A stretch of 64,000 nucleotides of DNA from Cryomorphaceae bacterium BACL7 MAG-120322-bin74 (GTDB lineage Bacteria; Bacteroidota; Bacteroidia; Flavobacteriales; Schleiferiaceae): the NCBI GenBank assembly GCA_001438205.1, contig LICG01000004.1, forward strand, positions 1 to 64,000, given 5' to 3'. The notes beneath the pieces were generated by a model. That model had not been told where the DNA came from. It saw only the letters and a list, made by a program, of their open reading frames with translations, and made no database searches. Below are positions 1 to 64,000 of the stretch, piece by piece; the stretch's first letter is position 1; each line of letters opens with the position of its first letter. Position numbers and translations under genes: made by a program.

Positions 1-415
1 CTCCCAAATATAGTTTATTGTATATTTTTGCTTGGACACTTAAAAAAGTTGTTGGAGAAACAAACCATTTTGTATCTCCTCCATTAGAGTAAGACTTAGC
101 TTTAAACGCAATAGTACCAGCACTTAAACTAAGTTGATAATGACTTAACTTACACATGTATTCCACATCTAAGCCAAGTACATTGCTCTCTATTGGGATT
201 TTAAAAATTGGTGGTGGTGATTTCCATACCTTGTCTAACCTTCTGTAGGTGCCGCGAAGATTCACTTTTGTTGAAACATTCTTGTCAAGAAAAAACATAT
301 GATCCATATTAGGACCACTTGTTCGGAATTCATACCCGAAAGCAATAGGCAGTTCATTCTGAGCAAGAATAATGGACGAATATAGAAATGCCATTAAATA
401 CAATAACTTTCTCAT
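1..415 (-). CDS. Secreted protein of unknown function (C-terminus beyond window)
   Basis: An uninterrupted reading frame starts at the ATG at 413-415 and runs off the left edge of the window, giving 138 residues. The first ~18 residues (MRKLLYLMAF... ending in ILAQ) form a typical Bacteroidota signal peptide, so the product should be exported. The rest alternates polar and aromatic residues (for example KVNLRGTYRRL and YQLSLSAGTIAF), which suggests beta strands, as in a small outer-membrane or periplasmic protein; this is inference only. It lies 15 bases after the stop of the upstream glycosidase gene on the same strand, so the two are probably co-transcribed. The DNA is AT-rich, like the rest of this end. 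No family recognised. Confidence 0.6.
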   Translation of the reverse strand, partial: MRKLLYLMAFLYSSIILAQNELPIAFGYEFRTSGPNMDHMFFLDKNVSTKVNLRGTYRRLDKVWKSPPPIFKIPIESNVLGLDVEYMCKLSHYQLSLSAGTIAFKAKSYSNGGDTKWFVSPTTFLSVQAKIYNKLYLG

Positions 416-430
416 AGGTCTTGCCTGGTT

Positions 431-1495
431 TTATGGTTTTTGATATACTCTTATATTATCAATATACATTGTTGCAGTTTCATATGGTTTGTCATCGCCA
501 AATTCGTTTTCCGGGTCATAAGAGTCCATAACACCGTTGTTTAGTATCATTCTCATGGTTAAATTGGGATTACTGTATAACGGGGGTAAGTCAGATGAGT
601 TGTATTCTCTATAAAGTATACCATCAAAATAAATTTTTACAAAATCGGAAGTCCAGAGTACAGCATATTGTACAAAGCGATAGGATGCGGCAAATAACTT
701 CATTGGCGCTGGGTCATATAGCGTAAAATTATACTCCAAATTCGGTTTGTACCATGCTCGTTTGTACGATTGGTCTGGTGAGTTTGGATTATCATTACTA
801 CCAAAATGAATGTTAGGAACAGGATTTATATAATGATCATCGTCCTCTGTGTATGCCTCAAAAACATCAATTTCAGGAGGCCAAAATTCAACACCTTCAA
901 GCCAAAAAGCACACCATAAATGTTTGTTAATTGGCATTTTTATTTCAGCTTCAAACCAACCTTGATTCCAACTTTGTTTAGTAAATACGGCCCCCGCATT
1001 GAATTCAATATTCCAATTTGGATTGTTTGTATACTCATTACCCCAATTACAATTGTTTAATAGCTTATCCTTTCTGTGGGCATCACGTGGTCCTAAATTG
1101 TTAATGTCAAATTGTTTAGGATCATTAATACAGTCTAACTTAAGAATTCCATTTTCTACTCGAATTGTTGGAATTCCTGACGGTCCAAGACCATCTACTG
1201 GGAAATAACAACCATGTCGTACAGGATTACCATAGAAGGTGCCCCAATTGAATGCAGTGCCCCATTTGGCATTGTCAAGCGTATTCCCAATAAAATTGTC
1301 TTCAAAAACCAATTCATAACCTGTTGGCACTGGTGCCCGTTTAATTTGGTAATTATCCTGTACCTCGCGGTCGGTCTCTTCCTTGTTCAAATCATTAAAA
1401 AAGGTTCTATGATTGTAATAGCCATTGTTTTTTTTGTATCTAATGAATTCATCATTAGTGTATAGAATGCCTGCTTTTCTCGTTTTGTACGCCAT
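431..1495 (-). CDS. Glycoside hydrolase family 16 (laminarinase/agarase-like) protein
   Basis: A 354-residue protein with GH16 features: an N-terminal FEDNF...LDNAKW strand (about residues 64-79), a GWFEAEIKMP strand near 179, and the catalytic motif EIDVFE with E208, D210 and E213, where GH16 has nucleophile, helper Asp and acid/base Glu. GH16 enzymes cut beta-1,3/1,4-glucans or marine galactans; the substrate cannot be read here. The start is fixed by an in-frame TAG 12 bases upstream. Oddly, the first ~58 residues carry no signal peptide although GH16 enzymes are normally exported; the segment is rich in Asn, Tyr and charged residues. GC is near 40%, below the surrounding core, which fits acquired DNA. 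Confidence 0.85.
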   Translation of the reverse strand: MAYKTRKAGILYTNDEFIRYKKNNGYYNHRTFFNDLNKEETDREVQDNYQIKRAPVPTGYELVFEDNFIGNTLDNAKWGTAFNWGTFYGNPVRHGCYFPVDGLGPSGIPTIRVENGILKLDCINDPKQFDINNLGPRDAHRKDKLLNNCNWGNEYTNNPNWNIEFNAGAVFTKQSWNQGWFEAEIKMPINKHLWCAFWLEGVEFWPPEIDVFEAYTEDDDHYINPVPNIHFGSNDNPNSPDQSYKRAWYKPNLEYNFTLYDPAPMKLFAASYRFVQYAVLWTSDFVKIYFDGILYREYNSSDLPPLYSNPNLTMRMILNNGVMDSYDPENEFGDDKPYETATMYIDNIRVYQKP

Positions 1496-1852
1496 AACTT
1501 TGTCCTATTAATTTGTAACTAATACTGACAGTCTTCAAACAAGTTAGACTTTTAACCAAGGAATAATGTACGCTTTTTTTTAGGTTGATAGTGAGGTGTT
1601 CACTGCCAATCCCAGCTATTCGAAAAATTCGAATAGCTGGAGACACCCTCTTCTCGCAGCCGCCAAAAATGCAAATCTCACTCCCCACACACAAAACCTA
1701 TCGCGTCCGCCCCAACCAAATAATCGACCACCAAAAACGGCTATTTCCAAAAAAGGTTACCTTCGTTTTACCGTTCTTTGTTGTTGCTTATGCGTTGCAA
1801 GCAAAAAGGCCATTTTAGACACTTGTTGCCTATTTGTTGCGCGTGTTTAAAA
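1496..1852. other. Non-coding stretch upstream of the GH16 gene
   Basis: No credible gene is seen; the short frames here have poor composition. It holds the 1612-1640 palindrome and, at about 1780-1850, four spaced copies of a TTGTTGC/GTGTTGC-like word. No function is assigned. Confidence 0.4.
1612..1640. repeat. Perfect 13-bp inverted repeat
   Basis: Arms at 1612-1624 and 1628-1640 are exact reverse complements separated by AAA. It lies 117 bases upstream of the GH16 start codon. No T-run follows on either side, so it is not a standard intrinsic terminator; an operator for a dimeric regulator or a recombination site are alternatives. Confidence 0.6.
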
Positions 1853-2101
1853 CTAAATGACAGATAATAAGCGTGTTGCGGACTCAGCGAAAGAGGGTCG
1901 ATCAATTTGCTCCTTAAGTCCCTGCAATAATGAATCGCAATGGTGGTCATAGTCCAAAAGGCTAGTATGACCATTGAAATTTAAATCGACCACCACGATC
2001 TGGGATTCGAAGAGGTCCAATGCTACACGCCCGGTATTCCTGCCAAGCTTTACTTCTGCCTTGGAAATTTCTTCCAAGATCAATTCAAGAGAGTTTACCA
2101 T
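1853..2101 (-). CDS. Possible small hypothetical protein (82 aa)
   Basis: An 82-residue frame starts at ATG 2101. Its composition is more protein-like than the neighbouring frames: an amphipathic start (NSLELILEEISKAEVKL), a possible beta strand (SQIVVVDLNF) and a mixed tail. No family is recognised and no clear promoter is seen. It may be a genuine accessory gene, a remnant of a longer gene, or chance. It sits in the AT-rich putative island between two inverted-repeat clusters. Confidence 0.3.
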   Translation of the reverse strand: MVNSLELILEEISKAEVKLGRNTGRVALDLFESQIVVVDLNFNGHTSLLDYDHHCDSLLQGLKEQIDRPSFAESATRLLSVI

Positions 2102-2188
2102 ATCTGTTTCGTTTTAAGATTACTGGCTGCGATAAACTCCGCATGGGAAGTGCTCTAGTGAGCTCGGCAATCTGGCAGAAACCCACCC

Positions 2189-2235
2189 TTGGCAATGTGG
2201 CAATGGTATATATATATACATTGCCACATTGCCAA
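2189..2235. repeat. 17-bp perfect inverted repeat around a TA-repeat core
   Basis: Arms 2189-2205 and 2219-2235 are exact reverse complements. Each arm holds two copies of a GGCAATG word, and the 13-bp spacer is almost entirely alternating TA. Such a structure could extrude as a cruciform and melts easily. No gene is adjacent on either side. Confidence 0.65.
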
Positions 2236-2314
2236 AGGGGTTATGGGTTTGAAAAATTCCATTTCAATTAGCTGATATTCAATATTTTGCATTTTTCGAT
2301 CTTCACCAAAAACC

Positions 2315-2343
2315 CATTGCCAAAAGGGGCACTTTTGGCAATG
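2315..2343. repeat. 12-bp perfect inverted repeat of the same word family
   Basis: Arms CATTGCCAAAAG (2315-2326) and its exact complement (2332-2343) flank GGGCA. The arms share TTGGCAATG with the larger palindrome about 80 bases to the left, so the two form one repeat cluster. Confidence 0.6.
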
Positions 2344-2940
2344 TTTTAAAAGCCTCCATAATGCACCCCCCCAGCGGAGCCGTCGAGCAACATCATTCAG
2401 AGGCATAAGCACCTGATTTCTAGCGCTCAGGAAAATGCCGATTTGTTCAGTTGATGCTTGAAACCCAACATTTCAGCATTGTCCTACAATGCATAACCAT
2501 TAAAAACTCTATTTGTCGAAATTTTGACCCTATATGTCTTAGAAAGTGAGGGGCATAGTTAGATTTGACTCAGTTGTAGTAAGGCATGAAACAAACGATT
2601 ATTAACCTGCGGGTAGGATTTCTGTTCTGTATTAGGATATTCTACCGCTACAACCATTTTTTTCGGGATGACATGACATGGCGTGGACCGAGATCCTCCT
2701 TATGTTTTTTTGGATTTTCTTAATAAATAAATCTGTGGTTCCCCGATTGATCAAATGGAGCTAGGCAAAAGGTTGGGTTTCCAAAAAATGAGAAACGAAC
2801 CTTCGGCAAAATCAATTATATTTGACTTGTTAAGTCAAGCAATTGGGCGAAATGCCCTCCGCGGCCGATTGGGTTGCTTAGCGGGTTGACTTAGCGAAAA
2901 GAGTTCTCGTAAATTACTGATATTGAGCATATTGGAGAGT
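2344..2940. other. Non-coding stretch
   Basis: No gene is supported. A 7-bp inverted repeat (TTGACTT/AAGTCAA, 2822-2838) is the only clear small structure before the tRNA-like sequence that follows. Confidence 0.4.
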
Positions 2941-2966
2941 TAGGTTCAAAACCCCCTCTCTCCGCA
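2934..2966 (+). other. Serine-tRNA 3'-end remnant, probable attachment site
   Basis: 2942-2963 reads as a tRNA T-arm (GGTTCAAAACC) followed by an acceptor strand ending CTCTCC, then GCA, which matches the usual 3' end of Bacteroidota tRNA-Ser. A GGAGAG at 2934-2939 is complementary to the acceptor strand, but only 18 bases separate them, so no cloverleaf is possible. A terminator follows directly, as after a real tRNA gene. Likely the scar left where an element integrated into a tRNA-Ser 3' end; a deleted or decayed tRNA gene is the alternative. Confidence 0.5.
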
Positions 2967-2978
2967 AATTATTGAAAA

Positions 2979-3004
2979 ACAGCACCTTGAGTGCTGTTTT
3001 TTTT
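2979..3004 (+). terminator. Intrinsic terminator after the tRNA-like scar
   Basis: AACAGCAC at 2979-2986 pairs with the GTGCTGTT that begins at 2991, and a run of Ts follows. It is placed where a tRNA gene terminator would be expected. Confidence 0.7.
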
Positions 3005-3328
3005 GTATTACTTCCCTATGGCCTGCGTGTAGTCGCTTCTAATACAGGTAGCATGAGGCCTACGGGGACTTGACAACGGCGTTCCAATCAAACTCCTTAG
3101 AGCAGGTGCAATTTTCACAGTTAGAACATGTCACGTTTTTATTGTCCTCTAGGCGCAGAGTTTAAGTGCTCCTTTCTTCTGAAAGAAACCGGAGTTTTTC
3201 ATAAGCACTTCACGTGGCGTGTAGATGCCGAGCTCGGCATGAGGACGGACCAATGCTAAGCAGGTGGGACTGCCCATAGACTTTTAACTAACTTAGGTTG
3301 GGTGCACTGCACTGTAAAACTCTTTTAC
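3005..3328. other. Intergenic region before the S15 peptidase gene
   Basis: Nothing convincing is coded here. It presumably carries the promoter of the peptidase gene, but no clear TAnnTTTG element is seen close to the start codon. Confidence 0.4.
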
Positions 3329-5143
3329 ATGAAAATATTCAAACCCCTCTGCGTACTAGGGTTAACGCTATCTCTTTCATCTCTGCAGGGCCAAGAGGCT
3401 CCATTTTTTAAAGAGGGCCAAGCTCAAATTGTGCCAGCTTTCGAGAATTCAGCGAATTGGATTCGTGAGGATCTATGGGTTGAAGCAGATTTTGATACCG
3501 ATGGAGATGGACGCCTAGACAGAATGCATGTAGATGTGACAAGGCCGGCTCGGACAAACGACGGATTGCAATTGCCTGTGATTTATGAAAGCAGCCCATA
3601 CTATGCCGGAACGGCGGGGAACGATCGCGACCTTTTTTGGAACGTAGCACATGAATTAGGGGAGGTCCCCGAACCCCCCAGACACGCAGAGGTGGTTCGC
3701 AAAGGCCAACGTCCCACCATTTCAAATTCACAAGTGTATACGTGGGTTCCCAGAGGCTTCATCGTTGTGCACTCAAGCTCTCCTGGTACAGGGCTTTCCG
3801 ATGGCTCTCCTACCGTTGGGGGCGATAATGAATCCCTGGCACCAAAGGCGGTTATTGAATGGCTGGCCGGAAGAGACAACGGGTACAAAGAACGAACGGG
3901 AGATGAGAAAGTCTACGCCTACTGGTCCACGGGAAAGGTGGGGATGACAGGAACCTCCTACAATGGAACCATACCCCTAGCGGCGGCTACCACGGGAGTT
4001 GAAGCCTTGAAAGCCATCATTCCCATAGCACCCAACACATCGTACTATCATTACTACCGTTCTAATGGATTGGTTCGTAGCCCTGGGGGTTATTTGGGTG
4101 AGGACATTGACGTACTCTATGAATTCATCCACAGTGGTGAAGAGTCAAAACGAGCCTTTGGCAATAAAACCATTCGAGACGAACTTATGCGTGTTAACAT
4201 GGATAGGGCCACAGGTGATTATAACGACTTTTGGGCGGGACGTGATTACTTGAACGATATGGCTCCCATGCGTGCTGCTTTGCTCATGGCCCATGGATTG
4301 AATGATTGGAATGTAATGCCTGAACACAGCTACCGGATCTACAACAAGGCTAGGGAGATGGGCTTGCCCGTTCAAATCTATTACCATCAGGATGGGCATG
4401 GGGGCTCACCGCCAATGGAAATGATGAACAAATGGTTCACCCGCTATTTGTTCGGTATTGAAAATGGGGTAGAAAATGATCCAAGGTCATGGATCGTTCG
4501 CGAAGGGGAATCACGCAACGCACCCATTCCTTATGCGGATTACCCAAACCCCGCAGCACAACCCGTGGTCTTGCACTTGACTAAAGGGGGCAAAACCAAG
4601 GGAAAACTGACCACCAGAAAACCAAGTCGCAAAAAGGAGAAACTAGTGGACAATGTCTCTTTTTCAGGGGAATCCTTGGCGATGTCAACTACCTCAAATC
4701 ATCGGTTGTTGTACGTCACACCTATATTGCAGGAAGAGGTACACTTGTCGGGATTAGCTTCCCTATCTGTCCGACTAGCATGCTCAAAACCAGCCGCCAA
4801 CCTTTCTATATGGTTGGTTTCACTTCCTTGGAATACAGAGGAAGATGCGGCCATCTACGACAATATCATTAGCCGAGGCTGGGCGGATCCGCAGAACCAT
4901 GAAAGCATCACGACGAGCGAATCATTAATTCCAGGAAAGTTCTATACGGTCCAATTTGATCTTCAACCGGATGACCAAATTATACCCGCTGGCCAACAGA
5001 TTGGCTTGATGATATTTTCTAGCGATCAAGCCTTCACGTTGCATCCAGAGCCGGGAACTACATTGAAGATTGATTTAAAACAAACCCAGCTCACCCTTCC
5101 CATTATAGGCGGCATGGCCGCATATACGTTCTCGACTAAATAG
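3329..5143 (+). CDS. Secreted CocE/NonD-type S15 hydrolase (X-Pro dipeptidyl-peptidase family)
   Basis: A 604-residue alpha/beta hydrolase of the S15/CocE family. A signal peptide (MKIFKPLCVLGLTL... to LQGQ) starts at ATG 3329; a GTG at 3302 opens the same frame but would put nine extra residues before it, so ATG is preferred. Visible catalytic residues are the nucleophile S210 in GTSYNG, D326 in GLNDWN and H357 in DGHGG. HSSSPGTGLSDG upstream is typical of the family. The last ~170 residues form the beta-rich C-terminal domain seen in PepX/cocaine esterase. Members cleave Xaa-Pro dipeptides or esters/amides; export suggests use of external peptides. Stand-alone gene. Confidence 0.88.
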   Translation: MKIFKPLCVLGLTLSLSSLQGQEAPFFKEGQAQIVPAFENSANWIREDLWVEADFDTDGDGRLDRMHVDVTRPARTNDGLQLPVIYESSPYYAGTAGNDRDLFWNVAHELGEVPEPPRHAEVVRKGQRPTISNSQVYTWVPRGFIVVHSSSPGTGLSDGSPTVGGDNESLAPKAVIEWLAGRDNGYKERTGDEKVYAYWSTGKVGMTGTSYNGTIPLAAATTGVEALKAIIPIAPNTSYYHYYRSNGLVRSPGGYLGEDIDVLYEFIHSGEESKRAFGNKTIRDELMRVNMDRATGDYNDFWAGRDYLNDMAPMRAALLMAHGLNDWNVMPEHSYRIYNKAREMGLPVQIYYHQDGHGGSPPMEMMNKWFTRYLFGIENGVENDPRSWIVREGESRNAPIPYADYPNPAAQPVVLHLTKGGKTKGKLTTRKPSRKKEKLVDNVSFSGESLAMSTTSNHRLLYVTPILQEEVHLSGLASLSVRLACSKPAANLSIWLVSLPWNTEEDAAIYDNIISRGWADPQNHESITTSESLIPGKFYTVQFDLQPDDQIIPAGQQIGLMIFSSDQAFTLHPEPGTTLKIDLKQTQLTLPIIGGMAAYTFSTK

Positions 5144-5335
5144 GATTGGAAATTTTCTACCCTACGTACTACGTCGCGCCCACTTTGAACAGTATGGATG
5201 TATCCTATTGATTTTGAGTGACTTTACTTGTTTAAGCAAAGGCGGTTTGGGCAACAAATAGGGATGCCATACAAAGGGAAAGCTTCATCTGGCTGGGATT
5301 TTCTCTGGAGATAGTACTGCAAAATCCCAAGAATA

Positions 5336-5343
5336 TACCTTTG
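5336..5343 (+). promoter_or_regulatory. -7 promoter element TACCTTTG
   Basis: It matches the Bacteroidota TAnnTTTG -7 consensus and ends four bases before the ATG at 5348, so the transcript would have almost no leader. Confidence 0.55.
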
Positions 5344-5347
5344 TAGG

Positions 5348-6628
5348 ATGCAGCAAAAATGGATTTCGGGCCTGGCGACGGGGATTGTGGTACTGGCTAG
5401 CCTTTCCCTATTTGGATGGAGTGTCAAGCAAGTGAGTACGGGCAAATCGACCTGGCCCACCTGGATCCAAGCCCCGTTGCAGTCCTTCGTCGGGTTTTTA
5501 GACCTCTTTGAAGCGGCGAAGCAGGAAGTTTCGGAATACCCAAAAACGTTTGTTCGAACCCCTGAGGACTTTGTACCCATAAATACCCTGGAAGAAGACG
5601 TAACCATCTTGACGAGTTACCACAACGAGGAGAATACCCGAACAGTGGCTTTGATCAATTTGCGCACGGGCGAAACCTTAAAGACCTGGACGGTCGAGCA
5701 ATTGGCCATTCCTCAAGACCGAATCGTCCACAGCATCATGCTTCCCGATAGTTCGCTCATTTATGGGTTGGATTGGTATTCGGGATTGATTCGGATCGAT
5801 AAAAATAGCCAGCGGATTTGGCACCAGGACAGCATTATTCACCATCATGGAAAAAATTTGGCGGCAGACAGTACGATTTGGGCCTGTAGCTATGAGAAAG
5901 AGGCGGGGAAGCCTCTCTATTATCGACCCATTTTTAAGACCGGCATGGCGGCCTTTCCCTATTTAGACAATCACATCACCCAAATCCATGCTTACTCAGG
6001 GGAGGTCCTTTATCACAAGAGTTTAACGGAAATCCTCGTCGAGAATGAGCTAACCCATTTGCTCGTGAAGAGCGAAAGTCCGGGCGATCCCATTCATGTG
6101 AACGACATTGAACCCGCCCTGCATGATGGCCCCTATTTTTGCCAAGGAGATCTCTTTATCAGCGCAAGAAATGGTTCATGGATCATGCATTTCAGACCCA
6201 GCACAGGGAAGGTGATTCGCCTATTGGAAGGGCCGTTTTATAGCCAACACGATGTCGATATTGAAAGCGACAGTACGCTCACCGTTTTTAACAACAATTG
6301 CCTTCAAAATGAGCGCCCTACGCCCAACAAATGGCCTATGAGCGATCGTGCCTATGAGGTGGGGTCATTTAGCTCGCAAGTGGTGCGCATTCATTTGAAC
6401 CGGCCTGGCTTTGAGGTACTCGACCAGGATCTATGGGAAGCCCATGAAATCTACAGCTTTACCGAGGGGGAGGTTGACCACTTACCCGGCGGTGGCTATT
6501 TTGTAGAGGAACAAAACAGCAGTGTGCTTTGGGTGATAAAGGAGGGTCAGGTGCGCTATAAGAATGTCTTGCCCTCACACCACCCAGGGTACCACCACTT
6601 GGCCAATTGGGCGCGGGTGATGCCTTAG
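5348..6628 (+). CDS. Membrane-anchored arylsulfotransferase (ASST)-like protein
   Basis: 426 residues with one N-terminal transmembrane/signal-anchor segment (residues 7-24). The body resembles the ASST/arylsulfotransferase-like beta-propeller family: repeated short motifs with polar turns, VHSIMLPDSSLIYGLDWYSGLIRID, HVNDIEPA near 254, and SQHDVDIESDSTLTVFNNN near 300, where the family has its conserved His-Asp pattern. True ASST transfers sulfate between phenols; many members of this wider family have no known substrate. The anchor places the propeller in the periplasm. The end overlaps the stop of the convergent neighbour by four bases. Confidence 0.7.
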   Translation: MQQKWISGLATGIVVLASLSLFGWSVKQVSTGKSTWPTWIQAPLQSFVGFLDLFEAAKQEVSEYPKTFVRTPEDFVPINTLEEDVTILTSYHNEENTRTVALINLRTGETLKTWTVEQLAIPQDRIVHSIMLPDSSLIYGLDWYSGLIRIDKNSQRIWHQDSIIHHHGKNLAADSTIWACSYEKEAGKPLYYRPIFKTGMAAFPYLDNHITQIHAYSGEVLYHKSLTEILVENELTHLLVKSESPGDPIHVNDIEPALHDGPYFCQGDLFISARNGSWIMHFRPSTGKVIRLLEGPFYSQHDVDIESDSTLTVFNNNCLQNERPTPNKWPMSDRAYEVGSFSSQVVRIHLNRPGFEVLDQDLWEAHEIYSFTEGEVDHLPGGGYFVEEQNSSVLWVIKEGQVRYKNVLPSHHPGYHHLANWARVMP

Positions 6629-7278
6629 GCTTCCTTGAGCTGCTTGTGGGAACCGTCGCAGTTGGGCATGCGCTTAGAGAGCCCGCAAATACAATCGTTG
6701 ATGCCCTTTCCCTGTAGCATTCGGGGCCGGTATTTTAGGATGCGGTCCGTTTTCGTAGCAGACTGTTTGGCGGAGTCAAAGAACAGCAAATAGGCGCGCC
6801 TTCGGCCGGGAGTCAGGGCATTCCATGCTTCTTCAAAAGAAGGGTCTTGGCTTAGCTCAGATTGGAGTTCCTTGGGCACAGCATACTCATCCACCGTTTT
6901 CATTTCAATCTTGTGCCCGGCACGCGCTACATCTATGGCCTCTTGGATGTAGGTTTTAAGAATGGGCGCCATTTTGTGCACCTCCTCTGCATGACAAAAT
7001 TTAATCCAGCGACCAGCCTGGGTGTTTTCTCCTGGCTTTAGCAAAACACCTTCGGCATCAGAAAGGAGTGCGCCATGAAAAAAGGAAAGAGTACAATGGT
7101 GTTTAAAGGCCCCTAAGCCGAGGATGTTACTTCCTCGGTACATGTATACCGGAGTGGACCATTTAATCGTTTCCTCTACATCTTCTTGTCGGAGAAGATC
7201 CACCAATGCGCCTAAGGCCTCCTGCCAGATGGGTTGGTCATGCAGGTAGTGGTCAACCGATAGATAGGTTTTGCGCAT
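6625..7278 (-). CDS. DUF1801/YdeI-OmpD-associated protein with C-terminal CDGSH iron-sulfur motif
   Basis: Read from ATG 7278 (217 residues) it has an N-terminal DUF1801-type domain (WSTPVYMYRGSNILGLGAFKHHCTLSFFHGALL), a YdeI/OmdA-type middle (VPKELQSELSQDPSFEEAWNALTPGRRRAYLLFF) and a tail CICGLSKRMPNCDGSH, which fits the CDGSH [2Fe-2S] ligand pattern C-x-C-x2-S-x3-P-x-C-D-G-S-H. The frame extends to another ATG at 7344, adding 22 basic residues that homologous families usually lack; the shorter start is inferred. Biological role unknown; a stress or redox role is suggested for relatives but unproven. katG follows on the opposite strand. Confidence 0.75.
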   Translation of the reverse strand: MRKTYLSVDHYLHDQPIWQEALGALVDLLRQEDVEETIKWSTPVYMYRGSNILGLGAFKHHCTLSFFHGALLSDAEGVLLKPGENTQAGRWIKFCHAEEVHKMAPILKTYIQEAIDVARAGHKIEMKTVDEYAVPKELQSELSQDPSFEEAWNALTPGRRRAYLLFFDSAKQSATKTDRILKYRPRMLQGKGINDCICGLSKRMPNCDGSHKQLKEA

Positions 7279-7476
7279 GCGGAGCAAGGTACGAAAGGGC
7301 CAAATTCGCAGTGCCTTGAGCAAGCTTTTTTTTCTGAAGGGCATGCGTATACACCAAAACCATAACCTTGGGCTAAAAGTTGGGCAGGCTATTTGCGCGG
7401 CGGGGCCTGAAGGAGCATCAAGGCCCGGTGGACCTGTTCGCAGCCCACGGCGGATTCCATATTTTGACTTTTCTTA

Positions 7477-7492
7477 TACCCAAAAATGGGTA
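7477..7492. promoter_or_regulatory. Short palindrome upstream of katG
   Basis: TACCCA (7477-7482) and TGGGTA (7487-7492) are separated by AAAA, about 70 bases before the katG start and between two divergent genes. It is a possible operator for a peroxide regulator, but no regulator motif is firmly matched. Confidence 0.35.
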
Positions 7493-7545
7493 CTTTTAAC
7501 GTTCGAAAAACCATAGGACACGAAATGTTGTTACTCCTAATATAA

Positions 7546-9804
<2,259 letters not shown>

Positions 9805-9827
9805 CCCCTACACATGGACAATAAAAA

Positions 9828-9855
9828 GGGCCCAAGTTTTCTTGGGCCCTTTTTT
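9828..9855. terminator. Terminator between katG and the convergent gene
   Basis: GGGCCCAAG (9828-9836) pairs exactly with CTTGGGCCC (9841-9849) around TTTT. T-run on the right and A-run on the left suggest it works for both strands. Confidence 0.85.
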
Positions 9856-9898
9856 GCCTTTATACAAGCACAACAGGGGGGGATTGGCCAATGCCAAG

Positions 9899-10318
9899 CT
9901 AGGCTTTCTTGCCCCCAGTAATCATGTACCCCAAATAGGCCATGGGAAGATATGCAAGACCAAGATCTACAAGATTGAACCACATTGGAGAAGGCAATAG
10001 ACGTACCATATAGATGCCTCCCGCTAAAAACAAAAAGCCCATCAGCATGGCACGCGAGCGCTTGCGCTCTGTGGCATACTTACTGACAATGATCGCACTC
10101 AACAGGGTGCCCAGCGCATGCGCCAAGAAGGGCATGAGATAGTGCTTGGGTTGCATAAGGGGCATGGCCGCCATTAAGCCTTCTTCGGTGGTCAAATCCG
10201 CGCCCAAAGGGGGCGCAATAAGCGCTGCGCTATTGGCAATAAGAAATCCATTCAGCGTGGCTCCGGCAACCGCAGCGATGAGGGTAATGAGAATATTTTT
10301 GACCGTGGTATTCATCAT
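9899..10318 (-). CDS. Small integral membrane protein, unknown function
   Basis: 139 residues with four hydrophobic stretches (about 8-32, 62-80, 88-106, 113-134), so an inner-membrane protein with four helices. The HYLMPFLAHALGTLLSA segment and GGIYMVRLLPSPMWFNLVDLGLAYLPMAYLG are like uncharacterised four-helix proteins found across Bacteroidota. The start could be either of two adjacent ATGs (10318 or 10315). The bidirectional katG terminator lies behind it. No function assigned. Confidence 0.7.
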   Translation of the reverse strand: MMNTTVKNILITLIAAVAGATLNGFLIANSAALIAPPLGADLTTEEGLMAAMPLMQPKHYLMPFLAHALGTLLSAIIVSKYATERKRSRAMLMGFLFLAGGIYMVRLLPSPMWFNLVDLGLAYLPMAYLGYMITGGKKA

Positions 10319-10419
10319 GGAAAGGTAATCGTTCCCCTGAGCTTGCCGATCTAGGTAAAACTGCCTGGTTTATCACCGTATGAGATCTGCTGAAAACCGG
10401 GGTCCTTCTAGGCGCCAAA

Positions 10420-12528
10420 TTAGGGGCGTACCCATCTTGACCGGAAGGCCTTTCCCTGGCGGTCCATCCCTTGCAGAATATACATTCCTGGTGGAATTTG
10501 TGAGACGTCCCATTTCCATAGAGACGCCGCATCTTGCCCTGCACTAAACCGGGCCATTTGCCGTCCGTCCACTTGGGTTATCTGCAACGAAACAAGTCCC
10601 CCCGTGTGGGTGGGTCCTTGTATGGACAACACTTGACCATCAAAGCGCAACAACCAATCCGAAATTTGGGCTGGGTCTAGCCCTATTCCGTAAATGACAA
10701 CCGTAGCGGTGGCACTGTCCGTTGTACAGGCATCGTAGGCCATGGCAGAAACCGTGTATGGGCCATTGGCGGCATACAGATGTGAAGCTATGCTATCCGT
10801 GCGTGTTTCTGAAACGCCATCGCCATAATCCCACATGACAGAATCGGCGCTTGTTGTACTTAACCAGAAAAAAGCAGAATCCATCAGCGTGTTGGTCTGG
10901 AACGCTGCAGAAAGAGGCGCACAAAGGGTAATGAGAGAACAAAGCGTGTCGCTCGCGCAGCTATTGACACTGACCGCACAAACCTGGTACGTCCCTGCTT
11001 GGCTATAGGTATGGTTCAATGCGGAAGCGCTTGACCATAAGGTATTGCCATCGCCAAAATCCCAATACACAGAATCTGCATTGAGGGAATTATTCGCCCA
11101 TTGCACACTCAGGCCATTGGATTGAAACTGTAACTGTGTCAAAGGCGCTTGGCATGGGGTCAAATCAAGCATTTGGGCATAGGGATGGGATACGCCACTG
11201 CGTAATTCGGCCCAAGCACCGATGGCTTTGCCTCCATTCATGCGCAAAAAGTGAATTCGGCTCTTTACCCCACTGGCATTTGTGGCCAAAGCCAATCCTG
11301 GAGGCGTGTGCATAAAGTTGCCCAAGCTATCTAATTCAATCAATAGTAGATCTTGGGCAAAAACGCCATTGCTATTGCCATCTGAGACGAGAAAAACAGG
11401 ATGGTCGTCATAGACCTGCAAATTGCCTCGATGTGAAATGTCACTGGTGCCTATGGAAAAAACGGTCAGGCCATTGCTGCCAAGTAAACGCGCACCTGTA
11501 GAGGCATGAATTTTTTGAACAGCCTCGCCCATATTGCCCTGGCTGGTGGTGGTCATCTCCGCGATGGCCCATAAATATTTTGAATCATCTCCTCGCGCCA
11601 AAGACATGGACCGCTCGTACAAGGTATTTTGCACCCCAAAATCAACCCCATTGGCTCCCCAGGGCAAGGTCCCATCCGGATTAATGCGCTGAATAAACGA
11701 CTGTAAATTCATGCCTTGCGCTCCGCCATAGCCGAAGTATGCTGTGTCGCCACGCGTGATAAGGTTGTACCGATTAAATGTATAGGTGTACGTGCCACTC
11801 GAAATGGCAACAGGTCCTGTCCATACTGCTGCCCCGGCTGAACTGTAACAATGTGCGAAGGGGAGAGCAGAAGGAGAGAATCCCCCTTTGTCATGAAAAA
11901 CCAAGATAAATTTGCCTGCACTGATTTCTACCAGTTCTCCCGGCACGGTGCTATGACTAGCAATAGTAGGCGTCACCGTAATGGGGGTAGTCCACTGTGA
12001 AACACCGGAGGCATTATACTTTTTGATCTGCGCATGGGTACCAGGCTGATAGCTTACGATCAGGTCACCTGAATTAAGGGGGAGCAGTTTTACACTATAG
12101 CCTTGGCCAACCGTGATGCCATTTGTTCCCCATGGCTTGGTTCCATTCGCTGAGACTTTATGGACACGCGCATCCCCGTTTCCCCCTGTCCCAGTTATAC
12201 CAACATAGAGATTGTGGTTGTTGTCCACGGCAATATCCCATGTGACCGTAGACGTACTCATGCCAATGCTGTTGTCCACAAGCAAGCCATTGGTGCCAAA
12301 TTGTGGCACGCCGGCAGAATCCAATAGTTGAACCCGCATTTCATAGTAAACGGGCGCTGAAACAGGCGACCAGAAGGCTATATAGGTTCGGCCATCCAGC
12401 GTAGCCTTGCTCATCAAATCATCTGTGGCACTTTGTGCCGCCAAAGTATTGAGCGCCGTATTGGTTGTCCACTGACCCAAAAGCGTTGTACTTGCAAGGG
12501 CTAGGCATAGGGAAAAGAGGTGTTTCAT
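10420..12528 (-). CDS. Secreted PKD-domain protein with type IX sorting-like C-terminus
   Basis: 702 residues with a clear signal peptide (MKHLFSLCLALASTTLLGQ). Residues ~25-455 form a repetitive beta-rich region with sequences like DSAGVPQFGTNGLLVDN and PDGTLPWGANGVDFG, as in Bacteroidota cargo with delta-60-type repeats. Two PKD domains follow, marked by YWDFGDGN (~490) and MWDYGDGV (~566). The last ~75 residues (LRFDGQVLSIQGP... ending PPGMYILQGMDRQG...) fit a type A C-terminal sorting domain, so secretion through the type IX system is expected. Surface adhesion or matrix binding is plausible; no catalytic motif is seen. Confidence 0.78.
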   Translation of the reverse strand: MKHLFSLCLALASTTLLGQWTTNTALNTLAAQSATDDLMSKATLDGRTYIAFWSPVSAPVYYEMRVQLLDSAGVPQFGTNGLLVDNSIGMSTSTVTWDIAVDNNHNLYVGITGTGGNGDARVHKVSANGTKPWGTNGITVGQGYSVKLLPLNSGDLIVSYQPGTHAQIKKYNASGVSQWTTPITVTPTIASHSTVPGELVEISAGKFILVFHDKGGFSPSALPFAHCYSSAGAAVWTGPVAISSGTYTYTFNRYNLITRGDTAYFGYGGAQGMNLQSFIQRINPDGTLPWGANGVDFGVQNTLYERSMSLARGDDSKYLWAIAEMTTTSQGNMGEAVQKIHASTGARLLGSNGLTVFSIGTSDISHRGNLQVYDDHPVFLVSDGNSNGVFAQDLLLIELDSLGNFMHTPPGLALATNASGVKSRIHFLRMNGGKAIGAWAELRSGVSHPYAQMLDLTPCQAPLTQLQFQSNGLSVQWANNSLNADSVYWDFGDGNTLWSSASALNHTYSQAGTYQVCAVSVNSCASDTLCSLITLCAPLSAAFQTNTLMDSAFFWLSTTSADSVMWDYGDGVSETRTDSIASHLYAANGPYTVSAMAYDACTTDSATATVVIYGIGLDPAQISDWLLRFDGQVLSIQGPTHTGGLVSLQITQVDGRQMARFSAGQDAASLWKWDVSQIPPGMYILQGMDRQGKAFRSRWVRP

Positions 12529-12592
12529 TGGAGCGGGTTGTTCCTCTAAAAGTACGGGAACTCACCTGACTATGAATCATCTCATTGTCCCG

Positions 12593-14251
12593 TTATTTCC
12601 CCCGCAAACGGTCTAGCCAATTCCCGCCCTTTTGGTTGCGGTTTTCATCGCTTTTAGACGTTGCCCCACCGGTGCCGGAGGCGTCATTTCCCCAATAGGA
12701 ATTGCCGCGTGCAGCGGGTCGACCTCCATCTTTTTTCTTTTGCGCAGGGGCCCTGAATTCTGTGTTTCCATGCTCACTTCTAGGCAATTCACCTGAAGGT
12801 TTGCTGCCATAATTGCGGCGACCACGGTGCGCGGTTGGACGATTACCCCCTTCAGGACGCGGTTGAGCTGTACGGTTGTTTTCACCCTCGCGTTGTGGTC
12901 CACGGCTTGAGACTTCGCCTCCACGTTGCGTAGTGCCGCGCTCTTGGCTGCCTCCTTCACGCGGGCCACGTGGGTTTTGCCCTCTTGGATTGGGCGATGC
13001 ACTGCGTTGGCCTTGGCTTGGGCCGCGATTGGAACGCTGTGACGAAGCCTCCCTCCTTGGAGGGCGTGCTTCGCGTTCTGGCTCTGCCATCTGTCCTTCG
13101 ACCACGGTACCCGGGATAAAAGGATGGACTTTTTCGACAGGGATATCCATTTTAATCAAACGTTGAATATCCTTAAGAAAGCTGCGCTCATCTTGGTCTA
13201 CAAACGACCAGGCTACGCCACTATGTCCTGCTCGGCCCGTTCGTCCAATGCGGTGCACATAGGTTTCGGGAATATTAGGGATCTCATAATTGATCACGTG
13301 GGTCAATTCATCAATATCAATACCGCGCGCAGCGATGTCGGTAGCGACTAACACCCGAGTCTCGCGCGATTTGAAATTCTTCAATGCATTTTGACGTGCA
13401 TTTTGGCTTTTGTTGCCATGGATGGCTTGCGCGGTAATGTCAAAGCGCAATAGGTCTTTCACCACGCGGTCAGCACCATGCTTTGTTCGGGTAAAGATTA
13501 AAACGGTTGGAATTTCTTTTTCAGAACCCTCCAATAAATGTTTAAGCAAGAACCGCTTGGTCTTTTGATCCACCAAGAATACTTTTTGTTGGACCGTTTC
13601 TGCCGTGGTAGATACCGCTGCTACAGCCACGCGAACGGGGTTGTTAAGCAGTTGGTCACTCAAGGTGACGACCTCTTTAGGCATAGTAGCGGAGAAAAAG
13701 AGGGTCTGCCGCTTTGCAGGCAGTTTGGCAATTATCTTTTTCACATCGTGGATAAAGCCCATGTCGAGCATACGATCTGCCTCATCTAATACAAAATGGC
13801 TCAAATGCCGCAGGTCAATAAAGCCTTGGTTCATTAGGTCCAAAAGGCGCCCTGGAGTGGCCGTTAAAATATCCACGCCGCGGCGTAAAGCATCTGTTTG
13901 GGGCTTTTGGCCTACTCCGCCAAATATGACGGCATGGCTTAGGGCAAGGTTTGCCCCATAGGTGCCAATACTCTCATCTATTTGTAAAGCCAATTCCCGT
14001 GTGGGGGTCATGATCAATACACGCACGGGGCGTTTGCCTGGATGCTCTGCAATAGGCATCAGGTGTTGCAATATGGGCAACGAAAAGGCTGCCGTTTTCC
14101 CGGTTCCGGTCTGTGCGGTCCCTAAGATATCACGTCCTTGTAGGGCGGATGGAATCGCTTGAGCTTGGATGGGAGTGGGGGTTTCGTACCCCTCGCGGGC
14201 CAACGCGTCCACGAGTGGGGAGGCGAGGCCAAGGTCTGTAAATGCTTTCAA
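12593..14251 (-). CDS. rhlE: DEAD-box RNA helicase, RhlE type
   Basis: 552 residues. All core motifs are visible: the Q motif (TPIQAQAIP), motif [22 protein letters not shown], motif II DEAD, motif III SAT, ARGIDI and [10 protein letters not shown]. From about residue 385 a low-complexity tail rich in Arg, Gly, Asn and Ser probably binds RNA. Such helicases act in ribosome assembly and RNA turnover. The start is TTG at 14251: it gives the expected short N-terminus, there is no nearby in-frame ATG, and a TACCTTTG promoter element lies just upstream, implying a nearly leaderless mRNA. Confidence 0.93.
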
Positions 14252-14256
14252 GACCC

Positions 14257-14264
14257 CAAAGGTA
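14257..14264 (-). promoter_or_regulatory. -7 element TACCTTTG for rhlE
   Basis: A TAnnTTTG match on the minus strand ending five bases before the TTG start codon of the helicase gene. Confidence 0.55.
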
Positions 14265-14276
14265 CGGAGAATGCGC

Positions 14277-14873
14277 TCAGTAGGGTTCGGACGCCTCTAG
14301 CTCCCACTCTAGCCCCGTAGAGTCCTGGGCAACTGGAAAAGCTTGAAACACGTATCGAATGTTATCTTCAGAGTAAATCTCATACACCTCACCCACCTCA
14401 AATCCGCGTGCTTCGGCTTCTTTTGTGAGGAAAGGATAGACCCGGATGGCCCCGATGATCATCGACAAGTCATTTTTACGAGGAAAGTCCACCATGATGG
14501 CTTCTCCCTTGCCAATAGCATAGAGTGAAAGCGCACCATAATCCATGTTTCCAGGGGTGTTCATTTCTTCACCGGTCGCGAGGACTACGCCAACAAAGCT
14601 GTGCAAACTATCCGCTTCAATTTCCTTGGGATTGTCAAAGTAGCAGCCTACCATGGTCTCCGTAAGGATCCCCATAGAGTCTGCCATGGATTGCACTTTA
14701 GAAAAGGCAGGCCCTATTTCTTCATACGGGCCGGTGTGGTAGACTCCTCCAAGGAGGTAGCCCCCCTCTGTTCCTTCCAAAGGTGTTAGGGGAGAAAATA
14801 GCCCGAGGTAATACAAGAATCCTGCTGTACCCGACGTTAGGATGATGACAAGAATGAGAAGGATGCGTTTCAT
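14277..14873 (-). CDS. Membrane-anchored GyrI-like protein resembling eukaryotic TEX264
   Basis: 198 residues from ATG 14873; upstream codons in the same frame overlap the promoter and are not used. One N-terminal transmembrane helix ([24 protein letters not shown]) is followed by a GyrI-like ligand-binding fold: [36 protein letters not shown] and [14 protein letters not shown]. From memory, this order and the DNP...L...VG...GEE and EIY.ED.I patterns match human TEX264, an ER-phagy receptor with the same layout. The domain would face the periplasm. Ligand and role in bacteria are unknown. A TACTTTTG element just upstream gives an almost leaderless mRNA. Confidence 0.7.
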
Positions 14874-14878
14874 AGAGA

Positions 14879-14886
14879 CAAAAGTA
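14879..14886 (-). promoter_or_regulatory. -7 element TACTTTTG for the TEX264-like gene
   Basis: TAnnTTTG match on the minus strand, five bases before the ATG at 14873. Confidence 0.55.
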
Positions 14887-15085
14887 CAAGGAGTTTCAAC
14901 CATTTTATCCTGCGCGACTCCGAGCATTTGGAGCCAGGCGCTCCACAGGTCCAAAAAGAGCCAAAGCACATGAATAGTACCTCTCTAAAACTACCCTACC
15001 TATGTGCACATCCATACGCTGTGCCCCGGTTGCTGGAATCTGCACAAATGCCGTCGTTGGATTCTTCTTTCGAAAGCCGATCGCC

Positions 15086-15093
15086 TAACTTTG
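15086..15093 (+). promoter_or_regulatory. -7 element TAACTTTG for the 15098 operon
   Basis: TAnnTTTG match ending four bases before the ATG at 15098. Confidence 0.55.
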
Positions 15094-15097
15094 CCCC

Positions 15098-15283
15098 ATG
15101 TTTGGATGGTTAAAACCGAAAAGTCAGGAGGAAAAACTCCAAGCCTTGTATGCTCTAAAGCTGAAAGAGGCCTTTGAATTGTCTAAGATCAACCGGGCTG
15201 CGTCAGATCTAAAAACCGCAGAAGCGGAAAGGGTTGCCCAGGAATTGGATGCGCTTCGCGCTGCTAAGAACAAAAATGTATGA
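15098..15283 (+). CDS. Lacal_2735-family small protein
   Basis: 61 residues beginning MFGWLKPKSQEEKLQ and continuing with a highly charged helical stretch (ALKLKEAFELSKINRAASDLKTAEAERVAQEL). This matches the short Lacal_2735-type proteins common in Flavobacteriia, which have no known function. It is probably a single coiled-coil-like helix. Its stop overlaps the start of the next gene in ATGA (15280-15283), so the two are translationally coupled. Confidence 0.8.
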   Translation: MFGWLKPKSQEEKLQALYALKLKEAFELSKINRAASDLKTAEAERVAQELDALRAAKNKNV

Positions 15284-15876
15284 GATCCTTAAAAGGTGCA
15301 CGGGTTACCGTGTATTGTGCAGGCTCTGCCAAAACCAACCCTAAATACCTAGAGGGGGCGGAACGCTTAGCTAAAAAATTTATCGAACATGGCGCTGAAT
15401 TGGTCTTTGGAGGGGGTAAAACTGGATTAATGGGACATATTGCCACCCATATTGTGCAAGGCGGTGGAGTAGCACATGGAGTGATGCCCCACTTTCTTAA
15501 AAACGTTGAGATGAACCACCCGCTGGTGGAGGATTTCATTTTTGTGGACACCATGTCGGAACGCAAACAGCTGCTTTTGTCTAACACCGAAGGTCTAATT
15601 GCTTTGCCAGGCGGTTGTGGCACCCTAGAAGAATTGCTAGAAGCTATTACACTGAAGCGATTGGGTCAATATCTAAAACCCATTATTATTGTCAACCAAG
15701 AGGGCTTTTACGACCCCCAATTGGCCATGTTGGCCCGGATGGTAGAAGAAGATTTTATGCGTCCTGAACATCTACACTTATGGACGGTGGTCAACGACCC
15801 TGCAGAAGCCTTAGCGGCCATTCAGCAAACGGAAGACTGGGATTCGAACGCTTTGCAAAATGCCACCTATCAATAA
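15280..15876 (+). CDS. LOG-family (TIGR00730) nucleotide phosphoribohydrolase
   Basis: 198 residues with a Rossmann-like fold. The motif PGGCGTLEELLEAI (about residues 107-120) is the family PGGxGTxxE signature that binds nucleoside monophosphate and carries the catalytic Glu; R87 in MSERKQ is the usual partner Arg. The family splits nucleoside 5'-monophosphates (cytokinin ribotides, AMP) into base and ribose 5-phosphate. Cytoplasmic. ATGA-coupled to the Lacal_2735 gene. Confidence 0.9.
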   Translation: MRSLKGARVTVYCAGSAKTNPKYLEGAERLAKKFIEHGAELVFGGGKTGLMGHIATHIVQGGGVAHGVMPHFLKNVEMNHPLVEDFIFVDTMSERKQLLLSNTEGLIALPGGCGTLEELLEAITLKRLGQYLKPIIIVNQEGFYDPQLAMLARMVEEDFMRPEHLHLWTVVNDPAEALAAIQQTEDWDSNALQNATYQ

Positions 15877-15979
15877 GCTTAACGATTTCTTTTCCTTTGG
15901 GCTTTGGGAGGAATGCCCAATTCCCCTACTTTTGCCTCTCTTGAACTCAATCTGTTTAATCTAACCTCGCCCAAAACCC

Positions 15980-16822
15980 ATGAAAAAGGTTTTCACCCTG
16001 TTGCTCATTGCAGGTGTATTGTTTAGCTCTAGCGCATTCGCTCAAGAAGCGACGGAAGCTGCTGCCACTGAAATGGTTGCCGCTGACGAATCTGTAGCTA
16101 CTGACTCTAACGGTACCGCTGCCACAGCCTCTACTGCTGTTGTTGAAGAAGCTGTCACCGAAGAAGCCGCCCCTGAAGAAGAGGCTAGCTTCTCACAAGT
16201 TTTAAAGAAGCAGTTCATCGATGGTGGACCTTTCTTCATGTCTTTCGTATTGCTTGCCTTAGTATTGGGTCTTGCGTTGGTCATTGAGCGTATCCTTTAT
16301 TTGGCTATGTCTACAAGCAACAATGATAAGTTGTTGGCTGATGTAGAAGAAGCATTGAACAATGGGGGCGTTGATGCTGCTAAAGAGGTTTGCCGTGCTA
16401 CACGCGGACCTGTAGCGTCGATCTTCTACAATGGCTTAGACAAAATGAACGATGGTATTGACATGGTGGACAAAGCCATTGTTTCTGTTGGATCTGTAGA
16501 GAACGGCAAGCTTGAGCGTGGCGTATCTTGGATTTCATTGTTTATCGCTTTGGCGCCTATGTTGGGCTTTATGGGTACCGTTATCGGAATGATTGATGCC
16601 TTTGACGCGATTGAAGCGGCAGGCGACATCTCTCCATCACTCGTAGCGGGGGGAATTAAAGTGGCACTTTTGACTACGGTATTTGGTTTGATCACAGCGA
16701 TGATCCTTCAAGTTTTCTACAACTTGATCATTGCCATGATTGACAACATCGTAAACAAAATGGAAGACGCTTCTATCTCCTTCTTGGACTTGGTCGCTGC
16801 TTATCAAGAAAAGAACAAGTAA
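15980..16822 (+). CDS. exbB: MotA/TolQ/ExbB proton-channel protein
   Basis: 280 residues. A signal peptide (MKKVFTLLLIAGVLFSSSAFAQ) precedes an Ala/Glu/Thr-rich periplasmic linker (about 23-72), then a transmembrane helix near 80-107 and the paired ExbB helices (ISLFIALAPMLGFMGTVIGMIDAF near 190 and GGIKVALLTTVFGLITAMILQVFYN near 225). ExbB with ExbD uses the proton gradient to energise TonB-dependent outer-membrane uptake. It heads a four-gene operon running to 18313 with short gaps. The extra N-terminal signal and acidic linker are common in Bacteroidota and absent from E. coli ExbB. Confidence 0.92.
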   Translation: MKKVFTLLLIAGVLFSSSAFAQEATEAAATEMVAADESVATDSNGTAATASTAVVEEAVTEEAAPEEEASFSQVLKKQFIDGGPFFMSFVLLALVLGLALVIERILYLAMSTSNNDKLLADVEEALNNGGVDAAKEVCRATRGPVASIFYNGLDKMNDGIDMVDKAIVSVGSVENGKLERGVSWISLFIALAPMLGFMGTVIGMIDAFDAIEAAGDISPSLVAGGIKVALLTTVFGLITAMILQVFYNLIIAMIDNIVNKMEDASISFLDLVAAYQEKNK

Positions 16823-16833
16823 ACTAGCCAGAT

Positions 16834-17244
16834 ATGAAAAACGTGCGGGTAATTTCCATGGGAGCCGCCGTGCTGGCAGGGTTGGCAGGCGCGATCCCCA
16901 CATTGGGGATCTGGTTCTCCGGGTCAGAAGGTATGGTAAGCTCTGCCGTCGTTTTGACGGTCATTCTTGTCGTTGTAGCCGCTATTTTGGCGATTGGCAG
17001 CGCAGTGAACGGCATGCTTATCAATCCAGCCAGCTTGCGCAGTGCAGGGATGGGCGTGGGTGCCTTGGTAGCCATTTTCGTGTTGAGTTACATCTTAGCT
17101 GACGGCTCAGATTTTGCGATGTATGACAACGTAGATGAATCCACCACAAAGTGGGTATCTGCGGGGCTAAATGCCTTCTACATCTGCTTTATTTTGGCTG
17201 TAGGTGCTGTGGTGTACTCTTCTTTGTCTCGTATTCGTAAATAA
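16834..17244 (+). CDS. Operon-specific small membrane protein of the ExbBD cluster
   Basis: 136 residues with four hydrophobic helices (about 5-27, 36-58, 69-90, 113-130). No motif gives a function. Its position 11 bases after exbB and 11 bases before exbD, with the same direction, is a conserved arrangement in Bacteroidota, so a structural or regulatory part in the ExbBD energiser is likely but unproven. Confidence 0.75.
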   Translation: MKNVRVISMGAAVLAGLAGAIPTLGIWFSGSEGMVSSAVVLTVILVVVAAILAIGSAVNGMLINPASLRSAGMGVGALVAIFVLSYILADGSDFAMYDNVDESTTKWVSAGLNAFYICFILAVGAVVYSSLSRIRK

Positions 17245-17255
17245 GTTTTGGCCTT

Positions 17256-17828
17256 ATGGCTCGAAATAAACGTGCAATTCCTGAAATCAATGCAGGGTCG
17301 ATGGCAGACATCGCCTTCTTGCTTCTGATCTTCTTCCTCGTGACAACCACGATGGATGTGGACAAGGGCTTGATGGTAAAGCTTCCGCCATGGTCAGAAG
17401 AACCGCCACCCGAAGACAATGAAATCCGTGAAAAAAACATCTTTGTCGTCCTTGTGAATTCGAATAACCAATTATTGGTTGAGGAAGAATACATGGAGCT
17501 GAAGGATCTTCGTTCATCCACCAAATTGTTTATTGACAACAATGGGGATGGAAGTTGTGAAGATTGCCGAGGTGCACGCGATCCAAAGAGCTCTGAAAAC
17601 CCAACCAAAGCCATTATATCGTTGCAAAACGACCGCGGTACCAGCTATGACATGTTTGTCAAAGTGCGTAACGAACTTTTGGGAGCATATTCAGAACTCC
17701 GGAACGAACTTGCTCTTCGCAAGTATGGACGTGCCTACGACTTGCTCAATGAGGAAGGGAAGGCAGCCGTCTCTGAGGTCTATCCTCAGTTCATTTCTGA
17801 AGCAGAACCTGTAAGTGTAGGAGGATAA
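17256..17828 (+). CDS. exbD: ExbD/TolR-family biopolymer transport protein
   Basis: 190 residues. A short cytoplasmic start (MARNKRAIPEINAGSMADIAFLLLIFFLVTTTMDVD) includes the single transmembrane helix with the conserved Asp (D18) that carries protons in the ExbB-ExbD motor. The periplasmic part is longer than E. coli ExbD and contains an inserted segment with DNNGDGSCEDCRGA (two Cys, Asp/Asn-rich). Overlaps the following exbD start by one base (TAATG). Confidence 0.9.
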   Translation: MARNKRAIPEINAGSMADIAFLLLIFFLVTTTMDVDKGLMVKLPPWSEEPPPEDNEIREKNIFVVLVNSNNQLLVEEEYMELKDLRSSTKLFIDNNGDGSCEDCRGARDPKSSENPTKAIISLQNDRGTSYDMFVKVRNELLGAYSELRNELALRKYGRAYDLLNEEGKAAVSEVYPQFISEAEPVSVGG

Positions 17829-18313
17829 TGGCGCAGATTCGTAAGAAAAAATCCAAAGAAACTCCACCGGTATCTACGGCATCTTTGCCTGATATCGTCT
17901 TTATGTTGTTGTTCTTCTTTATGGTGACGACGACCATGCGTGAAGTCACCTTGCTTGTAAAGGTGAAAAAGCCAAAGGCAACGGAGATTCAGAAATTAGA
18001 CCGCAAAGATTTGACGACCTATATCTACATGGGTGCACCACGCAACACGGAGCTGTATGGATCTGAACCACGTATTCAATTGGATGATCAATTGGGTAGT
18101 GTGGGAGATGTGCAGTCTTTTGTCATTTTGAAGCGTGAAGAAATCAATGAGGCGGAGCGCCCCAAGTTCACGGTTTCGATCAAGGCGGATATTGATGTGA
18201 AGATGGGTTTGATTTCTGATTTGAAGCAAGAGCTCCGCAAGGCGCAGGCTTTGAAGATCAGCTATTCAACCAACCCTGCAGGTTCACCTGAAGAATTGTA
18301 TAAGACGTACTAA
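17828..18313 (+). CDS. exbD: Second ExbD/TolR-family protein
   Basis: 161 residues. The helix with the proton-carrying Asp is seen as TASLPDIVFMLLFFFMVTTTMRE (D24). The periplasmic domain ends with ISDLKQELRKAQALKISYST. Two different ExbD proteins per ExbB suggest a mixed ExbD dimer, the usual Bacteroidota arrangement. Last gene of the operon; a terminator follows within 25 bases. Confidence 0.9.
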   Translation: MAQIRKKKSKETPPVSTASLPDIVFMLLFFFMVTTTMREVTLLVKVKKPKATEIQKLDRKDLTTYIYMGAPRNTELYGSEPRIQLDDQLGSVGDVQSFVILKREEINEAERPKFTVSIKADIDVKMGLISDLKQELRKAQALKISYSTNPAGSPEELYKTY

Positions 18314-18334
18314 ACGATTAAAACGTTTAGCCTA

Positions 18335-18367
18335 AACCCGACGCAGTTTCTGTGTCGGGTTTTTTTA
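18335..18367 (+). terminator. Terminator of the exbB-exbD operon
   Basis: AACCCGACGCAG pairs with CTGTGTCGGGTT (one G-T pair) and a T-run follows. It overlaps the stop region of the convergent CPBP gene. Confidence 0.85.
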
Positions 18368-19252
18368 TGCTGCCCGGTGGGGTTTAGGCGCATGACGCTT
18401 TATCAGGAGCCAGCCTGCGCTAAGGGCTATAATGAGACCGCAGAGGATGATCCAAAAAGGAAGGACTTCTTCCATCGTGCCATAGGCATTAGGCCCGGCC
18501 TCTTGCGTCCAGTAGTAGGTGAGTCCATTATGAATGAGATGCGCACCAAAGCTGATCCACAAGCGGCCAGATAGATAATACACAAGTCCAAGGGTAAAGC
18601 CGGCTCCCACCAAGAAGGGCCATTGGATAAAGTTCATATGACCTATCGTAAAAGCAATCGTGGCGCCAAGAATGGCCATAAAAGGCTTGGCTTGCCCATG
18701 CAGAAATCTCTGTAGGCTGGCGCGAAAGAGAAATTCTTCCGAAAAGGCTGCGAGCACAACAAAGACGAGAATACTTGCGGCATGGTCGACCCAGGTCGGC
18801 ATAAAAAGCATGCGATCAACGGCAAGAGCACTTTGCGCTTGTGCCTCAAAATGGGGCGCCATAAAATCCATGCCATGCGCAGCGCCCACCCAGAGACTAT
18901 TACAGGCGTTTAAGGCGGGAAGGAGTGCGGGTAGTATAATCCATGCCAGAAGACTGTCCAGCGCACTCCATGAAGGCTGTAAAAGGGATGCTACACGCCC
19001 ATCATGCCAGCGTTGATAAAGAAAAAGGGCGGGCAGAAGAAACATGAACAGGGCATACAGACCTTGGCTCAATAGCAAAGAACGACCCACCCCCACCTCT
19101 GGTCGTGCAAGAATAGCCTCTAAGGTCATTCCGCCGTAGCCAAAGAGTTCCAGGCCTTTAGGTGCAATGAGCGCTGCTAAAAGGGCCCCAGTAAACAAGA
19201 CAAGGAGGAAGGGCAAAAATTCGGAACGACGAGAAGTCACATTCATGGACAT
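18365..19252 (-). CDS. CPBP-family intramembrane metalloprotease
   Basis: 295 residues with about eight hydrophobic helices. The CPBP (Abi/Rce1-like) signature is present: EEFLFR (paired Glu and Arg, near residue 168), an IGHMNF helix with His near 202, and HLIHNG near 237. These residues make a glutamate/histidine active site in the membrane. Bacterial members are linked to prenyl-protein or bacteriocin-related processing; here the substrate is unknown. Two ATG starts lie two codons apart (19252, 19246). Confidence 0.85.
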   Translation of the reverse strand: MSMNVTSRRSEFLPFLLVLFTGALLAALIAPKGLELFGYGGMTLEAILARPEVGVGRSLLLSQGLYALFMFLLPALFLYQRWHDGRVASLLQPSWSALDSLLAWIILPALLPALNACNSLWVGAAHGMDFMAPHFEAQAQSALAVDRMLFMPTWVDHAASILVFVVLAAFSEEFLFRASLQRFLHGQAKPFMAILGATIAFTIGHMNFIQWPFLVGAGFTLGLVYYLSGRLWISFGAHLIHNGLTYYWTQEAGPNAYGTMEEVLPFWIILCGLIIALSAGWLLIKRHAPKPHRAA

Positions 19253-19271
19253 GAGGTTGCTAATAAAGGGC

Positions 19272-19279
19272 TAATTTTG
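19272..19279 (+). promoter_or_regulatory. -7 element TAATTTTG for dusB
   Basis: Exact TAnnTTTG match. It contains the TTG that would otherwise be read as an earlier start codon of dusB, which argues for the ATG at 19295. Confidence 0.6.
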
Positions 19280-19294
19280 TCAAAAATCGGACAG

Positions 19295-20296
19295 ATGGCG
19301 CGGATTGCCAACATAGACTTGGGTGAATTTCCTTTGTTGCTTGCCCCCATGGAGGATGTGAGTGACCCGCCCTTTCGGGCTTTGTGCAAACAGCATGGGG
19401 CAGATTTGATGTATACTGAATTTATTTCGTCCGAAGGCTTAATCCGAGATGCCGCTAAATCGGTAGCCAAGCTAGACATCTTTGAGTATGAACGCCCTAT
19501 CGGCATCCAAATTTTTGGTGCCGAAATTGACTCTATGCGCGAAGCCGCTGCAATTTGCGAAGAGGCCAACCCCGACATTATTGATATCAATTACGGGTGC
19601 CCAGTGAAGAAGGTCGCGTGCAAAGGTGCCGGTGCCGGCATTCTTCAAGACATTCCCAAAATGGTCAGCATGACGGCAGAGATCGTCAAAGCGGTACAAA
19701 AACCTGTCACCGTCAAGACCCGCCTCGGCTGGGATGATAACACAAAGTATATCGTTGATGTCGCAGAACGGCTGCAGGATGTGGGGATACAGGCCATCAG
19801 CATCCATGGACGAACGCGCAAACAGATGTACAAAGGGGAAGCGGACTGGTCCCTCATTGCAGCAGTAAAAAACAACCCGCGGATGCATATTCCTGTTTTT
19901 GGCAATGGGGATGTAGATAGCCCCGAGAAGGCCCTCGAAATGCGTAATCTATATGGCGTAGATGGTGTCATGATTGGCCGCGCCTCAATTGGCTATCCCT
20001 GGATTTTTAATGAAATCAAGCATTTTATGGCCACCGGGATGCATTTGGCTGCTCCCACATTGGAGGATCGCGTTGCGGCGGCCCGCCGCCATTTAGAATT
20101 GGCCATTCAATGGAAAGGGGAGGGCTTAGCCATTGCTGAAACACGCCGTCATTATGGCAATTATTTCCGTGATTTTCCACACTTTAAGGATTATCGAATG
20201 ACATTAGTCACCTCCAATGAGGTAGATGAACTCATGGGCACCTTTGAGGCTATCTTGACCGAATATGGTCCAGCGATGGCGGAAATGCAGGGATAA
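19295..20296 (+). CDS. dusB: tRNA-dihydrouridine synthase DusB
   Basis: 333 residues from ATG 19295. FMN-dependent enzyme that reduces uridine to dihydrouridine in the tRNA D-loop. Visible marks are LAPMEDVSDPPFR at the start of the TIM barrel, INYGCPVKKV with the catalytic Cys, KTRLGW, SIHGRTRKQMYKG and the phosphate-binding GNGDV and IGRASIG. A TTG at 19277 lies inside the promoter element and is not used. Typical family length. Confidence 0.95.
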   Translation: MARIANIDLGEFPLLLAPMEDVSDPPFRALCKQHGADLMYTEFISSEGLIRDAAKSVAKLDIFEYERPIGIQIFGAEIDSMREAAAICEEANPDIIDINYGCPVKKVACKGAGAGILQDIPKMVSMTAEIVKAVQKPVTVKTRLGWDDNTKYIVDVAERLQDVGIQAISIHGRTRKQMYKGEADWSLIAAVKNNPRMHIPVFGNGDVDSPEKALEMRNLYGVDGVMIGRASIGYPWIFNEIKHFMATGMHLAAPTLEDRVAAARRHLELAIQWKGEGLAIAETRRHYGNYFRDFPHFKDYRMTLVTSNEVDELMGTFEAILTEYGPAMAEMQG

Positions 20297-20338
20297 TATG
20301 CGGGGTTTACCGAAGGAGCCTACCCGCAGGGGACTTCA

Positions 20339-21541
20339 TTAGGCCGCCCCTCGCAGCCCATACAAGGAGGTCTTCAATTTTCGGGTTGCCAGCCAAGACA
20401 ATACGGCCCCTACGAGCACCACAAAGCCCCCTACCGCGATGGACTGTAGCCAAGAAAAATGGACAGGATACGCGGTCACAACATAGCCATTACCTAGGGG
20501 AACCCATCCAAATGCCGCCTGCCCCGCAACGAGTCCACTGCCGAGTATCCAGCCTATACAGCCGCCAAGGGCAGAAACCCAAATACCACTCCACCAAAAG
20601 CTGAGCCTGACGGTATGTTCGGGCATTCCCATAGCGCGCAAGATGGAGCGTTGCCCTTCTTTTTCCATGCCTAAGAGGACCGTAGCACTATAGAGCCCTA
20701 AGGAGGCGAGCAGTACAATAAAAGAGAGAATGGCGGTCGTGATTAGGCCTTCACTTTTCATAACGCGAAAGAGGGCTGCTTCTCTGTCTTGCGGCGATTG
20801 CACGAGCAGTTGTGGGTCAACGTTTTGCAGGGTCTTTTTTAGTGTGGAAGGATCTGCGGTCCACGCATGGATGGCATCAATGCGTGCATCTCCTGTCCAT
20901 GATGACAAGGTTTGCGCATCAAGCACAATGGTATGTTGGTCCACCTGAGGATGCACATAAAAAATGCGCTCCGGTGCAATGCGTTGTCGGACAAAGGAGG
21001 AGGTTATAGCCAACCCGCTGCCAAGGTTTTGCCCTGGCCACAGAAGTTCCATACCCTCTCGGCCACTTAATTCGATCAGCCCCATTTGTATACCTACGCC
21101 ATAGCCGAAGGCCGCTTCGTTAGGAAAAGGTTGCGCTGAAAGGGTCTGTGCCGTCAGTGAGTCCATCCAAGGGTGCTGGGCCCAACGCTCTCGGGGCATC
21201 CCGATGACATCCACCAAGAGCTCTCTTGAGGGGGTTCTAAGCAAGGCCTTTTGTATCTGAATAGGAATCCAAAGGCAAGAGGTATCCGCCTCCAAGGCTT
21301 TACTTACTTGCGCTGTAAGGGTAAATCTGCCTCCAGCCTCATGAATGATGGTGAGGTCTGGATGCACCTTCTCATAGGTGGTGAGAATTAAATTCTCTAG
21401 TCCATTGAACGCGGAGAGTACAACAATCATCGCAGCAGTCCCTACCGCCACACCTGCAGCAGCTGCGCGTGTGACAGCATTGGACAGCGTCCGCCCCCGC
21501 AAGAAGCGTCCCCCAAGTCTAAATGGATGGGACGGGTCCAC
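20339..21541 (-). CDS. LolC/LolE-like FtsX-family ABC permease
   Basis: 400 residues from a GTG start. The N-terminal region (LSNAVTRAAAAGVAVGTAAMIVVLSAFNGLENLI) contains the first transmembrane helix, and three more lie in the last 130 residues, with a large periplasmic domain between: the MacB/FtsX layout. Lipoprotein-releasing LolC/E proteins have this build. The ATPase partner (LolD) is not in the window. It begins 10 bases after the rbfA stop, so the two form an operon. Family role is extraction of lipoproteins from the inner membrane; assignment to Lol rather than another MacB-type system is inferred. Confidence 0.82.
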   Translation of the reverse strand: MDPSHPFRLGGRFLRGRTLSNAVTRAAAAGVAVGTAAMIVVLSAFNGLENLILTTYEKVHPDLTIIHEAGGRFTLTAQVSKALEADTSCLWIPIQIQKALLRTPSRELLVDVIGMPRERWAQHPWMDSLTAQTLSAQPFPNEAAFGYGVGIQMGLIELSGREGMELLWPGQNLGSGLAITSSFVRQRIAPERIFYVHPQVDQHTIVLDAQTLSSWTGDARIDAIHAWTADPSTLKKTLQNVDPQLLVQSPQDREAALFRVMKSEGLITTAILSFIVLLASLGLYSATVLLGMEKEGQRSILRAMGMPEHTVRLSFWWSGIWVSALGGCIGWILGSGLVAGQAAFGWVPLGNGYVVTAYPVHFSWLQSIAVGGFVVLVGAVLSWLATRKLKTSLYGLRGAA

Positions 21542-21550
21542 GCTGTTGAC

Positions 21551-21910
21551 TTATTTGAATGGGTTTTCGCCGCCTTCTTTTAACAAGCGGTCAATATTCG
21601 CTTCATACTCCATAGAATCATCTAAATGATAGTGGAGTTCGGGAATAATGCGCAACTGGTTGCGCACTTTTTGTGCCAGGGCTGCACGCAAGCGAGGCGC
21701 TTGTTCCTGCGTGTAGGTCATGACACCTTCGGATTTGCCCGTAGGAAAGACCGAGAGGTACACACGACATAGCCCCAAGTCGGGCGATACGCGGACTTTG
21801 CTCACCGAAACCAAGGTACCCGGAAACTCACTCGCAGCGTGGCCACGGAAAATTTCGGCTAAATCACGCTGCAAAAGGCTGGCTATTTTTTTCTGACGGG
21901 TGCTTTCCAT
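21551..21910 (-). CDS. rbfA: Ribosome-binding factor A
   Basis: 119 residues from ATG 21910 (MESTRQKKIASLLQRDLAEIF...). The KH-like fold shows in VSVSKVRVSPDLGLCRVYLSVF and in RAALAQKVRNQLRIIPELHYHLDDSMEYEANIDRLL. RbfA matures the 16S rRNA 5' end in the 30S subunit. The same frame continues upstream for 48 codons, but those run across the divergent promoter region and are unlike the family. A TACTTTTG element ends only three bases before the ATG, pointing to a leaderless mRNA. Confidence 0.92.
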   Translation of the reverse strand: MESTRQKKIASLLQRDLAEIFRGHAASEFPGTLVSVSKVRVSPDLGLCRVYLSVFPTGKSEGVMTYTQEQAPRLRAALAQKVRNQLRIIPELHYHLDDSMEYEANIDRLLKEGGENPFK

Positions 21911-21913
21911 GGA

Positions 21914-21921
21914 GCAAAAGT
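21914..21921 (-). promoter_or_regulatory. -7 element TACTTTTG for rbfA
   Basis: TAnnTTTG match on the minus strand, three bases from the start codon. Confidence 0.55.
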
Positions 21922-21945
21922 ACGCCCACACTGGGGATAAGGCAT

Positions 21946-21953
21946 TACTTTCG
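21946..21953 (+). promoter_or_regulatory. -7 element TACTTTCG for the ABC exporter
   Basis: Near-consensus TAnnTTYG match, four bases before the ATG at 21958; divergent from the rbfA element with 24 bases between them. Confidence 0.45.
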
Positions 21954-21957
21954 TGGG

Positions 21958-23841
21958 ATGACCCCTTTGCGCCGCATTTTCCAACTGGCTCGCCCCTTCC
22001 ATCAGGCATTGGGCTCGAGCGCTTTGTTTTATGTGCTCTACACCTTGGTGTCACTCTTTAGTTTGGGGATGATTATTCCGGTGTTAGAGGTGATCTTGGG
22101 CGCGGGAGAATCCATTTCATTGCCCTCAGAGAATATGGGAAATGCCATGGCACCCGCCATGGGGGGACAAGGTTTTCAGGCTTGGATTGCCTTTTTTGTG
22201 GCCCAATGGGTGCAACAGTATGGTGCATTGGGGACGCTGGTGCGCGTCTGTATGGGCGCCATGGGTTTGTTTTTGGCCAAAAATGTATTCCGCTACGCAG
22301 CTTTGTGGAATATGGCCACCTTACGCACCGGCATCACGGCCACTTTGCGCGGCTCTTTGCATAGCAAAATTTTGGCATTGGCGCCGGGCACGGTCTCAGA
22401 AAAGCGCAAAGGCGATATCCTTGCGCGGGCATCCAATGATGTAACGGAGGTTGAATGGGCCATATTGACTGGCTTGGAATTGTTGGTGCGCGAGCCGTTA
22501 GTCATTCTAGGATCGCTGGCCATTTTGCTCGCCATGAGTTGGAAACTGACCCTCATTTTGCTCATCATTGCGCCACTGGCAGGGGCGCTGCTGCAATGGG
22601 TAAGCAAACGTTTAAAACGGAAGTCAAGCATTGCGCAAGATCGACTGGGCGACGTTCTGTCGGCCATGGAAGAAAGTTTGTCGGGCTTGCGCATTTTACA
22701 AGCATTTCAAGCGGAGAGCTACCAGCATCAGCGCTTTGATAAAGTCAATCAGCAGGCCTTTGAGGCTACGCGCGGGGTGCACCGTCGTCGTGATTTGGCC
22801 AGCCCACTGTCCGAACTTATTGGGGTCATGGCCCTCTTGCTTATTCTCTTTTTTGGAGGCCGTGAAGTCTTGGCCGGAGGAGGCCTAACCGGAGCCACGC
22901 TTGTGGCCTATTTGCTCTTCTTTTATCAGTTGATTCCGGCATTTAAATCGGTCTCCATGGCGTTGTATAATGTGCAAAAAGGAAGTGCAGCAGCAGAGCG
23001 TCTCTTCGACATCATGGATCTTCCCGAAGAAATAGTAGACCCTCCCCAGACGAACGCCTGGACTTGCCCATCTGATGGGCCCGTTCATATACAGTTTGAC
23101 CAAGTGCATTTTACTTACCCCGGGGCGCAAAAACCTGCCATTGATGGGCTTTCTTTGCAGGTGAACCGAGGCGAGACGGTGGCGCTGGTTGGGCCATCAG
23201 GTGGAGGAAAAACTACCTTAATCAATCTACTCATGCGGGCGATGGACCCAACTGCAGGCCAAATCAGGATTGATGACCTACCCTTAACAAAAAGCAAGGA
23301 TCGTCCCCAGGATGCGCCTATTTCCCTGAAGGCATGGCGTGCAAGCTTGGCCCTGGTTACGCAGGATGCTTTTCTGTTTGATATCAATGCCCTAGAGAAT
23401 ATCGCCCTTGGCGATCCACAGCCAAACCAAGCGCGTGCCCGTGAAGCGGCCAAAGCAGCTCAGGCGCTCGCATTCATTGAAGCACTTCCCGAAAAATGGG
23501 TAACACCCCTGGGGGAGGGCGGGTGCAAGTTATCCGGCGGCCAACGGCAGCGTATGGCCTTGGCACGCGCTATCTATCGCGCTGCCCCTGTATTGCTCTT
23601 AGATGAAGCTACTTCTGCCTTAGATGCAGAGAATGAACGTCTGGTTCAGCAGGCTCTCGAGGCGGCAAGTCAAGGCCGCACAACCTTGGTCGTGGCGCAT
23701 CGCCTGTCTACCGTTCAACGTGCTGACCGCATCATCGTCTTGGACAATGGTCAAATGGTAGAAGAGGGCACCCACACCGCATTAATGTCCAAGCAAGGCC
23801 TATACGCTAACTTGGTACAAACCCAAATGTTTGAAGCATGA
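21958..23841 (+). CDS. ABC exporter (MsbA-like half transporter)
   Basis: 627 residues: an N-terminal transmembrane domain with about six helices (1-350) fused to an ATPase domain. Walker A GPSGGGKTT (~411-419), Q-loop VTQDAF, signature LSGGQRQRMALARA (~525), Walker B VLLLDEATSALD (~545) and the H-loop VAHRLST are all intact. Such half transporters dimerise and export lipids, lipid A or drugs; the substrate is not evident. Its TGA overlaps the ATG of the epimerase gene (ATGA), an unexpected partner. Confidence 0.92.
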   Translation: MTPLRRIFQLARPFHQALGSSALFYVLYTLVSLFSLGMIIPVLEVILGAGESISLPSENMGNAMAPAMGGQGFQAWIAFFVAQWVQQYGALGTLVRVCMGAMGLFLAKNVFRYAALWNMATLRTGITATLRGSLHSKILALAPGTVSEKRKGDILARASNDVTEVEWAILTGLELLVREPLVILGSLAILLAMSWKLTLILLIIAPLAGALLQWVSKRLKRKSSIAQDRLGDVLSAMEESLSGLRILQAFQAESYQHQRFDKVNQQAFEATRGVHRRRDLASPLSELIGVMALLLILFFGGREVLAGGGLTGATLVAYLLFFYQLIPAFKSVSMALYNVQKGSAAAERLFDIMDLPEEIVDPPQTNAWTCPSDGPVHIQFDQVHFTYPGAQKPAIDGLSLQVNRGETVALVGPSGGGKTTLINLLMRAMDPTAGQIRIDDLPLTKSKDRPQDAPISLKAWRASLALVTQDAFLFDINALENIALGDPQPNQARAREAAKAAQALAFIEALPEKWVTPLGEGGCKLSGGQRQRMALARAIYRAAPVLLLDEATSALDAENERLVQQALEAASQGRTTLVVAHRLSTVQRADRIIVLDNGQMVEEGTHTALMSKQGLYANLVQTQMFEA

Positions 23842-24263
23842 GCCAGAGCCCCCATTTTGAACACATTGAACACCTCGGCATTGCAGTCAAAGATGTAAGC
23901 GCTGCTGAAGCCCGCTATACTGCCATGTTAGGTGTGGCACCATACAAGCGTGAAGAGGTTATATCGGAAGGGGTGACGACCGTTTTCTTTCAGATAGGCC
24001 CCAATAAAATTGAATTGCTCAAGGCTACCCGCCCAGATAGCCCCATAGCCACCTTTATCGAACGACGCGGCGAAGGCTTGCACCATGTGGCCTATAAAGT
24101 GGCGGATATTCGTGCCGAAATGGCGCGACTGAAGCAAGAGGGTTTTTTGTTGTTGAGTGAGGAGCCCAAACAAGGGGCCGACAATATGTTGGTGGCGTTT
24201 GTCCACCCGCGAACTGCTGGAGGTGTCCTGATCGAGTTGTGTCAGACGCAGGAAGCTAAATAA
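23838..24263 (+). CDS. mce: Methylmalonyl-CoA epimerase
   Basis: 141 residues of the vicinal oxygen chelate (glyoxalase-like) fold. Metal ligands appear in HIEHLGIAVKD, GLHHVAYKV (His) and GGVLIELCQ (Glu), with NKIELLKAT between. It converts (S)- and (R)-methylmalonyl-CoA in propionate and odd-chain or branched-chain degradation, linking carboxylase and mutase. The carboxylase-type gene at 57793 is distant. Translation is coupled to the preceding ABC exporter by ATGA. Confidence 0.92.
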   Translation: MSQSPHFEHIEHLGIAVKDVSAAEARYTAMLGVAPYKREEVISEGVTTVFFQIGPNKIELLKATRPDSPIATFIERRGEGLHHVAYKVADIRAEMARLKQEGFLLLSEEPKQGADNMLVAFVHPRTAGGVLIELCQTQEAK

Positions 24264-24273
24264 CCGACGAACA

Positions 24274-24960
24274 TCAAGGCACAAAGACCCGTGCCTGCCA
24301 CCCATGTGCTATAGCCGCCGCTACATTGTCGGCATTGTCGTCCACAAAAAAGACTGTGCTCGGATCCTTAACCCCAAGTTTTTGATCAACAGCCCTATAT
24401 ATGGCGGGATCAGGCTTGCGAAGCCCTAGATCATAGGAATAGAAAACATGTTCAAAACAGCGGGTAAATTCGCCGTACCCACGGGGCCCAAGACGGCGTT
24501 TGACTTCATCCATATGGATGCGGTTGGTATTGCTGAGCACTTGAAGCCGATAATCCTTGGCTAACTGGTGCAGTTGACCTATCAGCCAAGGTTGAAAACC
24601 CAAGAGCAACGCATTCCAGGCATGGTCAAGGCTTCGGTCAGAAGCGGCATGGCGGAGATGCTGTCGGAAAGCATCTCTAAACTCCGAAGAGGAGAGCGCA
24701 CCGGTCTCAACCGCCTGGTAGGCGTTGTGGTTTTGGTAGCCTAGCGCCCCAATGGTAAAGCTGGATTTGGCCCCAAGGGAAATAAAGGCTTCGGCACTGC
24801 GCTGTGGCTCAATGTCGATCAGTACTTTGCCAAAGTCAAAGACAATATGCTCCGCCTTACCCGCCCATTCGGCCATTTCGCTTGCGCGAAATCGTCGAAT
24901 GGGCGGCAGAGGTTCCGGCAATGCCGGATGAAACTTGGTCTGTTTTGGTTGCAGGCTCAT
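24274..24960 (-). CDS. HAD-superfamily hydrolase (class IA)
   Basis: 228 residues from ATG 24960, chosen because it overlaps the upstream stop in ATGA; a start four codons earlier is possible. HAD motifs: FDFGKVLID (motif 1, but the usual second Asp position is Gly, as in YihX-like members), LSNTN (motif 2), the Lys of LRKPDPAIY (motif 3) and FFVDDNADN (motif 4). Likely a small-phosphate phosphatase of the YihX/alpha-glucose-1-phosphatase-like group. Co-directional with the broken BNR protein gene. Confidence 0.85.
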   Translation of the reverse strand: MSLQPKQTKFHPALPEPLPPIRRFRASEMAEWAGKAEHIVFDFGKVLIDIEPQRSAEAFISLGAKSSFTIGALGYQNHNAYQAVETGALSSSEFRDAFRQHLRHAASDRSLDHAWNALLLGFQPWLIGQLHQLAKDYRLQVLSNTNRIHMDEVKRRLGPRGYGEFTRCFEHVFYSYDLGLRKPDPAIYRAVDQKLGVKDPSTVFFVDDNADNVAAAIAHGWQARVFVP

Positions 24961-27900
24961 CAAGGATTCCAACTTGGGAGCAAAGGCAATGCGGTAGAGG
25001 CAATGCGTTCGCTAAACTCACGGTAATCCGTATCCAAAAAGGCGGAAAGCAGGGCCATCTCCTCTTGGGTGCGCTTTTCCCAAGTAGCATGGATGTTCAT
25101 CAAATTGGGACTGGGCTTTCCTCGTAGGCTCCAGAGGTAACCCCCAAACTGTCCGTTCAACGATGCCCACGTTTCGGGTTGCTCGTAATATCCTTTGACG
25201 TCCTCTTTGCCAAACAGGCGCAAACGATGGTCTTCAATGGCCTTCTTGAGGTTTTTAATCTCGTCCAAAAAGGGCTGTACTTGCGCACTGTCCGTGTCTT
25301 TGCGGTCTTTCAAGATGCCCTCCAGTGAGCCTAAGCTTTGATTGGCTTCATAGAGTTTGGAGACCAAGTCAGCCATGTCTTGGTTGATGCCATATAAACT
25401 TCGTTGGAAGGCGATTTGGGCATCCCATTCTGCTGCAGGCATTTGGATGCGGGGATCGTCTACCACCTCTACATGGGCGCTATCAAGGGCACCGTCAAGG
25501 GAAAAGACGGCCAAATATGGTCCTGGCGCCACGGATGCTCCGCGAGGATCCGACTTTTCACGGTCCTCATTGCGCTTGCCCCATCGTGGGCGTTGGCTTC
25601 CTTTTTCGGCCAAATCCCAGGTAAAGCGGTAGAGGCCCACATCTTCTTTGTCCAATTTTCTTTCCATGTGACGAATGAGCCCTCCGTCTGCATCATAGAG
25701 GTCCACTTTGAGTGGAGCCTTGGATGCTTCGTCACGCTGGAGGTAAAGGACAAATCGAGCGCCACCCCCACGGTTTTCGCCTTTAAAATCTGCCCACCCC
25801 TGGAAGCGAATACCATCTGAAACACGGGTTTCGGCGTGAATAGCCAAGGGTGCATCAAAGGCCGTCAAGGTGCGGTTGGCCGCAGCCCCTTTGACCATGG
25901 CGCGCAAGGGGCGCAAATCATCTAGAACCCATGCTGAACGCCCAAAAGTGCCGAGGATAAGGTCTTGTTCGCGTTCCTGAATGGCTAGGTCTTGCACGGG
26001 CATGGTAGGAAGTCCCTTCCAGGCTTGCCATGTCTTACCGTAATCCGTACTGAGTTGCAAGCCTGTTTCGGTTCCTAGATATAAGATGCTGGGCACTTCA
26101 TTGTCTTGGATGACACTCAGGGCGTGGCCTGTGAGATGGGCGTTGGACACCAGATTGGTCCATGTTTTTCCATAGTCTTTGGTGTGAAAGAGGTAGGCGT
26201 TCCAATCGTTTTGACGGTAATTGTTCACCACGACAAATGCTTCTGCTGCACTGTAGGCAGAGGCATGAATGCTGCACTGTAGGCAGAGGCATGAATATGG
26301 GGAACCCATGCGCCTTCAGGCAATCCTTTGATCTTTGGGCTACAATGGGTCCAAGTTGCACCCCCGTCACGGCTTACCTGGATGTTTCCGTCATCTGTTC
26401 CCACCCATAGGGTCGTGGGATCTTTGACCGACGGGGCAATCGTCAGTATGCAGGTATGGTTTTCTGCCCCCGTGACGTCAAAGGTGAGTCCACCGGATTC
26501 GAGGGCTTTTTGTTTGTCTGGGTTGTTGGTGGTGAGGTCTGGAGAGAGGATGTTCCATGTACGACCTTGGTCTGGGCTGTAGTGCACGTATTGAGAACCA
26601 TAGTAGAGTCCATCAGGATTCAGGGGATCCCCTGCAATGGCGGCATTCCAATGCCAGCGCAGCCATTCTCCGTTAGGATGGACAGGTTTGATGGATTCGG
26701 TCATGCCGGTGACCATATCTACCCTTGCTAAAGAGCCCTCTTGTGCCATGGCATAAGAAATGCGGGGGTTGGTTGGATGGGGCAAAACATCAAAGCCATC
26801 TCCAAAGTAGAGTTCTTGCCATTCATTGTTGCCAATGCCAGTGCCAATCCAAGAATAGGCTGGGCCGCGCCATGAGCCATTGTCTTGCATGCCGCCATAG
26901 ACATTGTAAGGAAGCTGATTGTCAACGCGAATGTGGTAAAACTGTGCTACGGGAAGATTCTCAACAAAACGCCAGCTAGCGCCCGCATCCCACGAGATGT
27001 TCAGGCCTCCGTCATTGCCTTCAATGAGATGACCAGGACGTCGTGGGTTGAGCCATATTGCATGGTGGTCAGGGTGAACTTTGGAATAGGGGGTCACCAC
27101 ATCCCAGCTTTTTCCGCCATCCGTACTCTTGGTCACCAAGGTCCAGAGCGAATACAAAGTTTGGTCATTGAAGGGGTCGACAAATAGATCGGAATAGTAG
27201 AAGGGGCGGTTGCCAATATTTTCATCTTCACTGACTTTGAACCACTTAAAGCCACCGTCGTTAGAGGCGTACAGTCCATTTTTGGCTTTGTTTTCAACCA
27301 GTGCATAGACTTTTTTCGGGTTGCTTGGGGCAATCGCAATACCCATACGACCCAAATCTCCTTCGGGGAGGCCGTCTTCAGAGGTGCGCTTGGTCCAGGT
27401 TTCACCCCCATCAAGTGTGACATACATCCCGCTACCTTCTCCGCCACTTTTAAAAACCCAAGGCCAGCGGCGGTACTCCCACATGGCACAAATGAGCTTG
27501 TTGGGGTTAACGGGATCCATCACCAATTCTGCAGCCCCAGTGCGCTCATTGTTGTACAGTATTTTGGCCCATGTCTTGCCTCCGTCGGTAGTCTTGTACA
27601 CCCCGCGGTCAGGCGTGTCACCCCATGCAACCCCAATGGCTGCAACGTATACGGTGTTGGGATGGGTAGGGTCAATCACAATGCGGTGGATATGCTTGGT
27701 TTCTTTCAGTCCAATCAGTTGGAAGGACTTGCCGCCATCTACACTTTTGAATAAGCCCCCCCCACTGGATTGCGAGTTTCTTGGATTGCCTTCGCCGGTG
27801 CCCACCCATAGGACATCGGGGTTGGTTGGGTCAATTTTAACGGCACCAATACCTGCTGTCGGTTGGTCGTCCCAAATGGAGGTCCAGCTTTGGCCCGCAT

Positions 27901-28111
27901 TTTCGCTGACCCAAACGCCACCCGAAGCTGTACCGACAAAAATGTGGTTGTCATTACGGGGATTGACATCAATGGAAGTCACACGTCCGGACATGCCAGC
28001 AGGGCCAATATTTCGGAATTTCATATCCTCCAATACCGAGGATTCGATCGATTGGGCTATGGCCGTGAAGGAGAGGGCCAAGACGCACAATGTGAGGGCA
28101 AATTTCTTCAT
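24960..28111 (-). pseudogene. Large secreted BNR/VPS10-type repeat protein gene split by a 26-bp tandem duplication
   Basis: Two overlapping frames (628 residues from ATG 28111 to 26225; a second from about 26309 to 24960) are halves of one protein. Removing one copy of the exact 26-bp duplication at 26245-26296 restores ...HIHASAYSAAEAFVVVNNYRQ... and gives one 1041-residue protein. It has a signal peptide (MKKFALTLCVLALSFTAIAQ) and many Asp-box/BNR repeats (SxDGGxTW such as STDGGKSW and TLDGGETW), as in sortilin/sialidase-like beta-propellers often annotated glycosyl hydrolase. The C-terminal ~250 residues are helical. As written, the gene makes a truncated propeller. Whether the duplication is real, phase-variable or an assembly error cannot be told here. 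Confidence 0.85.
26245..26296. repeat. Exact 26-bp tandem duplication causing a frameshift
   Basis: 26245-26270 and 26271-26296 are identical and adjacent. Twenty-six is not a multiple of three, so the second copy shifts the frame of the BNR-repeat gene. Confidence 0.95.
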
Positions 28112-28145
28112 GGCTTGAAGATAAGACCTCTTGCGCTATTCGTGA

Positions 28146-29036
28146 TTATTCTGCCACCTTGTATTTGCGCGGTGTTGTGCCAAATTTTTTCTTGAAGGCC
28201 GCAATGAAATGACTTGGGTTGGTATAGCCAATATCAAAGGCCACTTCATTCACCGACTTTCCGCCTGCATCGAGCATTCGGCGGGCATGATTGAGGCGGG
28301 TATCCATAACAAAGCCATAGACGGTGTTGCCATAGACTTCTTTAAATCCAACCTTCAGTCGGTAGGCATTGAGTCCGGTGCGTTCAGCGAGCTGTGCAAT
28401 TGTGGGGGGGGATTGCCATTGGCTTAGGATGATGGACTTGGCTTCTCGAATCTTGCGCACCGTTTCTTCATCCTTCAAAAAGGGGCAGGCGACGACGTTG
28501 GGCTCGGAGATGTGGAAATAGAGGCCAAGTAGCTCCAATATTTGTCCCAAATGAGCCACACGTTGGGCATTGACACTGAGGCGATGGAAGAATAGATTCT
28601 CTAGAATGATTTGCATGGCCGAATCCACTTGTCGCTGATCATAGATAGGACGTTGCATATCCTTTTGGTTGAGGAAAGGAAGCTCTTGGGCTTCAAATCC
28701 ATCTTGCATGAAAAGGACATGCATTCTTGAAAAAGCAATGCGAACCCCCACCATGCGATGGCCCTTAGGCAAAGTGGCTTGGGCGCGAAGAATATCCTTC
28801 GGGTTATAAATGAAAAAGCTTTGACTTTGCGGTAAAGGCCGCATGTACATGGGCCCAAATTGAAAAGTTACATCACCTTCCATACTGAAGAAGAGATGAA
28901 TATTTTCAGGAAGTAAGTCTATCCCGATCGGTATACCCTCTCCTTCAGAAATGGCACGCAAAACGCCAATGCCTTCGTAGAGGTCATAAAAGGCGGGGGT
29001 TGATCCATTTCGGGTATTACGAAGATTGGTGGGCAT
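28146..29036 (-). CDS. AraC-family transcriptional regulator
   Basis: 296 residues from ATG 29036. The last ~95 residues are the double helix-turn-helix AraC domain: PTIAQLAERTGLNAYRLKVGFKEVYG and SVNEVAFDIGYTNPSHFIAAFKKKFGTTPRKY. The N-terminal ~190 residues are a cupin-like sensor region without an obvious ligand motif. A TTG at 29063 opens the same frame, but it lies inside a TAATTTTG promoter element and is rejected as start. Targets are unknown; the neighbouring BNR-repeat gene is one candidate. Confidence 0.9.
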   Translation of the reverse strand: MPTNLRNTRNGSTPAFYDLYEGIGVLRAISEGEGIPIGIDLLPENIHLFFSMEGDVTFQFGPMYMRPLPQSQSFFIYNPKDILRAQATLPKGHRMVGVRIAFSRMHVLFMQDGFEAQELPFLNQKDMQRPIYDQRQVDSAMQIILENLFFHRLSVNAQRVAHLGQILELLGLYFHISEPNVVACPFLKDEETVRKIREAKSIILSQWQSPPTIAQLAERTGLNAYRLKVGFKEVYGNTVYGFVMDTRLNHARRMLDAGGKSVNEVAFDIGYTNPSHFIAAFKKKFGTTPRKYKVAE

Positions 29037-29060
29037 GTGGTATTTTGTTTCTAGGTCGTG

Positions 29061-29068
29061 CAAAATTA
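29061..29068 (-). promoter_or_regulatory. -7 element TAATTTTG for the AraC-type gene
   Basis: Exact TAnnTTTG on the minus strand, 24 bases before the ATG at 29036. Confidence 0.55.
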
Positions 29069-29160
29069 AGGACCTACGGCTTGTTTAACGTTATAAATGT
29101 GGATTTTGTTTTTAGGGTATTTTGCTTCCGTTATGGGTATTCTGTGGATTATGGACCCCC

Positions 29161-29168
29161 TAATTTTG
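29161..29168 (+). promoter_or_regulatory. -7 element TAATTTTG for the 54-aa membrane protein
   Basis: Exact TAnnTTTG, six bases before the ATG at 29175. It supports that small gene being real. Confidence 0.55.
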
Positions 29169-29174
29169 TGACCG

Positions 29175-29339
29175 ATGAAAACGATACGCGCATACAAATT
29201 GATTCTTCGTAAAGAAGGCTGGGCTGGGTTAAGCAAAAAAGCTGGACGGCCTGTGGCCATTGGTTTGTTTATGTTCTTTCTACTCAAGGGCATTGCCTGG
29301 CTGGTTTTAGCCTATGGCGGCTTTGAGTTGATCTTCTAG
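29175..29339 (+). CDS. Small single-helix membrane protein (54 aa)
   Basis: ATG 29175 to TAG 29337-29339 encodes a 54-residue protein: a basic start (MKTIRAYKLILRKEGWAGLSKKAGR), then one hydrophobic helix (PVAIGLFMFFLLKGIAWLVLAYGGF). Positive charge before the helix predicts an inside N-terminus. Similar tiny membrane proteins occur throughout Flavobacteriia without known function. A consensus promoter element lies six bases upstream, implying a leaderless or nearly leaderless mRNA. Confidence 0.65.
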   Translation: MKTIRAYKLILRKEGWAGLSKKAGRPVAIGLFMFFLLKGIAWLVLAYGGFELIF

Positions 29340-29384
29340 CCATTTTTTGATGAAAAGTTCTTCGCCCATGTCCTTTGGGCTGCG

Positions 29385-29392
29385 TACTTTTG
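29385..29392 (+). promoter_or_regulatory. -7 element TACTTTTG for tRNA-Met
   Basis: TAnnTTTG match 34 bases before the tRNA; TTCG at 29361-29364 lies 20 bases upstream as a possible -33 element. Confidence 0.45.
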
Positions 29393-29426
29393 CCCTCCTT
29401 GCTGTCGTCTTAGATGATGGCGCTTT

Positions 29427-29499
<73 letters not shown>

Positions 29500-29503
29500 C
29501 TGA

Positions 29504-29536
29504 ACCCGTCACCCGAAAGGGTGGCGGGTATTTTTT
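29504..29536 (+). terminator. Terminator after tRNA-Met
   Basis: ACCCGTCACCC (29504-29514), GAAA loop, GGGTGGCGGGT (29519-29529; one mismatched pair), then A and a T-run. Confidence 0.8.
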
Positions 29537-29683
29537 TAAGGACGCAGCGAGCTGGCTCAAGCTGCGGCACAAAAAAGACCCGCAAATCCGCGCAGCGGAG
29601 GGCGGGGGTAGTTTTTATCGAAAGCCGTCCTCAGGAGAAGTTTGCTCATCCTGTCAGCCGAGGGTGCGGCTAAATGTGCATCT

Positions 29684-30217
29684 TTAGTTTTCTCTGGCTT
29701 CTTCCAACTGAATAGAAATATCGGTGTGGTGGTGCATCAATTTCCAGCCATCGTTTTCCAATCTAAAAATATTCGTTGCCCGATGACTAACAGGGAATGT
29801 GTTGCCTTCAGAATCGGTGTTTTCCCCAATTTCCTCGCACATGACGTAGCCCATGGATCCCTCCATGAACGAATGGATGATTTCACATTGAATATGGCCG
29901 CCGAGTTCAAGTTTGGTGACTTCATCAAATGCTTTCAGAATTGTCGTTGATCCAATCATTTTTTCACCGTAGGGCCCCAAGTAGGTGGCATCCGGAGATT
30001 TAGACCAAATGGCATGAATTCCGGTACTGTCCCCGGTGAACATTTGGTTTAATGCATCATAGAATTGCGCATTGGCTTTTAAAAATTCGCTAGATGTTGT
30101 GGACATTGGGCTCTGGGTTGTGGGGTTGCAGGAGGTTAATGGGAAGAGCATTGAGCATGAGACAAGGAGCACTTTAAAACGTTCCAAAGGTGATTTGATG
30201 TAGTCGTTGGGTTGCAT
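29684..30217 (-). CDS. SnoaL/NTF2-like lipoprotein
   Basis: 177 residues. An N-terminal hydrophobic stretch ends in a lipobox (LTSC, Cys30), so the protein should be a lipoprotein. The remainder has the SnoaL_3/NTF2-like cone fold pattern: ANAQFYDALNQMFTGDSTGIHAIWS, YLGPYGEKMIGSTTILKAF, and a C-terminal THRATNIFRLENDGWKLMHHHTDIS-like strand pair (here SHRATNIF and DGWKLMHHHTDIS). Such domains bind small molecules or act as enzymes without a fixed motif. It lies inside the 1.3-kb segment bounded by the tRNA-Met end repeats. Confidence 0.8.
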   Translation of the reverse strand: MQPNDYIKSPLERFKVLLVSCSMLFPLTSCNPTTQSPMSTTSSEFLKANAQFYDALNQMFTGDSTGIHAIWSKSPDATYLGPYGEKMIGSTTILKAFDEVTKLELGGHIQCEIIHSFMEGSMGYVMCEEIGENTDSEGNTFPVSHRATNIFRLENDGWKLMHHHTDISIQLEEAREN

Positions 30218-30295
30218 TGTAGTAAGTTAGTGGAATTCGGAAATCATTCGACACCTATTCCGTGTATATTCATCGTTCACTAAAGCTCTAAGATC

Positions 30296-30790
30296 ATGAA
30301 ACGTATTTCTCTATTTGGCATGAGCCTGATTGTACTTTTCAGTTCCTGTGCTAAATCCATTGTTACAGAAGAAGAGTTTCCTATTGTCGAACAAGCACTC
30401 GAGGATTTTGCCGGCCAATTGGGAACCACCCTTGCGGATAAGGATGCCCTATCTCTGGCCATCTCGGGATATCTTGAAAGCCATGATAAAGCCTTTTACG
30501 GGAGCACCGTAACGGTATTGGACAGCAATGGTGCTGCTGCGTATAGTCCATACGTGTATCGCCACAAAAACGGCTTCATTCATACAGATGAATTGATGAA
30601 CCCGAGTTACGATATCAACAACCAAGCCTGGTTGCGGGCTCCGATTGATCAGGGCCAAAGCGTTTGGTCTGAACCCTACTTTGATGAAGGGGGTGGTGAA
30701 GTCTGGATGCGTACGCGCTCTGTTCCTATCTACTTAGGCCCCGTCATTGTTGCGGTTGCAACCACGGATGTCCGCGTTAAAAAACCATAG
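30296..30790 (+). CDS. Stand-alone Cache/PDC-domain lipoprotein
   Basis: 164 residues. A signal peptide with lipobox FSSC (Cys18) is followed by a helix and a Cache (PDC) ligand-sensing fold; WSEPYFDEGGGEVWMRTRSVPIYLGPVIVAVATTDV is the characteristic strand pattern with the YFD and GGG turn. Cache domains bind small ligands and are normally fused to kinases, cyclases or chemoreceptors; here there is only a lipid anchor. Divergent from the NTF2-like lipoprotein gene and inside the tRNA-repeat segment. Confidence 0.7.
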   Translation: MKRISLFGMSLIVLFSSCAKSIVTEEEFPIVEQALEDFAGQLGTTLADKDALSLAISGYLESHDKAFYGSTVTVLDSNGAAAYSPYVYRHKNGFIHTDELMNPSYDINNQAWLRAPIDQGQSVWSEPYFDEGGGEVWMRTRSVPIYLGPVIVAVATTDVRVKKP

Positions 30791-30803
30791 GATCAACGGA
30801 GCG

Positions 30804-30820
30804 AATCCTGCTGGGCGCAC
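30804..30820 (+). repeat. Right copy of 17-bp tRNA-end direct repeat
   Basis: Exact copy of 29484-29500, followed within ten bases by a terminator hairpin, as at a true tRNA 3' end. No other tRNA parts are present here. Confidence 0.8.
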
Positions 30821-30828
30821 GAACAAGA

Positions 30829-30860
30829 AGCACCTCTTTTGGGGTGCTTTTTTTCTTGTT
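30829..30860 (+). terminator. Terminator after the tRNA-end repeat
   Basis: AAGCACC pairs with GGTGCTT around a short loop and a T-run follows. Confidence 0.7.
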
Positions 30861-30924
30861 TTAAATGGGTTTAGGATTTAAAGAACCTTTAATGAGACGT
30901 ATTCCTGTAGAATTTCTCGCCCAT

Positions 30925-31377
30925 TTAGTCAACATTGAGAAGTGTAACCTCAAAAATCAACACTGAATTTGCTGGAATACTTCCAATTGCTTGATTTCCA
31001 TAACCTAAAGCTGAAGGAATAAGTAAAATACCAGATCCACCTTCACTAAACAAAGGAATTCCTTCTTGCCAACCTTGAATAACATGGGTCAATGGAAATG
31101 TTGCTCCACTTGCACCAGACTGATCGAAAATTGTACCATCGGTTAAGGTTCCTTTGTAAGCAACCGTTACAATAGATTGAATGTTTGGTACATCGCCATT
31201 TCCGTAATTGTCTACTACATAATACAATCCACTTCCTGTTGGTTCTGCATTTAAGTTATTATCAGAGATATATTGAAGAATTATTTTTTCATCTAACTGA
31301 TTAGAGCGAAAATTTTTAGTACAGCTACTAACAATAAATATGGAGGAAAGCAACGTTAAAACAAATATTCTTTGCAT
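30925..31377 (-). CDS. FKBP-type peptidyl-prolyl isomerase lipoprotein
   Basis: 150 residues with a lipobox VSSC (Cys19). The FKBP fold is clear: VAYKGTLTDGTIFDQS, VIQGWQEGIPLFSEGGSGILLIPSALGYG and IPANSVLIFEVTLLNV, with the active-site Tyr, Asp, Trp and Phe residues. It would speed proline isomerisation in secreted proteins at the membrane. GC is near 38%, well below its neighbours, and it lies directly beyond a tRNA-end repeat, so it was probably acquired. Confidence 0.92.
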   Translation of the reverse strand: MQRIFVLTLLSSIFIVSSCTKNFRSNQLDEKIILQYISDNNLNAEPTGSGLYYVVDNYGNGDVPNIQSIVTVAYKGTLTDGTIFDQSGASGATFPLTHVIQGWQEGIPLFSEGGSGILLIPSALGYGNQAIGSIPANSVLIFEVTLLNVD

Positions 31378-31582
31378 CTAATTATGTAATGGTGCATGAA
31401 TGTAAGAAAAAGTTAGGATGCGTCCGACCAAGGATATATGTCTTGGAGGTAATTTAAAAAAGCCGACGGCTTCCTACGCTTATTTTCGGGTATTTTTTTG
31501 CTTTGTTCTGAGCTTACTTAGGGTGAAAGGTAAATCATCCATGTTCGTGGGGCCCGTATCTTCGTCGTTCAAACCCCTTGTT

Positions 31583-32110
31583 ATGGATATAGAAGCTTTG
31601 CGTTTTCCCGTTGGGCCTTTTGAACTTCAGCCAAACTATACAGAGGAAGATTTGGACGGCTGGATGAGCATTCTTTCCGACCTCCCCATGCAACTTCAAC
31701 AAGCCGTAGATGGGATGCCTGATGAACAACTGCAGGCCCCGTATCGGCCAGATGGCTGGACCCGGACACAAGTTATCCACCATCTTGCCGATAGTCATAT
31801 GAATTGCTTTATCCGATGCAAATTAACCTTGACGGAATTGGACCCGACTGTGAAGCCTTATGCTGAGGCAGATTGGGCCAAAACGCCGGATGCAACCGAT
31901 GTGAACATTGGGGCCTCATGGGACATTCTTCATGGCCTCCATTATCGCTGGAACCAGTTTTGGCTTTCTCTAAAGCCTGAGGACTGGTCCCGTCAGTATT
32001 ACCATCCCGAAAATCAACGGCATGTGACCTTGGCAGAAGCACTCCAATTCTATGCGTGGCATAGCCGTCATCACCTTGCGCATGTCACCTCCGCATGGAT
32101 GCCTTCCTAA
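31583..32110 (+). CDS. DinB/YfiT-family metal-dependent protein
   Basis: 175 residues from ATG 31583 (MDIEALRFPVGPFELQP...), matching the YfiT start; the frame extends upstream without family similarity. Metal-binding His residues sit in VIHHLADSHMN and YAWHSRHHLAH on a four-helix bundle. YfiT-like DinB proteins act as thiol S-transferases (for example with bacillithiol) or hydrolases. The thiol used here is unknown. Confidence 0.9.
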   Translation: MDIEALRFPVGPFELQPNYTEEDLDGWMSILSDLPMQLQQAVDGMPDEQLQAPYRPDGWTRTQVIHHLADSHMNCFIRCKLTLTELDPTVKPYAEADWAKTPDATDVNIGASWDILHGLHYRWNQFWLSLKPEDWSRQYYHPENQRHVTLAEALQFYAWHSRHHLAHVTSAWMPS

Positions 32111-32150
32111 CGCGGCAAGCTTTAACCCTTCTTCTCTTTTGCCCTTCCCT

Positions 32151-32693
32151 ATGAAAAAACACCTCATCTACACCCTCCTAGGCGGTACGATTCTGTTCTT
32201 CTGGCAGTTCCTCTCTCATGCCGCCTTAAATCTGCATGCCGCCTCACAAGAGTACACCCCCCTGCAGACAGAAATTCTAGAGGCTATTTCGGCTACGGGA
32301 ATAGAACCTGGTCAATATATGCTGGGACAACCAGGTCCGACCGAAACGATGGAAGCGTATGAAATGGCTGCAGAAGCATTTGTCGGAAAACCCTGGGGGT
32401 TATTGAATTACCAAACCGCGGACCATACAGATATGACCATGAATTTGGTTCGGGGCTATCTCATTGCCCTGATTGTGGCGGCCCTGTTCTATTGGCTTGT
32501 GACCAACCTTGCCGCAGTGGATAGGAGGAAAGGTCTTTTGGTCGGAGTAGCGGTGGGAATGATGGCGTATTTCTTGGAGCCCTATTCCGACTTTATTTGG
32601 TACAAAACCCCAGGAATCGTAGCGCATCTAATGGATGGCATCATCCCATGGGCCATATTAGGCGCATTGGCTGGGGAAAGCGCCAAAAAGTAA
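32151..32693 (+). CDS. Membrane protein of unknown function
   Basis: 180 residues from ATG 32151. There is one hydrophobic segment at the start (LIYTLLGGTILFFWQFLSHAAL), a polar periplasmic region (~25-95) and three helices at about 100-118, 127-145 and 155-172. No known motif. It lies seven bases before the DUF3089 gene, so it is probably co-transcribed. No function is assigned. Confidence 0.7.
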   Translation: MKKHLIYTLLGGTILFFWQFLSHAALNLHAASQEYTPLQTEILEAISATGIEPGQYMLGQPGPTETMEAYEMAAEAFVGKPWGLLNYQTADHTDMTMNLVRGYLIALIVAALFYWLVTNLAAVDRRKGLLVGVAVGMMAYFLEPYSDFIWYKTPGIVAHLMDGIIPWAILGALAGESAKK

Positions 32694-32699
32694 GCGGTC

Positions 32700-33749
32700 A
32701 TGAGAAGTATTTGGTTTTGCCTACTAGGCGTATGTGTTGTCACCCTCTGGGCACAAGAAGGGACCTCCCCTTCTTTGATCCCCTATCCGAAGGCACCGAG
32801 TTATGCCGAAATGTCAGCTTGGGCGGCTCATCCTGAAGTCACAGATGGGAGCGATGTGCACAGGCCTCCCGCCGATCGACGGGATGCCAAGAATGAACAT
32901 AAGTACGGTCGTCTGCATACCCAAACCCCTACCTTTTTCATTTATCCTACCCTCTACTTTGCAGGAGGCTCTTGGAATGCGAACTGCTTTGATCCCCAAT
33001 ACAGACAAGAGGTAGACGCATCGCCTATAGGCAACCAAGCAGCGGTCTTCAATGGAATTGGCCCGGTATGGTCACCCCATTATCGACAGATGATGTACCG
33101 GGGCTATTATCCAGAATCGGAGCAAGAATACCAAGATGCTCTGGTGGCCTATGATACAGCCTTTGCTGATATAAAAAAGGCCTTCGCTATTTTTCTAAAA
33201 GAGAATCCGGAAGGTCGCTTCATCCTTGCGGGCCACAGCCAAGGGACCGACCATGCCAAACGCCTACTTATGGAGGCCATTCTGCCGAATAAAGACCTGC
33301 GAAAACGCATGCTTTTGGCCTATTTGGTGGGCAATACGGTGACCGCAGAGGACATGGGGGATTTCCCCCTTTGTGCAGACCCTAGCCAAGTAGATTGTTG
33401 GGTGGGATGGCGCAGCTATGGAAAGGACTTTTACCCCAACAAATATGGCGCAGACTATCTAGTGGTCAACCCCATTACATGGACGGATTCAGCGGACCGC
33501 AGCAAGCGCCGAAAGCACCAAGGCGCGCTATATAGCAATGGAAAAGTGTTATTGCGTCATGGCTTAACGGCGAGAATTGATCAAGGCACCCTGCGTATTG
33601 AGCGCCTTCGCGGACCCTTAGGTTGGTTTTTTCGTTGGGAAGATTACCACCGCGCGGATTACAACCTGTTTTGGTTTAACATTCGGGAGAATGTATACCA
33701 CAGGGTAAGATTAGCAGAAGAATCCGAGAACGACGAAAAGGGCGCTTAA
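32700..33749 (+). CDS. DUF3089-family secreted alpha/beta hydrolase
   Basis: 349 residues with a signal peptide (MRSIWFCLLGVCVVTLWAQ). The hydrolase nucleophile elbow GHSQG, Ser near residue 180, sits after FILAG; QYRQ...YRGYYP and the NPITWTD segment further down fit the DUF3089 family, predicted lipase/esterase-like proteins. Its stop codon overlaps the stop of the convergent gene. Substrate unknown. Confidence 0.82.
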   Translation: MRSIWFCLLGVCVVTLWAQEGTSPSLIPYPKAPSYAEMSAWAAHPEVTDGSDVHRPPADRRDAKNEHKYGRLHTQTPTFFIYPTLYFAGGSWNANCFDPQYRQEVDASPIGNQAAVFNGIGPVWSPHYRQMMYRGYYPESEQEYQDALVAYDTAFADIKKAFAIFLKENPEGRFILAGHSQGTDHAKRLLMEAILPNKDLRKRMLLAYLVGNTVTAEDMGDFPLCADPSQVDCWVGWRSYGKDFYPNKYGADYLVVNPITWTDSADRSKRRKHQGALYSNGKVLLRHGLTARIDQGTLRIERLRGPLGWFFRWEDYHRADYNLFWFNIRENVYHRVRLAEESENDEKGA

Positions 33750-34153
33750 TTCCAGAGGTGGGTCAACTGGGTCAGAAATGCCACATGGACATCTTGGCGT
33801 TTGCTTTCCGCTAGTTCAAAGAAGGTAAAGGCAAAAAGCCATGAGGTCCAAGCGTCCTGATTCACATCAAAAGCTTGCTGGGCAGAATTGCGTTCAAAAA
33901 ATTGATGCAGCTGCTGCAGGGCAGTGAATCCTGCTTCCCATTGAGGCATAACCCAACCAGGTAAGTTTCTCAGTTGTCGCAGTATAACCAAGGCTCTTCG
34001 CTCTTCTCGATTGATGGGTAAAATGCTCAAAACTAATAGTTCATCTATCAAGCGGTGCAGGAAGGGTAAGGCAGCCTGCACCAGGCGCTCTTCTCCAAAA
34101 AAGGAGGGATCGCGCCAAAGTATTGCTTCCGTATCGAGTAGTTTCTCCATCAT
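33746..34153 (-). CDS. Hypothetical protein
   Basis: 135 residues from the paired ATG at 34153/34150; the frame extends to 34204 with a basic stretch. It is mostly helical, with Leu/Phe/Trp-rich amphipathic helices (LPFLHRLIDELLVLSILPI, LVILRQLRNLPGWVMPQWEAGFTALQQLHQFF, WTSWLFAFTFFELAESK). No signal peptide or known motif. It ends tail-to-tail with the DUF3089 gene and starts just upstream of tRNA-Val. Confidence 0.6.
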   Translation of the reverse strand: MMEKLLDTEAILWRDPSFFGEERLVQAALPFLHRLIDELLVLSILPINREERRALVILRQLRNLPGWVMPQWEAGFTALQQLHQFFERNSAQQAFDVNQDAWTSWLFAFTFFELAESKRQDVHVAFLTQLTHLWN

Positions 34154-34219
34154 GCCTTTTCTTCTAACAAAGAATGGGAACTTTGGTTTTAGGCTGTGGC
34201 GCATTTCTTTCTTTGAATG

Positions 34220-34227
34220 TACCTTTG
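34220..34227 (+). promoter_or_regulatory. -7 element TACCTTTG for tRNA-Val
   Basis: TAnnTTTG match ending eight bases before the tRNA 5' end. Confidence 0.5.
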
Positions 34228-34235
34228 CCGTCCCC

Positions 34236-34313
34236 GGGCAATTAGCTCAGTTGGTTTAGAGCATCGCCTTGACAGGGCGGGGGTCACAGGTTCGAATCCT
34301 GTATTGCCCACCA
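34236..34313 (+). tRNA. tRNA-Val (GAC)
   Basis: Cloverleaf with acceptor GGGCAAT/ATTGCCC, D stem GCTC/GAGC, anticodon stem TCGCC/GGCGG with loop TTGACAG (anticodon GAC), T stem ACAGG/CCTGT and TTCGAAT loop. The 3' CCA is encoded (34311-34313). Confidence 0.95.
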
Positions 34314-34325
34314 ATTCAACAAAAA

Positions 34326-34351
34326 ACCCCATGAATTACTGGGGTTTTTTT
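34326..34351 (+). terminator. Terminator after tRNA-Val
   Basis: ACCCCA (34326-34331) pairs with TGGGGT (34340-34345), followed by a T-run. Confidence 0.75.
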
Positions 34352-34375
34352 AATTTGGAGTCCATTTTGGAGTCC
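34352..34375 (+). repeat. Two tandem 12-bp direct repeats (TTTGGAGTCC core)
   Basis: 34352-34363 and 34364-34375 differ by one base and share TTTGGAGTCC. Placed directly behind a tRNA, they resemble arm-type integrase binding sites of Bacteroidota elements; this is inference and no integrase gene is seen. Confidence 0.5.
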
Positions 34376-34710
34376 GCGCGACAGTGTCGTGTTGATAGCC
34401 ATGACCAACCCACGAAGAACATCTAAAGATTCAATTCGCGCAGTTTTTGCAACGGACATTAGGTTTGGTTTCTGCGTTTAGTGCTTTTAAATAAAAATAC
34501 GGCCGCAATCAAGTCCGTCCATATTTTTAAAGAGGTATGGCAAGGGTGTTACAGGGCAATCACCAAAGCGATGTATAGAATGAGCCTAGTTTATTTAACA
34601 AACGGTACTTTGGGACCATCGCAAAAGATTTTGCTAGAAGGTTCTAAAAAGATCCCTTTAAAATCGCCTGGGGCAGAGAACAAAATCAGTGGTTCTAAAG
34701 TTTAACAAAG
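34376..34710 (+). other. Non-coding or decayed stretch between tRNA-Val and the vWA gene
   Basis: No intact gene. Short fragments read in frame with acceptable composition (a 26-codon frame from ATG 34406, another from 34481) but carry no recognisable domain. Probably remnants left after integration. Confidence 0.35.
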
Positions 34711-35832
34711 GTGAATAGACCGGCCAGCGATAGAGGATTCTTCTTTAAAGAGTTTGAGGCAAAGAGCATTTCGCCCTTTGACAAGCTCTTTGGAATCTTC
34801 AAGGAGCTCTTAGTGCACGTGTCGGGCGACTTCGATGAGGCCATAAAATGGCTTAGGGAGTTGGACAAAGAGTACGAACTCACCGACGAGAACTACAGCA
34901 TAGACGACTTTATCAACGACCTCAGGGAGAAGGGCTACATCCGCCCAGAGGTTGACGGAGACGGAGTTTCTGGAATGGGAATTACGGCCAAAACCGAGCG
35001 AGCGATAAGGCAGATGGCCCTGGATCAAATTTTTGGCAACCTCAACAAAAGCGGAGCCGGCAACCATAAGACGAAGAGCTCGGGCGAGGGCGACGAACTG
35101 ACGGGAGAAACCCGGCCCTACCGCTTTGGTGACGGCTTAGAGAAAATTTCGCTAACCGAAAGCATTAAAAACGCACAAATTAACCACGGAGTAGGGGAGT
35201 TTGAGCTCAGCGAAGAAGACCTTGTGGTCGAAGACAGCCAGTTTAATTCCCAGATGAGTACGGTGCTGATGATTGACATCAGCCACTCGATGATACTCTA
35301 TGGCGAAGACCGAATTACGCCGGCCAAAAAAGTCGCCATGGCCCTGGCAGAGCTCATTACCACCCGCTACCCAAAGGACAGCATAGACATTATTGTCTTT
35401 GGGAACGATGCCTGGAGAATCTCTATGAAAGAAATTCCCTACCTAAAAGTTGGACCTTTTCACACCAATACGGTTGCTGGGCTGCAGCTAGCCATGGATA
35501 TTCTGCGCAGAAAGCGAAACAGCAACAAGCAGATATTCATGATTACCGACGGCAAGCCGAGCTGCATCAGGGAACGCGACGGGACCTACTACATGAACAG
35601 TAACGGGTTGGACCCCTACGTGACCGAGCGATGCTATACCCAAGCAGCACAGGCCCGCAAACTGCACATTCCCATCACCACGTTTATGATTGCGCGCGAC
35701 CCCTATCTGCAGCAGTTTATCGACAAATTTACCGAGGCCAACCAAGGCAAGGCCTTTTTCACGGGACTCAAGGGCCTGGGTGAAATGATTTTCAAAGACT
35801 ATGAAACCAACAGAAAGAAAAGACTCCAATAG
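34711..35832 (+). CDS. vWA-domain protein partnered with an AAA ATPase
   Basis: 373 residues from a GTG start 12 bases after an in-frame TAA. An N-terminal helical region (FDKLFGIFKELLVHVSGDFDEAIKWLRELDKEYELTDEN..., ~22-72) is followed by a variable Gly/Ser-rich linker and a C-terminal von Willebrand A domain with an intact MIDAS: D189-x-S191-x-S193 (MIDISHSM) and D280 (ITDGKPS). It is followed after one base by the AAA gene. vWA/MoxR or vWA/Mg-chelatase pairs insert metals or remodel proteins; the target here is unknown. Codon choice (many AAC, GAC, TAC) looks unlike the neighbouring core genes. Confidence 0.85.
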   Translation: MNRPASDRGFFFKEFEAKSISPFDKLFGIFKELLVHVSGDFDEAIKWLRELDKEYELTDENYSIDDFINDLREKGYIRPEVDGDGVSGMGITAKTERAIRQMALDQIFGNLNKSGAGNHKTKSSGEGDELTGETRPYRFGDGLEKISLTESIKNAQINHGVGEFELSEEDLVVEDSQFNSQMSTVLMIDISHSMILYGEDRITPAKKVAMALAELITTRYPKDSIDIIVFGNDAWRISMKEIPYLKVGPFHTNTVAGLQLAMDILRRKRNSNKQIFMITDGKPSCIRERDGTYYMNSNGLDPYVTERCYTQAAQARKLHIPITTFMIARDPYLQQFIDKFTEANQGKAFFTGLKGLGEMIFKDYETNRKKRLQ

Positions 35833-35833
35833 T

Positions 35834-37264
35834 ATGATGACGAATGTAGGCGAGCTTAAATCCTCGGGCTACCAAAGCATCTCCATAAAAGACGAACTGC
35901 GCCAAAACCTGATCAAGCACCTCGAGGCCGGAACCACCGTGTTTGGTGAAGTGCATGGTTTTGAAGATTCCGTGCTGCCCGAGCTGGAGCGCGCCATACT
36001 GTCGCGGCACAACATCAATTTTTTGGGACTCCGCGGGCAGGCCAAAACAAGGCTGGCACGCCTCATGATCAACCTGCTTGACGAGTACATTCCCTATGTC
36101 ACCGGGTCCGAAATCAACGACGACCCCCTTGCCCCGATATCGCGATTTGCTATTGACCTCATCGCCGAGAAGGGAGACCAAACAGCCGTATCATGGCTGC
36201 ATCGCTCCCAGCGTTATTCAGAGAAGTTGGCCACCCCCGACGTTACGGTTGCAGACTTGATTGGCGACATTGACCCCATCAAGGCGGCAAACCTCAAATT
36301 GTCTTATGCCGACGATCGAGTGATTCACTTTGGCATGATTCCCAGGGCCAACCGCTGCATATTTGTTTTAAACGAAATCCCCGACCTGCAGGCCCGCAAC
36401 CAGGTAGCCTTATTCAACATTTTGCAAGAAGGCGACATTCAAATTCGCGGATTTAAGATTCGGCTGCCCCTGGACCTTCAGTTTGTATTCACGGCCAACC
36501 CCGAGGACTTCACCAACAGAGGCAGCATCGTTACTCCACTAAAAGACCGAATAGGGTCGCAAATTTTAACGCACTACCCCGCCAATATAGCCGTGGCCCG
36601 CAAGATTTCTGCCCAAGAAGCGAGAATTAATGAGGCGCAAGCGAGCCGAGTTTATGTTCCCGATTTGGCCTATAACCTGCTTGAGCAAATTATTTTTGAG
36701 GCCCGAGACAGCGAGTACATCGACCAAAAAAGCGGAGTAAGCGCGAGGATGAGTATTTCTATGCTCGAAAGCCTCGTCAGCACGGCCGAACGCCGGGCTC
36801 TGATCAACAAAGAGAAGACCACCACCGTGCGCTTGGCGGATTTTATGGGTATCATTCCGGCAATCACCGGCAAGGTCGAGCTGGTGTTTGAAGGAGAACA
36901 AGAAGGGGCCGCATTCGTGGCGGAGCAGCTCATTGGAGCTGCCATTAAGACTTTTTGGCCCAACCTCTTCCCTAAAATTGGGAAGCTCAATAAAAAGGCA
37001 GACCTCAGCCCCTATACGGGCACCACAGAGGCCATTTATTCACAAGGCGGCGTTATTTTGTACGACGAATGCGACCAAAAGGAATATGCTTCTTGCCTGA
37101 ATAAGATAAAGCCCCTAGAGGATTTGATGCTGCAGTACCAGCCTAAATTTGAGCCTAAGGACCAGCTTTTTTTGAAGGAGTTTATGCTTTGGGCCCTGGC
37201 CGAGCAGGAGCAGTTGGGCAAGGAGCGACTCAAAAACGGATTTCAGTTTAACGAGTTTATTTGA
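35834..37264 (+). CDS. MoxR/Mg-chelatase-like AAA+ ATPase
   Basis: 476 residues from ATG 35834, one base after the vWA stop; an earlier in-frame ATG at 35801 would overlap the vWA gene by 32 bases. The nucleotide site is LGLRGQAKTRLARL (Walker A-like, G65 to K71, T72). The Walker B strand reads CIFVLNEIPDL, so its acidic pair is replaced by Asn-Glu. VFTANPEDFTNRGSIVTPLKDRIGSQI matches the Mg-chelatase ChlI/sensor-1 and arginine-finger region. This family is widespread but barely characterised, always beside a vWA protein. Likely an unfoldase or insertase acting with the 34711 product. Confidence 0.88.
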   Translation: MMTNVGELKSSGYQSISIKDELRQNLIKHLEAGTTVFGEVHGFEDSVLPELERAILSRHNINFLGLRGQAKTRLARLMINLLDEYIPYVTGSEINDDPLAPISRFAIDLIAEKGDQTAVSWLHRSQRYSEKLATPDVTVADLIGDIDPIKAANLKLSYADDRVIHFGMIPRANRCIFVLNEIPDLQARNQVALFNILQEGDIQIRGFKIRLPLDLQFVFTANPEDFTNRGSIVTPLKDRIGSQILTHYPANIAVARKISAQEARINEAQASRVYVPDLAYNLLEQIIFEARDSEYIDQKSGVSARMSISMLESLVSTAERRALINKEKTTTVRLADFMGIIPAITGKVELVFEGEQEGAAFVAEQLIGAAIKTFWPNLFPKIGKLNKKADLSPYTGTTEAIYSQGGVILYDECDQKEYASCLNKIKPLEDLMLQYQPKFEPKDQLFLKEFMLWALAEQEQLGKERLKNGFQFNEFI

Positions 37265-37269
37265 CCCAT

Positions 37270-37438
37270 TTAAAAGGGGTTTTTGAGCCAGTAGTTAAGG
37301 GAGCAGAGCTTCCAAGCCAGCTTGGCTTGGCGCATGTCGCCGCCGTGGTAGTTGCGCATTAGCCTGGCCATTTTTTTTGGCGTCTAGCCAGTCCAACTGG
37401 TCAAAAGAGGTGTGGAGCAGGTATTTGAGGGCCCCTTG
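37270..37438 (-). pseudogene. Relic of a gene C-terminus, frameshifted in an A8 run
   Basis: On the minus strand one frame reads GALKYLLHTSFDQLDWLDAKK and, after an eight-A run (37371-37378), the next frame continues MARLMRNYHGGDMRQAKLAW then KLCSLNYWLKNPF and a stop at 37270. Each half has protein-like composition and they join exactly at the homopolymer, so this is the tail of a lost gene. A stop lies just upstream of the first half, so nothing longer survives. It ends six bases from the convergent AAA stop. Family not recognised. Confidence 0.55.
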
Positions 37439-37499
37439 CTATGGAGAAGAACTTTCTGCTATAGGTTCATGCTTTCCATTCCCTTCGTAACATTGTGGT

Positions 37500-38222
37500 A
37501 TGCCCCGAATCCTTCACGCTATTTCAGGTCCGCGCAATATCAGTACTGCCTTGATGTATGCCTTTGCGCAACGGCCTGGATGTTCGGTCGTAGATGAACC
37601 CTTTTATGGCCCGTTTCTCATGCGCACGGGCCTAGATCACCCGGGCCGCACTGAGACGTTGGCTGTGGTGCCCAATACCGCGAATGAAGCCATCGCGGAT
37701 TTGCACCAACGTTGGCAAGAAAACAAAGAAGAATGGTATCTCAAGAACATGGCGCACCACATGGTAGATATGCCATGGGATTGGGCCCATGAGGCGGCAC
37801 ATATTTTCTGGATTCGTCATCCGCGCAAGGTGATTCGGTCCTTTTCAAAAGTTTGGCCCGATGTAACCCTTGCGGACATTGGGATTGAAGAACAGGTTGC
37901 CCAGTGGGAGGCCATCCAGCATTTTCATGGCCCCAAAATCGTGGTAGACAGTGATGAAATGCTCACCGATCCAGCCAAAACATTCCCCAAGATTTGTGCC
38001 GCGCTAGGGATCCCCTTTTACACGGAAATGTTGCAGTGGAACCCTGGTCCAAAACCTTATGATGGGCCATGGTGGCCTCATTGGTATGCCAACGTGCATG
38101 CCAGCACTGGATTTGGCAAGCCGAGTCCTTTAGGGGAAGTGCTGGAGGGCCGCTATGCCGACCTCGAGGCGTACGCCCTTCCCTTTTACGAAACTTTATA
38201 TCCTCAGCGCTTAAAGCTATAG
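37500..38222 (+). CDS. Sulfotransferase-like P-loop protein
   Basis: 240 residues. The N-terminus LHAISGPRNISTALMYAFAQR is the PAPS 5'-phosphosulfate-binding loop of a branched sulfotransferase-like family; IFWIRHPRKVIRSFSKVW holds the 3'-phosphate Arg/Ser pair. KIVVDSDEML and the LQWNPGPKPYDGPWWPHWYANVHASTGF tail are typical of this subgroup. Members are predicted to sulfate small molecules or sugars, but many lack tested activity. The aminotransferase gene follows after two bases, so they are coupled. PAPS could come from the cysC/D/N operon nearby. Confidence 0.8.
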   Translation: MPRILHAISGPRNISTALMYAFAQRPGCSVVDEPFYGPFLMRTGLDHPGRTETLAVVPNTANEAIADLHQRWQENKEEWYLKNMAHHMVDMPWDWAHEAAHIFWIRHPRKVIRSFSKVWPDVTLADIGIEEQVAQWEAIQHFHGPKIVVDSDEMLTDPAKTFPKICAALGIPFYTEMLQWNPGPKPYDGPWWPHWYANVHASTGFGKPSPLGEVLEGRYADLEAYALPFYETLYPQRLKL

Positions 38223-38224
38223 CT

Positions 38225-39124
38225 ATGCTACAATCTTATGATCCTCGGAATGCGAACATCCAAGTATGGGTGGGTCAAGGGCTAGTGCCCCGTGACCAAG
38301 CCAAAGTCTCTGTGTTTGATAGCTCCGTGCAGGGGGGGGACGCCGTTTGGGAAGGAATGCGGGTCTATGCTTCGGGCATCTTTTGTCTTGATCGTCATTT
38401 GGACCGTCTCATGGATTCGGCTCAGGCGATGGCTTTTGCCGCCGTGCCTAGCAGAGCTTTTATTACCGAGGCCATCAAAGCGACCCTCAAGGCCAATGGG
38501 ATGACCCATGACACGCATATTCGGCTAACACTTACCCGTGGTGAAAAGGTCACTTCTGGGATGGATCCGCGTCTGAACCAGGCAGGCTGTACTTTGATTG
38601 TCTTAGCAGAATGGAAAGCCCCCGTCTATGACAATGAAAAAGGCGTGCGGATCGTGACCTCGGCCATCCGACGCAACAGCCCTATGCATCTAGATTCTAA
38701 GATTCATCACAACAATTTGATCAATAACATCTTGGCAAAGATCCAAGCGAATCACGCAGGGGTAGATGATGCCTTAATGTTGGACAACTTGGGCTTTATA
38801 GCGGAGATGAATGGCACGAATATTTTCATGGTAAAAGAGGGTGTGCTGTTGACGCCGCATGCAGATGCGTGTCTTCATGGGATCACAAGGGCCTTGGTGA
38901 TAGAATTGGCCAAAGATTTACATATTCCCTGTGTGGAACGGAATCTAAGCCTCACCGAACTTTATGCAGCAGACGAAGCTTTTGGGACAGGCTCCATGGG
39001 CGAATTAACCCCGGTGGTTGAAGTGGATGGCCGCGTGTTGCAAAATCGCCGCGGGTCTACCATTACGCAGCAGTTGACGGCAGCTTTTCATGGCTTAGCG
39101 GATCGCTATTCTGCGCCATTATAA
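38225..39124 (+). CDS. Class IV aminotransferase (BCAT-like)
   Basis: 299 residues from ATG 38225. Fold-type IV PLP enzyme: SVQGGDAVWEGMRVY, RLTLTRGEKVTSGMDPRL, the catalytic-Lys region LDSKIHHNNLINNILAK and phosphate-binding GFIAEMNGTNIFMV, GITRALVIELA and GTGSMGELTPVVEVDGR. These enzymes transfer amino groups of branched-chain or D-amino acids, or make 4-amino-4-deoxychorismate products. Being fused-like to a sulfotransferase gene hints at a special amino substrate rather than routine leucine metabolism. No signal peptide. Confidence 0.88.
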   Translation: MLQSYDPRNANIQVWVGQGLVPRDQAKVSVFDSSVQGGDAVWEGMRVYASGIFCLDRHLDRLMDSAQAMAFAAVPSRAFITEAIKATLKANGMTHDTHIRLTLTRGEKVTSGMDPRLNQAGCTLIVLAEWKAPVYDNEKGVRIVTSAIRRNSPMHLDSKIHHNNLINNILAKIQANHAGVDDALMLDNLGFIAEMNGTNIFMVKEGVLLTPHADACLHGITRALVIELAKDLHIPCVERNLSLTELYAADEAFGTGSMGELTPVVEVDGRVLQNRRGSTITQQLTAAFHGLADRYSAPL

Positions 39125-39414
39125 ACGATTTGTGCATCGTCTCCTGCTGTCGCAGGATGAAATGAAGCATCGAGTCAATCGGATGCCTAAAATGGTGGGG
39201 ATCCTTGTCACATGTAGCAGGCCAAGTATCTAGGAAAACCAGGCTCCTTCTCTTCCGGAGGCATAAGGGTATTGTATCTGACCATAACCTGGGACATTGC
39301 TGTCCCAAAGTCTGCCGGGCTGATCCGTTAGGCGCTGCAGGGGGTTAAATACCCTGGATAAATGCGGTGGCTTCTGTGATTGTTTTTTGCGTTTTTTTCC
39401 TGTGCCCTAGCCTT
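39125..39414. other. Intergenic region
   Basis: No gene or RNA recognised between the convergent aminotransferase and cysN genes. Confidence 0.4.
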
Positions 39415-40653
39415 TTACGATAGCATCCCCGCGGCAACCGTTGCACCACTCGTCTCATCCACCAAGATGAAGGACCCCGTGATGCGGTTTTGCGTGTAGG
39501 CGTCCATCACCAAAGGTTTGGTGGTTTTGAGCTGTACCCGGGCAATACTATTGGCGGTCAGGGGTTGCGTGGCCGCCTCAAAAGTGAGGGCCTCCACATC
39601 TAGGACGCCTTCGACGTTGGCTAACATAGCGCGTGCCTCGGCGCTGCCATGGCGCAGAACGTACTTGGCTCCCGGTCGCTGGGGGCTATTATCTAACCAA
39701 CACAGCGTAGCCAGGGGCTGTTGCTCCATCCTGGGTGAAGCGCCCGTCGCAAGGGTGTCCCCACGCGAAATGTCAACATCATCGGCCAAGGTGATCACCA
39801 CAGATTGACCCGTGTGGGCTTCTTCCAGTTGCATATCGCCCAACACAATACTGGCCACGGCGCTTGTGAGGCCCGAGGGATAAGCCGTTACGGCATCCCC
39901 TATGGCAATCTTACCGCTGGCGACGCGGCCTGCATATCCGCGAAAGTCATGATGGGTATCAGAGTGCGGCCGAATGACGGTTTGGACAGGAAAACGGAAG
40001 TCGCCGGCACCTTCGGGTCGCTCTACTTCTAGGGTTTCTAGGTGATGCAGTAAAGTAGGCCCCTGGTACCAAGGCATGTTGGGGCTGGGGTCTACCACAT
40101 TGTCCCCTAAAAGGGCTGAAATAGGCAAGAAGGCGACGTGGCGAAGGCCCGCGCCCGCTTTGACACGGGCATAGTCGACCACAATGCGGTCATAGGCCTC
40201 CTGATCAAAATCAACCAGGTCCATCTTATTGATGCATACCATCACATTGGGAATTCCTAAAAGCCCTGCCAAGAAACTATGGCGTCTTGTTTGTTCCACT
40301 ACGCCATGGCGAGCATCGACGAGGATCAAGGCGGCATCTGCCGTAGAGGCGCCGGTCACCATGTTCCGTGTGTATTGAATGTGCCCGGGGGTATCGGCGA
40401 TAATAAACTTGCGCGCAGGGGTGGCAAAGTAGCGGTAGGCGACGTCAATGGTAATGCCTTGTTCGCGCTCATCTTTAAGCCCGTCGGTCAATAAACTAAA
40501 GTCAATGCGCTCAAGTCCTTTGCGTAGCGAGGTCTTTTCCACGGCCTCCATTTGGTCGATGAAGACACTTTTGGAGTCGTATAAAAGGCGTCCAATCAAG
40601 GTGGATTTTCCGTCATCAACGGAGCCAGCAGTTGTAAATCGTAGTAAATTCAT
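39415..40653 (-). CDS. cysN: Sulfate adenylyltransferase subunit 1 (GTPase)
   Basis: 412 residues of the EF-Tu-like GTPase that drives ATP sulfurylase. The P-loop is GSVDDGKSTLIGRLLYDS (residues ~10-27), then DTPGHIQYTRNM and NKMD, followed by two beta-barrel domains. No fused APS-kinase domain, which is separate here as cysC. Last gene of the permease-cysC-cysD-cysN operon, 14 bases after cysD. Confidence 0.96.
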   Translation of the reverse strand: MNLLRFTTAGSVDDGKSTLIGRLLYDSKSVFIDQMEAVEKTSLRKGLERIDFSLLTDGLKDEREQGITIDVAYRYFATPARKFIIADTPGHIQYTRNMVTGASTADAALILVDARHGVVEQTRRHSFLAGLLGIPNVMVCINKMDLVDFDQEAYDRIVVDYARVKAGAGLRHVAFLPISALLGDNVVDPSPNMPWYQGPTLLHHLETLEVERPEGAGDFRFPVQTVIRPHSDTHHDFRGYAGRVASGKIAIGDAVTAYPSGLTSAVASIVLGDMQLEEAHTGQSVVITLADDVDISRGDTLATGASPRMEQQPLATLCWLDNSPQRPGAKYVLRHGSAEARAMLANVEGVLDVEALTFEAATQPLTANSIARVQLKTTKPLVMDAYTQNRITGSFILVDETSGATVAAGMLS

Positions 40654-40667
40654 AGCAATAGGGGGGC

Positions 40668-41561
40668 TTAGAAGTAGCCTTCTTTTTTTCGGTCTTCCAT
40701 GGCATTTTCACTGCGCTTGTCATCTTCTCGGTTACCACGTTCAGTTTGACGGGAGGTTTCAATTTCTCGAATCACGTCATCCAATTCGGTGGCTTCTGAG
40801 GCAAGTCCTCCGGTTATGGTGATATCGCCAAGGGTACGGAAGCGTATCATCTTTTCTTCAGGCACTTCAGTAGGCCGCAAGGTGATAAAGTCGCTCACGG
40901 GAATCCATGAATTGCTGCGCCAAATAACTTGACGGGGTCGTGCAAAATAGAGTTCGGGCAAGTCGATGCCTTCGCGGCGGATATAATGCCACACATCCAT
41001 CTCCGTCCAATTCGAAATAGGGAAGACGCGGAAATGTTCGCCAGGGCGTTTCTTTCCATTAAAGAGATTCCAGAGTTCAGGGCGTTGATTCTTGGGGTCC
41101 CATTGGCCAAAGTCGTCTCGGTGGCTAAAGAAACGCTCCTTGGCACGGGCTTTCTCTTCGTCTCGGCGGGCGCCGCCCATTAGACAGTCAAACTGATGCG
41201 CCTCAATGGTTTCGAGAAGGGTTGTCGTTTGTAAACGGTTGCGGTTTGCGGCCATGCCCGTCTCTTCTTGCACGCTGCCTCGGTCAATGGAATCCTGCAC
41301 CAGGCCTACAATGAGACGGGTCTTCATCGTTTGAACAAAGGCATCACGAAAAGCAATGGCTTCAGGAAAATTGTGCCCCGTATCTACATGAACCAGAGGG
41401 AAAGGTAGATTGGCGGGGGCAAAAGCTTTGCGGGCCAAATGACTAACCACAATAGAGTCTTTACCTCCCGAAAACAGGATGCCTGGATTTTCAAATTGGG
41501 CATAGACTTCGCGGATGATGAACATCGCTTCCGCCTCTAGCTCGTCTAGGTGATCGTACAT
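40668..41561 (-). CDS. cysD: Sulfate adenylyltransferase subunit 2
   Basis: 297 residues. The PP-loop nucleotide motif SGGKDSIV and QARLRDEE-like MGGARRDEEKARAKER are clear, as are HVDTGHNFPEA and EMDVWHYIRREGIDLPELYFAR. It makes adenosine 5'-phosphosulfate from ATP and sulfate with CysN. Two bases after cysC. Confidence 0.97.
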   Translation of the reverse strand: MYDHLDELEAEAMFIIREVYAQFENPGILFSGGKDSIVVSHLARKAFAPANLPFPLVHVDTGHNFPEAIAFRDAFVQTMKTRLIVGLVQDSIDRGSVQEETGMAANRNRLQTTTLLETIEAHQFDCLMGGARRDEEKARAKERFFSHRDDFGQWDPKNQRPELWNLFNGKKRPGEHFRVFPISNWTEMDVWHYIRREGIDLPELYFARPRQVIWRSNSWIPVSDFITLRPTEVPEEKMIRFRTLGDITITGGLASEATELDDVIREIETSRQTERGNREDDKRSENAMEDRKKEGYF

Positions 41562-41563
41562 AA

Positions 41564-42148
41564 TTAAGCTAAATGATCAAGAATAAGGTTGCGACACGCG
41601 GCCAGATCCATTTGGTATGTGTGTACATGAAGCGTTGGGTGCGTGGGGGCTTCAAAGGGGGATGAAATGCCCGTAAAATCAGGAATCAAACCTTGGCGTG
41701 CCTTAGCATACAAGCCTTTGACATCGCGGGACTCACATACCGCTAGGGGGCAGTCCACAAATATTTCGATAAATCGAGGTACGCCTATAATGTCCCGTGC
41801 TTTTTTGCGGTCTGCTTCAAAGGGACTAACAAAGGCAGTTAAGACGATTAAGCCGGCATTGGCCATGAGGTTGGCGACTTCTGCTACGCGGCGAATGTTT
41901 TCGGTTCGGGCCGCTTCAGAAAATCCAAGGTCGCCATTGAGACCATGCCGAAGGTTGTCGCCATCCAATAAGAAAGTATGTTTTCCTTGACGGTGCAGAG
42001 CCGTTTCGACTTCATTCGCCAGGGTACTTTTACCGCTGCCGCTGAGCCCCGTAAACCAGAGGACCTGTCCGCGCTGGCCAAGGGCCTTTTCGCGGTCTTC
42101 GGGTTGAATTCGGTAGTCTTGAATGACCACGTGTTCAGAGGATTTCAT
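41564..42148 (-). CDS. cysC: Adenylylsulfate kinase
   Basis: 194 residues from ATG 42148; the reading frame extends upstream into the permease gene. P-loop [28 protein letters not shown] (APS-binding), and [24 protein letters not shown] are diagnostic. It phosphorylates APS to PAPS, the sulfate donor for sulfotransferases. It overlaps the permease stop region by design and precedes cysD. Confidence 0.96.
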
Positions 42149-42152
42149 AGGC

Positions 42153-43898
42153 TTACAAGAAGTATAAATACGTGAGTAATGCAGCAGAATAGGCCAGGGT
42201 AACCCAAGTACCAAAGCGCAGATAATCTTGAGGCTGGTATGCGCCCGGGCCCATGACCATCAGATTGGTTTGGTAGCCAAAGGGGGTAAGGAAGGCATTC
42301 GAAGCGCCAAAGGCTAAGGCTAAATACCCCGCCATGGGATGGATCGCTGGTTGGGCGTGAAGCAAGGCCGCGACCAAAGGAAATAACAGGGCAACGGTGG
42401 CTACGTTGGTCATGAGGTTGGTTAGCACAGTAGTCAGTACAAAGATGAGGACCACAGAAGTAAAGGGGGACAAGTCGTTCATGAAGGGGAGCATGTCCAA
42501 AAGGGATTCCATACCGCCTGAATTCATCAGCACTTTTGAAAAAGCTAAGGCGGACATGAGGACGACCATGAGTTCCCAGTCTAGGGACTTTTTTACATCA
42601 TTCCAGCCAAGCCATCCTACACGTCCTAGGAGGGCAACAGCTGCTACCAGCACGGTTAAAAAGTCTAAATAGCCCACGACATAAGCTGAAGTCAAGCCTA
42701 CGGATCCAAGGATAAGCAAGGCTCTATTTTGACGACTCAAGGGCGCAATAGGGGCCTGCGAAGAAAGGCTGTAGAGGTGCTTGGAGTCCGCCATTAATTC
42801 GGCATGCCGCGGTCCAGCAATCAAGAGAAGCAAGTCCCCTGCTTGAAGGTGAATGTTGCCAATCCGGCCTTGCATGCGTTCGCCACGGCGGTGCACAGCT
42901 ACAATCGCGGCATCATAGCGCTGGCGGAACTGGGAGGTGCGCACTTGGGCGCCTACCAGGTCACTCCCCGGTGGGATCATGACTTCTACCATGGCGGAAG
43001 AAGCGGCTCCCTGGGTCAGCTCTTCTTGCGGTAAGGCAAGGCCGGGATTCGACCGTGTAAGCTCGCGCACCTCTTCAAGGGCACCGGCAAAGAAGAGGCG
43101 GTCACCTGCTTCTACCGTTTCGGTGGGGCTGACGGGGGCAATGACACGGTCTCCGCGCACCAATTCTACCAAGAAGAGCCCATGGACCTGGCGCAGTCCG
43201 GCTTCTTGGACCGTCTTGCCGAGTAGGGCGCTGCCTGCAACCACACGCGTTTCTACCGTGTATTCACGTGATTTTTCTAGATTCTCGGTCAAATGCTTTG
43301 GCAGTTGACGACTGGCAAACAACACCATGACCAAGATTCCCACCCATACCACCCAAAAACCAGGGATGAGATAATCCGACGTGTGAAGAATGGGGAGTCC
43401 ATTCTCTTCTAATAATCCGTTCAGGACAAGGTTGGTCGAGGTACCAATAGCTGTAAGCATTCCGCCCAGCGTAGCCGCAAAGGCAATAGGCATCAAGAAG
43501 GTGGAAGGGGCATACTTGTTCCTGCGTGCCCACTGACGCACGGGCCCAACCAGAAGGGCTACCACGGCGGTATTGTTGAGCAAGGCAGAAAGGAGCGCAG
43601 TAGCAGGCAAGACACGAAGTAAAAAGCCTTTGGTTCCCACGCCCTGGGTCCAGCGCTGCAAGGCTTGTGCTAGGCCTAATCGCCGATGCACGCCGCCGGC
43701 AATAACCATTAGTAAAAAGAGGATGAGTAAGGAAGGGGTGGTGAGGGTCGCCAGCAATTCAGCTGCAGATATTTGCCGCGAAAAAACAAGGACCAACGCA
43801 CCCACGCCAAATGCTTGTGCAGGCTTAATAGGCTTCACAAACAGGGCAACAATGACCCCGGCATAGAGCAGGAACAAAAAGAGCGTAGGGGTATCCAT
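42153..43898 (-). CDS. SLC13-family permease with RCK-C (TrkA-C) domains, probable sulfate importer
   Basis: 581 residues from ATG 43898 (a TTG three codons upstream lies by the promoter element and is not used). Ten or more transmembrane helices in two halves flank two cytoplasmic TrkA-C domains (about 190-370; [22 protein letters not shown] and [22 protein letters not shown]). The [14 protein letters not shown] motif of anion transporters is visible near the C-terminus. Such proteins import sulfate next to cys genes, as it does here. First gene of the operon; a TATCTTTG promoter lies just ahead. Confidence 0.9.
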
Positions 43899-43904
43899 GG
43901 GCGA

Positions 43905-43912
43905 CAAAGATA
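43905..43912 (-). promoter_or_regulatory. -7 element TATCTTTG for the sulfate operon
   Basis: TAnnTTTG match on the minus strand, six bases from the permease ATG. Confidence 0.55.
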
Positions 43913-43997
43913 TTAAATCCTACTAAATTGGTAGGAGTTAATAGTAAGCCTCAATTTAGCCTTATAAACCAACCTCCTTCAGCACTGAGAAGATTTT

Positions 43998-44005
43998 TAC
44001 CTTCG
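43998..44005 (+). promoter_or_regulatory. -7 element TACCTTCG for the glycosyltransferase gene
   Basis: Near-consensus TAnnTTYG, five bases before the ATG at 44011. Confidence 0.45.
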
Positions 44006-44010
44006 TAGAC

Positions 44011-45525
44011 ATGAAGTACCTGCCCTTCCGCAAAAGTGACCTTTGGATTGCCCTCGGTTTTTTGGTTTGTTATATCGCCATTTTTGACAGCAAATTGGAC
44101 CTAGGTGGCGACAATGCCGGCTATTACATTTTGGCTCAAGCGTTGCATGGAGGCGATGGTTACACAGATATCCATTTGCCTGGCGCGCCAGCGGCGAAGC
44201 ACTTCCCTCCTGGCTATCCGGTCCTTATGGCGGTGTGTATGGCGGTATCGGATAGCTTCTATTTTCTGAAAGTACTCAATGGTGTCCTCTTCCTGGCCTC
44301 ACTGCTCATGTTGCAACGTTTGTTTGAACGAATGACCCAAAATCAAACATTGGCGTGGGTGGCCTTGGCGCTCACCTTGCTCAATGCGCATTTGCTAAGG
44401 TCTTCCACCATTCTGATGTCCGAAATCCCCTTCTTGTTTTTTTCGGTGGCCACACTGTCTTGTTTGGTCAAATGGCGAAGTGGCGACAAGCCCTTTTGGC
44501 AGTCGCCGTGGTTCTGGGCCATGTTGATTCTTAGCTCGATTTCATACCATATTCGAACGGCGGGCTTGGCCCTGATTGCGGGGATTGGTTTGTATTTGCT
44601 ATTCGAGAAGAAGTGGGCCGCGGCCATTGGTTATGGTGTTGGATTTATGGCGCTTGCACTGCCTTGGTTTATGCGTGGAAAAGCATTGGGGGGCAATCCG
44701 TATTTGGCACAGCTTATTCAAGTTAATCCCTATCGGCCCGAAGAAGGAGTGCTCACTTTGGGTGGCTGGGTAACGCGCATTCAATCCAATGGCTGGCGCT
44801 ACCTCACGCAAGAAATCCCCAACGGTTTATTCCCAAAGCTCGAGGTGGTCTACAGCCAGGAGGAGCCGACGGGGTTCTTTTTATACGGTGTTATGTTGGT
44901 CATCTTGATCGGGATTGGGACCTGGAAAATGCCCCGATTGCGCATGCTATGGGCGGGCTATCTTTTGGCCTCAGCAGCCATCTTTTTATTATGGCCGGAA
45001 GTGTGGTTTGGTGTTCGCTTTATGCAGCCCTTGATTCCCTTCTTACTCCTGGCTGCCACCGTCGGCGCGTGGGAGCTGCTCAAGGCTGCACAGACCCGGG
45101 TTCATGGTCCCACCTGGTTGACCTCTCCGTATCTATGGGCTTTGATGCTTTTGGTACAGTTGCCGGCAGTCAAGGCCCAGCATGAAAAAAGCAAGGAATC
45201 CATTGGCACACAGTATTCCAACTACTTTAATGTGGGGCGCTATGTCAGCCAAAACTTGCCCGCCGAAGCGATCATTGCCACGTACAAACCGGGATTATTC
45301 TACCTCTATGCACAGAGACCTTGCGTGCGCTTTCCATCCCTGGAGGATTCGGAGGAGTTCATCAATAAACTCAAGGAGCAGGGCGTAACGCATGTGGTGG
45401 TGGACCAATTGGGCTATTCGGCCATTGGACGTTATGTTGTTCCAGCTATCCAAGCAGCGCCTGAACGTTTTCCGTTAGTGCTTCAGCTGCCTAATCCAGA
45501 TACATATTTGCTCGAACTCCGCTAA
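44011..45525 (+). CDS. ArnT/PMT-like membrane glycosyltransferase (GT39/GT83 type)
   Basis: 504 residues with about eleven transmembrane helices and a C-terminal periplasmic domain. The GT-C mark is the acidic loop after helix 1 (DSKLDLGGDNAGYYILAQALHGGDGYTD), followed by FPPGYPVLMA, as in lipid-linked sugar transferases. Uses a polyprenyl-phosphate sugar; acceptor (protein, lipid A or other) is unknown. Stand-alone, transcribed from a short-leader promoter. Confidence 0.78.
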   Translation: MKYLPFRKSDLWIALGFLVCYIAIFDSKLDLGGDNAGYYILAQALHGGDGYTDIHLPGAPAAKHFPPGYPVLMAVCMAVSDSFYFLKVLNGVLFLASLLMLQRLFERMTQNQTLAWVALALTLLNAHLLRSSTILMSEIPFLFFSVATLSCLVKWRSGDKPFWQSPWFWAMLILSSISYHIRTAGLALIAGIGLYLLFEKKWAAAIGYGVGFMALALPWFMRGKALGGNPYLAQLIQVNPYRPEEGVLTLGGWVTRIQSNGWRYLTQEIPNGLFPKLEVVYSQEEPTGFFLYGVMLVILIGIGTWKMPRLRMLWAGYLLASAAIFLLWPEVWFGVRFMQPLIPFLLLAATVGAWELLKAAQTRVHGPTWLTSPYLWALMLLVQLPAVKAQHEKSKESIGTQYSNYFNVGRYVSQNLPAEAIIATYKPGLFYLYAQRPCVRFPSLEDSEEFINKLKEQGVTHVVVDQLGYSAIGRYVVPAIQAAPERFPLVLQLPNPDTYLLELR

Positions 45526-45550
45526 CGTCGAGTAGGCGCACTTAAAACTT

Positions 45551-47620
45551 TTAGGGCAACACTACCCAGTGCAAAGCTTTTTGAGCGGTATTACCGCCCG
45601 TCCAAATCACATAATAGTTGCCTGAGACAAGGAGGGGTAGGTCCATGCGCATTTGGGTAACCGCTAATTCAGATACTGTGCGCCCCATTCCATCCATAAT
45701 CACAAGGGTACCATGTGCCTCAGGCAAGGTTAATTGACTCAATCCAGCACTTGGATTTGGCGTAATCATCAGGGCGGCTGAGCCATTTTCTTCGGTACCT
45801 AGCGTCGTGCTGAAGCTGACATCATCCAAATACACATTGTTTCCGCCGCCGCTAAACATCTCAAATTTGACCATCACCGAACCGGTACTATTCAGGCCAG
45901 TAAGCGTGATGACGGTCTCCTTCCAGTCTCCAGCGCTGGGGATATAAATGGTATTGGGGACATAGGTAGAAGTGCCCAGCTGAAATGCGGGAATCAATCG
46001 CTGCAAACTCCATGTCAATCCACAGTCCGTGCTTGTATACACTTTGAGTTGGTCGTTATTTGAAGATGTTTTGCGCGCAAAAGCATGTGAAAATGTCAAT
46101 TTTTTCGCCGTAGCATTGACCAAAGAAATAGGGCCTACAATGAGGGCGTCTCCCCCTCCGGTGCCTGCCACGTTAAAGTTATCTAAGACATAGGAGTGGC
46201 TACCAGACTTTGCTGCGGCATTGGTCCGAATCCATTGAATATTGTCTCCATTGTTTTCTACCACCCATTGCCCATTGGGCAACGCGTTTTCCATGTTGGC
46301 AGAAAAGAAGGGGGCATACGCCGTCCCACCAGCAGGGCGAACGGTTAACAATTGGTTCAATTGCTTACTGCTGCTTCCCGAAGTATTTTGGATCTCCAGC
46401 TTCACATCAAACACACCCGGATTGGGAAAGGTCCGAAGGGGACTTCCTGTAATCAAATGCTGCTGGTTGCCGTTGTATTGGTCGACAATGGTATAGTGAA
46501 AATTTGTTTGCCCTTGATAGGCAGATCGCTCTGTAAATTGTACTTGTTCTCCGGCACATAAGATGGTCCTATCAACGGTAAAATCGGCTACAGGAGCGCA
46601 GGTCACCGCATTTCCATCCGCTCCTGTAAAGGCTAAATTCGTCGAAGTACAGAGGTTACCTCGCAAGTTCAAACTATTGAGGACGGACTTTGCCCGTGAC
46701 TTTTGATTCTGTGTAAACGTATTCATGCAGTTATCGTCACTGTAATCCATGTAATTCTCAACCATATCAGGCAAGTCGGGATTGTCATTACTACAGGTGT
46801 TCTGTGTGCTATTATTGCACCCGCTAGATGAACTTGCCACCGGTGGGGTGTCATAGCAATTGTCACCTCCACCGTTGCAACCCCCTTGGAATGTGTGGTA
46901 TAGGTTGAGATAATGACCCAGCTCATGTGTGAGGGTTCTGTGGCGGGTCCCTTGGGATGTTCCGATACTGCCCAAATTGTCATGTCGGATCACAATGCCA
47001 TCCTGTGTTAAGGGTATGCCATTATAGGGGAAAGCAGAATAGCCTAACGTGATACTGCCTGGAGTGGAGTTGGCCAATTCAATGTTGCGTACCACCCAGA
47101 TGTTCAGGTATTGGGTGTTGTCCCATCCCATAAGCGATTTGACATTGTTGTTTGCTTCTAATGAGAGGCTGGTTTGCATGCGGTTTATCCCGTTGCTACA
47201 ATTCCCATTGGGGTCCTTTTGAGCTAAGCGAAACTCGACCTCCATATCTGCGGCAAAAGGTTTAAACATGCTGCGCAAAAGGGCTGTATCTGGATTTAAA
47301 CGGCGCATATCCTCATTGAGAATAGCTAAGGCGTCTTGAATTTGGGCGGCTGAAATGTTGTCGCCTTCATCATACCACATCACATGAAAAACGACTGGAA
47401 TGACATGAAGGACACTTTCTGTCCCAAATGCGTCTTCCGCCATTTTTTGGGCCATGATGGCTTCTGTTTGAGCTAAAAGATTTGCGCGCCGAGGATTTTG
47501 TTCTATCTCCCAAGCGAGCTGTTCATCGCTTCCACAACGGATGACCGTCTGCGCTTGAATACCCGTAAATACTGAGGTTAAGATGATTGTTAGAAAAGAA
47601 TTACGTAGGAAAGAGGACAT
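45551..47620 (-). CDS. Secreted M43-family zinc metalloprotease with type IX sorting-like C-terminus
   Basis: 689 residues. Signal peptide ending IQAQ, a propeptide, then a pappalysin-like protease domain: the zinc site HELGHYLNLYH uses H232, E233, H236 and H242, followed by Cys pairs (CNGGGDNCYDTPP) and the Met-turn NYMDYSDDNCMNTFT. A PKD-like domain (~345-430), a jelly-roll-like domain (~440-600) and a C-terminal segment from ITPNPSAGLSQLTLP match the type A sorting domain. Exported through the type IX system to degrade proteins outside the cell. Confidence 0.92.
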   Translation of the reverse strand: MSSFLRNSFLTIILTSVFTGIQAQTVIRCGSDEQLAWEIEQNPRRANLLAQTEAIMAQKMAEDAFGTESVLHVIPVVFHVMWYDEGDNISAAQIQDALAILNEDMRRLNPDTALLRSMFKPFAADMEVEFRLAQKDPNGNCSNGINRMQTSLSLEANNNVKSLMGWDNTQYLNIWVVRNIELANSTPGSITLGYSAFPYNGIPLTQDGIVIRHDNLGSIGTSQGTRHRTLTHELGHYLNLYHTFQGGCNGGGDNCYDTPPVASSSSGCNNSTQNTCSNDNPDLPDMVENYMDYSDDNCMNTFTQNQKSRAKSVLNSLNLRGNLCTSTNLAFTGADGNAVTCAPVADFTVDRTILCAGEQVQFTERSAYQGQTNFHYTIVDQYNGNQQHLITGSPLRTFPNPGVFDVKLEIQNTSGSSSKQLNQLLTVRPAGGTAYAPFFSANMENALPNGQWVVENNGDNIQWIRTNAAAKSGSHSYVLDNFNVAGTGGGDALIVGPISLVNATAKKLTFSHAFARKTSSNNDQLKVYTSTDCGLTWSLQRLIPAFQLGTSTYVPNTIYIPSAGDWKETVITLTGLNSTGSVMVKFEMFSGGGNNVYLDDVSFSTTLGTEENGSAALMITPNPSAGLSQLTLPEAHGTLVIMDGMGRTVSELAVTQMRMDLPLLVSGNYYVIWTGGNTAQKALHWVVLP

Positions 47621-47703
47621 GGAATTTGCGTATTTTTGGAAGCCCTTAAGTTACTTTGAATTTATAGGCGGTTCAACCTTTGGCTATTTGCAATTAATAT
47701 TCG

Positions 47704-47711
47704 TATCTTCG
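47704..47711 (+). promoter_or_regulatory. -7 element TATCTTCG for rplM
   Basis: Near-consensus TAnnTTYG; TTTG at 47679-47682 lies 21 bases upstream as a possible -33 element. Start codon is 26 bases downstream. Confidence 0.5.
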
Positions 47712-47736
47712 CAGCCCCAAAAAATATTGCTGAAAA

Positions 47737-48180
47737 GTGGATACGATTAGCTACAAAACCATCTCTGCCAACAAGGCAACGGCCCAGAAGTCCTGGATCG
47801 TTGTAGACGCCAATGAACAATCATTGGGTCGCGTGGCCTCCTTGATCGCTTCACGCTTGCGTGGAAAGCACAAGACAAACTTTACTCCCCATGCGGACTG
47901 TGGAGATTTTGTGGTTGTGATCAATGCTGCCAATGTTGCCTTGTCAGGCACGAAAATGGAAACCAAGCAGTACATCCGTTACACAGGCTACCCTGGTGGT
48001 CAGCGTTTCAGCACTCCTGCCTTGGAATTGGCCAAGCATCCAGAACGTGTTTTGGAAACAGCTGTACGCGGCATGCTTCCTAAGAACCGTTTGGGCCGTG
48101 TCCTTTTCCGCAACATGCATGTCTACGCTGGAGCTGAGCATGCTCATGAAGCTCAACAGCCTGTAACTATCAACGCTTAA
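47737..48180 (+). CDS. rplM: Ribosomal protein L13
   Basis: 147 residues from a GTG start ([20 protein letters not shown]...), the usual Bacteroidota N-terminus. [37 protein letters not shown] and [12 protein letters not shown] are L13 signatures. Starts the rplM-rpsI-rpsB-tsf group typical of the phylum. Confidence 0.98.
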
Positions 48181-48193
48181 GAGTCGGTATCCT

Positions 48194-48580
48194 ATGTCTA
48201 CTACGCACGCAATCGGTCGCCGCAAAACATCTGTGGCTCGTGTTTACCTCAAGGAAGGAACGGGTTCAGTGACGGTCAACCACCGCGAATTGAACAACTA
48301 CTTTGCAACCGCTATGTTGCAGTATAAAGTGAACCAGCCCTTCGCAATTACGGAGACGTTGGGTAAATATGATGTGAAAGTCAATGTTGAAGGCGGTGGG
48401 ATCACTGGCCAGGCAGAGGCGATTCGCTTGGGCATTTCACGTGCCTTGGTGTCCATCAATCCAGAAAACCGTGCCCTTCTTAAGCCTGACGGCTTGATGA
48501 CACGTGATCCACGTATGGTGGAACGAAAGAAGTTCGGTCAAAAGAAAGCGCGCAAGCGTTTCCAGTTCTCCAAGCGTTAA
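48194..48580 (+). CDS. rpsI: Ribosomal protein S9
   Basis: 128 residues. [19 protein letters not shown] and the C-terminal [25 protein letters not shown], which reaches the ribosomal P-site, identify S9. Thirteen bases after rplM. Confidence 0.98.
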
Positions 48581-48670
48581 TCGCAGGAGTATTTGGTTTA
48601 GTATCCAAACCGGCCAGATCGCTCTGCGCTACTGTTCGGTTGAATTTAGTGAACGTAAACCCCAATAACT

Positions 48671-49420
48671 ATGGCTAACATGCCTGACATTCAACAACTT
48701 CTAGACGCGGGTGTCCATTTTGGTCACCTAACGCGCAAGTGGAATCCCAACATGGCTCCGTACATCTATATGGAGCGCAATGGTATTCACATCATTGACC
48801 TTCAAAAGACGCAGCGCAAATTGCAAACGGCAACCGACGCTATGGCGAAGATTGCAGGTTCTGGCCGCAAAATCTTGTTTGTTTCTACCAAGAAGCAAGG
48901 CAAGGAAATTGTCGCTGAAACAGCAAAGGCGCTTAACATGCCTTACATCGTTGAGCGCTGGCCTGGGGGTATGTTGACAAACTTTGTCACCATCCGGAAA
49001 GCCATCAAGAAGATGTCCAACATCGACAAGATGAAAGAGGACGGAACGTTCAACACCTTGTCTAAGCGTGAGCGCCTTCAAGTTGACCGTGTACGTGCGA
49101 AACTTGAAAAGAACTTAGGTTCTATCGCAGACATGAGCCGCCTTCCTGCTGCCTTGTTTGTTGTAGACATCTTACGCGAGCACATCGCCGTAGAAGAAGC
49201 ACGCACTTTGGGCATCCCCGTTTTCGCTATGGTGGACACTAACTCTAATCCCAACCTGGTGGATTATGTGATCCCTGCAAACGATGATGCATCTAAGTCA
49301 ATTTCTGCCATCATGGTCGCCGTTTCTGAGGGCGTGAAAGAAGCCTTAAGCCAGCGCAAAGTTGACAAAGAGAAGTCAGGCAATGAAAAGCTGGAAAAAG
49401 CAGCTGCGAAAGTTGCCTAA
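48671..49420 (+). CDS. rpsB: Ribosomal protein S2
   Basis: 249 residues: LLDAGVHFGHLTRKWNPNMAPYIY, RWPGGMLTNFVTIRKAI, GIPVFAMVDTNSNPNLVDYVIPANDDASKSI. The terminal ~25 residues are Lys/Glu/Ala-rich. A 90-base gap separates it from rpsI and a hairpin separates it from tsf. Confidence 0.98.
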   Translation: MANMPDIQQLLDAGVHFGHLTRKWNPNMAPYIYMERNGIHIIDLQKTQRKLQTATDAMAKIAGSGRKILFVSTKKQGKEIVAETAKALNMPYIVERWPGGMLTNFVTIRKAIKKMSNIDKMKEDGTFNTLSKRERLQVDRVRAKLEKNLGSIADMSRLPAALFVVDILREHIAVEEARTLGIPVFAMVDTNSNPNLVDYVIPANDDASKSISAIMVAVSEGVKEALSQRKVDKEKSGNEKLEKAAAKVA

Positions 49421-49427
49421 ATCACAT

Positions 49428-49453
49428 AACCGGGGCAGTGCCCCGGTTTTTCT
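49428..49453 (+). terminator. Hairpin with T-run between rpsB and tsf
   Basis: AACCGGGGC (49428-49436) pairs perfectly with GCCCCGGTT (49440-49448), loop AGT, then Ts. It may partly terminate between two genes that are otherwise co-transcribed, balancing S2 and EF-Ts. Confidence 0.8.
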
Positions 49454-49481
49454 TTATAAACCCGATTAAATCTTTACAATC

Positions 49482-50306
49482 ATGGCAATTACTGCTGCAG
49501 ATGTAAACAAGCTTCGTCAAATGACTGGAGCGGGCATGATGGATTGCAAGAAGGCATTGACAGAAGCCAATGGCGATTTTGAAGCCGCAATTGATGTATT
49601 GCGCAAGCAAGGCCAGAAAGTGGCTGCTAAGCGTGCTGATCGTAACGCTACCGAAGGTGCCGTTATCGCGATCACCAATGCAGATCAAACACTTGGTGTG
49701 GTGATCAGCCTCAACTGTGAAACGGACTTTGTCGCAAAAAACGAAGGCTATGTAGCTATGGCTACCAAAATGGCTGAAATCGCTTTGGCAGGTTTCCCTA
49801 AAAATAAAGAGGCTCTTTTAGCTTTGGCGTTTGAAGGTGGGTTAACCGTTGCAGATAAATTGACCGAGCAAACCGGGGTGATAGGTGAGAAGATTGAAAT
49901 CGCTTTCTACGAATCTATTGAGGGTGCTTGCGTTGGAGCCTATATCCACGCTGGAAACAAACTAGGTACTTTGGTCGCCTTGTCTGGCTCTGCCCCCGAA
50001 GCTGCAAAAGATGTGGCTATGCAGGTAGCTGCCATGAACCCAGTTGCTTTAAACAAGGACAGTGTTCCTGCTGAGGCTATTGAGCGTGAGTTGGACATTG
50101 CACGTGATCAAATCCGTCAAGAAGGCAAGCCAGAAGAAATGGTTGACCGTATTGCACAAGGTAAATTGAGCAAGTTCTTCAAGGAGAACACATTGGTTGA
50201 GCAGGACTTCATCAAGGACAGCAAGCAATCTGTTGCTAACTATTTGACAAGTGTATCAGCGGGTCTCGTCGTAACGGGCTTCCGCCGTGTAGGTTTGGGC
50301 GTCTAA
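49482..50306 (+). CDS. tsf: Elongation factor Ts
   Basis: 274 residues. VNKLRQMTGAGMMDCKKALTEANGDFEAAIDVLRKQG (the N-terminal EF-Tu-binding domain) and SLNCETDFVAKNEGYVAMA are diagnostic. It recycles GDP from EF-Tu. Preceded by a hairpin that could limit read-through from rpsB; a strong terminator follows. Confidence 0.98.
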   Translation: MAITAADVNKLRQMTGAGMMDCKKALTEANGDFEAAIDVLRKQGQKVAAKRADRNATEGAVIAITNADQTLGVVISLNCETDFVAKNEGYVAMATKMAEIALAGFPKNKEALLALAFEGGLTVADKLTEQTGVIGEKIEIAFYESIEGACVGAYIHAGNKLGTLVALSGSAPEAAKDVAMQVAAMNPVALNKDSVPAEAIERELDIARDQIRQEGKPEEMVDRIAQGKLSKFFKENTLVEQDFIKDSKQSVANYLTSVSAGLVVTGFRRVGLGV

Positions 50307-50328
50307 GGACATTCACACGATGTATTTT

Positions 50329-50370
50329 GCGCCGCGCAGAGGTTTGTCCTTTGTGCGGCGCTTCTTTTTT
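50329..50370 (+). terminator. Terminator after tsf
   Basis: GCGCCGC and GCGGCGC arms (outer stem; 50329-50335 and 50355-50361) close a larger hairpin followed by a T-run. Confidence 0.8.
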
Positions 50371-50407
50371 ACCGCAATTTGGTCTTGAGCTACCGGTCCG
50401 AGCACAC

Positions 50408-50415
50408 TATCTTTG
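50408..50415 (+). promoter_or_regulatory. -7 element TATCTTTG for pyrH
   Basis: Exact TAnnTTTG; TTG at 50386-50388 lies 19 bases upstream, the expected spacing for a Bacteroidota -33 element. The ATG is at 50433. Confidence 0.65.
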
Positions 50416-50432
50416 AAAGAATCAAGAAATCC

Positions 50433-51140
50433 ATGAAGTACAAACGCATCTTACTTAAGCTCAGTGGGGAAGCCCTAATGGGCGACAAAGCCTTCGGGCT
50501 TGATACACAACGATTGTCGGATTATGCCGCCGAGATCAAGGCAGCCGTAGACCATGGTGTCCAGTTGGGCGTCGTGATTGGGGGGGGGAACATTTTCCGT
50601 GGCCTAAAAGGTGCGAGTGAAGGCATGGACCGTGTTCATGCAGACTATATGGGGATGCTGGCCACGGTGATCAATGGATTAGCACTCCAAAGCGCCCTCG
50701 AAGCTATTGGCGTCCAAACTCGGTTGCAGTCAGCCATTGAGATGGACAAAATTTGTGAACCCTTTATCCGCCGCCGTGCAGAACGCCATCTTGAAAAGGG
50801 CCGCGTGGTCATTTTTGCAGCAGGTACGGGCAATCCTTACTTTACCACCGATACAGGGGCTACGCTTCGGGCGATTGAGATTCAAGCCGATGTAATCCTC
50901 AAAGGTACCAGGGTAGATGGCATCTACACCGCGGATCCTGAAAAAGATGCTTCGGCATCTAAATACGACACCATCTCCTTCAAGGAGGTATTTGATAAAG
51001 GACTTAATGTGATGGATCTAACAGCCTTCACTTTAAGCCACGAGAACAAATTGCCCATCATTGTTTTTGATATGAATGCTCCGGGCAACCTGCTTAAGCT
51101 GGTGAAAGGAGAGAATATAGGCACCCTGGTTACACAATAA
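50433..51140 (+). CDS. pyrH: Uridylate kinase
   Basis: 235 residues from ATG 50433; the frame continues upstream into the promoter. [46 protein letters not shown] and YTADPEKD mark the amino-acid-kinase fold of bacterial UMP kinase. It makes UDP from UMP. frr follows after 14 bases. Confidence 0.97.
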
Positions 51141-51154
51141 TTGGCGACATCCCG

Positions 51155-51718
51155 ATGGAAGAAGAAATTGAATTTTTGCTGGATAGCTTGGTGGAAGACA
51201 TGGAAAAGCCTGCCTCGCACCTGGATAAGGCACTGCTAAAGCTGCGTGCTGGCCGTGCCAACCCAAGCATGCTAGAAGGCGTCGCGGTTGAATACTATGG
51301 CTCAGTGGTAAAGCTGACGCAAGTAGCCAACATCAATACCCCTGATGCTCGAACCCTTTTTGTGCAGCCTTTTGAAAAAGGCATGATTGGACCTATAGAA
51401 AAGGCCATTTTAAATGGTAATTTGGGATTCAACCCGCAAAATAATGGGGAGATGATTATCATCAATATTCCCCCATTGACGGAGGATCGTCGCCGCGAAT
51501 TGGTGCGTATGGCCAAAGCAGAAGGCGAAGATGCCAAGGTGGGGATTCGGGCAATCCGTAAGAACGGCATGGATGAGGCAAAACGACTTGAAAAGGACGG
51601 CCTGAGTGAAGACAGCCGCAAAGCCTTCGAGGACGATGTGCAAAAAATGGTCGACAAATACATCGCTATTGTGGACAGCAAGGTGGCTACAAAGGAAGAT
51701 GAAATCATGAAGGTCTAA
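51155..51718 (+). CDS. frr: Ribosome recycling factor
   Basis: 187 residues: LLKLRAGRANPSMLEGVAVEYYGS, INTPDARTLFVQPFEKGMIGPIEKAIL, IPPLTEDRRRELVRMAK and the C-terminal helix. It splits post-termination ribosomes with EF-G. Same operon as pyrH. Confidence 0.98.
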   Translation: MEEEIEFLLDSLVEDMEKPASHLDKALLKLRAGRANPSMLEGVAVEYYGSVVKLTQVANINTPDARTLFVQPFEKGMIGPIEKAILNGNLGFNPQNNGEMIIINIPPLTEDRRRELVRMAKAEGEDAKVGIRAIRKNGMDEAKRLEKDGLSEDSRKAFEDDVQKMVDKYIAIVDSKVATKEDEIMKV

Positions 51719-51727
51719 CCGAAAGGA

Positions 51728-52183
51728 ATGAAAAGCCTCCAGGACGAAATTCAGCAGCGCAAATGGCAGAACCATCAACAGATGGCGCTGATCAATGTGT
51801 TGTATACGTATCACTGGATCAAGGACCAAATGACCGAGGCCTTAAAGCCTTACAAAATCACAATGCAACAGTACAATGTGCTCAGAATTCTGCGCGGCGC
51901 ACATCCTGACGGCATGGCAGCAGCGCGCATTCGAGAGCGCCTCCTAGACAAGACAAGTGATGTGTCGCGTCTTCTAGACCGACTAGAAAAAAGCAATCTG
52001 GTAGAACGCCAGAGCTCAAAAGAGGATAAACGCGTGACCGAAATCTTCCTCACCCTAAGGGGATTGGAAATTCTAGGTCAGATTCGCGCCGTCGATAAGC
52101 TGCATAAAGAGCAATTGCCGAAAGTCTTATCCGATGAGGATGCGCAACTCTTGAGTGCCTTGCTCGATAAGGTTCGAGGGTAA
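51728..52183 (+). CDS. MarR-family transcriptional regulator
   Basis: 151 residues with a winged helix-turn-helix: ITMQQYNVLRILRGAHPDGMAAARIRERLLDKTSDVSRLLDRLEKSNLVERQSSKEDKRVTEIFLTLRG. The DxRxxxxxLT pattern reads DKRVTEIFLT. It starts ten bases after frr, so probably read from that operon. Ligand and targets unknown; ends 11 bases from the convergent pgi gene. Confidence 0.92.
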   Translation: MKSLQDEIQQRKWQNHQQMALINVLYTYHWIKDQMTEALKPYKITMQQYNVLRILRGAHPDGMAAARIRERLLDKTSDVSRLLDRLEKSNLVERQSSKEDKRVTEIFLTLRGLEILGQIRAVDKLHKEQLPKVLSDEDAQLLSALLDKVRG

Positions 52184-52193
52184 CCCACTAGAT

Positions 52194-53798
52194 TTAAACC
52201 CAGAGATTCCGCACATGCTGTAGTAATGCGGAGGTGGAGGGATCATGAAGGCCTAAGGCACCATCGCCTTCTAATTCTGGTAGAATGGCATTGGCCATCT
52301 CCTTGCCCAGTTCAACGCCCCATTGATCATAGCTGTAGATGTTCCAAACCACGCCTTGATAGAAGATCTTGTGCTCGTACAAGGCAATCAGTGAGCCCAG
52401 TGCATATGGGGTGAGCGCGTCAAAAAGAAGGGTGCTGGTAGGGCGGTTACCTTCAAAAACCTTGTATGCCGTTGCCGCCTTGGGTCGACCAATGGCCAAA
52501 GCCTCCGTTTGGGCCAAGAAATTGCTCAATAACATGGCGTGATGCGCGTGTAGTGGATGCTGTGGCAGCACAGAGGCAATAAAATCCGAAGGAATCACTT
52601 CTGTTCCCTGATGAATGAGTTGATAAAAAGCATGCTGTCCATTAGTGCCTGGCTCTCCCCAAACGACAGGCCCTGTAGGGTAAGTGACTCGCTCTCCATG
52701 TCGGTCAACATATTTGCCATTACTTTCCATATCAGCCTGTTGCAAGTAGGCGGGAAAGCGATGAAGGTATTGATCATAGGGGAGGACAGCATGGCTGGTT
52801 GCCCCTAAGAAATTGCGGTACCAAATACCCAAGGCCGCCATGATTTGTGGAATGTTCTTTCTGAAAGGCTGTGTGGCCGTATGTTGGTCGATGGCATGTG
52901 CGCCGTCAAGAAACTGTTGAAATCCTTCTGCGCCAATGGCTATACACAAAGGCATGCCAATGGCACTCCAGACAGAATAGCGACCCCCTACCCAATCCCA
53001 GAATCCAAAGGTGTTTTTGGCCGAAATGCCAAAAGCTTGTACTTTTTCTGCATGGGTACTGAGCGCGACAAAATGTTTTTGAGTGCAATTGGGATCCCCT
53101 AGCTTTTGAACCAACCAGGTCCTGGCCGCCTCAGCGTTGGCCATGGTTTCCTGCGTTGTGAAGGTTTTGGAGGCTACAATAAACAAGGTGCGCTCGGGGT
53201 CTACCTTTTGAAGGCATTCATGCAGATCAGCACCATCAACGTTGGCGACAAAATGCATGTGAATGCTGCGGTCAGAAAAAGGTTTCAAGGCTTCGACTGC
53301 CATGCGGGGACCTAAATCAGAACCCCCAATGCCGATGTTTACCACATGGGTAAATTTTTTGCCGGTAAAGCTCTTTTTTCTGCCATCTCGGATTGCTTCG
53401 GCAAAGGCGAACATGCGGTCACGCTCACCCTTTGCCAGTGCGCGTACATCTTCCCCGTCTAGTCGCAATGGCTCAGTGCGTGGGTCGCGCAATGCAGTAT
53501 GCAGGACGGCGCGACCTTCTGTTTGGTTGATTTTTTCACCCGTAACCTGTGCTTGCAATGCTTCTGGGACTTGACACGCGTGAAAGAGGTCTTCCAGAAG
53601 CCCAAGGGTCTCTTCTGTTACTCGGTGCTTCGCGTAATCAAACAGAAGCAAGTCATCCAACCGAATGTGCATCTTCTCAAAACGTGCGGCATCCTGTTGT
53701 AAAAGGTCGCGCAGATGGAGATTCTTTGCGGATGCTGCATGCGCTTCTAGGGCTTTCCATGCCGCTGTCGTTGTTGGATTGATGGAGGGGAAGGACAT
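52194..53798 (-). CDS. pgi: Glucose-6-phosphate isomerase
   Basis: 534 residues of the sugar-isomerase family. Signatures include [43 protein letters not shown], the catalytic [38 protein letters not shown] region (Glu, His) and the Lys near the C-terminus in ELGKEMA. Interconverts glucose and fructose 6-phosphates. Nine bases after the carbonic-anhydrase gene, in the nfu operon. Confidence 0.97.
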
Positions 53799-53806
53799 AG
53801 GTGGGT

Positions 53807-54343
53807 TTATTTGGTCGTATTTGGGGCATCATCACCAAACCATGTGGCATACATCACATAGTTTTTGGCAATGCGTTCCACCTCTCCTTGCGTAAGTTCG
53901 GGTGAAATGTCTTTGATTTTTTTTGCAGGGATGCCGGCAAAAATGGATCCAGACGGCACGTGGGTTCCGGCGGTAACAACGGCTCCAGCAGCAATAATGC
54001 TGTTGGATTCGACGACACAGCCATCCATGACAATGGCGCCCATCCCTACCAATACACGGTCATGAAGGGTACAGCCATGCACGATGGCATTGTGGCCAAT
54101 ACTGACATCATTGCCAATAGTGGTAGGAAACTTTTGATAGGTGCAATGGACCACCGCATTGTCTTGCACATTTACGCGGTCGCCCAGATGAATGAAATGG
54201 ACATCCCCGCGAACCACGGCATTGAACCAAATCGAACAAGATTCCCCCATGATCACTTCGCCTACCACGGTGGCGGTGGGTGCTAAAAAGCAAGAAGCGG
54301 GTATTTCGGGGTGATGGCCGCGGACAGGAAGAACGGTTGCCAT
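53807..54343 (-). CDS. Gamma-class carbonic anhydrase-like hexapeptide-repeat protein
   Basis: 178 residues of left-handed beta-helix repeats ([41 protein letters not shown]). Metal-binding His residues are in [16 protein letters not shown] and the region around 95. Such proteins have carbonic anhydrase or acyl-transfer roles. Middle gene of the nfu-gamma CA-pgi operon. Confidence 0.9.
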
Positions 54344-54353
54344 GGTAACGGGC

Positions 54354-54956
54354 TTAAACGGGAACTACGTCGTCCACCAAGGTGGGCAACATGCGCTGTA
54401 AAATGTTTTTGATGCCTTGCTGAAGGGTAAGCGTTGAGCTGGGACATCCGGCACAAGCGCCCTGAAGTTGCACTTTGACCACTTTATCTTCGTAAGCGAC
54501 AAAAGCAATATTACCGCCATCCTGAGCGACAGCTGGCTTGACATATTCTTCTAAGATGTCGATGATGCGTGTCTCAATTTCTCCAAGCGAGGCTGGGACA
54601 GCTTCTTTCGCGGGAGCGGAATGATCTGCTGTAGCCTTGGCCGCCGGAGTGCCTGTAAGCACGGGCTTGCCTTCCTGCAAGTGGTCCAGGACAAACTGTC
54701 GAATTTCTTGCGTGACGGTTTCCCATTCTACCACATTGAATTTGTGGATGGCAATAAAGTTTCCAGACATGAACACTTCCTTTACAAATGGGAAATGAAA
54801 CAGGGCTGTGGCCAAAGGAGAAATAGCGGCTTCTTCAATGTTTTGAAACTCTACATGGTCCACATCGACCAGTCGTTTGTTGGCGACAAACTTCATGACG
54901 GCCGGGTTGGGGGTCATTTCCGCATAAATGCTGATAGGAACGCGTTGAATATCCAT
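54354..54956 (-). CDS. NifU-like iron-sulfur scaffold protein (Nfu)
   Basis: 200 residues from ATG 54956, reached after a TACCTTTG promoter; the frame goes on upstream but is not used. An Nfu_N domain (ISIYAEMTPNPAVMKFVANKRL...) precedes a linker and a C-terminal NifU domain with the cluster-binding C-A-G-C (GACAGCPSSTLTLQQGI). It carries 4Fe-4S clusters to target enzymes. First gene of an operon with gamma carbonic anhydrase and pgi. Confidence 0.92.
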   Translation of the reverse strand: MDIQRVPISIYAEMTPNPAVMKFVANKRLVDVDHVEFQNIEEAAISPLATALFHFPFVKEVFMSGNFIAIHKFNVVEWETVTQEIRQFVLDHLQEGKPVLTGTPAAKATADHSAPAKEAVPASLGEIETRIIDILEEYVKPAVAQDGGNIAFVAYEDKVVKVQLQGACAGCPSSTLTLQQGIKNILQRMLPTLVDDVVPV

Positions 54957-54960
54957 TCTA

Positions 54961-54968
54961 CAAAGGTA
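54961..54968 (-). promoter_or_regulatory. -7 element TACCTTTG for the nfu operon
   Basis: TAnnTTTG match on the minus strand, four bases from the ATG at 54956. Confidence 0.55.
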
Positions 54969-55079
54969 CCGAATGCATTTGTCTTCTGCCGGGCATTCCG
55001 GCCTTATTTTTGTTTCCCATTGGTCCTTGACGGAAATGGCTATTTGACCACATGTCCCCTTTGACCCAACCATTGCACT

Positions 55080-56693
55080 ATGCTTGACTTTTTGCTTTAC
55101 TATCTGATTCTCAATGTGTACAGTTCGCTGATCACGTGGAAGTTCTTTGTGGCCAATGGAAGGCCTGCTTGGTCTGCCTGGGTGCCGGTATACCGCACCT
55201 ATGGTTTGATGCAGATCAGTGACCGTCCTCGTTGGTGGATGATATTGTGCTATATCCCCGTGGTGGACAATGTGATGTCCATCATCTTGACATATGAGTT
55301 GCTTCACATGCATGGCTTTAGGGAGAATAAACACATCCTGCTCAGCATTTTCACCTTGGGGGGTTATGTGGGCTACCTAAACTATACCGCAGCGCTAGAG
55401 CGAGGGGACCGCGATAATGCCGAAATCCGCCGCCGCATGCCTGCCACGGTCAACCATATCCTTTTTGCTGTAGTCGCAGCAGGCGCCATCCGGGTGACCA
55501 CGTTTGAGGCCTACAATATTCCTACGGGTTCAATGGAGAAGACCTTAATGGTAGGGGACTATCTCTTTGTTAGCAAGGTGCACTACGGTCTGAGGCTGCC
55601 CATGACGCCGTTGAGCATCCCGCTGATGCACAACCTTATTCCCTATACCCAAGTTCCGAGTTACCTAGACTGGGTACGGCTTCCCTATGCGCGTATTCCG
55701 GGATTTACAAAAGTGAAAAAAGGAGATGCGGTCGTGTTCAATGTCCCTGTCGATCCAGACCGCCCTATTGACAAAAAAGAAAATTATGTCAAACAATGCG
55801 TGGGCACCCCAGGCGATACCATCTCGGTGGTTCAACGTGAACTTCGGCTGAATGGGAAGACATTGGGTTTTGGCGATAGGGCCAATCCTCAATGGAGCTA
55901 TTACGTGCGCACCACAGGGCAGGGATTCAATCCTGCAGGGCTCAAACGCAATTTTGACATCAACTATCTCGACAATCGACTGATCAACAATCAGAACCTT
56001 TCTGATGTCATACAGATCACAGAGAATGAATACATGATCACCATCTCACAAGAGATGTTGCCTGCTTTTTCTGCACAGCCCAATATTGATACGGTCCTGG
56101 CCATGAATACACCGGGAAACAATGTTTTCCCAGAGGGCACCCCGCCCGCCTTGGCCTGGTACAACGAGAATTATGTCGCACCTGGGGGTATGTTCCCGAA
56201 CCCCGATGGACACGAGGATAGTGTCGTTTTTGCTTGGTCACGAGACAATTATGGGCCCTATTGGTTACCAGCTAAGGGTCAAAGCATGGAACTCACCTTT
56301 GAAAATGTCTTGAAGTATGGTCGGGCCATTCGTGTATATGAAGGGCATAGTCTCCGCCAGGAACAAGGGATCTACTACCTCGATGACCAACCTGCGACAC
56401 ATGTCACTTTTGGTCTGGACTATTATTGGATGATGGGGGATAATCGTCATAATTCATGGGACAGCCGGTATTGGGGACCCGTCCCAGAGGATCACATCGT
56501 CGGTAAGCCCGTCTTTATTTTCTGGTCCATGGATCAATTCAAGAAGGGTTTTCTTTCGTCCTTGCGCACAGAGCGTTTATTTACAGTCGTCCATGGCCAT
56601 GGAAAGCCTACCAGCTTCTTATGGCCCTTCTTGATCCTTGTCGGATTGTACTACGGTTGGGAAGCCTACCGAAAGCGGAAGACCAAAAAATAA
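55080..56693 (+). CDS. lepB: Signal peptidase I with extra N-terminal membrane domain and large insertion
   Basis: 537 residues, long against ~325 for E. coli LepB but usual for Bacteroidota. Residues 1-125 form an added membrane region (DUF5684-like, inferred). Catalytic S151 is in IPTGSMEKTL and the base K238 in ENYVKQCVGTPGD. Box E GDNRHNSWDSRYWGPVPEDHIVG comes only at ~450, so ~200 residues are inserted. It removes signal peptides from exported proteins. The stop overlaps the next start by one base (TAATG). Confidence 0.93.
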   Translation: MLDFLLYYLILNVYSSLITWKFFVANGRPAWSAWVPVYRTYGLMQISDRPRWWMILCYIPVVDNVMSIILTYELLHMHGFRENKHILLSIFTLGGYVGYLNYTAALERGDRDNAEIRRRMPATVNHILFAVVAAGAIRVTTFEAYNIPTGSMEKTLMVGDYLFVSKVHYGLRLPMTPLSIPLMHNLIPYTQVPSYLDWVRLPYARIPGFTKVKKGDAVVFNVPVDPDRPIDKKENYVKQCVGTPGDTISVVQRELRLNGKTLGFGDRANPQWSYYVRTTGQGFNPAGLKRNFDINYLDNRLINNQNLSDVIQITENEYMITISQEMLPAFSAQPNIDTVLAMNTPGNNVFPEGTPPALAWYNENYVAPGGMFPNPDGHEDSVVFAWSRDNYGPYWLPAKGQSMELTFENVLKYGRAIRVYEGHSLRQEQGIYYLDDQPATHVTFGLDYYWMMGDNRHNSWDSRYWGPVPEDHIVGKPVFIFWSMDQFKKGFLSSLRTERLFTVVHGHGKPTSFLWPFLILVGLYYGWEAYRKRKTKK

Positions 56694-57772
56694 TGCACTT
56701 GGCCAGCTTTACAGCGTGCACCTTGGTGGCGGCATTCTCCGCTTGGGGAATACCGTTTGCACCAGCGCATGGGGCGTTCAGCGATAGCTTGCCCTATGTG
56801 GTCAAGACAATCCCAGCCCCCCCCAGCGCAAATTCAAAAGCACCCATCGATACAGCGGCCATCTTGGGGGACCACAAGGAGCGATGGAATCAACTAAGTG
56901 AAGACCAGCTAATCCGTTTATTATGGGTGGCATGGAAGTATGACTGGCCGCGCGACAGTCTAGTTGGGGTCATACATCAGCACCCCAAAGGCTATTCTCG
57001 TGACTCTTTGATCGTATGGATGGAAGAAGGTGGAATCGCAGGGGAAGAGCGCAAGCGCATTGCACAAATCAAAGCACGTCGTTACCAAATTGCCACAGAA
57101 ACCTATAACTATACGGGAGATGTGCGGCAGTTGGACTTGAGCTTGCTTTGGTATGGCGTTTTTGCCCAGGATGACGGACATTGGTCTCTGGGTATGGTAA
57201 AACCACGTGTGGTCCTGAGTCAATTTCAAAGCAAGCCCGGGGCACTCGAATTTGACATTCAGCATAACCGTGCGCAGGGGGCACACTTCTTATTTGGTAG
57301 CCCTGTCCTCCTAGATACGGTGCGCGATTGGTACCATGGAGCTTTGTCTTACGTAAATAACATGCCGACCCTCTTCCCGGGCACAGCGGAAATCTTTGAC
57401 CGCCCAAATGGCTCGTGGATGTATGTCCTGTTGGCCACGGGAGCCGTTACGGGTCCGGGCAAATGTGGCGGGTTGAAGGACTATGCATTACAGATTCGCA
57501 ACCAACGATCAGATGCCGAAATTGCGCTGCAACAGAATATAGGCCCCCAGCTTGTGGATAGCCTTCACCGTTGTGTACCAGAACTTTTCTGGTCTGGATA
57601 TCTCATGGATGATGATATTCCAGATGCCTTATTTGTACAAGAAATCCCCGATGGGCTTCGCTTGGTGCTCTTCCTTTCAGATCCAGCCCCAGAAGGCCAG
57701 ATTTGGATCAAATCGGCAGAATGGACCCTTTACAATGAACCAACGGAAGACGAAGATGCCCCATCTTCGTAA
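56693..57772 (+). CDS. Secreted protein of unknown function
   Basis: 359 residues from ATG 56693 inside TAATG with lepB; the frame extends back 24 codons into lepB. A signal peptide (MHLASFTACTLVAAFSAWGIPFAPAHG) is followed by a helical region (HKERWNQLSEDQLIRLLWVAWKYDWPRD) and a beta-rich domain with ALEFDIQHNRAQGAHFLFGSPVLLDT and GSWMYVLLATGAVTGPGKCGG. No motif gives a function. Coupling to lepB suggests an envelope role. Confidence 0.75.
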   Translation: MHLASFTACTLVAAFSAWGIPFAPAHGAFSDSLPYVVKTIPAPPSANSKAPIDTAAILGDHKERWNQLSEDQLIRLLWVAWKYDWPRDSLVGVIHQHPKGYSRDSLIVWMEEGGIAGEERKRIAQIKARRYQIATETYNYTGDVRQLDLSLLWYGVFAQDDGHWSLGMVKPRVVLSQFQSKPGALEFDIQHNRAQGAHFLFGSPVLLDTVRDWYHGALSYVNNMPTLFPGTAEIFDRPNGSWMYVLLATGAVTGPGKCGGLKDYALQIRNQRSDAEIALQQNIGPQLVDSLHRCVPELFWSGYLMDDDIPDALFVQEIPDGLRLVLFLSDPAPEGQIWIKSAEWTLYNEPTEDEDAPSS

Positions 57773-57792
57773 GCTGAAACAACCTTGAACCT

Positions 57793-59406
57793 ATGTCGGT
57801 CGCCAAAGAAAAGAATGCAGAAGCCCTCCAAGCACTCGTTGCCGAATCACGCCGCCGGTGGGAGGAAATCGCATTAGGCGGGGGGCAAAAGCGTCTTCAG
57901 AAATTGGCTGACCAAGGAAAACTCAATGCACGCCAGCGCGTGGTGGGCTTGTTGGACCCAGGATCAAATTCCATAGAAATTGGGGCATTCGCTGCAGATG
58001 GCATGTACGAAGAACATGGCGGCGCCCCTTCGGCAGGAGTCGTCGTGGTCGTGGGACGCATTCAAGGGCGTTTATGTGTTGTGGTTGCAAATGACCCGAC
58101 GGTCAAGGCGGGTGCATGGTTCCCGATGACAGGAAAGAAGAACCTTCGTGCACAAGAAATCGCCATGGAAAACAAGCTTCCCATCTTGTATTTGGTCGAT
58201 TCAGCGGGGGTCTACTTGCCCATGCAGGATGAGATTTTCCCAGACAAAGAGCATTTTGGACGCATTTTTCGCAACAACGCGGTCATGAGTAGCCTCGGCA
58301 TCCCTCAATTGGCTGCGGTAATGGGTTCTTGCGTAGCAGGGGGGGCCTACTTGCCCATCATGAGCGATGAAGCCATCATGGTAGAAGGCACGGGGAGTAT
58401 TTTCTTGGCAGGAAGTTACTTGGTCAAGGCGGCCATCGGAGAAGATATTGACAATGAAACCCTCGGAGGAGCGGACACCCATACGGCTATTAGCGGTGTG
58501 GCAGATTATAAAGCCAAAGACGATACAGAGGCCTTGTCACTCATGCGTGGCTTGGTTGACAAATTGGGGTCACGTCCGCAGGCGGGATTTGACCGTGTTG
58601 CGTCAAAAGCTCCAGCTTTTCCTGCAGAAGAATTATACAACCGCATGCCGGTCGATGCCAAACCTTATCCCATGCGTGGGCTGCTTGAGTGTGTGGTAGA
58701 TGCTGGATCCATGATCGAGTACAAGGAAGACTATGGCAAAACGCTCATCACGGCCTATGCGCGTATTGACGGTTGGGCTGTCGGCATTGTGGCCAACGAA
58801 CGTCAAGTGATCAAAAATGCCAAAGGCGAAATGCAAATTGGCGGCGTGATCTATAGCGATAGTGCAGACAAAGGCGCACGTTTTATTGCCAATTGCAATC
58901 AAAAGAAAATTCCGTTGGTATTTGTCCAGGATGTGACCGGATTTATGGTGGGTTCGCGCGCAGAACACGGAGGCATTATTAAAGATGGTGCTAAACTGGT
59001 CAACGCGGTAGCGAATTCGGTTGTGCCCAAGTTTACCATCGTGGTAGGCCATTCCTTTGGTGCCGGAAACTATGCCATGTGTGGCAAAGCGTATGACCCC
59101 CGCTTTATCATTGCATGGCCCACGGCCAAGATGGCGGTGATGGGCGGCGAACAGGCCGCAAAGGTTTTGGTGCAAATCGAAAAAGCGCGCGGTGGTGCCA
59201 CCACACCGGAGGCAGAACAAGCTTTGTTAGAAAAAATCAAAGACCGCTACAATGCACAGATGTCCCCTTATTACGCTGCAGCACGGCTTTGGGTAGACGC
59301 GATCATTGACCCGGTAGAAACGCGCACATGGATCACCATAGGCATTGAGGCAGCTAATCAGGCGCCGATTGAACGGGCCTACAATCCAGGGGTTTTACAG
59401 ACCTAA
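57793..59406 (+). CDS. Acyl-CoA carboxylase carboxyltransferase subunit (MccB/PccB-like)
   Basis: 537 residues with two carboxyltransferase (crotonase-like) halves. N-terminal: LDPGSNSIEIGAFAADGMYEEHGGAPSAGVVVVVGRIQGR and GSCVAGGAYLPIMSDEAIMVEGTGSIFLAG; C-terminal: VQDVTGFMVGSRAEHGGIIKDGAKLVNAVANSVVPKFTIVVGHSFGAGNYAMCGKAYDPRFIIAWP. The best reading is methylcrotonyl-CoA carboxylase (leucine breakdown) or a relative, with no way to fix substrate here. The biotin/AccC partner is not in the window. Confidence 0.88.
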   Translation: MSVAKEKNAEALQALVAESRRRWEEIALGGGQKRLQKLADQGKLNARQRVVGLLDPGSNSIEIGAFAADGMYEEHGGAPSAGVVVVVGRIQGRLCVVVANDPTVKAGAWFPMTGKKNLRAQEIAMENKLPILYLVDSAGVYLPMQDEIFPDKEHFGRIFRNNAVMSSLGIPQLAAVMGSCVAGGAYLPIMSDEAIMVEGTGSIFLAGSYLVKAAIGEDIDNETLGGADTHTAISGVADYKAKDDTEALSLMRGLVDKLGSRPQAGFDRVASKAPAFPAEELYNRMPVDAKPYPMRGLLECVVDAGSMIEYKEDYGKTLITAYARIDGWAVGIVANERQVIKNAKGEMQIGGVIYSDSADKGARFIANCNQKKIPLVFVQDVTGFMVGSRAEHGGIIKDGAKLVNAVANSVVPKFTIVVGHSFGAGNYAMCGKAYDPRFIIAWPTAKMAVMGGEQAAKVLVQIEKARGGATTPEAEQALLEKIKDRYNAQMSPYYAAARLWVDAIIDPVETRTWITIGIEAANQAPIERAYNPGVLQT

Positions 59407-59410
59407 GTAG

Positions 59411-60697
59411 TTAGAGTCGTGCATCCACGAGATCCCGCGGCCAGATGCCTTTCGCATCAAAAATGGCTGCATCTGCTTTCGCCTTCAGTGCATGAAGGTC
59501 TAGTTGAAGGAAGGCATCATGGGCAACAGCTAAAATGATGGCATCATAAGCGGTGCTATGGGCATCAGGAACTAAGGGAATACCATATTCATTCTGAACC
59601 TCCGTAGCATTGGCCCAAGGGTCATAAAGGTCTACATCCATTCCAAACTGCACCAATTCATGGTAGATATCTACGGCCTTGGTATTTCGGATGTCGGGGC
59701 AATTCTCCTTAAAGGTGATCCCCAAAAGCAACGCTTTGGCTCCGCGGATGGCTTTGCCTTTGTTGATGAGCAATTTGACGACCTTATTGGCCACAAACAT
59801 GCCCATCGAATCATTCACCCGTCTGCCGCTGAGAATCACTTGCGGGTGGTACCCTAAACTTTCGGCTTTATGTGCCAGGTAATAAGGGTCGACACCGATA
59901 CAATGACCTCCGACCAATCCCGGACTATACTTTAAGAAATTCCACTTTGTGCCTGCCGCCTCTAGTACATCTCGGGTGTCAATGCCCACACGGTCAAAGA
60001 TCAAGGCAAGCTCATTGACAAAGGAAATATTGACATCGCGTTGGGCATTTTCAATAGCCTTGGACGCTTCTGCTACTTTGATACTCGGGGCCAAATGGGT
60101 GCCGGCGGTAATGATGCCTTGGTACAATTGGTTGACAAATTGGGCTGCCTCGGGCGTAGAACCCGAGGTCACCTTCATGATAGAGGTCAAGGTGTTCACT
60201 TTGTCACCTGGGTTAATACGCTCCGGACTATAGCCGCAATAAAAATCTTCGTTAAACCTGAGGCCGCTCAAACGTTCAAGCACGGGGACACAATCATCCT
60301 CCGTGCAACCAGGATAGGTGGTGCTTTCGTAGATCACCACATCACCCCGCGTCAGTACACGGCCAATCATCTCTGAGGCTTTTAAGAGCGGGCCAAGGTC
60401 CGGCGACTTGAAGTCATTAATGGGCGTAGGAACCGTGACAATGAATACAGTGGCTTTTCTCAGAATGGCGGCGTCCGCTGACAATTTTAGCCCCTGCCCC
60501 AGCGCTGTGGTGATGGCGTCAAGAGATGCTTCTCGTGTAGCATCTTGGCCACTTTGAAGCTCAGCTACGCGCGCTGCATTGATGTCAAAACCAATAACCG
60601 AATGGGTTTTGGTAAAAGCCAAGGCCAATGGAAGGCCCACATAGCCAAGACCAATGACGGCAATGACTGGGTTAGAAGGGAGTTCCGCGGGATTCAT
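59411..60697 (-). CDS. UDP-sugar 6-dehydrogenase (UDP-HexNAc dehydrogenase-like)
   Basis: 428 residues: NAD fold IGLGYVGLPLALAFTKTHSVIGFDIN, YSPERINPGDKV, the catalytic Cys in GLVGGHCIGVDPYYLAHKAESLGY and the C-terminal UDP-binding domain (LLLGITFKENCPDIRNTKAVDI). This matches the WbpA/TviB/UDP-N-acetylhexosamine dehydrogenase branch more than plain UDP-glucose dehydrogenase. It makes uronic acid sugars for surface polysaccharide. No other polysaccharide genes are adjacent. Confidence 0.9.
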   Translation of the reverse strand: MNPAELPSNPVIAVIGLGYVGLPLALAFTKTHSVIGFDINAARVAELQSGQDATREASLDAITTALGQGLKLSADAAILRKATVFIVTVPTPINDFKSPDLGPLLKASEMIGRVLTRGDVVIYESTTYPGCTEDDCVPVLERLSGLRFNEDFYCGYSPERINPGDKVNTLTSIMKVTSGSTPEAAQFVNQLYQGIITAGTHLAPSIKVAEASKAIENAQRDVNISFVNELALIFDRVGIDTRDVLEAAGTKWNFLKYSPGLVGGHCIGVDPYYLAHKAESLGYHPQVILSGRRVNDSMGMFVANKVVKLLINKGKAIRGAKALLLGITFKENCPDIRNTKAVDIYHELVQFGMDVDLYDPWANATEVQNEYGIPLVPDAHSTAYDAIILAVAHDAFLQLDLHALKAKADAAIFDAKGIWPRDLVDARL

Positions 60698-60753
60698 AGG
60701 GATAAAGGTACATACTTCATGCGGGTAGAGGATAGGGGCATTCTTGGGTGCCG

Positions 60754-60761
60754 TACCTTTA
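60754..60761 (+). promoter_or_regulatory. -7 element TACCTTTA for the ABC exporter
   Basis: One mismatch to TAnnTTTG, four bases from the ATG at 60766; a similar TACCTTTA (minus strand, 60703-60710) precedes the UDP-sugar dehydrogenase gene. Confidence 0.4.
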
Positions 60762-60765
60762 GCCC

Positions 60766-62541
60766 ATGAAAGCCCTCTGGACGCTCAACCCCTACTTCTG
60801 GCGCTACAAGTGGCTTCTGCTGAGCGGCATTCTCTTCGTACTCCTTTCTGCTGCTTTTTCTGTCTTTCCGGCGGTCTACATTCGAGAAGCTTTTGACGAG
60901 GTGGCGGTGGCCATATCTGGACGAGCCAACGCGGATGCACAGCGCAGTTTGGCACTGCGCGATGCCTTGATTTTGTACTCGGCGCTCATCCTTGGACTAA
61001 GTGTGCTGAAGGGCATCTTCACGTTCTTGATGCGCCAAACCCTGATCGTGATGTCCCGCCACATTGAGTATGACCTAAAAAATGCCATCTACAGCCATTA
61101 CCAGAAATTAGATATGGGCTTTTACCGCCGAAACAGCACGGGTGATTTGATGAACCGCATCAGTGAGGATGTAAGCCGCACGCGGATGTATATCGGTCCT
61201 GCCTTGATGTACACGATCAATACAGCCTTCGCCACGGGACTTACGCTGACCTTTATGTTCAGTGTAGATGTCAAATTAAGCCTCATGACCCTTGCCCCCA
61301 TGCCTATTTTGGTGTGGTGTATCTACCGGGTATCCACCTTAATCAACCAACGCAGCCACGCCGTACAAAGCCAACAATCGGCCATTAGCACCTTGGCCCA
61401 AGAGACCTTCTCGGGCGTTCGTGTGCTCAAGGCCTTTGGATTAGAAGCAGAACAAACCGAACGCTACGCTGAGAGTGCAAACAAGTCCTTTCATCAGAAT
61501 GAGAAGTTGTTCAGGGTCAATGCTTTGTTTATGCCACTGATGCTTCTCCTGGTGGGGGCAAGCACGCTTATCGCCGTGTGGGTGGGCGGACAAGGGGTGA
61601 TCGAAGGGCGATTGAGTCCAGGGGTCATCGCAGAATTTATTTACTATGTAAACTTATTGACCTGGCCAATTGCCAGTATTGGTTGGGTGATGAGCATGGT
61701 TCAGAGGGCCGAAGCCTCCATGCAGCGCATCAATGACTTTTTACATGTCAAACCCATGGTTGAAAGCCCAGCAAAGGCCTATACCCCTAAAACAATCCTT
61801 GGTGAAATCGTCTTTGAGGGGGTGAGTTATACCTATCCCGATAGTGGTATTGTGGCCTTGAAAGAGTTCTCTGCCACCCTTTCGCCGGGCGAAACTGTCG
61901 TGATTGTGGGCAAAACGGGTTCGGGCAAGAGCACCATTGGCCTGTTATTAAACCGCGTAATGGACCCCACAGAGGGACGAATCACCGTGGATGGTGTCGA
62001 CATTCGTGATTGGGATGTAACCACTTTGCGCCGAGCTATTGGCACCGTGCCACAAGATGCCTTCCTTTTTAGTGACAGCATTGCGGAAAACATTGCCTTT
62101 GGCACCCTCGATGCTACGCGAGATACGGTTGAAGCCTATGCAGAATTTGCCCACGTGGCAGAGGATGTGCGCGGCTTTCCAAAAGGTTTTGATACGGTAG
62201 TCGGGGAGCGCGGTGTCACGCTCAGTGGCGGCCAAAAACAGCGTGTGAGTATTGCACGTGCGTTGATCAAAGAACCCCCCATGTTGATCCTTGACGACGC
62301 ATTAAGTGCTGTAGATACGGATACCGAAGTGAGCATTCTATCGGGCTTAAAGTCAAAACTTCAAGGCATGACAGCCCTGTTAATTACCCAGCGATTAAGC
62401 TGTGTGCATTTGGCAGACCGTATCTATGTCCTTGATGAGGGAGCCCTTGTGCAAGAAGGCAAGCATACGGATTTGCTCCGTCAGCAAGGCATCTATGCTG
62501 AACTCTACCTGCTTCAAAACCCCGATACGCAGATCGCATGA
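60766..62541 (+). CDS. ABC exporter (half transporter)
   Basis: 591 residues. Six transmembrane helices (1-310) precede an ATPase: Walker A VGKTGSGKST (~380-390), VPQDAFLFSDSIAENI, signature LSGGQKQRVSIARAL (~486), Walker B LILDDALSAVD (~507) and QRLSCV, where the usual H-loop His position is Gln (ITQRLS); this Q substitution occurs in some exporters and may mark the degenerate partner of a heterodimer. Substrate unknown. Its stop overlaps the RsmB-type gene start by four bases (ATGA). Confidence 0.9.
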   Translation: MKALWTLNPYFWRYKWLLLSGILFVLLSAAFSVFPAVYIREAFDEVAVAISGRANADAQRSLALRDALILYSALILGLSVLKGIFTFLMRQTLIVMSRHIEYDLKNAIYSHYQKLDMGFYRRNSTGDLMNRISEDVSRTRMYIGPALMYTINTAFATGLTLTFMFSVDVKLSLMTLAPMPILVWCIYRVSTLINQRSHAVQSQQSAISTLAQETFSGVRVLKAFGLEAEQTERYAESANKSFHQNEKLFRVNALFMPLMLLLVGASTLIAVWVGGQGVIEGRLSPGVIAEFIYYVNLLTWPIASIGWVMSMVQRAEASMQRINDFLHVKPMVESPAKAYTPKTILGEIVFEGVSYTYPDSGIVALKEFSATLSPGETVVIVGKTGSGKSTIGLLLNRVMDPTEGRITVDGVDIRDWDVTTLRRAIGTVPQDAFLFSDSIAENIAFGTLDATRDTVEAYAEFAHVAEDVRGFPKGFDTVVGERGVTLSGGQKQRVSIARALIKEPPMLILDDALSAVDTDTEVSILSGLKSKLQGMTALLITQRLSCVHLADRIYVLDEGALVQEGKHTDLLRQQGIYAELYLLQNPDTQIA

Positions 62542-63695
62542 AGCTGTATCCAAACCTTGTTGCCGGCGTACTAGAAGTGCTTGAATGGTCTTTTGGGAAG
62601 GGATGGTATGCCGATCGGGTCGTGGACAAAGTCCTTCGTGCTAATAAAAAATGGGGTGCCCGGGACCGTGCATTTGTTGCCCAGCATAGTTATGAAATGG
62701 TCCGCTGGTGGCGGCTTCTTTGGGCCCTAAAAGGGGAGGAGCCTACCCTCAAGCGCAAAAAACTCAAAGAGCTTTTTGAACTGTATTGGGCTTGGAAGAT
62801 GGAAGCCACCTTGACGCTTCCTTCGGATCTGCCCATGGGTATATTAGAAAGCTTCCCCCCATGGTTAGATGACCGGGGGTTGGAAGCCTATGGAGAAAAG
62901 TGGCCTTCAATGGCCCATGCCCTGAACGCCCAAGCGCAAGTCATTTTGCGGGTCAACACGTTAAAAGCGACGCGCGAAAAGGTTCTAGATCGCCTAGCGG
63001 CTGAGGGCATTGAGGCAGAAGCTTCAGATCTTCGTCCTGAGGCCATCGTCTTAGCCAAACGTCCACGCTTGCAACATTTGTCAAGCTTTCAAGAAGGCTG
63101 GTATGAAGTGCAAGATGGTGGCAGTCAGTGCATTGCTCCGTACTTGGATCCTCAACCAGGTGACCGGATCTTGGATGGATGTTCTGGCGCTGGGGGCAAG
63201 GCATTACACGCTGCAGCCCTGATGAAGAATCAAGGAGAAATTCTTTGCATGGACATAGAGGGCTATAAGCTTTCAGAAGCCAGCAAGCGCGCGCAGCGCG
63301 CGGGGGTTCATATCCTTCAGACAGGTCTGATTGCCCACACGGCAGATGTGCTGGAAAGGGGTGCTTGGGCAGATAAAATGCTTTTGGATGTGCCCTGTAG
63401 TGGAACAGGCGTCATTCGCCGTGACGTGGACACAAAGTGGAAGCTGCAGCCAGAGCACTTGGAGCGCACGCTTCAATTACAGGCAAATATTTTGCATCGT
63501 TACCCAGATGCCCTAAAGCCCGGGGGTCGGCTGGTCTATGCCACCTGCAGCATTCTCCCCGAAGAAAACGAAGCGCAGATAGACGCGTTTGTCAAAGCCC
63601 AACCACAATTCACCTTAGAGGAGCAAGTGCGCATTTCTCCGGAACATGCGCATTCGGATGGCTACTTTGTGGCGGTCCTCCAAAAAATGTCCTAG
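62538..63695 (+). CDS. RsmB/NOP-family RNA 5-methylcytosine methyltransferase
   Basis: 385 residues. N-terminal RNA-binding part, then the Rossmann methyltransferase: ILDGCSGAGGKALHAAAL (SAM motif), DVPCSGTGVIRR with the first catalytic Cys and VYATCSILPEENEAQID with the second. Such enzymes methylate 16S rRNA cytosine (RsmB-like) or related sites. ATGA-coupled to the ABC gene; murQ follows after three bases. Confidence 0.93.
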   Translation: MKLYPNLVAGVLEVLEWSFGKGWYADRVVDKVLRANKKWGARDRAFVAQHSYEMVRWWRLLWALKGEEPTLKRKKLKELFELYWAWKMEATLTLPSDLPMGILESFPPWLDDRGLEAYGEKWPSMAHALNAQAQVILRVNTLKATREKVLDRLAAEGIEAEASDLRPEAIVLAKRPRLQHLSSFQEGWYEVQDGGSQCIAPYLDPQPGDRILDGCSGAGGKALHAAALMKNQGEILCMDIEGYKLSEASKRAQRAGVHILQTGLIAHTADVLERGAWADKMLLDVPCSGTGVIRRDVDTKWKLQPEHLERTLQLQANILHRYPDALKPGGRLVYATCSILPEENEAQIDAFVKAQPQFTLEEQVRISPEHAHSDGYFVAVLQKMS

Positions 63696-63698
63696 TTC

Positions 63699-64000
63699 AT
63701 GATGATAACGGAAACCTCCTCTTTGCACGACAATCTTGAATCCTGGAGCACGGATGCCCTGCTGAAGGGGATCAATCAAGAAGATCAAAAAGTTGCGTTT
63801 GCCATAGAAAAGACCCTCCCGGCTATCACCTCCTTGGTAGAAGCCATTCTTCCCAACATGCGTCAAGGTGGCCGGCTCTTTTATATCGGGGCAGGTACCT
63901 CGGGGCGCTTGGGCATTGTGGACGCTTCGGAATGTCCGCCGACTTTTGGGGTTGCCCCTGGCCGGGTGGTGGGCCTTATTGCCGGAGGAGACGGCGCAAT
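63699..64000 (+). CDS. murQ: N-acetylmuramic acid 6-phosphate etherase (partial, 5' end)
   Basis: The first 100 residues are present from ATG 63699 and the gene runs off the right edge. [24 protein letters not shown] is the SIS-domain signature of MurQ. It splits MurNAc 6-phosphate into GlcNAc 6-phosphate and lactate during cell-wall recycling. A second ATG follows directly (63702). Confidence 0.92.

Follow-up and report, generated by a model that had tools for sequence, protein, structure and literature searches.

The window, a stretch of 64,000 nucleotides, belongs to a draft genome (77 contigs, 1.74 Mb, 96.8% complete) of an uncultured bacterium whose close relatives are filed under Schleiferiaceae/Cryomorphaceae, Flavobacteriales. 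It carries a minus-strand gene, running from 28111 to 24960, whose frame is shifted by an exact tandem duplication, so that the gene is read as two open reading frames (ORFs) in different frames. The 5' part (26225 to 28111, minus strand) is an ORF of 628 aa with matches to Sortilin-Vps10 and BNR repeats and with a signal peptide, which was assigned by inspection; its last ~12 residues are out of frame. The 3' part (24960 to 26309, minus strand) is an ORF of 449 aa without a signal peptide, and contains the remaining propeller blades, a beta-sandwich and a helical end, preceded by ~13 residues that are out of frame. An AraC-type regulator (28146 to 29063, minus strand) lies upstream and a HAD-like hydrolase (24274 to 24972, minus strand) downstream. 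The order of the regulator, the hydrolase and one further downstream gene is kept in the congeners, and this conservation on both sides shows that the locus is correctly placed. An intact paralogue with 43% identity is present on contig C3 of the same genome, and no second copy of the broken gene was found in that genome.

The duplicated unit of 26 bp is present twice, exact and head to tail, with a maximal extent of 26244 to 26296 (strand not applicable). Tandem Repeats Finder (TRF), direct reading and a repeat search all confirmed the exact duplication that had been reported in the preliminary description. At period 26 there are 27 matching columns, corresponding to two copies and one base; the phase of the duplication is therefore ambiguous by one base, and the microhomology at the breakpoints is one base. 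It was the only tandem array reported within the window. The expectation of such a run by chance in 64 kb is negligible (~1e-11 for period 26, and 6e-8 for periods 20-400). There was no excess of DNA hairpin formation at the duplication site (z -0.54), and both the two-copy and the one-copy junctions were absent from the viral contig collection that was scanned.

Each half of the broken gene was compared on its own with loci of congeners and of a genome collection. The ~40 homologues that were readable across the site, ranging from congeners to other phyla, all showed one continuous frame. None carried the duplication or a repeat tract at the site, and in the alignment their length at the site corresponded to exactly one copy. 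Frame changes were observed at L007/L033, L014 and L016/L024; these loci contain N runs. The gene is thus broken relative to its intact orthologues, as a pseudogene would be, and its frame depends on the copy number, the one-copy relatives being in frame. Earlier reading of the sequence had proposed a split gene with an intact length of ~1041 residues, and had predicted that removal of one copy would restore the frame. Both statements held, as the uninterrupted frame of the relatives lacks precisely 26 nt at the site, and the relatives are of one-copy length and in frame.

The AlphaFold model of an intact homologue (L029; mean pLDDT 83) comprised two propellers, a beta-sandwich and a helical C-terminal region, with the propellers arranged as the tandem double beta-propeller that is characteristic of GH74. 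The nearest solved structures were GH74 xyloglucanases (Foldseek E 3.5e-26, ~17% identity, TM ~0.44 on the query), and sequence searches returned matches to GH74 and to sortilins as well. In the fold of the intact homologue and in its Asp-box repeats, the protein resembles the GH74 xyloglucanases (e.g. 6p2n, 6mgl and 6p2l), which are tandem double propellers, and the Sortilin/Vps10 BNR propellers. However, the protein differs from the GH74 and Sortilin propellers in its additional beta-sandwich and helical C-terminal region, and the identity is only ~17%. A literature search on bacterial Vps10 propellers found nothing. The signal peptide and the GH74-like double propeller agree with the prior description of a secreted propeller protein; its designation as a surface protein was not upheld, as no sorting domain was seen. 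The break is located at about residue 605-616 of 1041. As this position lies inside the second propeller, complete folding of the truncated product would not be expected, judging from the model.

Apart from the duplication, no stop codon or other indel was identified in either half of the gene. The synonymous sites are saturated between the species, which makes dN/dS unusable, and codon positions were therefore compared instead. Of the differences private to the window sequence, third codon positions account for 82% (5' part) and 87% (3' part), and the intact congeners are alike in this respect. Constraint on the gene persisted until very recently, or continues still. Both halves retain the distribution over codon positions that is seen in genes under constraint, so the event is either recent or non-biological. 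This is in keeping with the original proposal of a recent event or an assembly error, given that the duplication is confined to one lineage, the gene is otherwise undamaged, and the divergence in both halves is biased towards the third position.

To place the duplication within its assembly, 1.51 Mb of its own genome (G000; 87%) and 1.08 Mb of a congener (G012) were compared. Of 635 orthologues, the propeller gene, entered as a positive control, alone was truly split, and none of 636 was split in the reverse comparison of G012 against G000; general frame noise in the assembly was rejected on these counts. Apparent splits at L085, L183 and L203 were also rejected, the extra match lying upstream of the true start codon. 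A survey of exact two-copy duplications of at least 20 bp, with a length that is not a multiple of three and a position outside repetitive tracts, identified two in the 1.51 Mb of G000: the 26-bp duplication and an intergenic one. The latter has a unit of 32 bp without an extra matching base, is located at C35:10234-10297 (L210:10234-10297), and adjoins a terminator-like hairpin. The rpsC gene of the same genome (C3:68290-69312; L092:8290-9312) encodes 340 aa, compared to 244-272 in the congeners, where the gene ends normally. In its tail a Gly/Pro-rich repeat is expanded and one base appears to have been lost, so that the customary C-terminus follows directly behind in another frame, which hints at local consensus errors in repeats.

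We consider that there is about an even chance that the locus records one mutational event, a recent 26-bp tandem duplication private to this Schleiferiaceae-type (Flavobacteriales) population, resulting in loss of function and not in a dedicated switch. We infer that the duplication is present in the cells, as opposed to having been made by the assembler, and that the function of the propeller protein is lost. The frameshift would end the protein at ~residue 616. The product would then lack the final blades of the second propeller together with the beta-sandwich and the helical C-terminal region, and the downstream piece would be left without a signal peptide. Such a loss might be tolerated through the paralogue elsewhere in the genome. 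The low frequency of splits across the orthologues is consistent with a real mutation; however, a microhomology of one base suits polymerase slippage poorly, and the same assembly contains unmerged short contig-end overlaps and the suspicious frameshift in the tail of rpsC.

Duplications that arise from untrimmed contig overlaps or from gap closing are known from draft assemblies. An origin of this kind is a serious rival to a real mutation, and we rate it at somewhat below an even chance. Contigs with a 26-bp end overlap would have been joined, or a gap closed, without trimming, and in the cells the unit would be single and the gene intact. Three pairs of the contig ends that were sampled overlap and are unmerged (C11 start/C5 end, 29 bp; C14 start/C3 start, 45 bp; C26 start/C8 end, 16 bp), compared to 0.025 expected by chance from 70 interior pseudo-ends, and in G012 the members of each of the latter two pairs are neighbours. 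A duplication of exactly this type would result if such ends were joined untrimmed. The duplication at the locus resembles such products in being an exact copy, in falling within the size range of the assembly's own unmerged overlaps, and in having almost no microhomology; the 32-bp intergenic duplication and the apparent one-base loss in the essential rpsC are in line with the same origin. On the other hand, the site bears no N runs or other marks of a join, and the absence of N letters throughout the 1.51 Mb of G000 means that there is no direct sign of scaffolding. Furthermore, such duplications number only two in that sequence, similar exact duplications are found in other genomes (26 bp in L045 and 19 bp in L047), and the duplication lies in ordinary coding sequence, unlike most of the observed overlapping contig ends, which extend into AT-rich DNA.

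The preliminary description had also suggested phase variation. In the fullest form of this reading, gain or loss of the second copy would reversibly turn a large exported double-propeller protein off or on in a free-living member of the Bacteroidota. Slippage can remove an exact tandem copy and so restore the frame, and there is a precedent in the pneumococcal capsule genes, where tandem duplications that arise spontaneously act as a switch (Waite 2001 and 2003, cited in PMC4243769 and PMC4022640). The present case resembles cap3A, cap8E and tts in that a short, exact tandem duplication within an ORF disrupts the frame and could later be removed; for the pneumococcal duplications, however, reversibility and control of expression were reported, whereas the duplication described here is known from one sequence. 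Against a switch, there are two copies only and no tract, the relatives have neither a repeat nor a two-copy allele at the site, and no homologue was caught broken beyond those explained by N runs. The microhomology is minimal, the site has no unusual structure, and the expected reversion frequency of a 9-bp duplication, as given in PMC4022640, is ~1e-5 at most. Switching is possible only generically, as for every two-copy tandem duplication; since low-frequency reversion is open to any such repeat, the capacity to revert does not by itself speak for a switch. With no sign of selection for switching, we regard phase variation as improbable. If it were true, the few loci known to vary via non-tract tandem duplications would be joined by one for an exported double propeller from an environmental bacterium. 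It is more improbable still that both pieces are produced and function independently as proteins: the 3' ORF does have its own ATG, but the break inside the second propeller, the missing signal peptide of the 3' piece and the absence of a split in any relative all argue against it. In general, when a short exact duplication disrupts a reading frame in a single draft genome and every relative is intact, it should be treated as a random mutation or an assembly error unless mixed alleles are seen in the reads.

Further exact repeats were identified in the course of the comparison. A Chitinophagales metagenome-assembled genome (MAG) carries, upstream of a proline-dehydrogenase-like gene, an exact 26-bp tandem duplication with 27 matching columns (L045:996-1048). 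It raised the question of whether period 26 reflects a fixed k-mer size; this was unsupported, as the other duplication in G000 is of 32 bp and the contig-end overlaps vary. The 19-bp exact duplication at L047 belongs to another genome. Contig C22 of G000 (L081:8139-8239) contains almost four exact copies of a 27-bp unit, a length that is a multiple of three, and this looks like an in-frame protein repeat.
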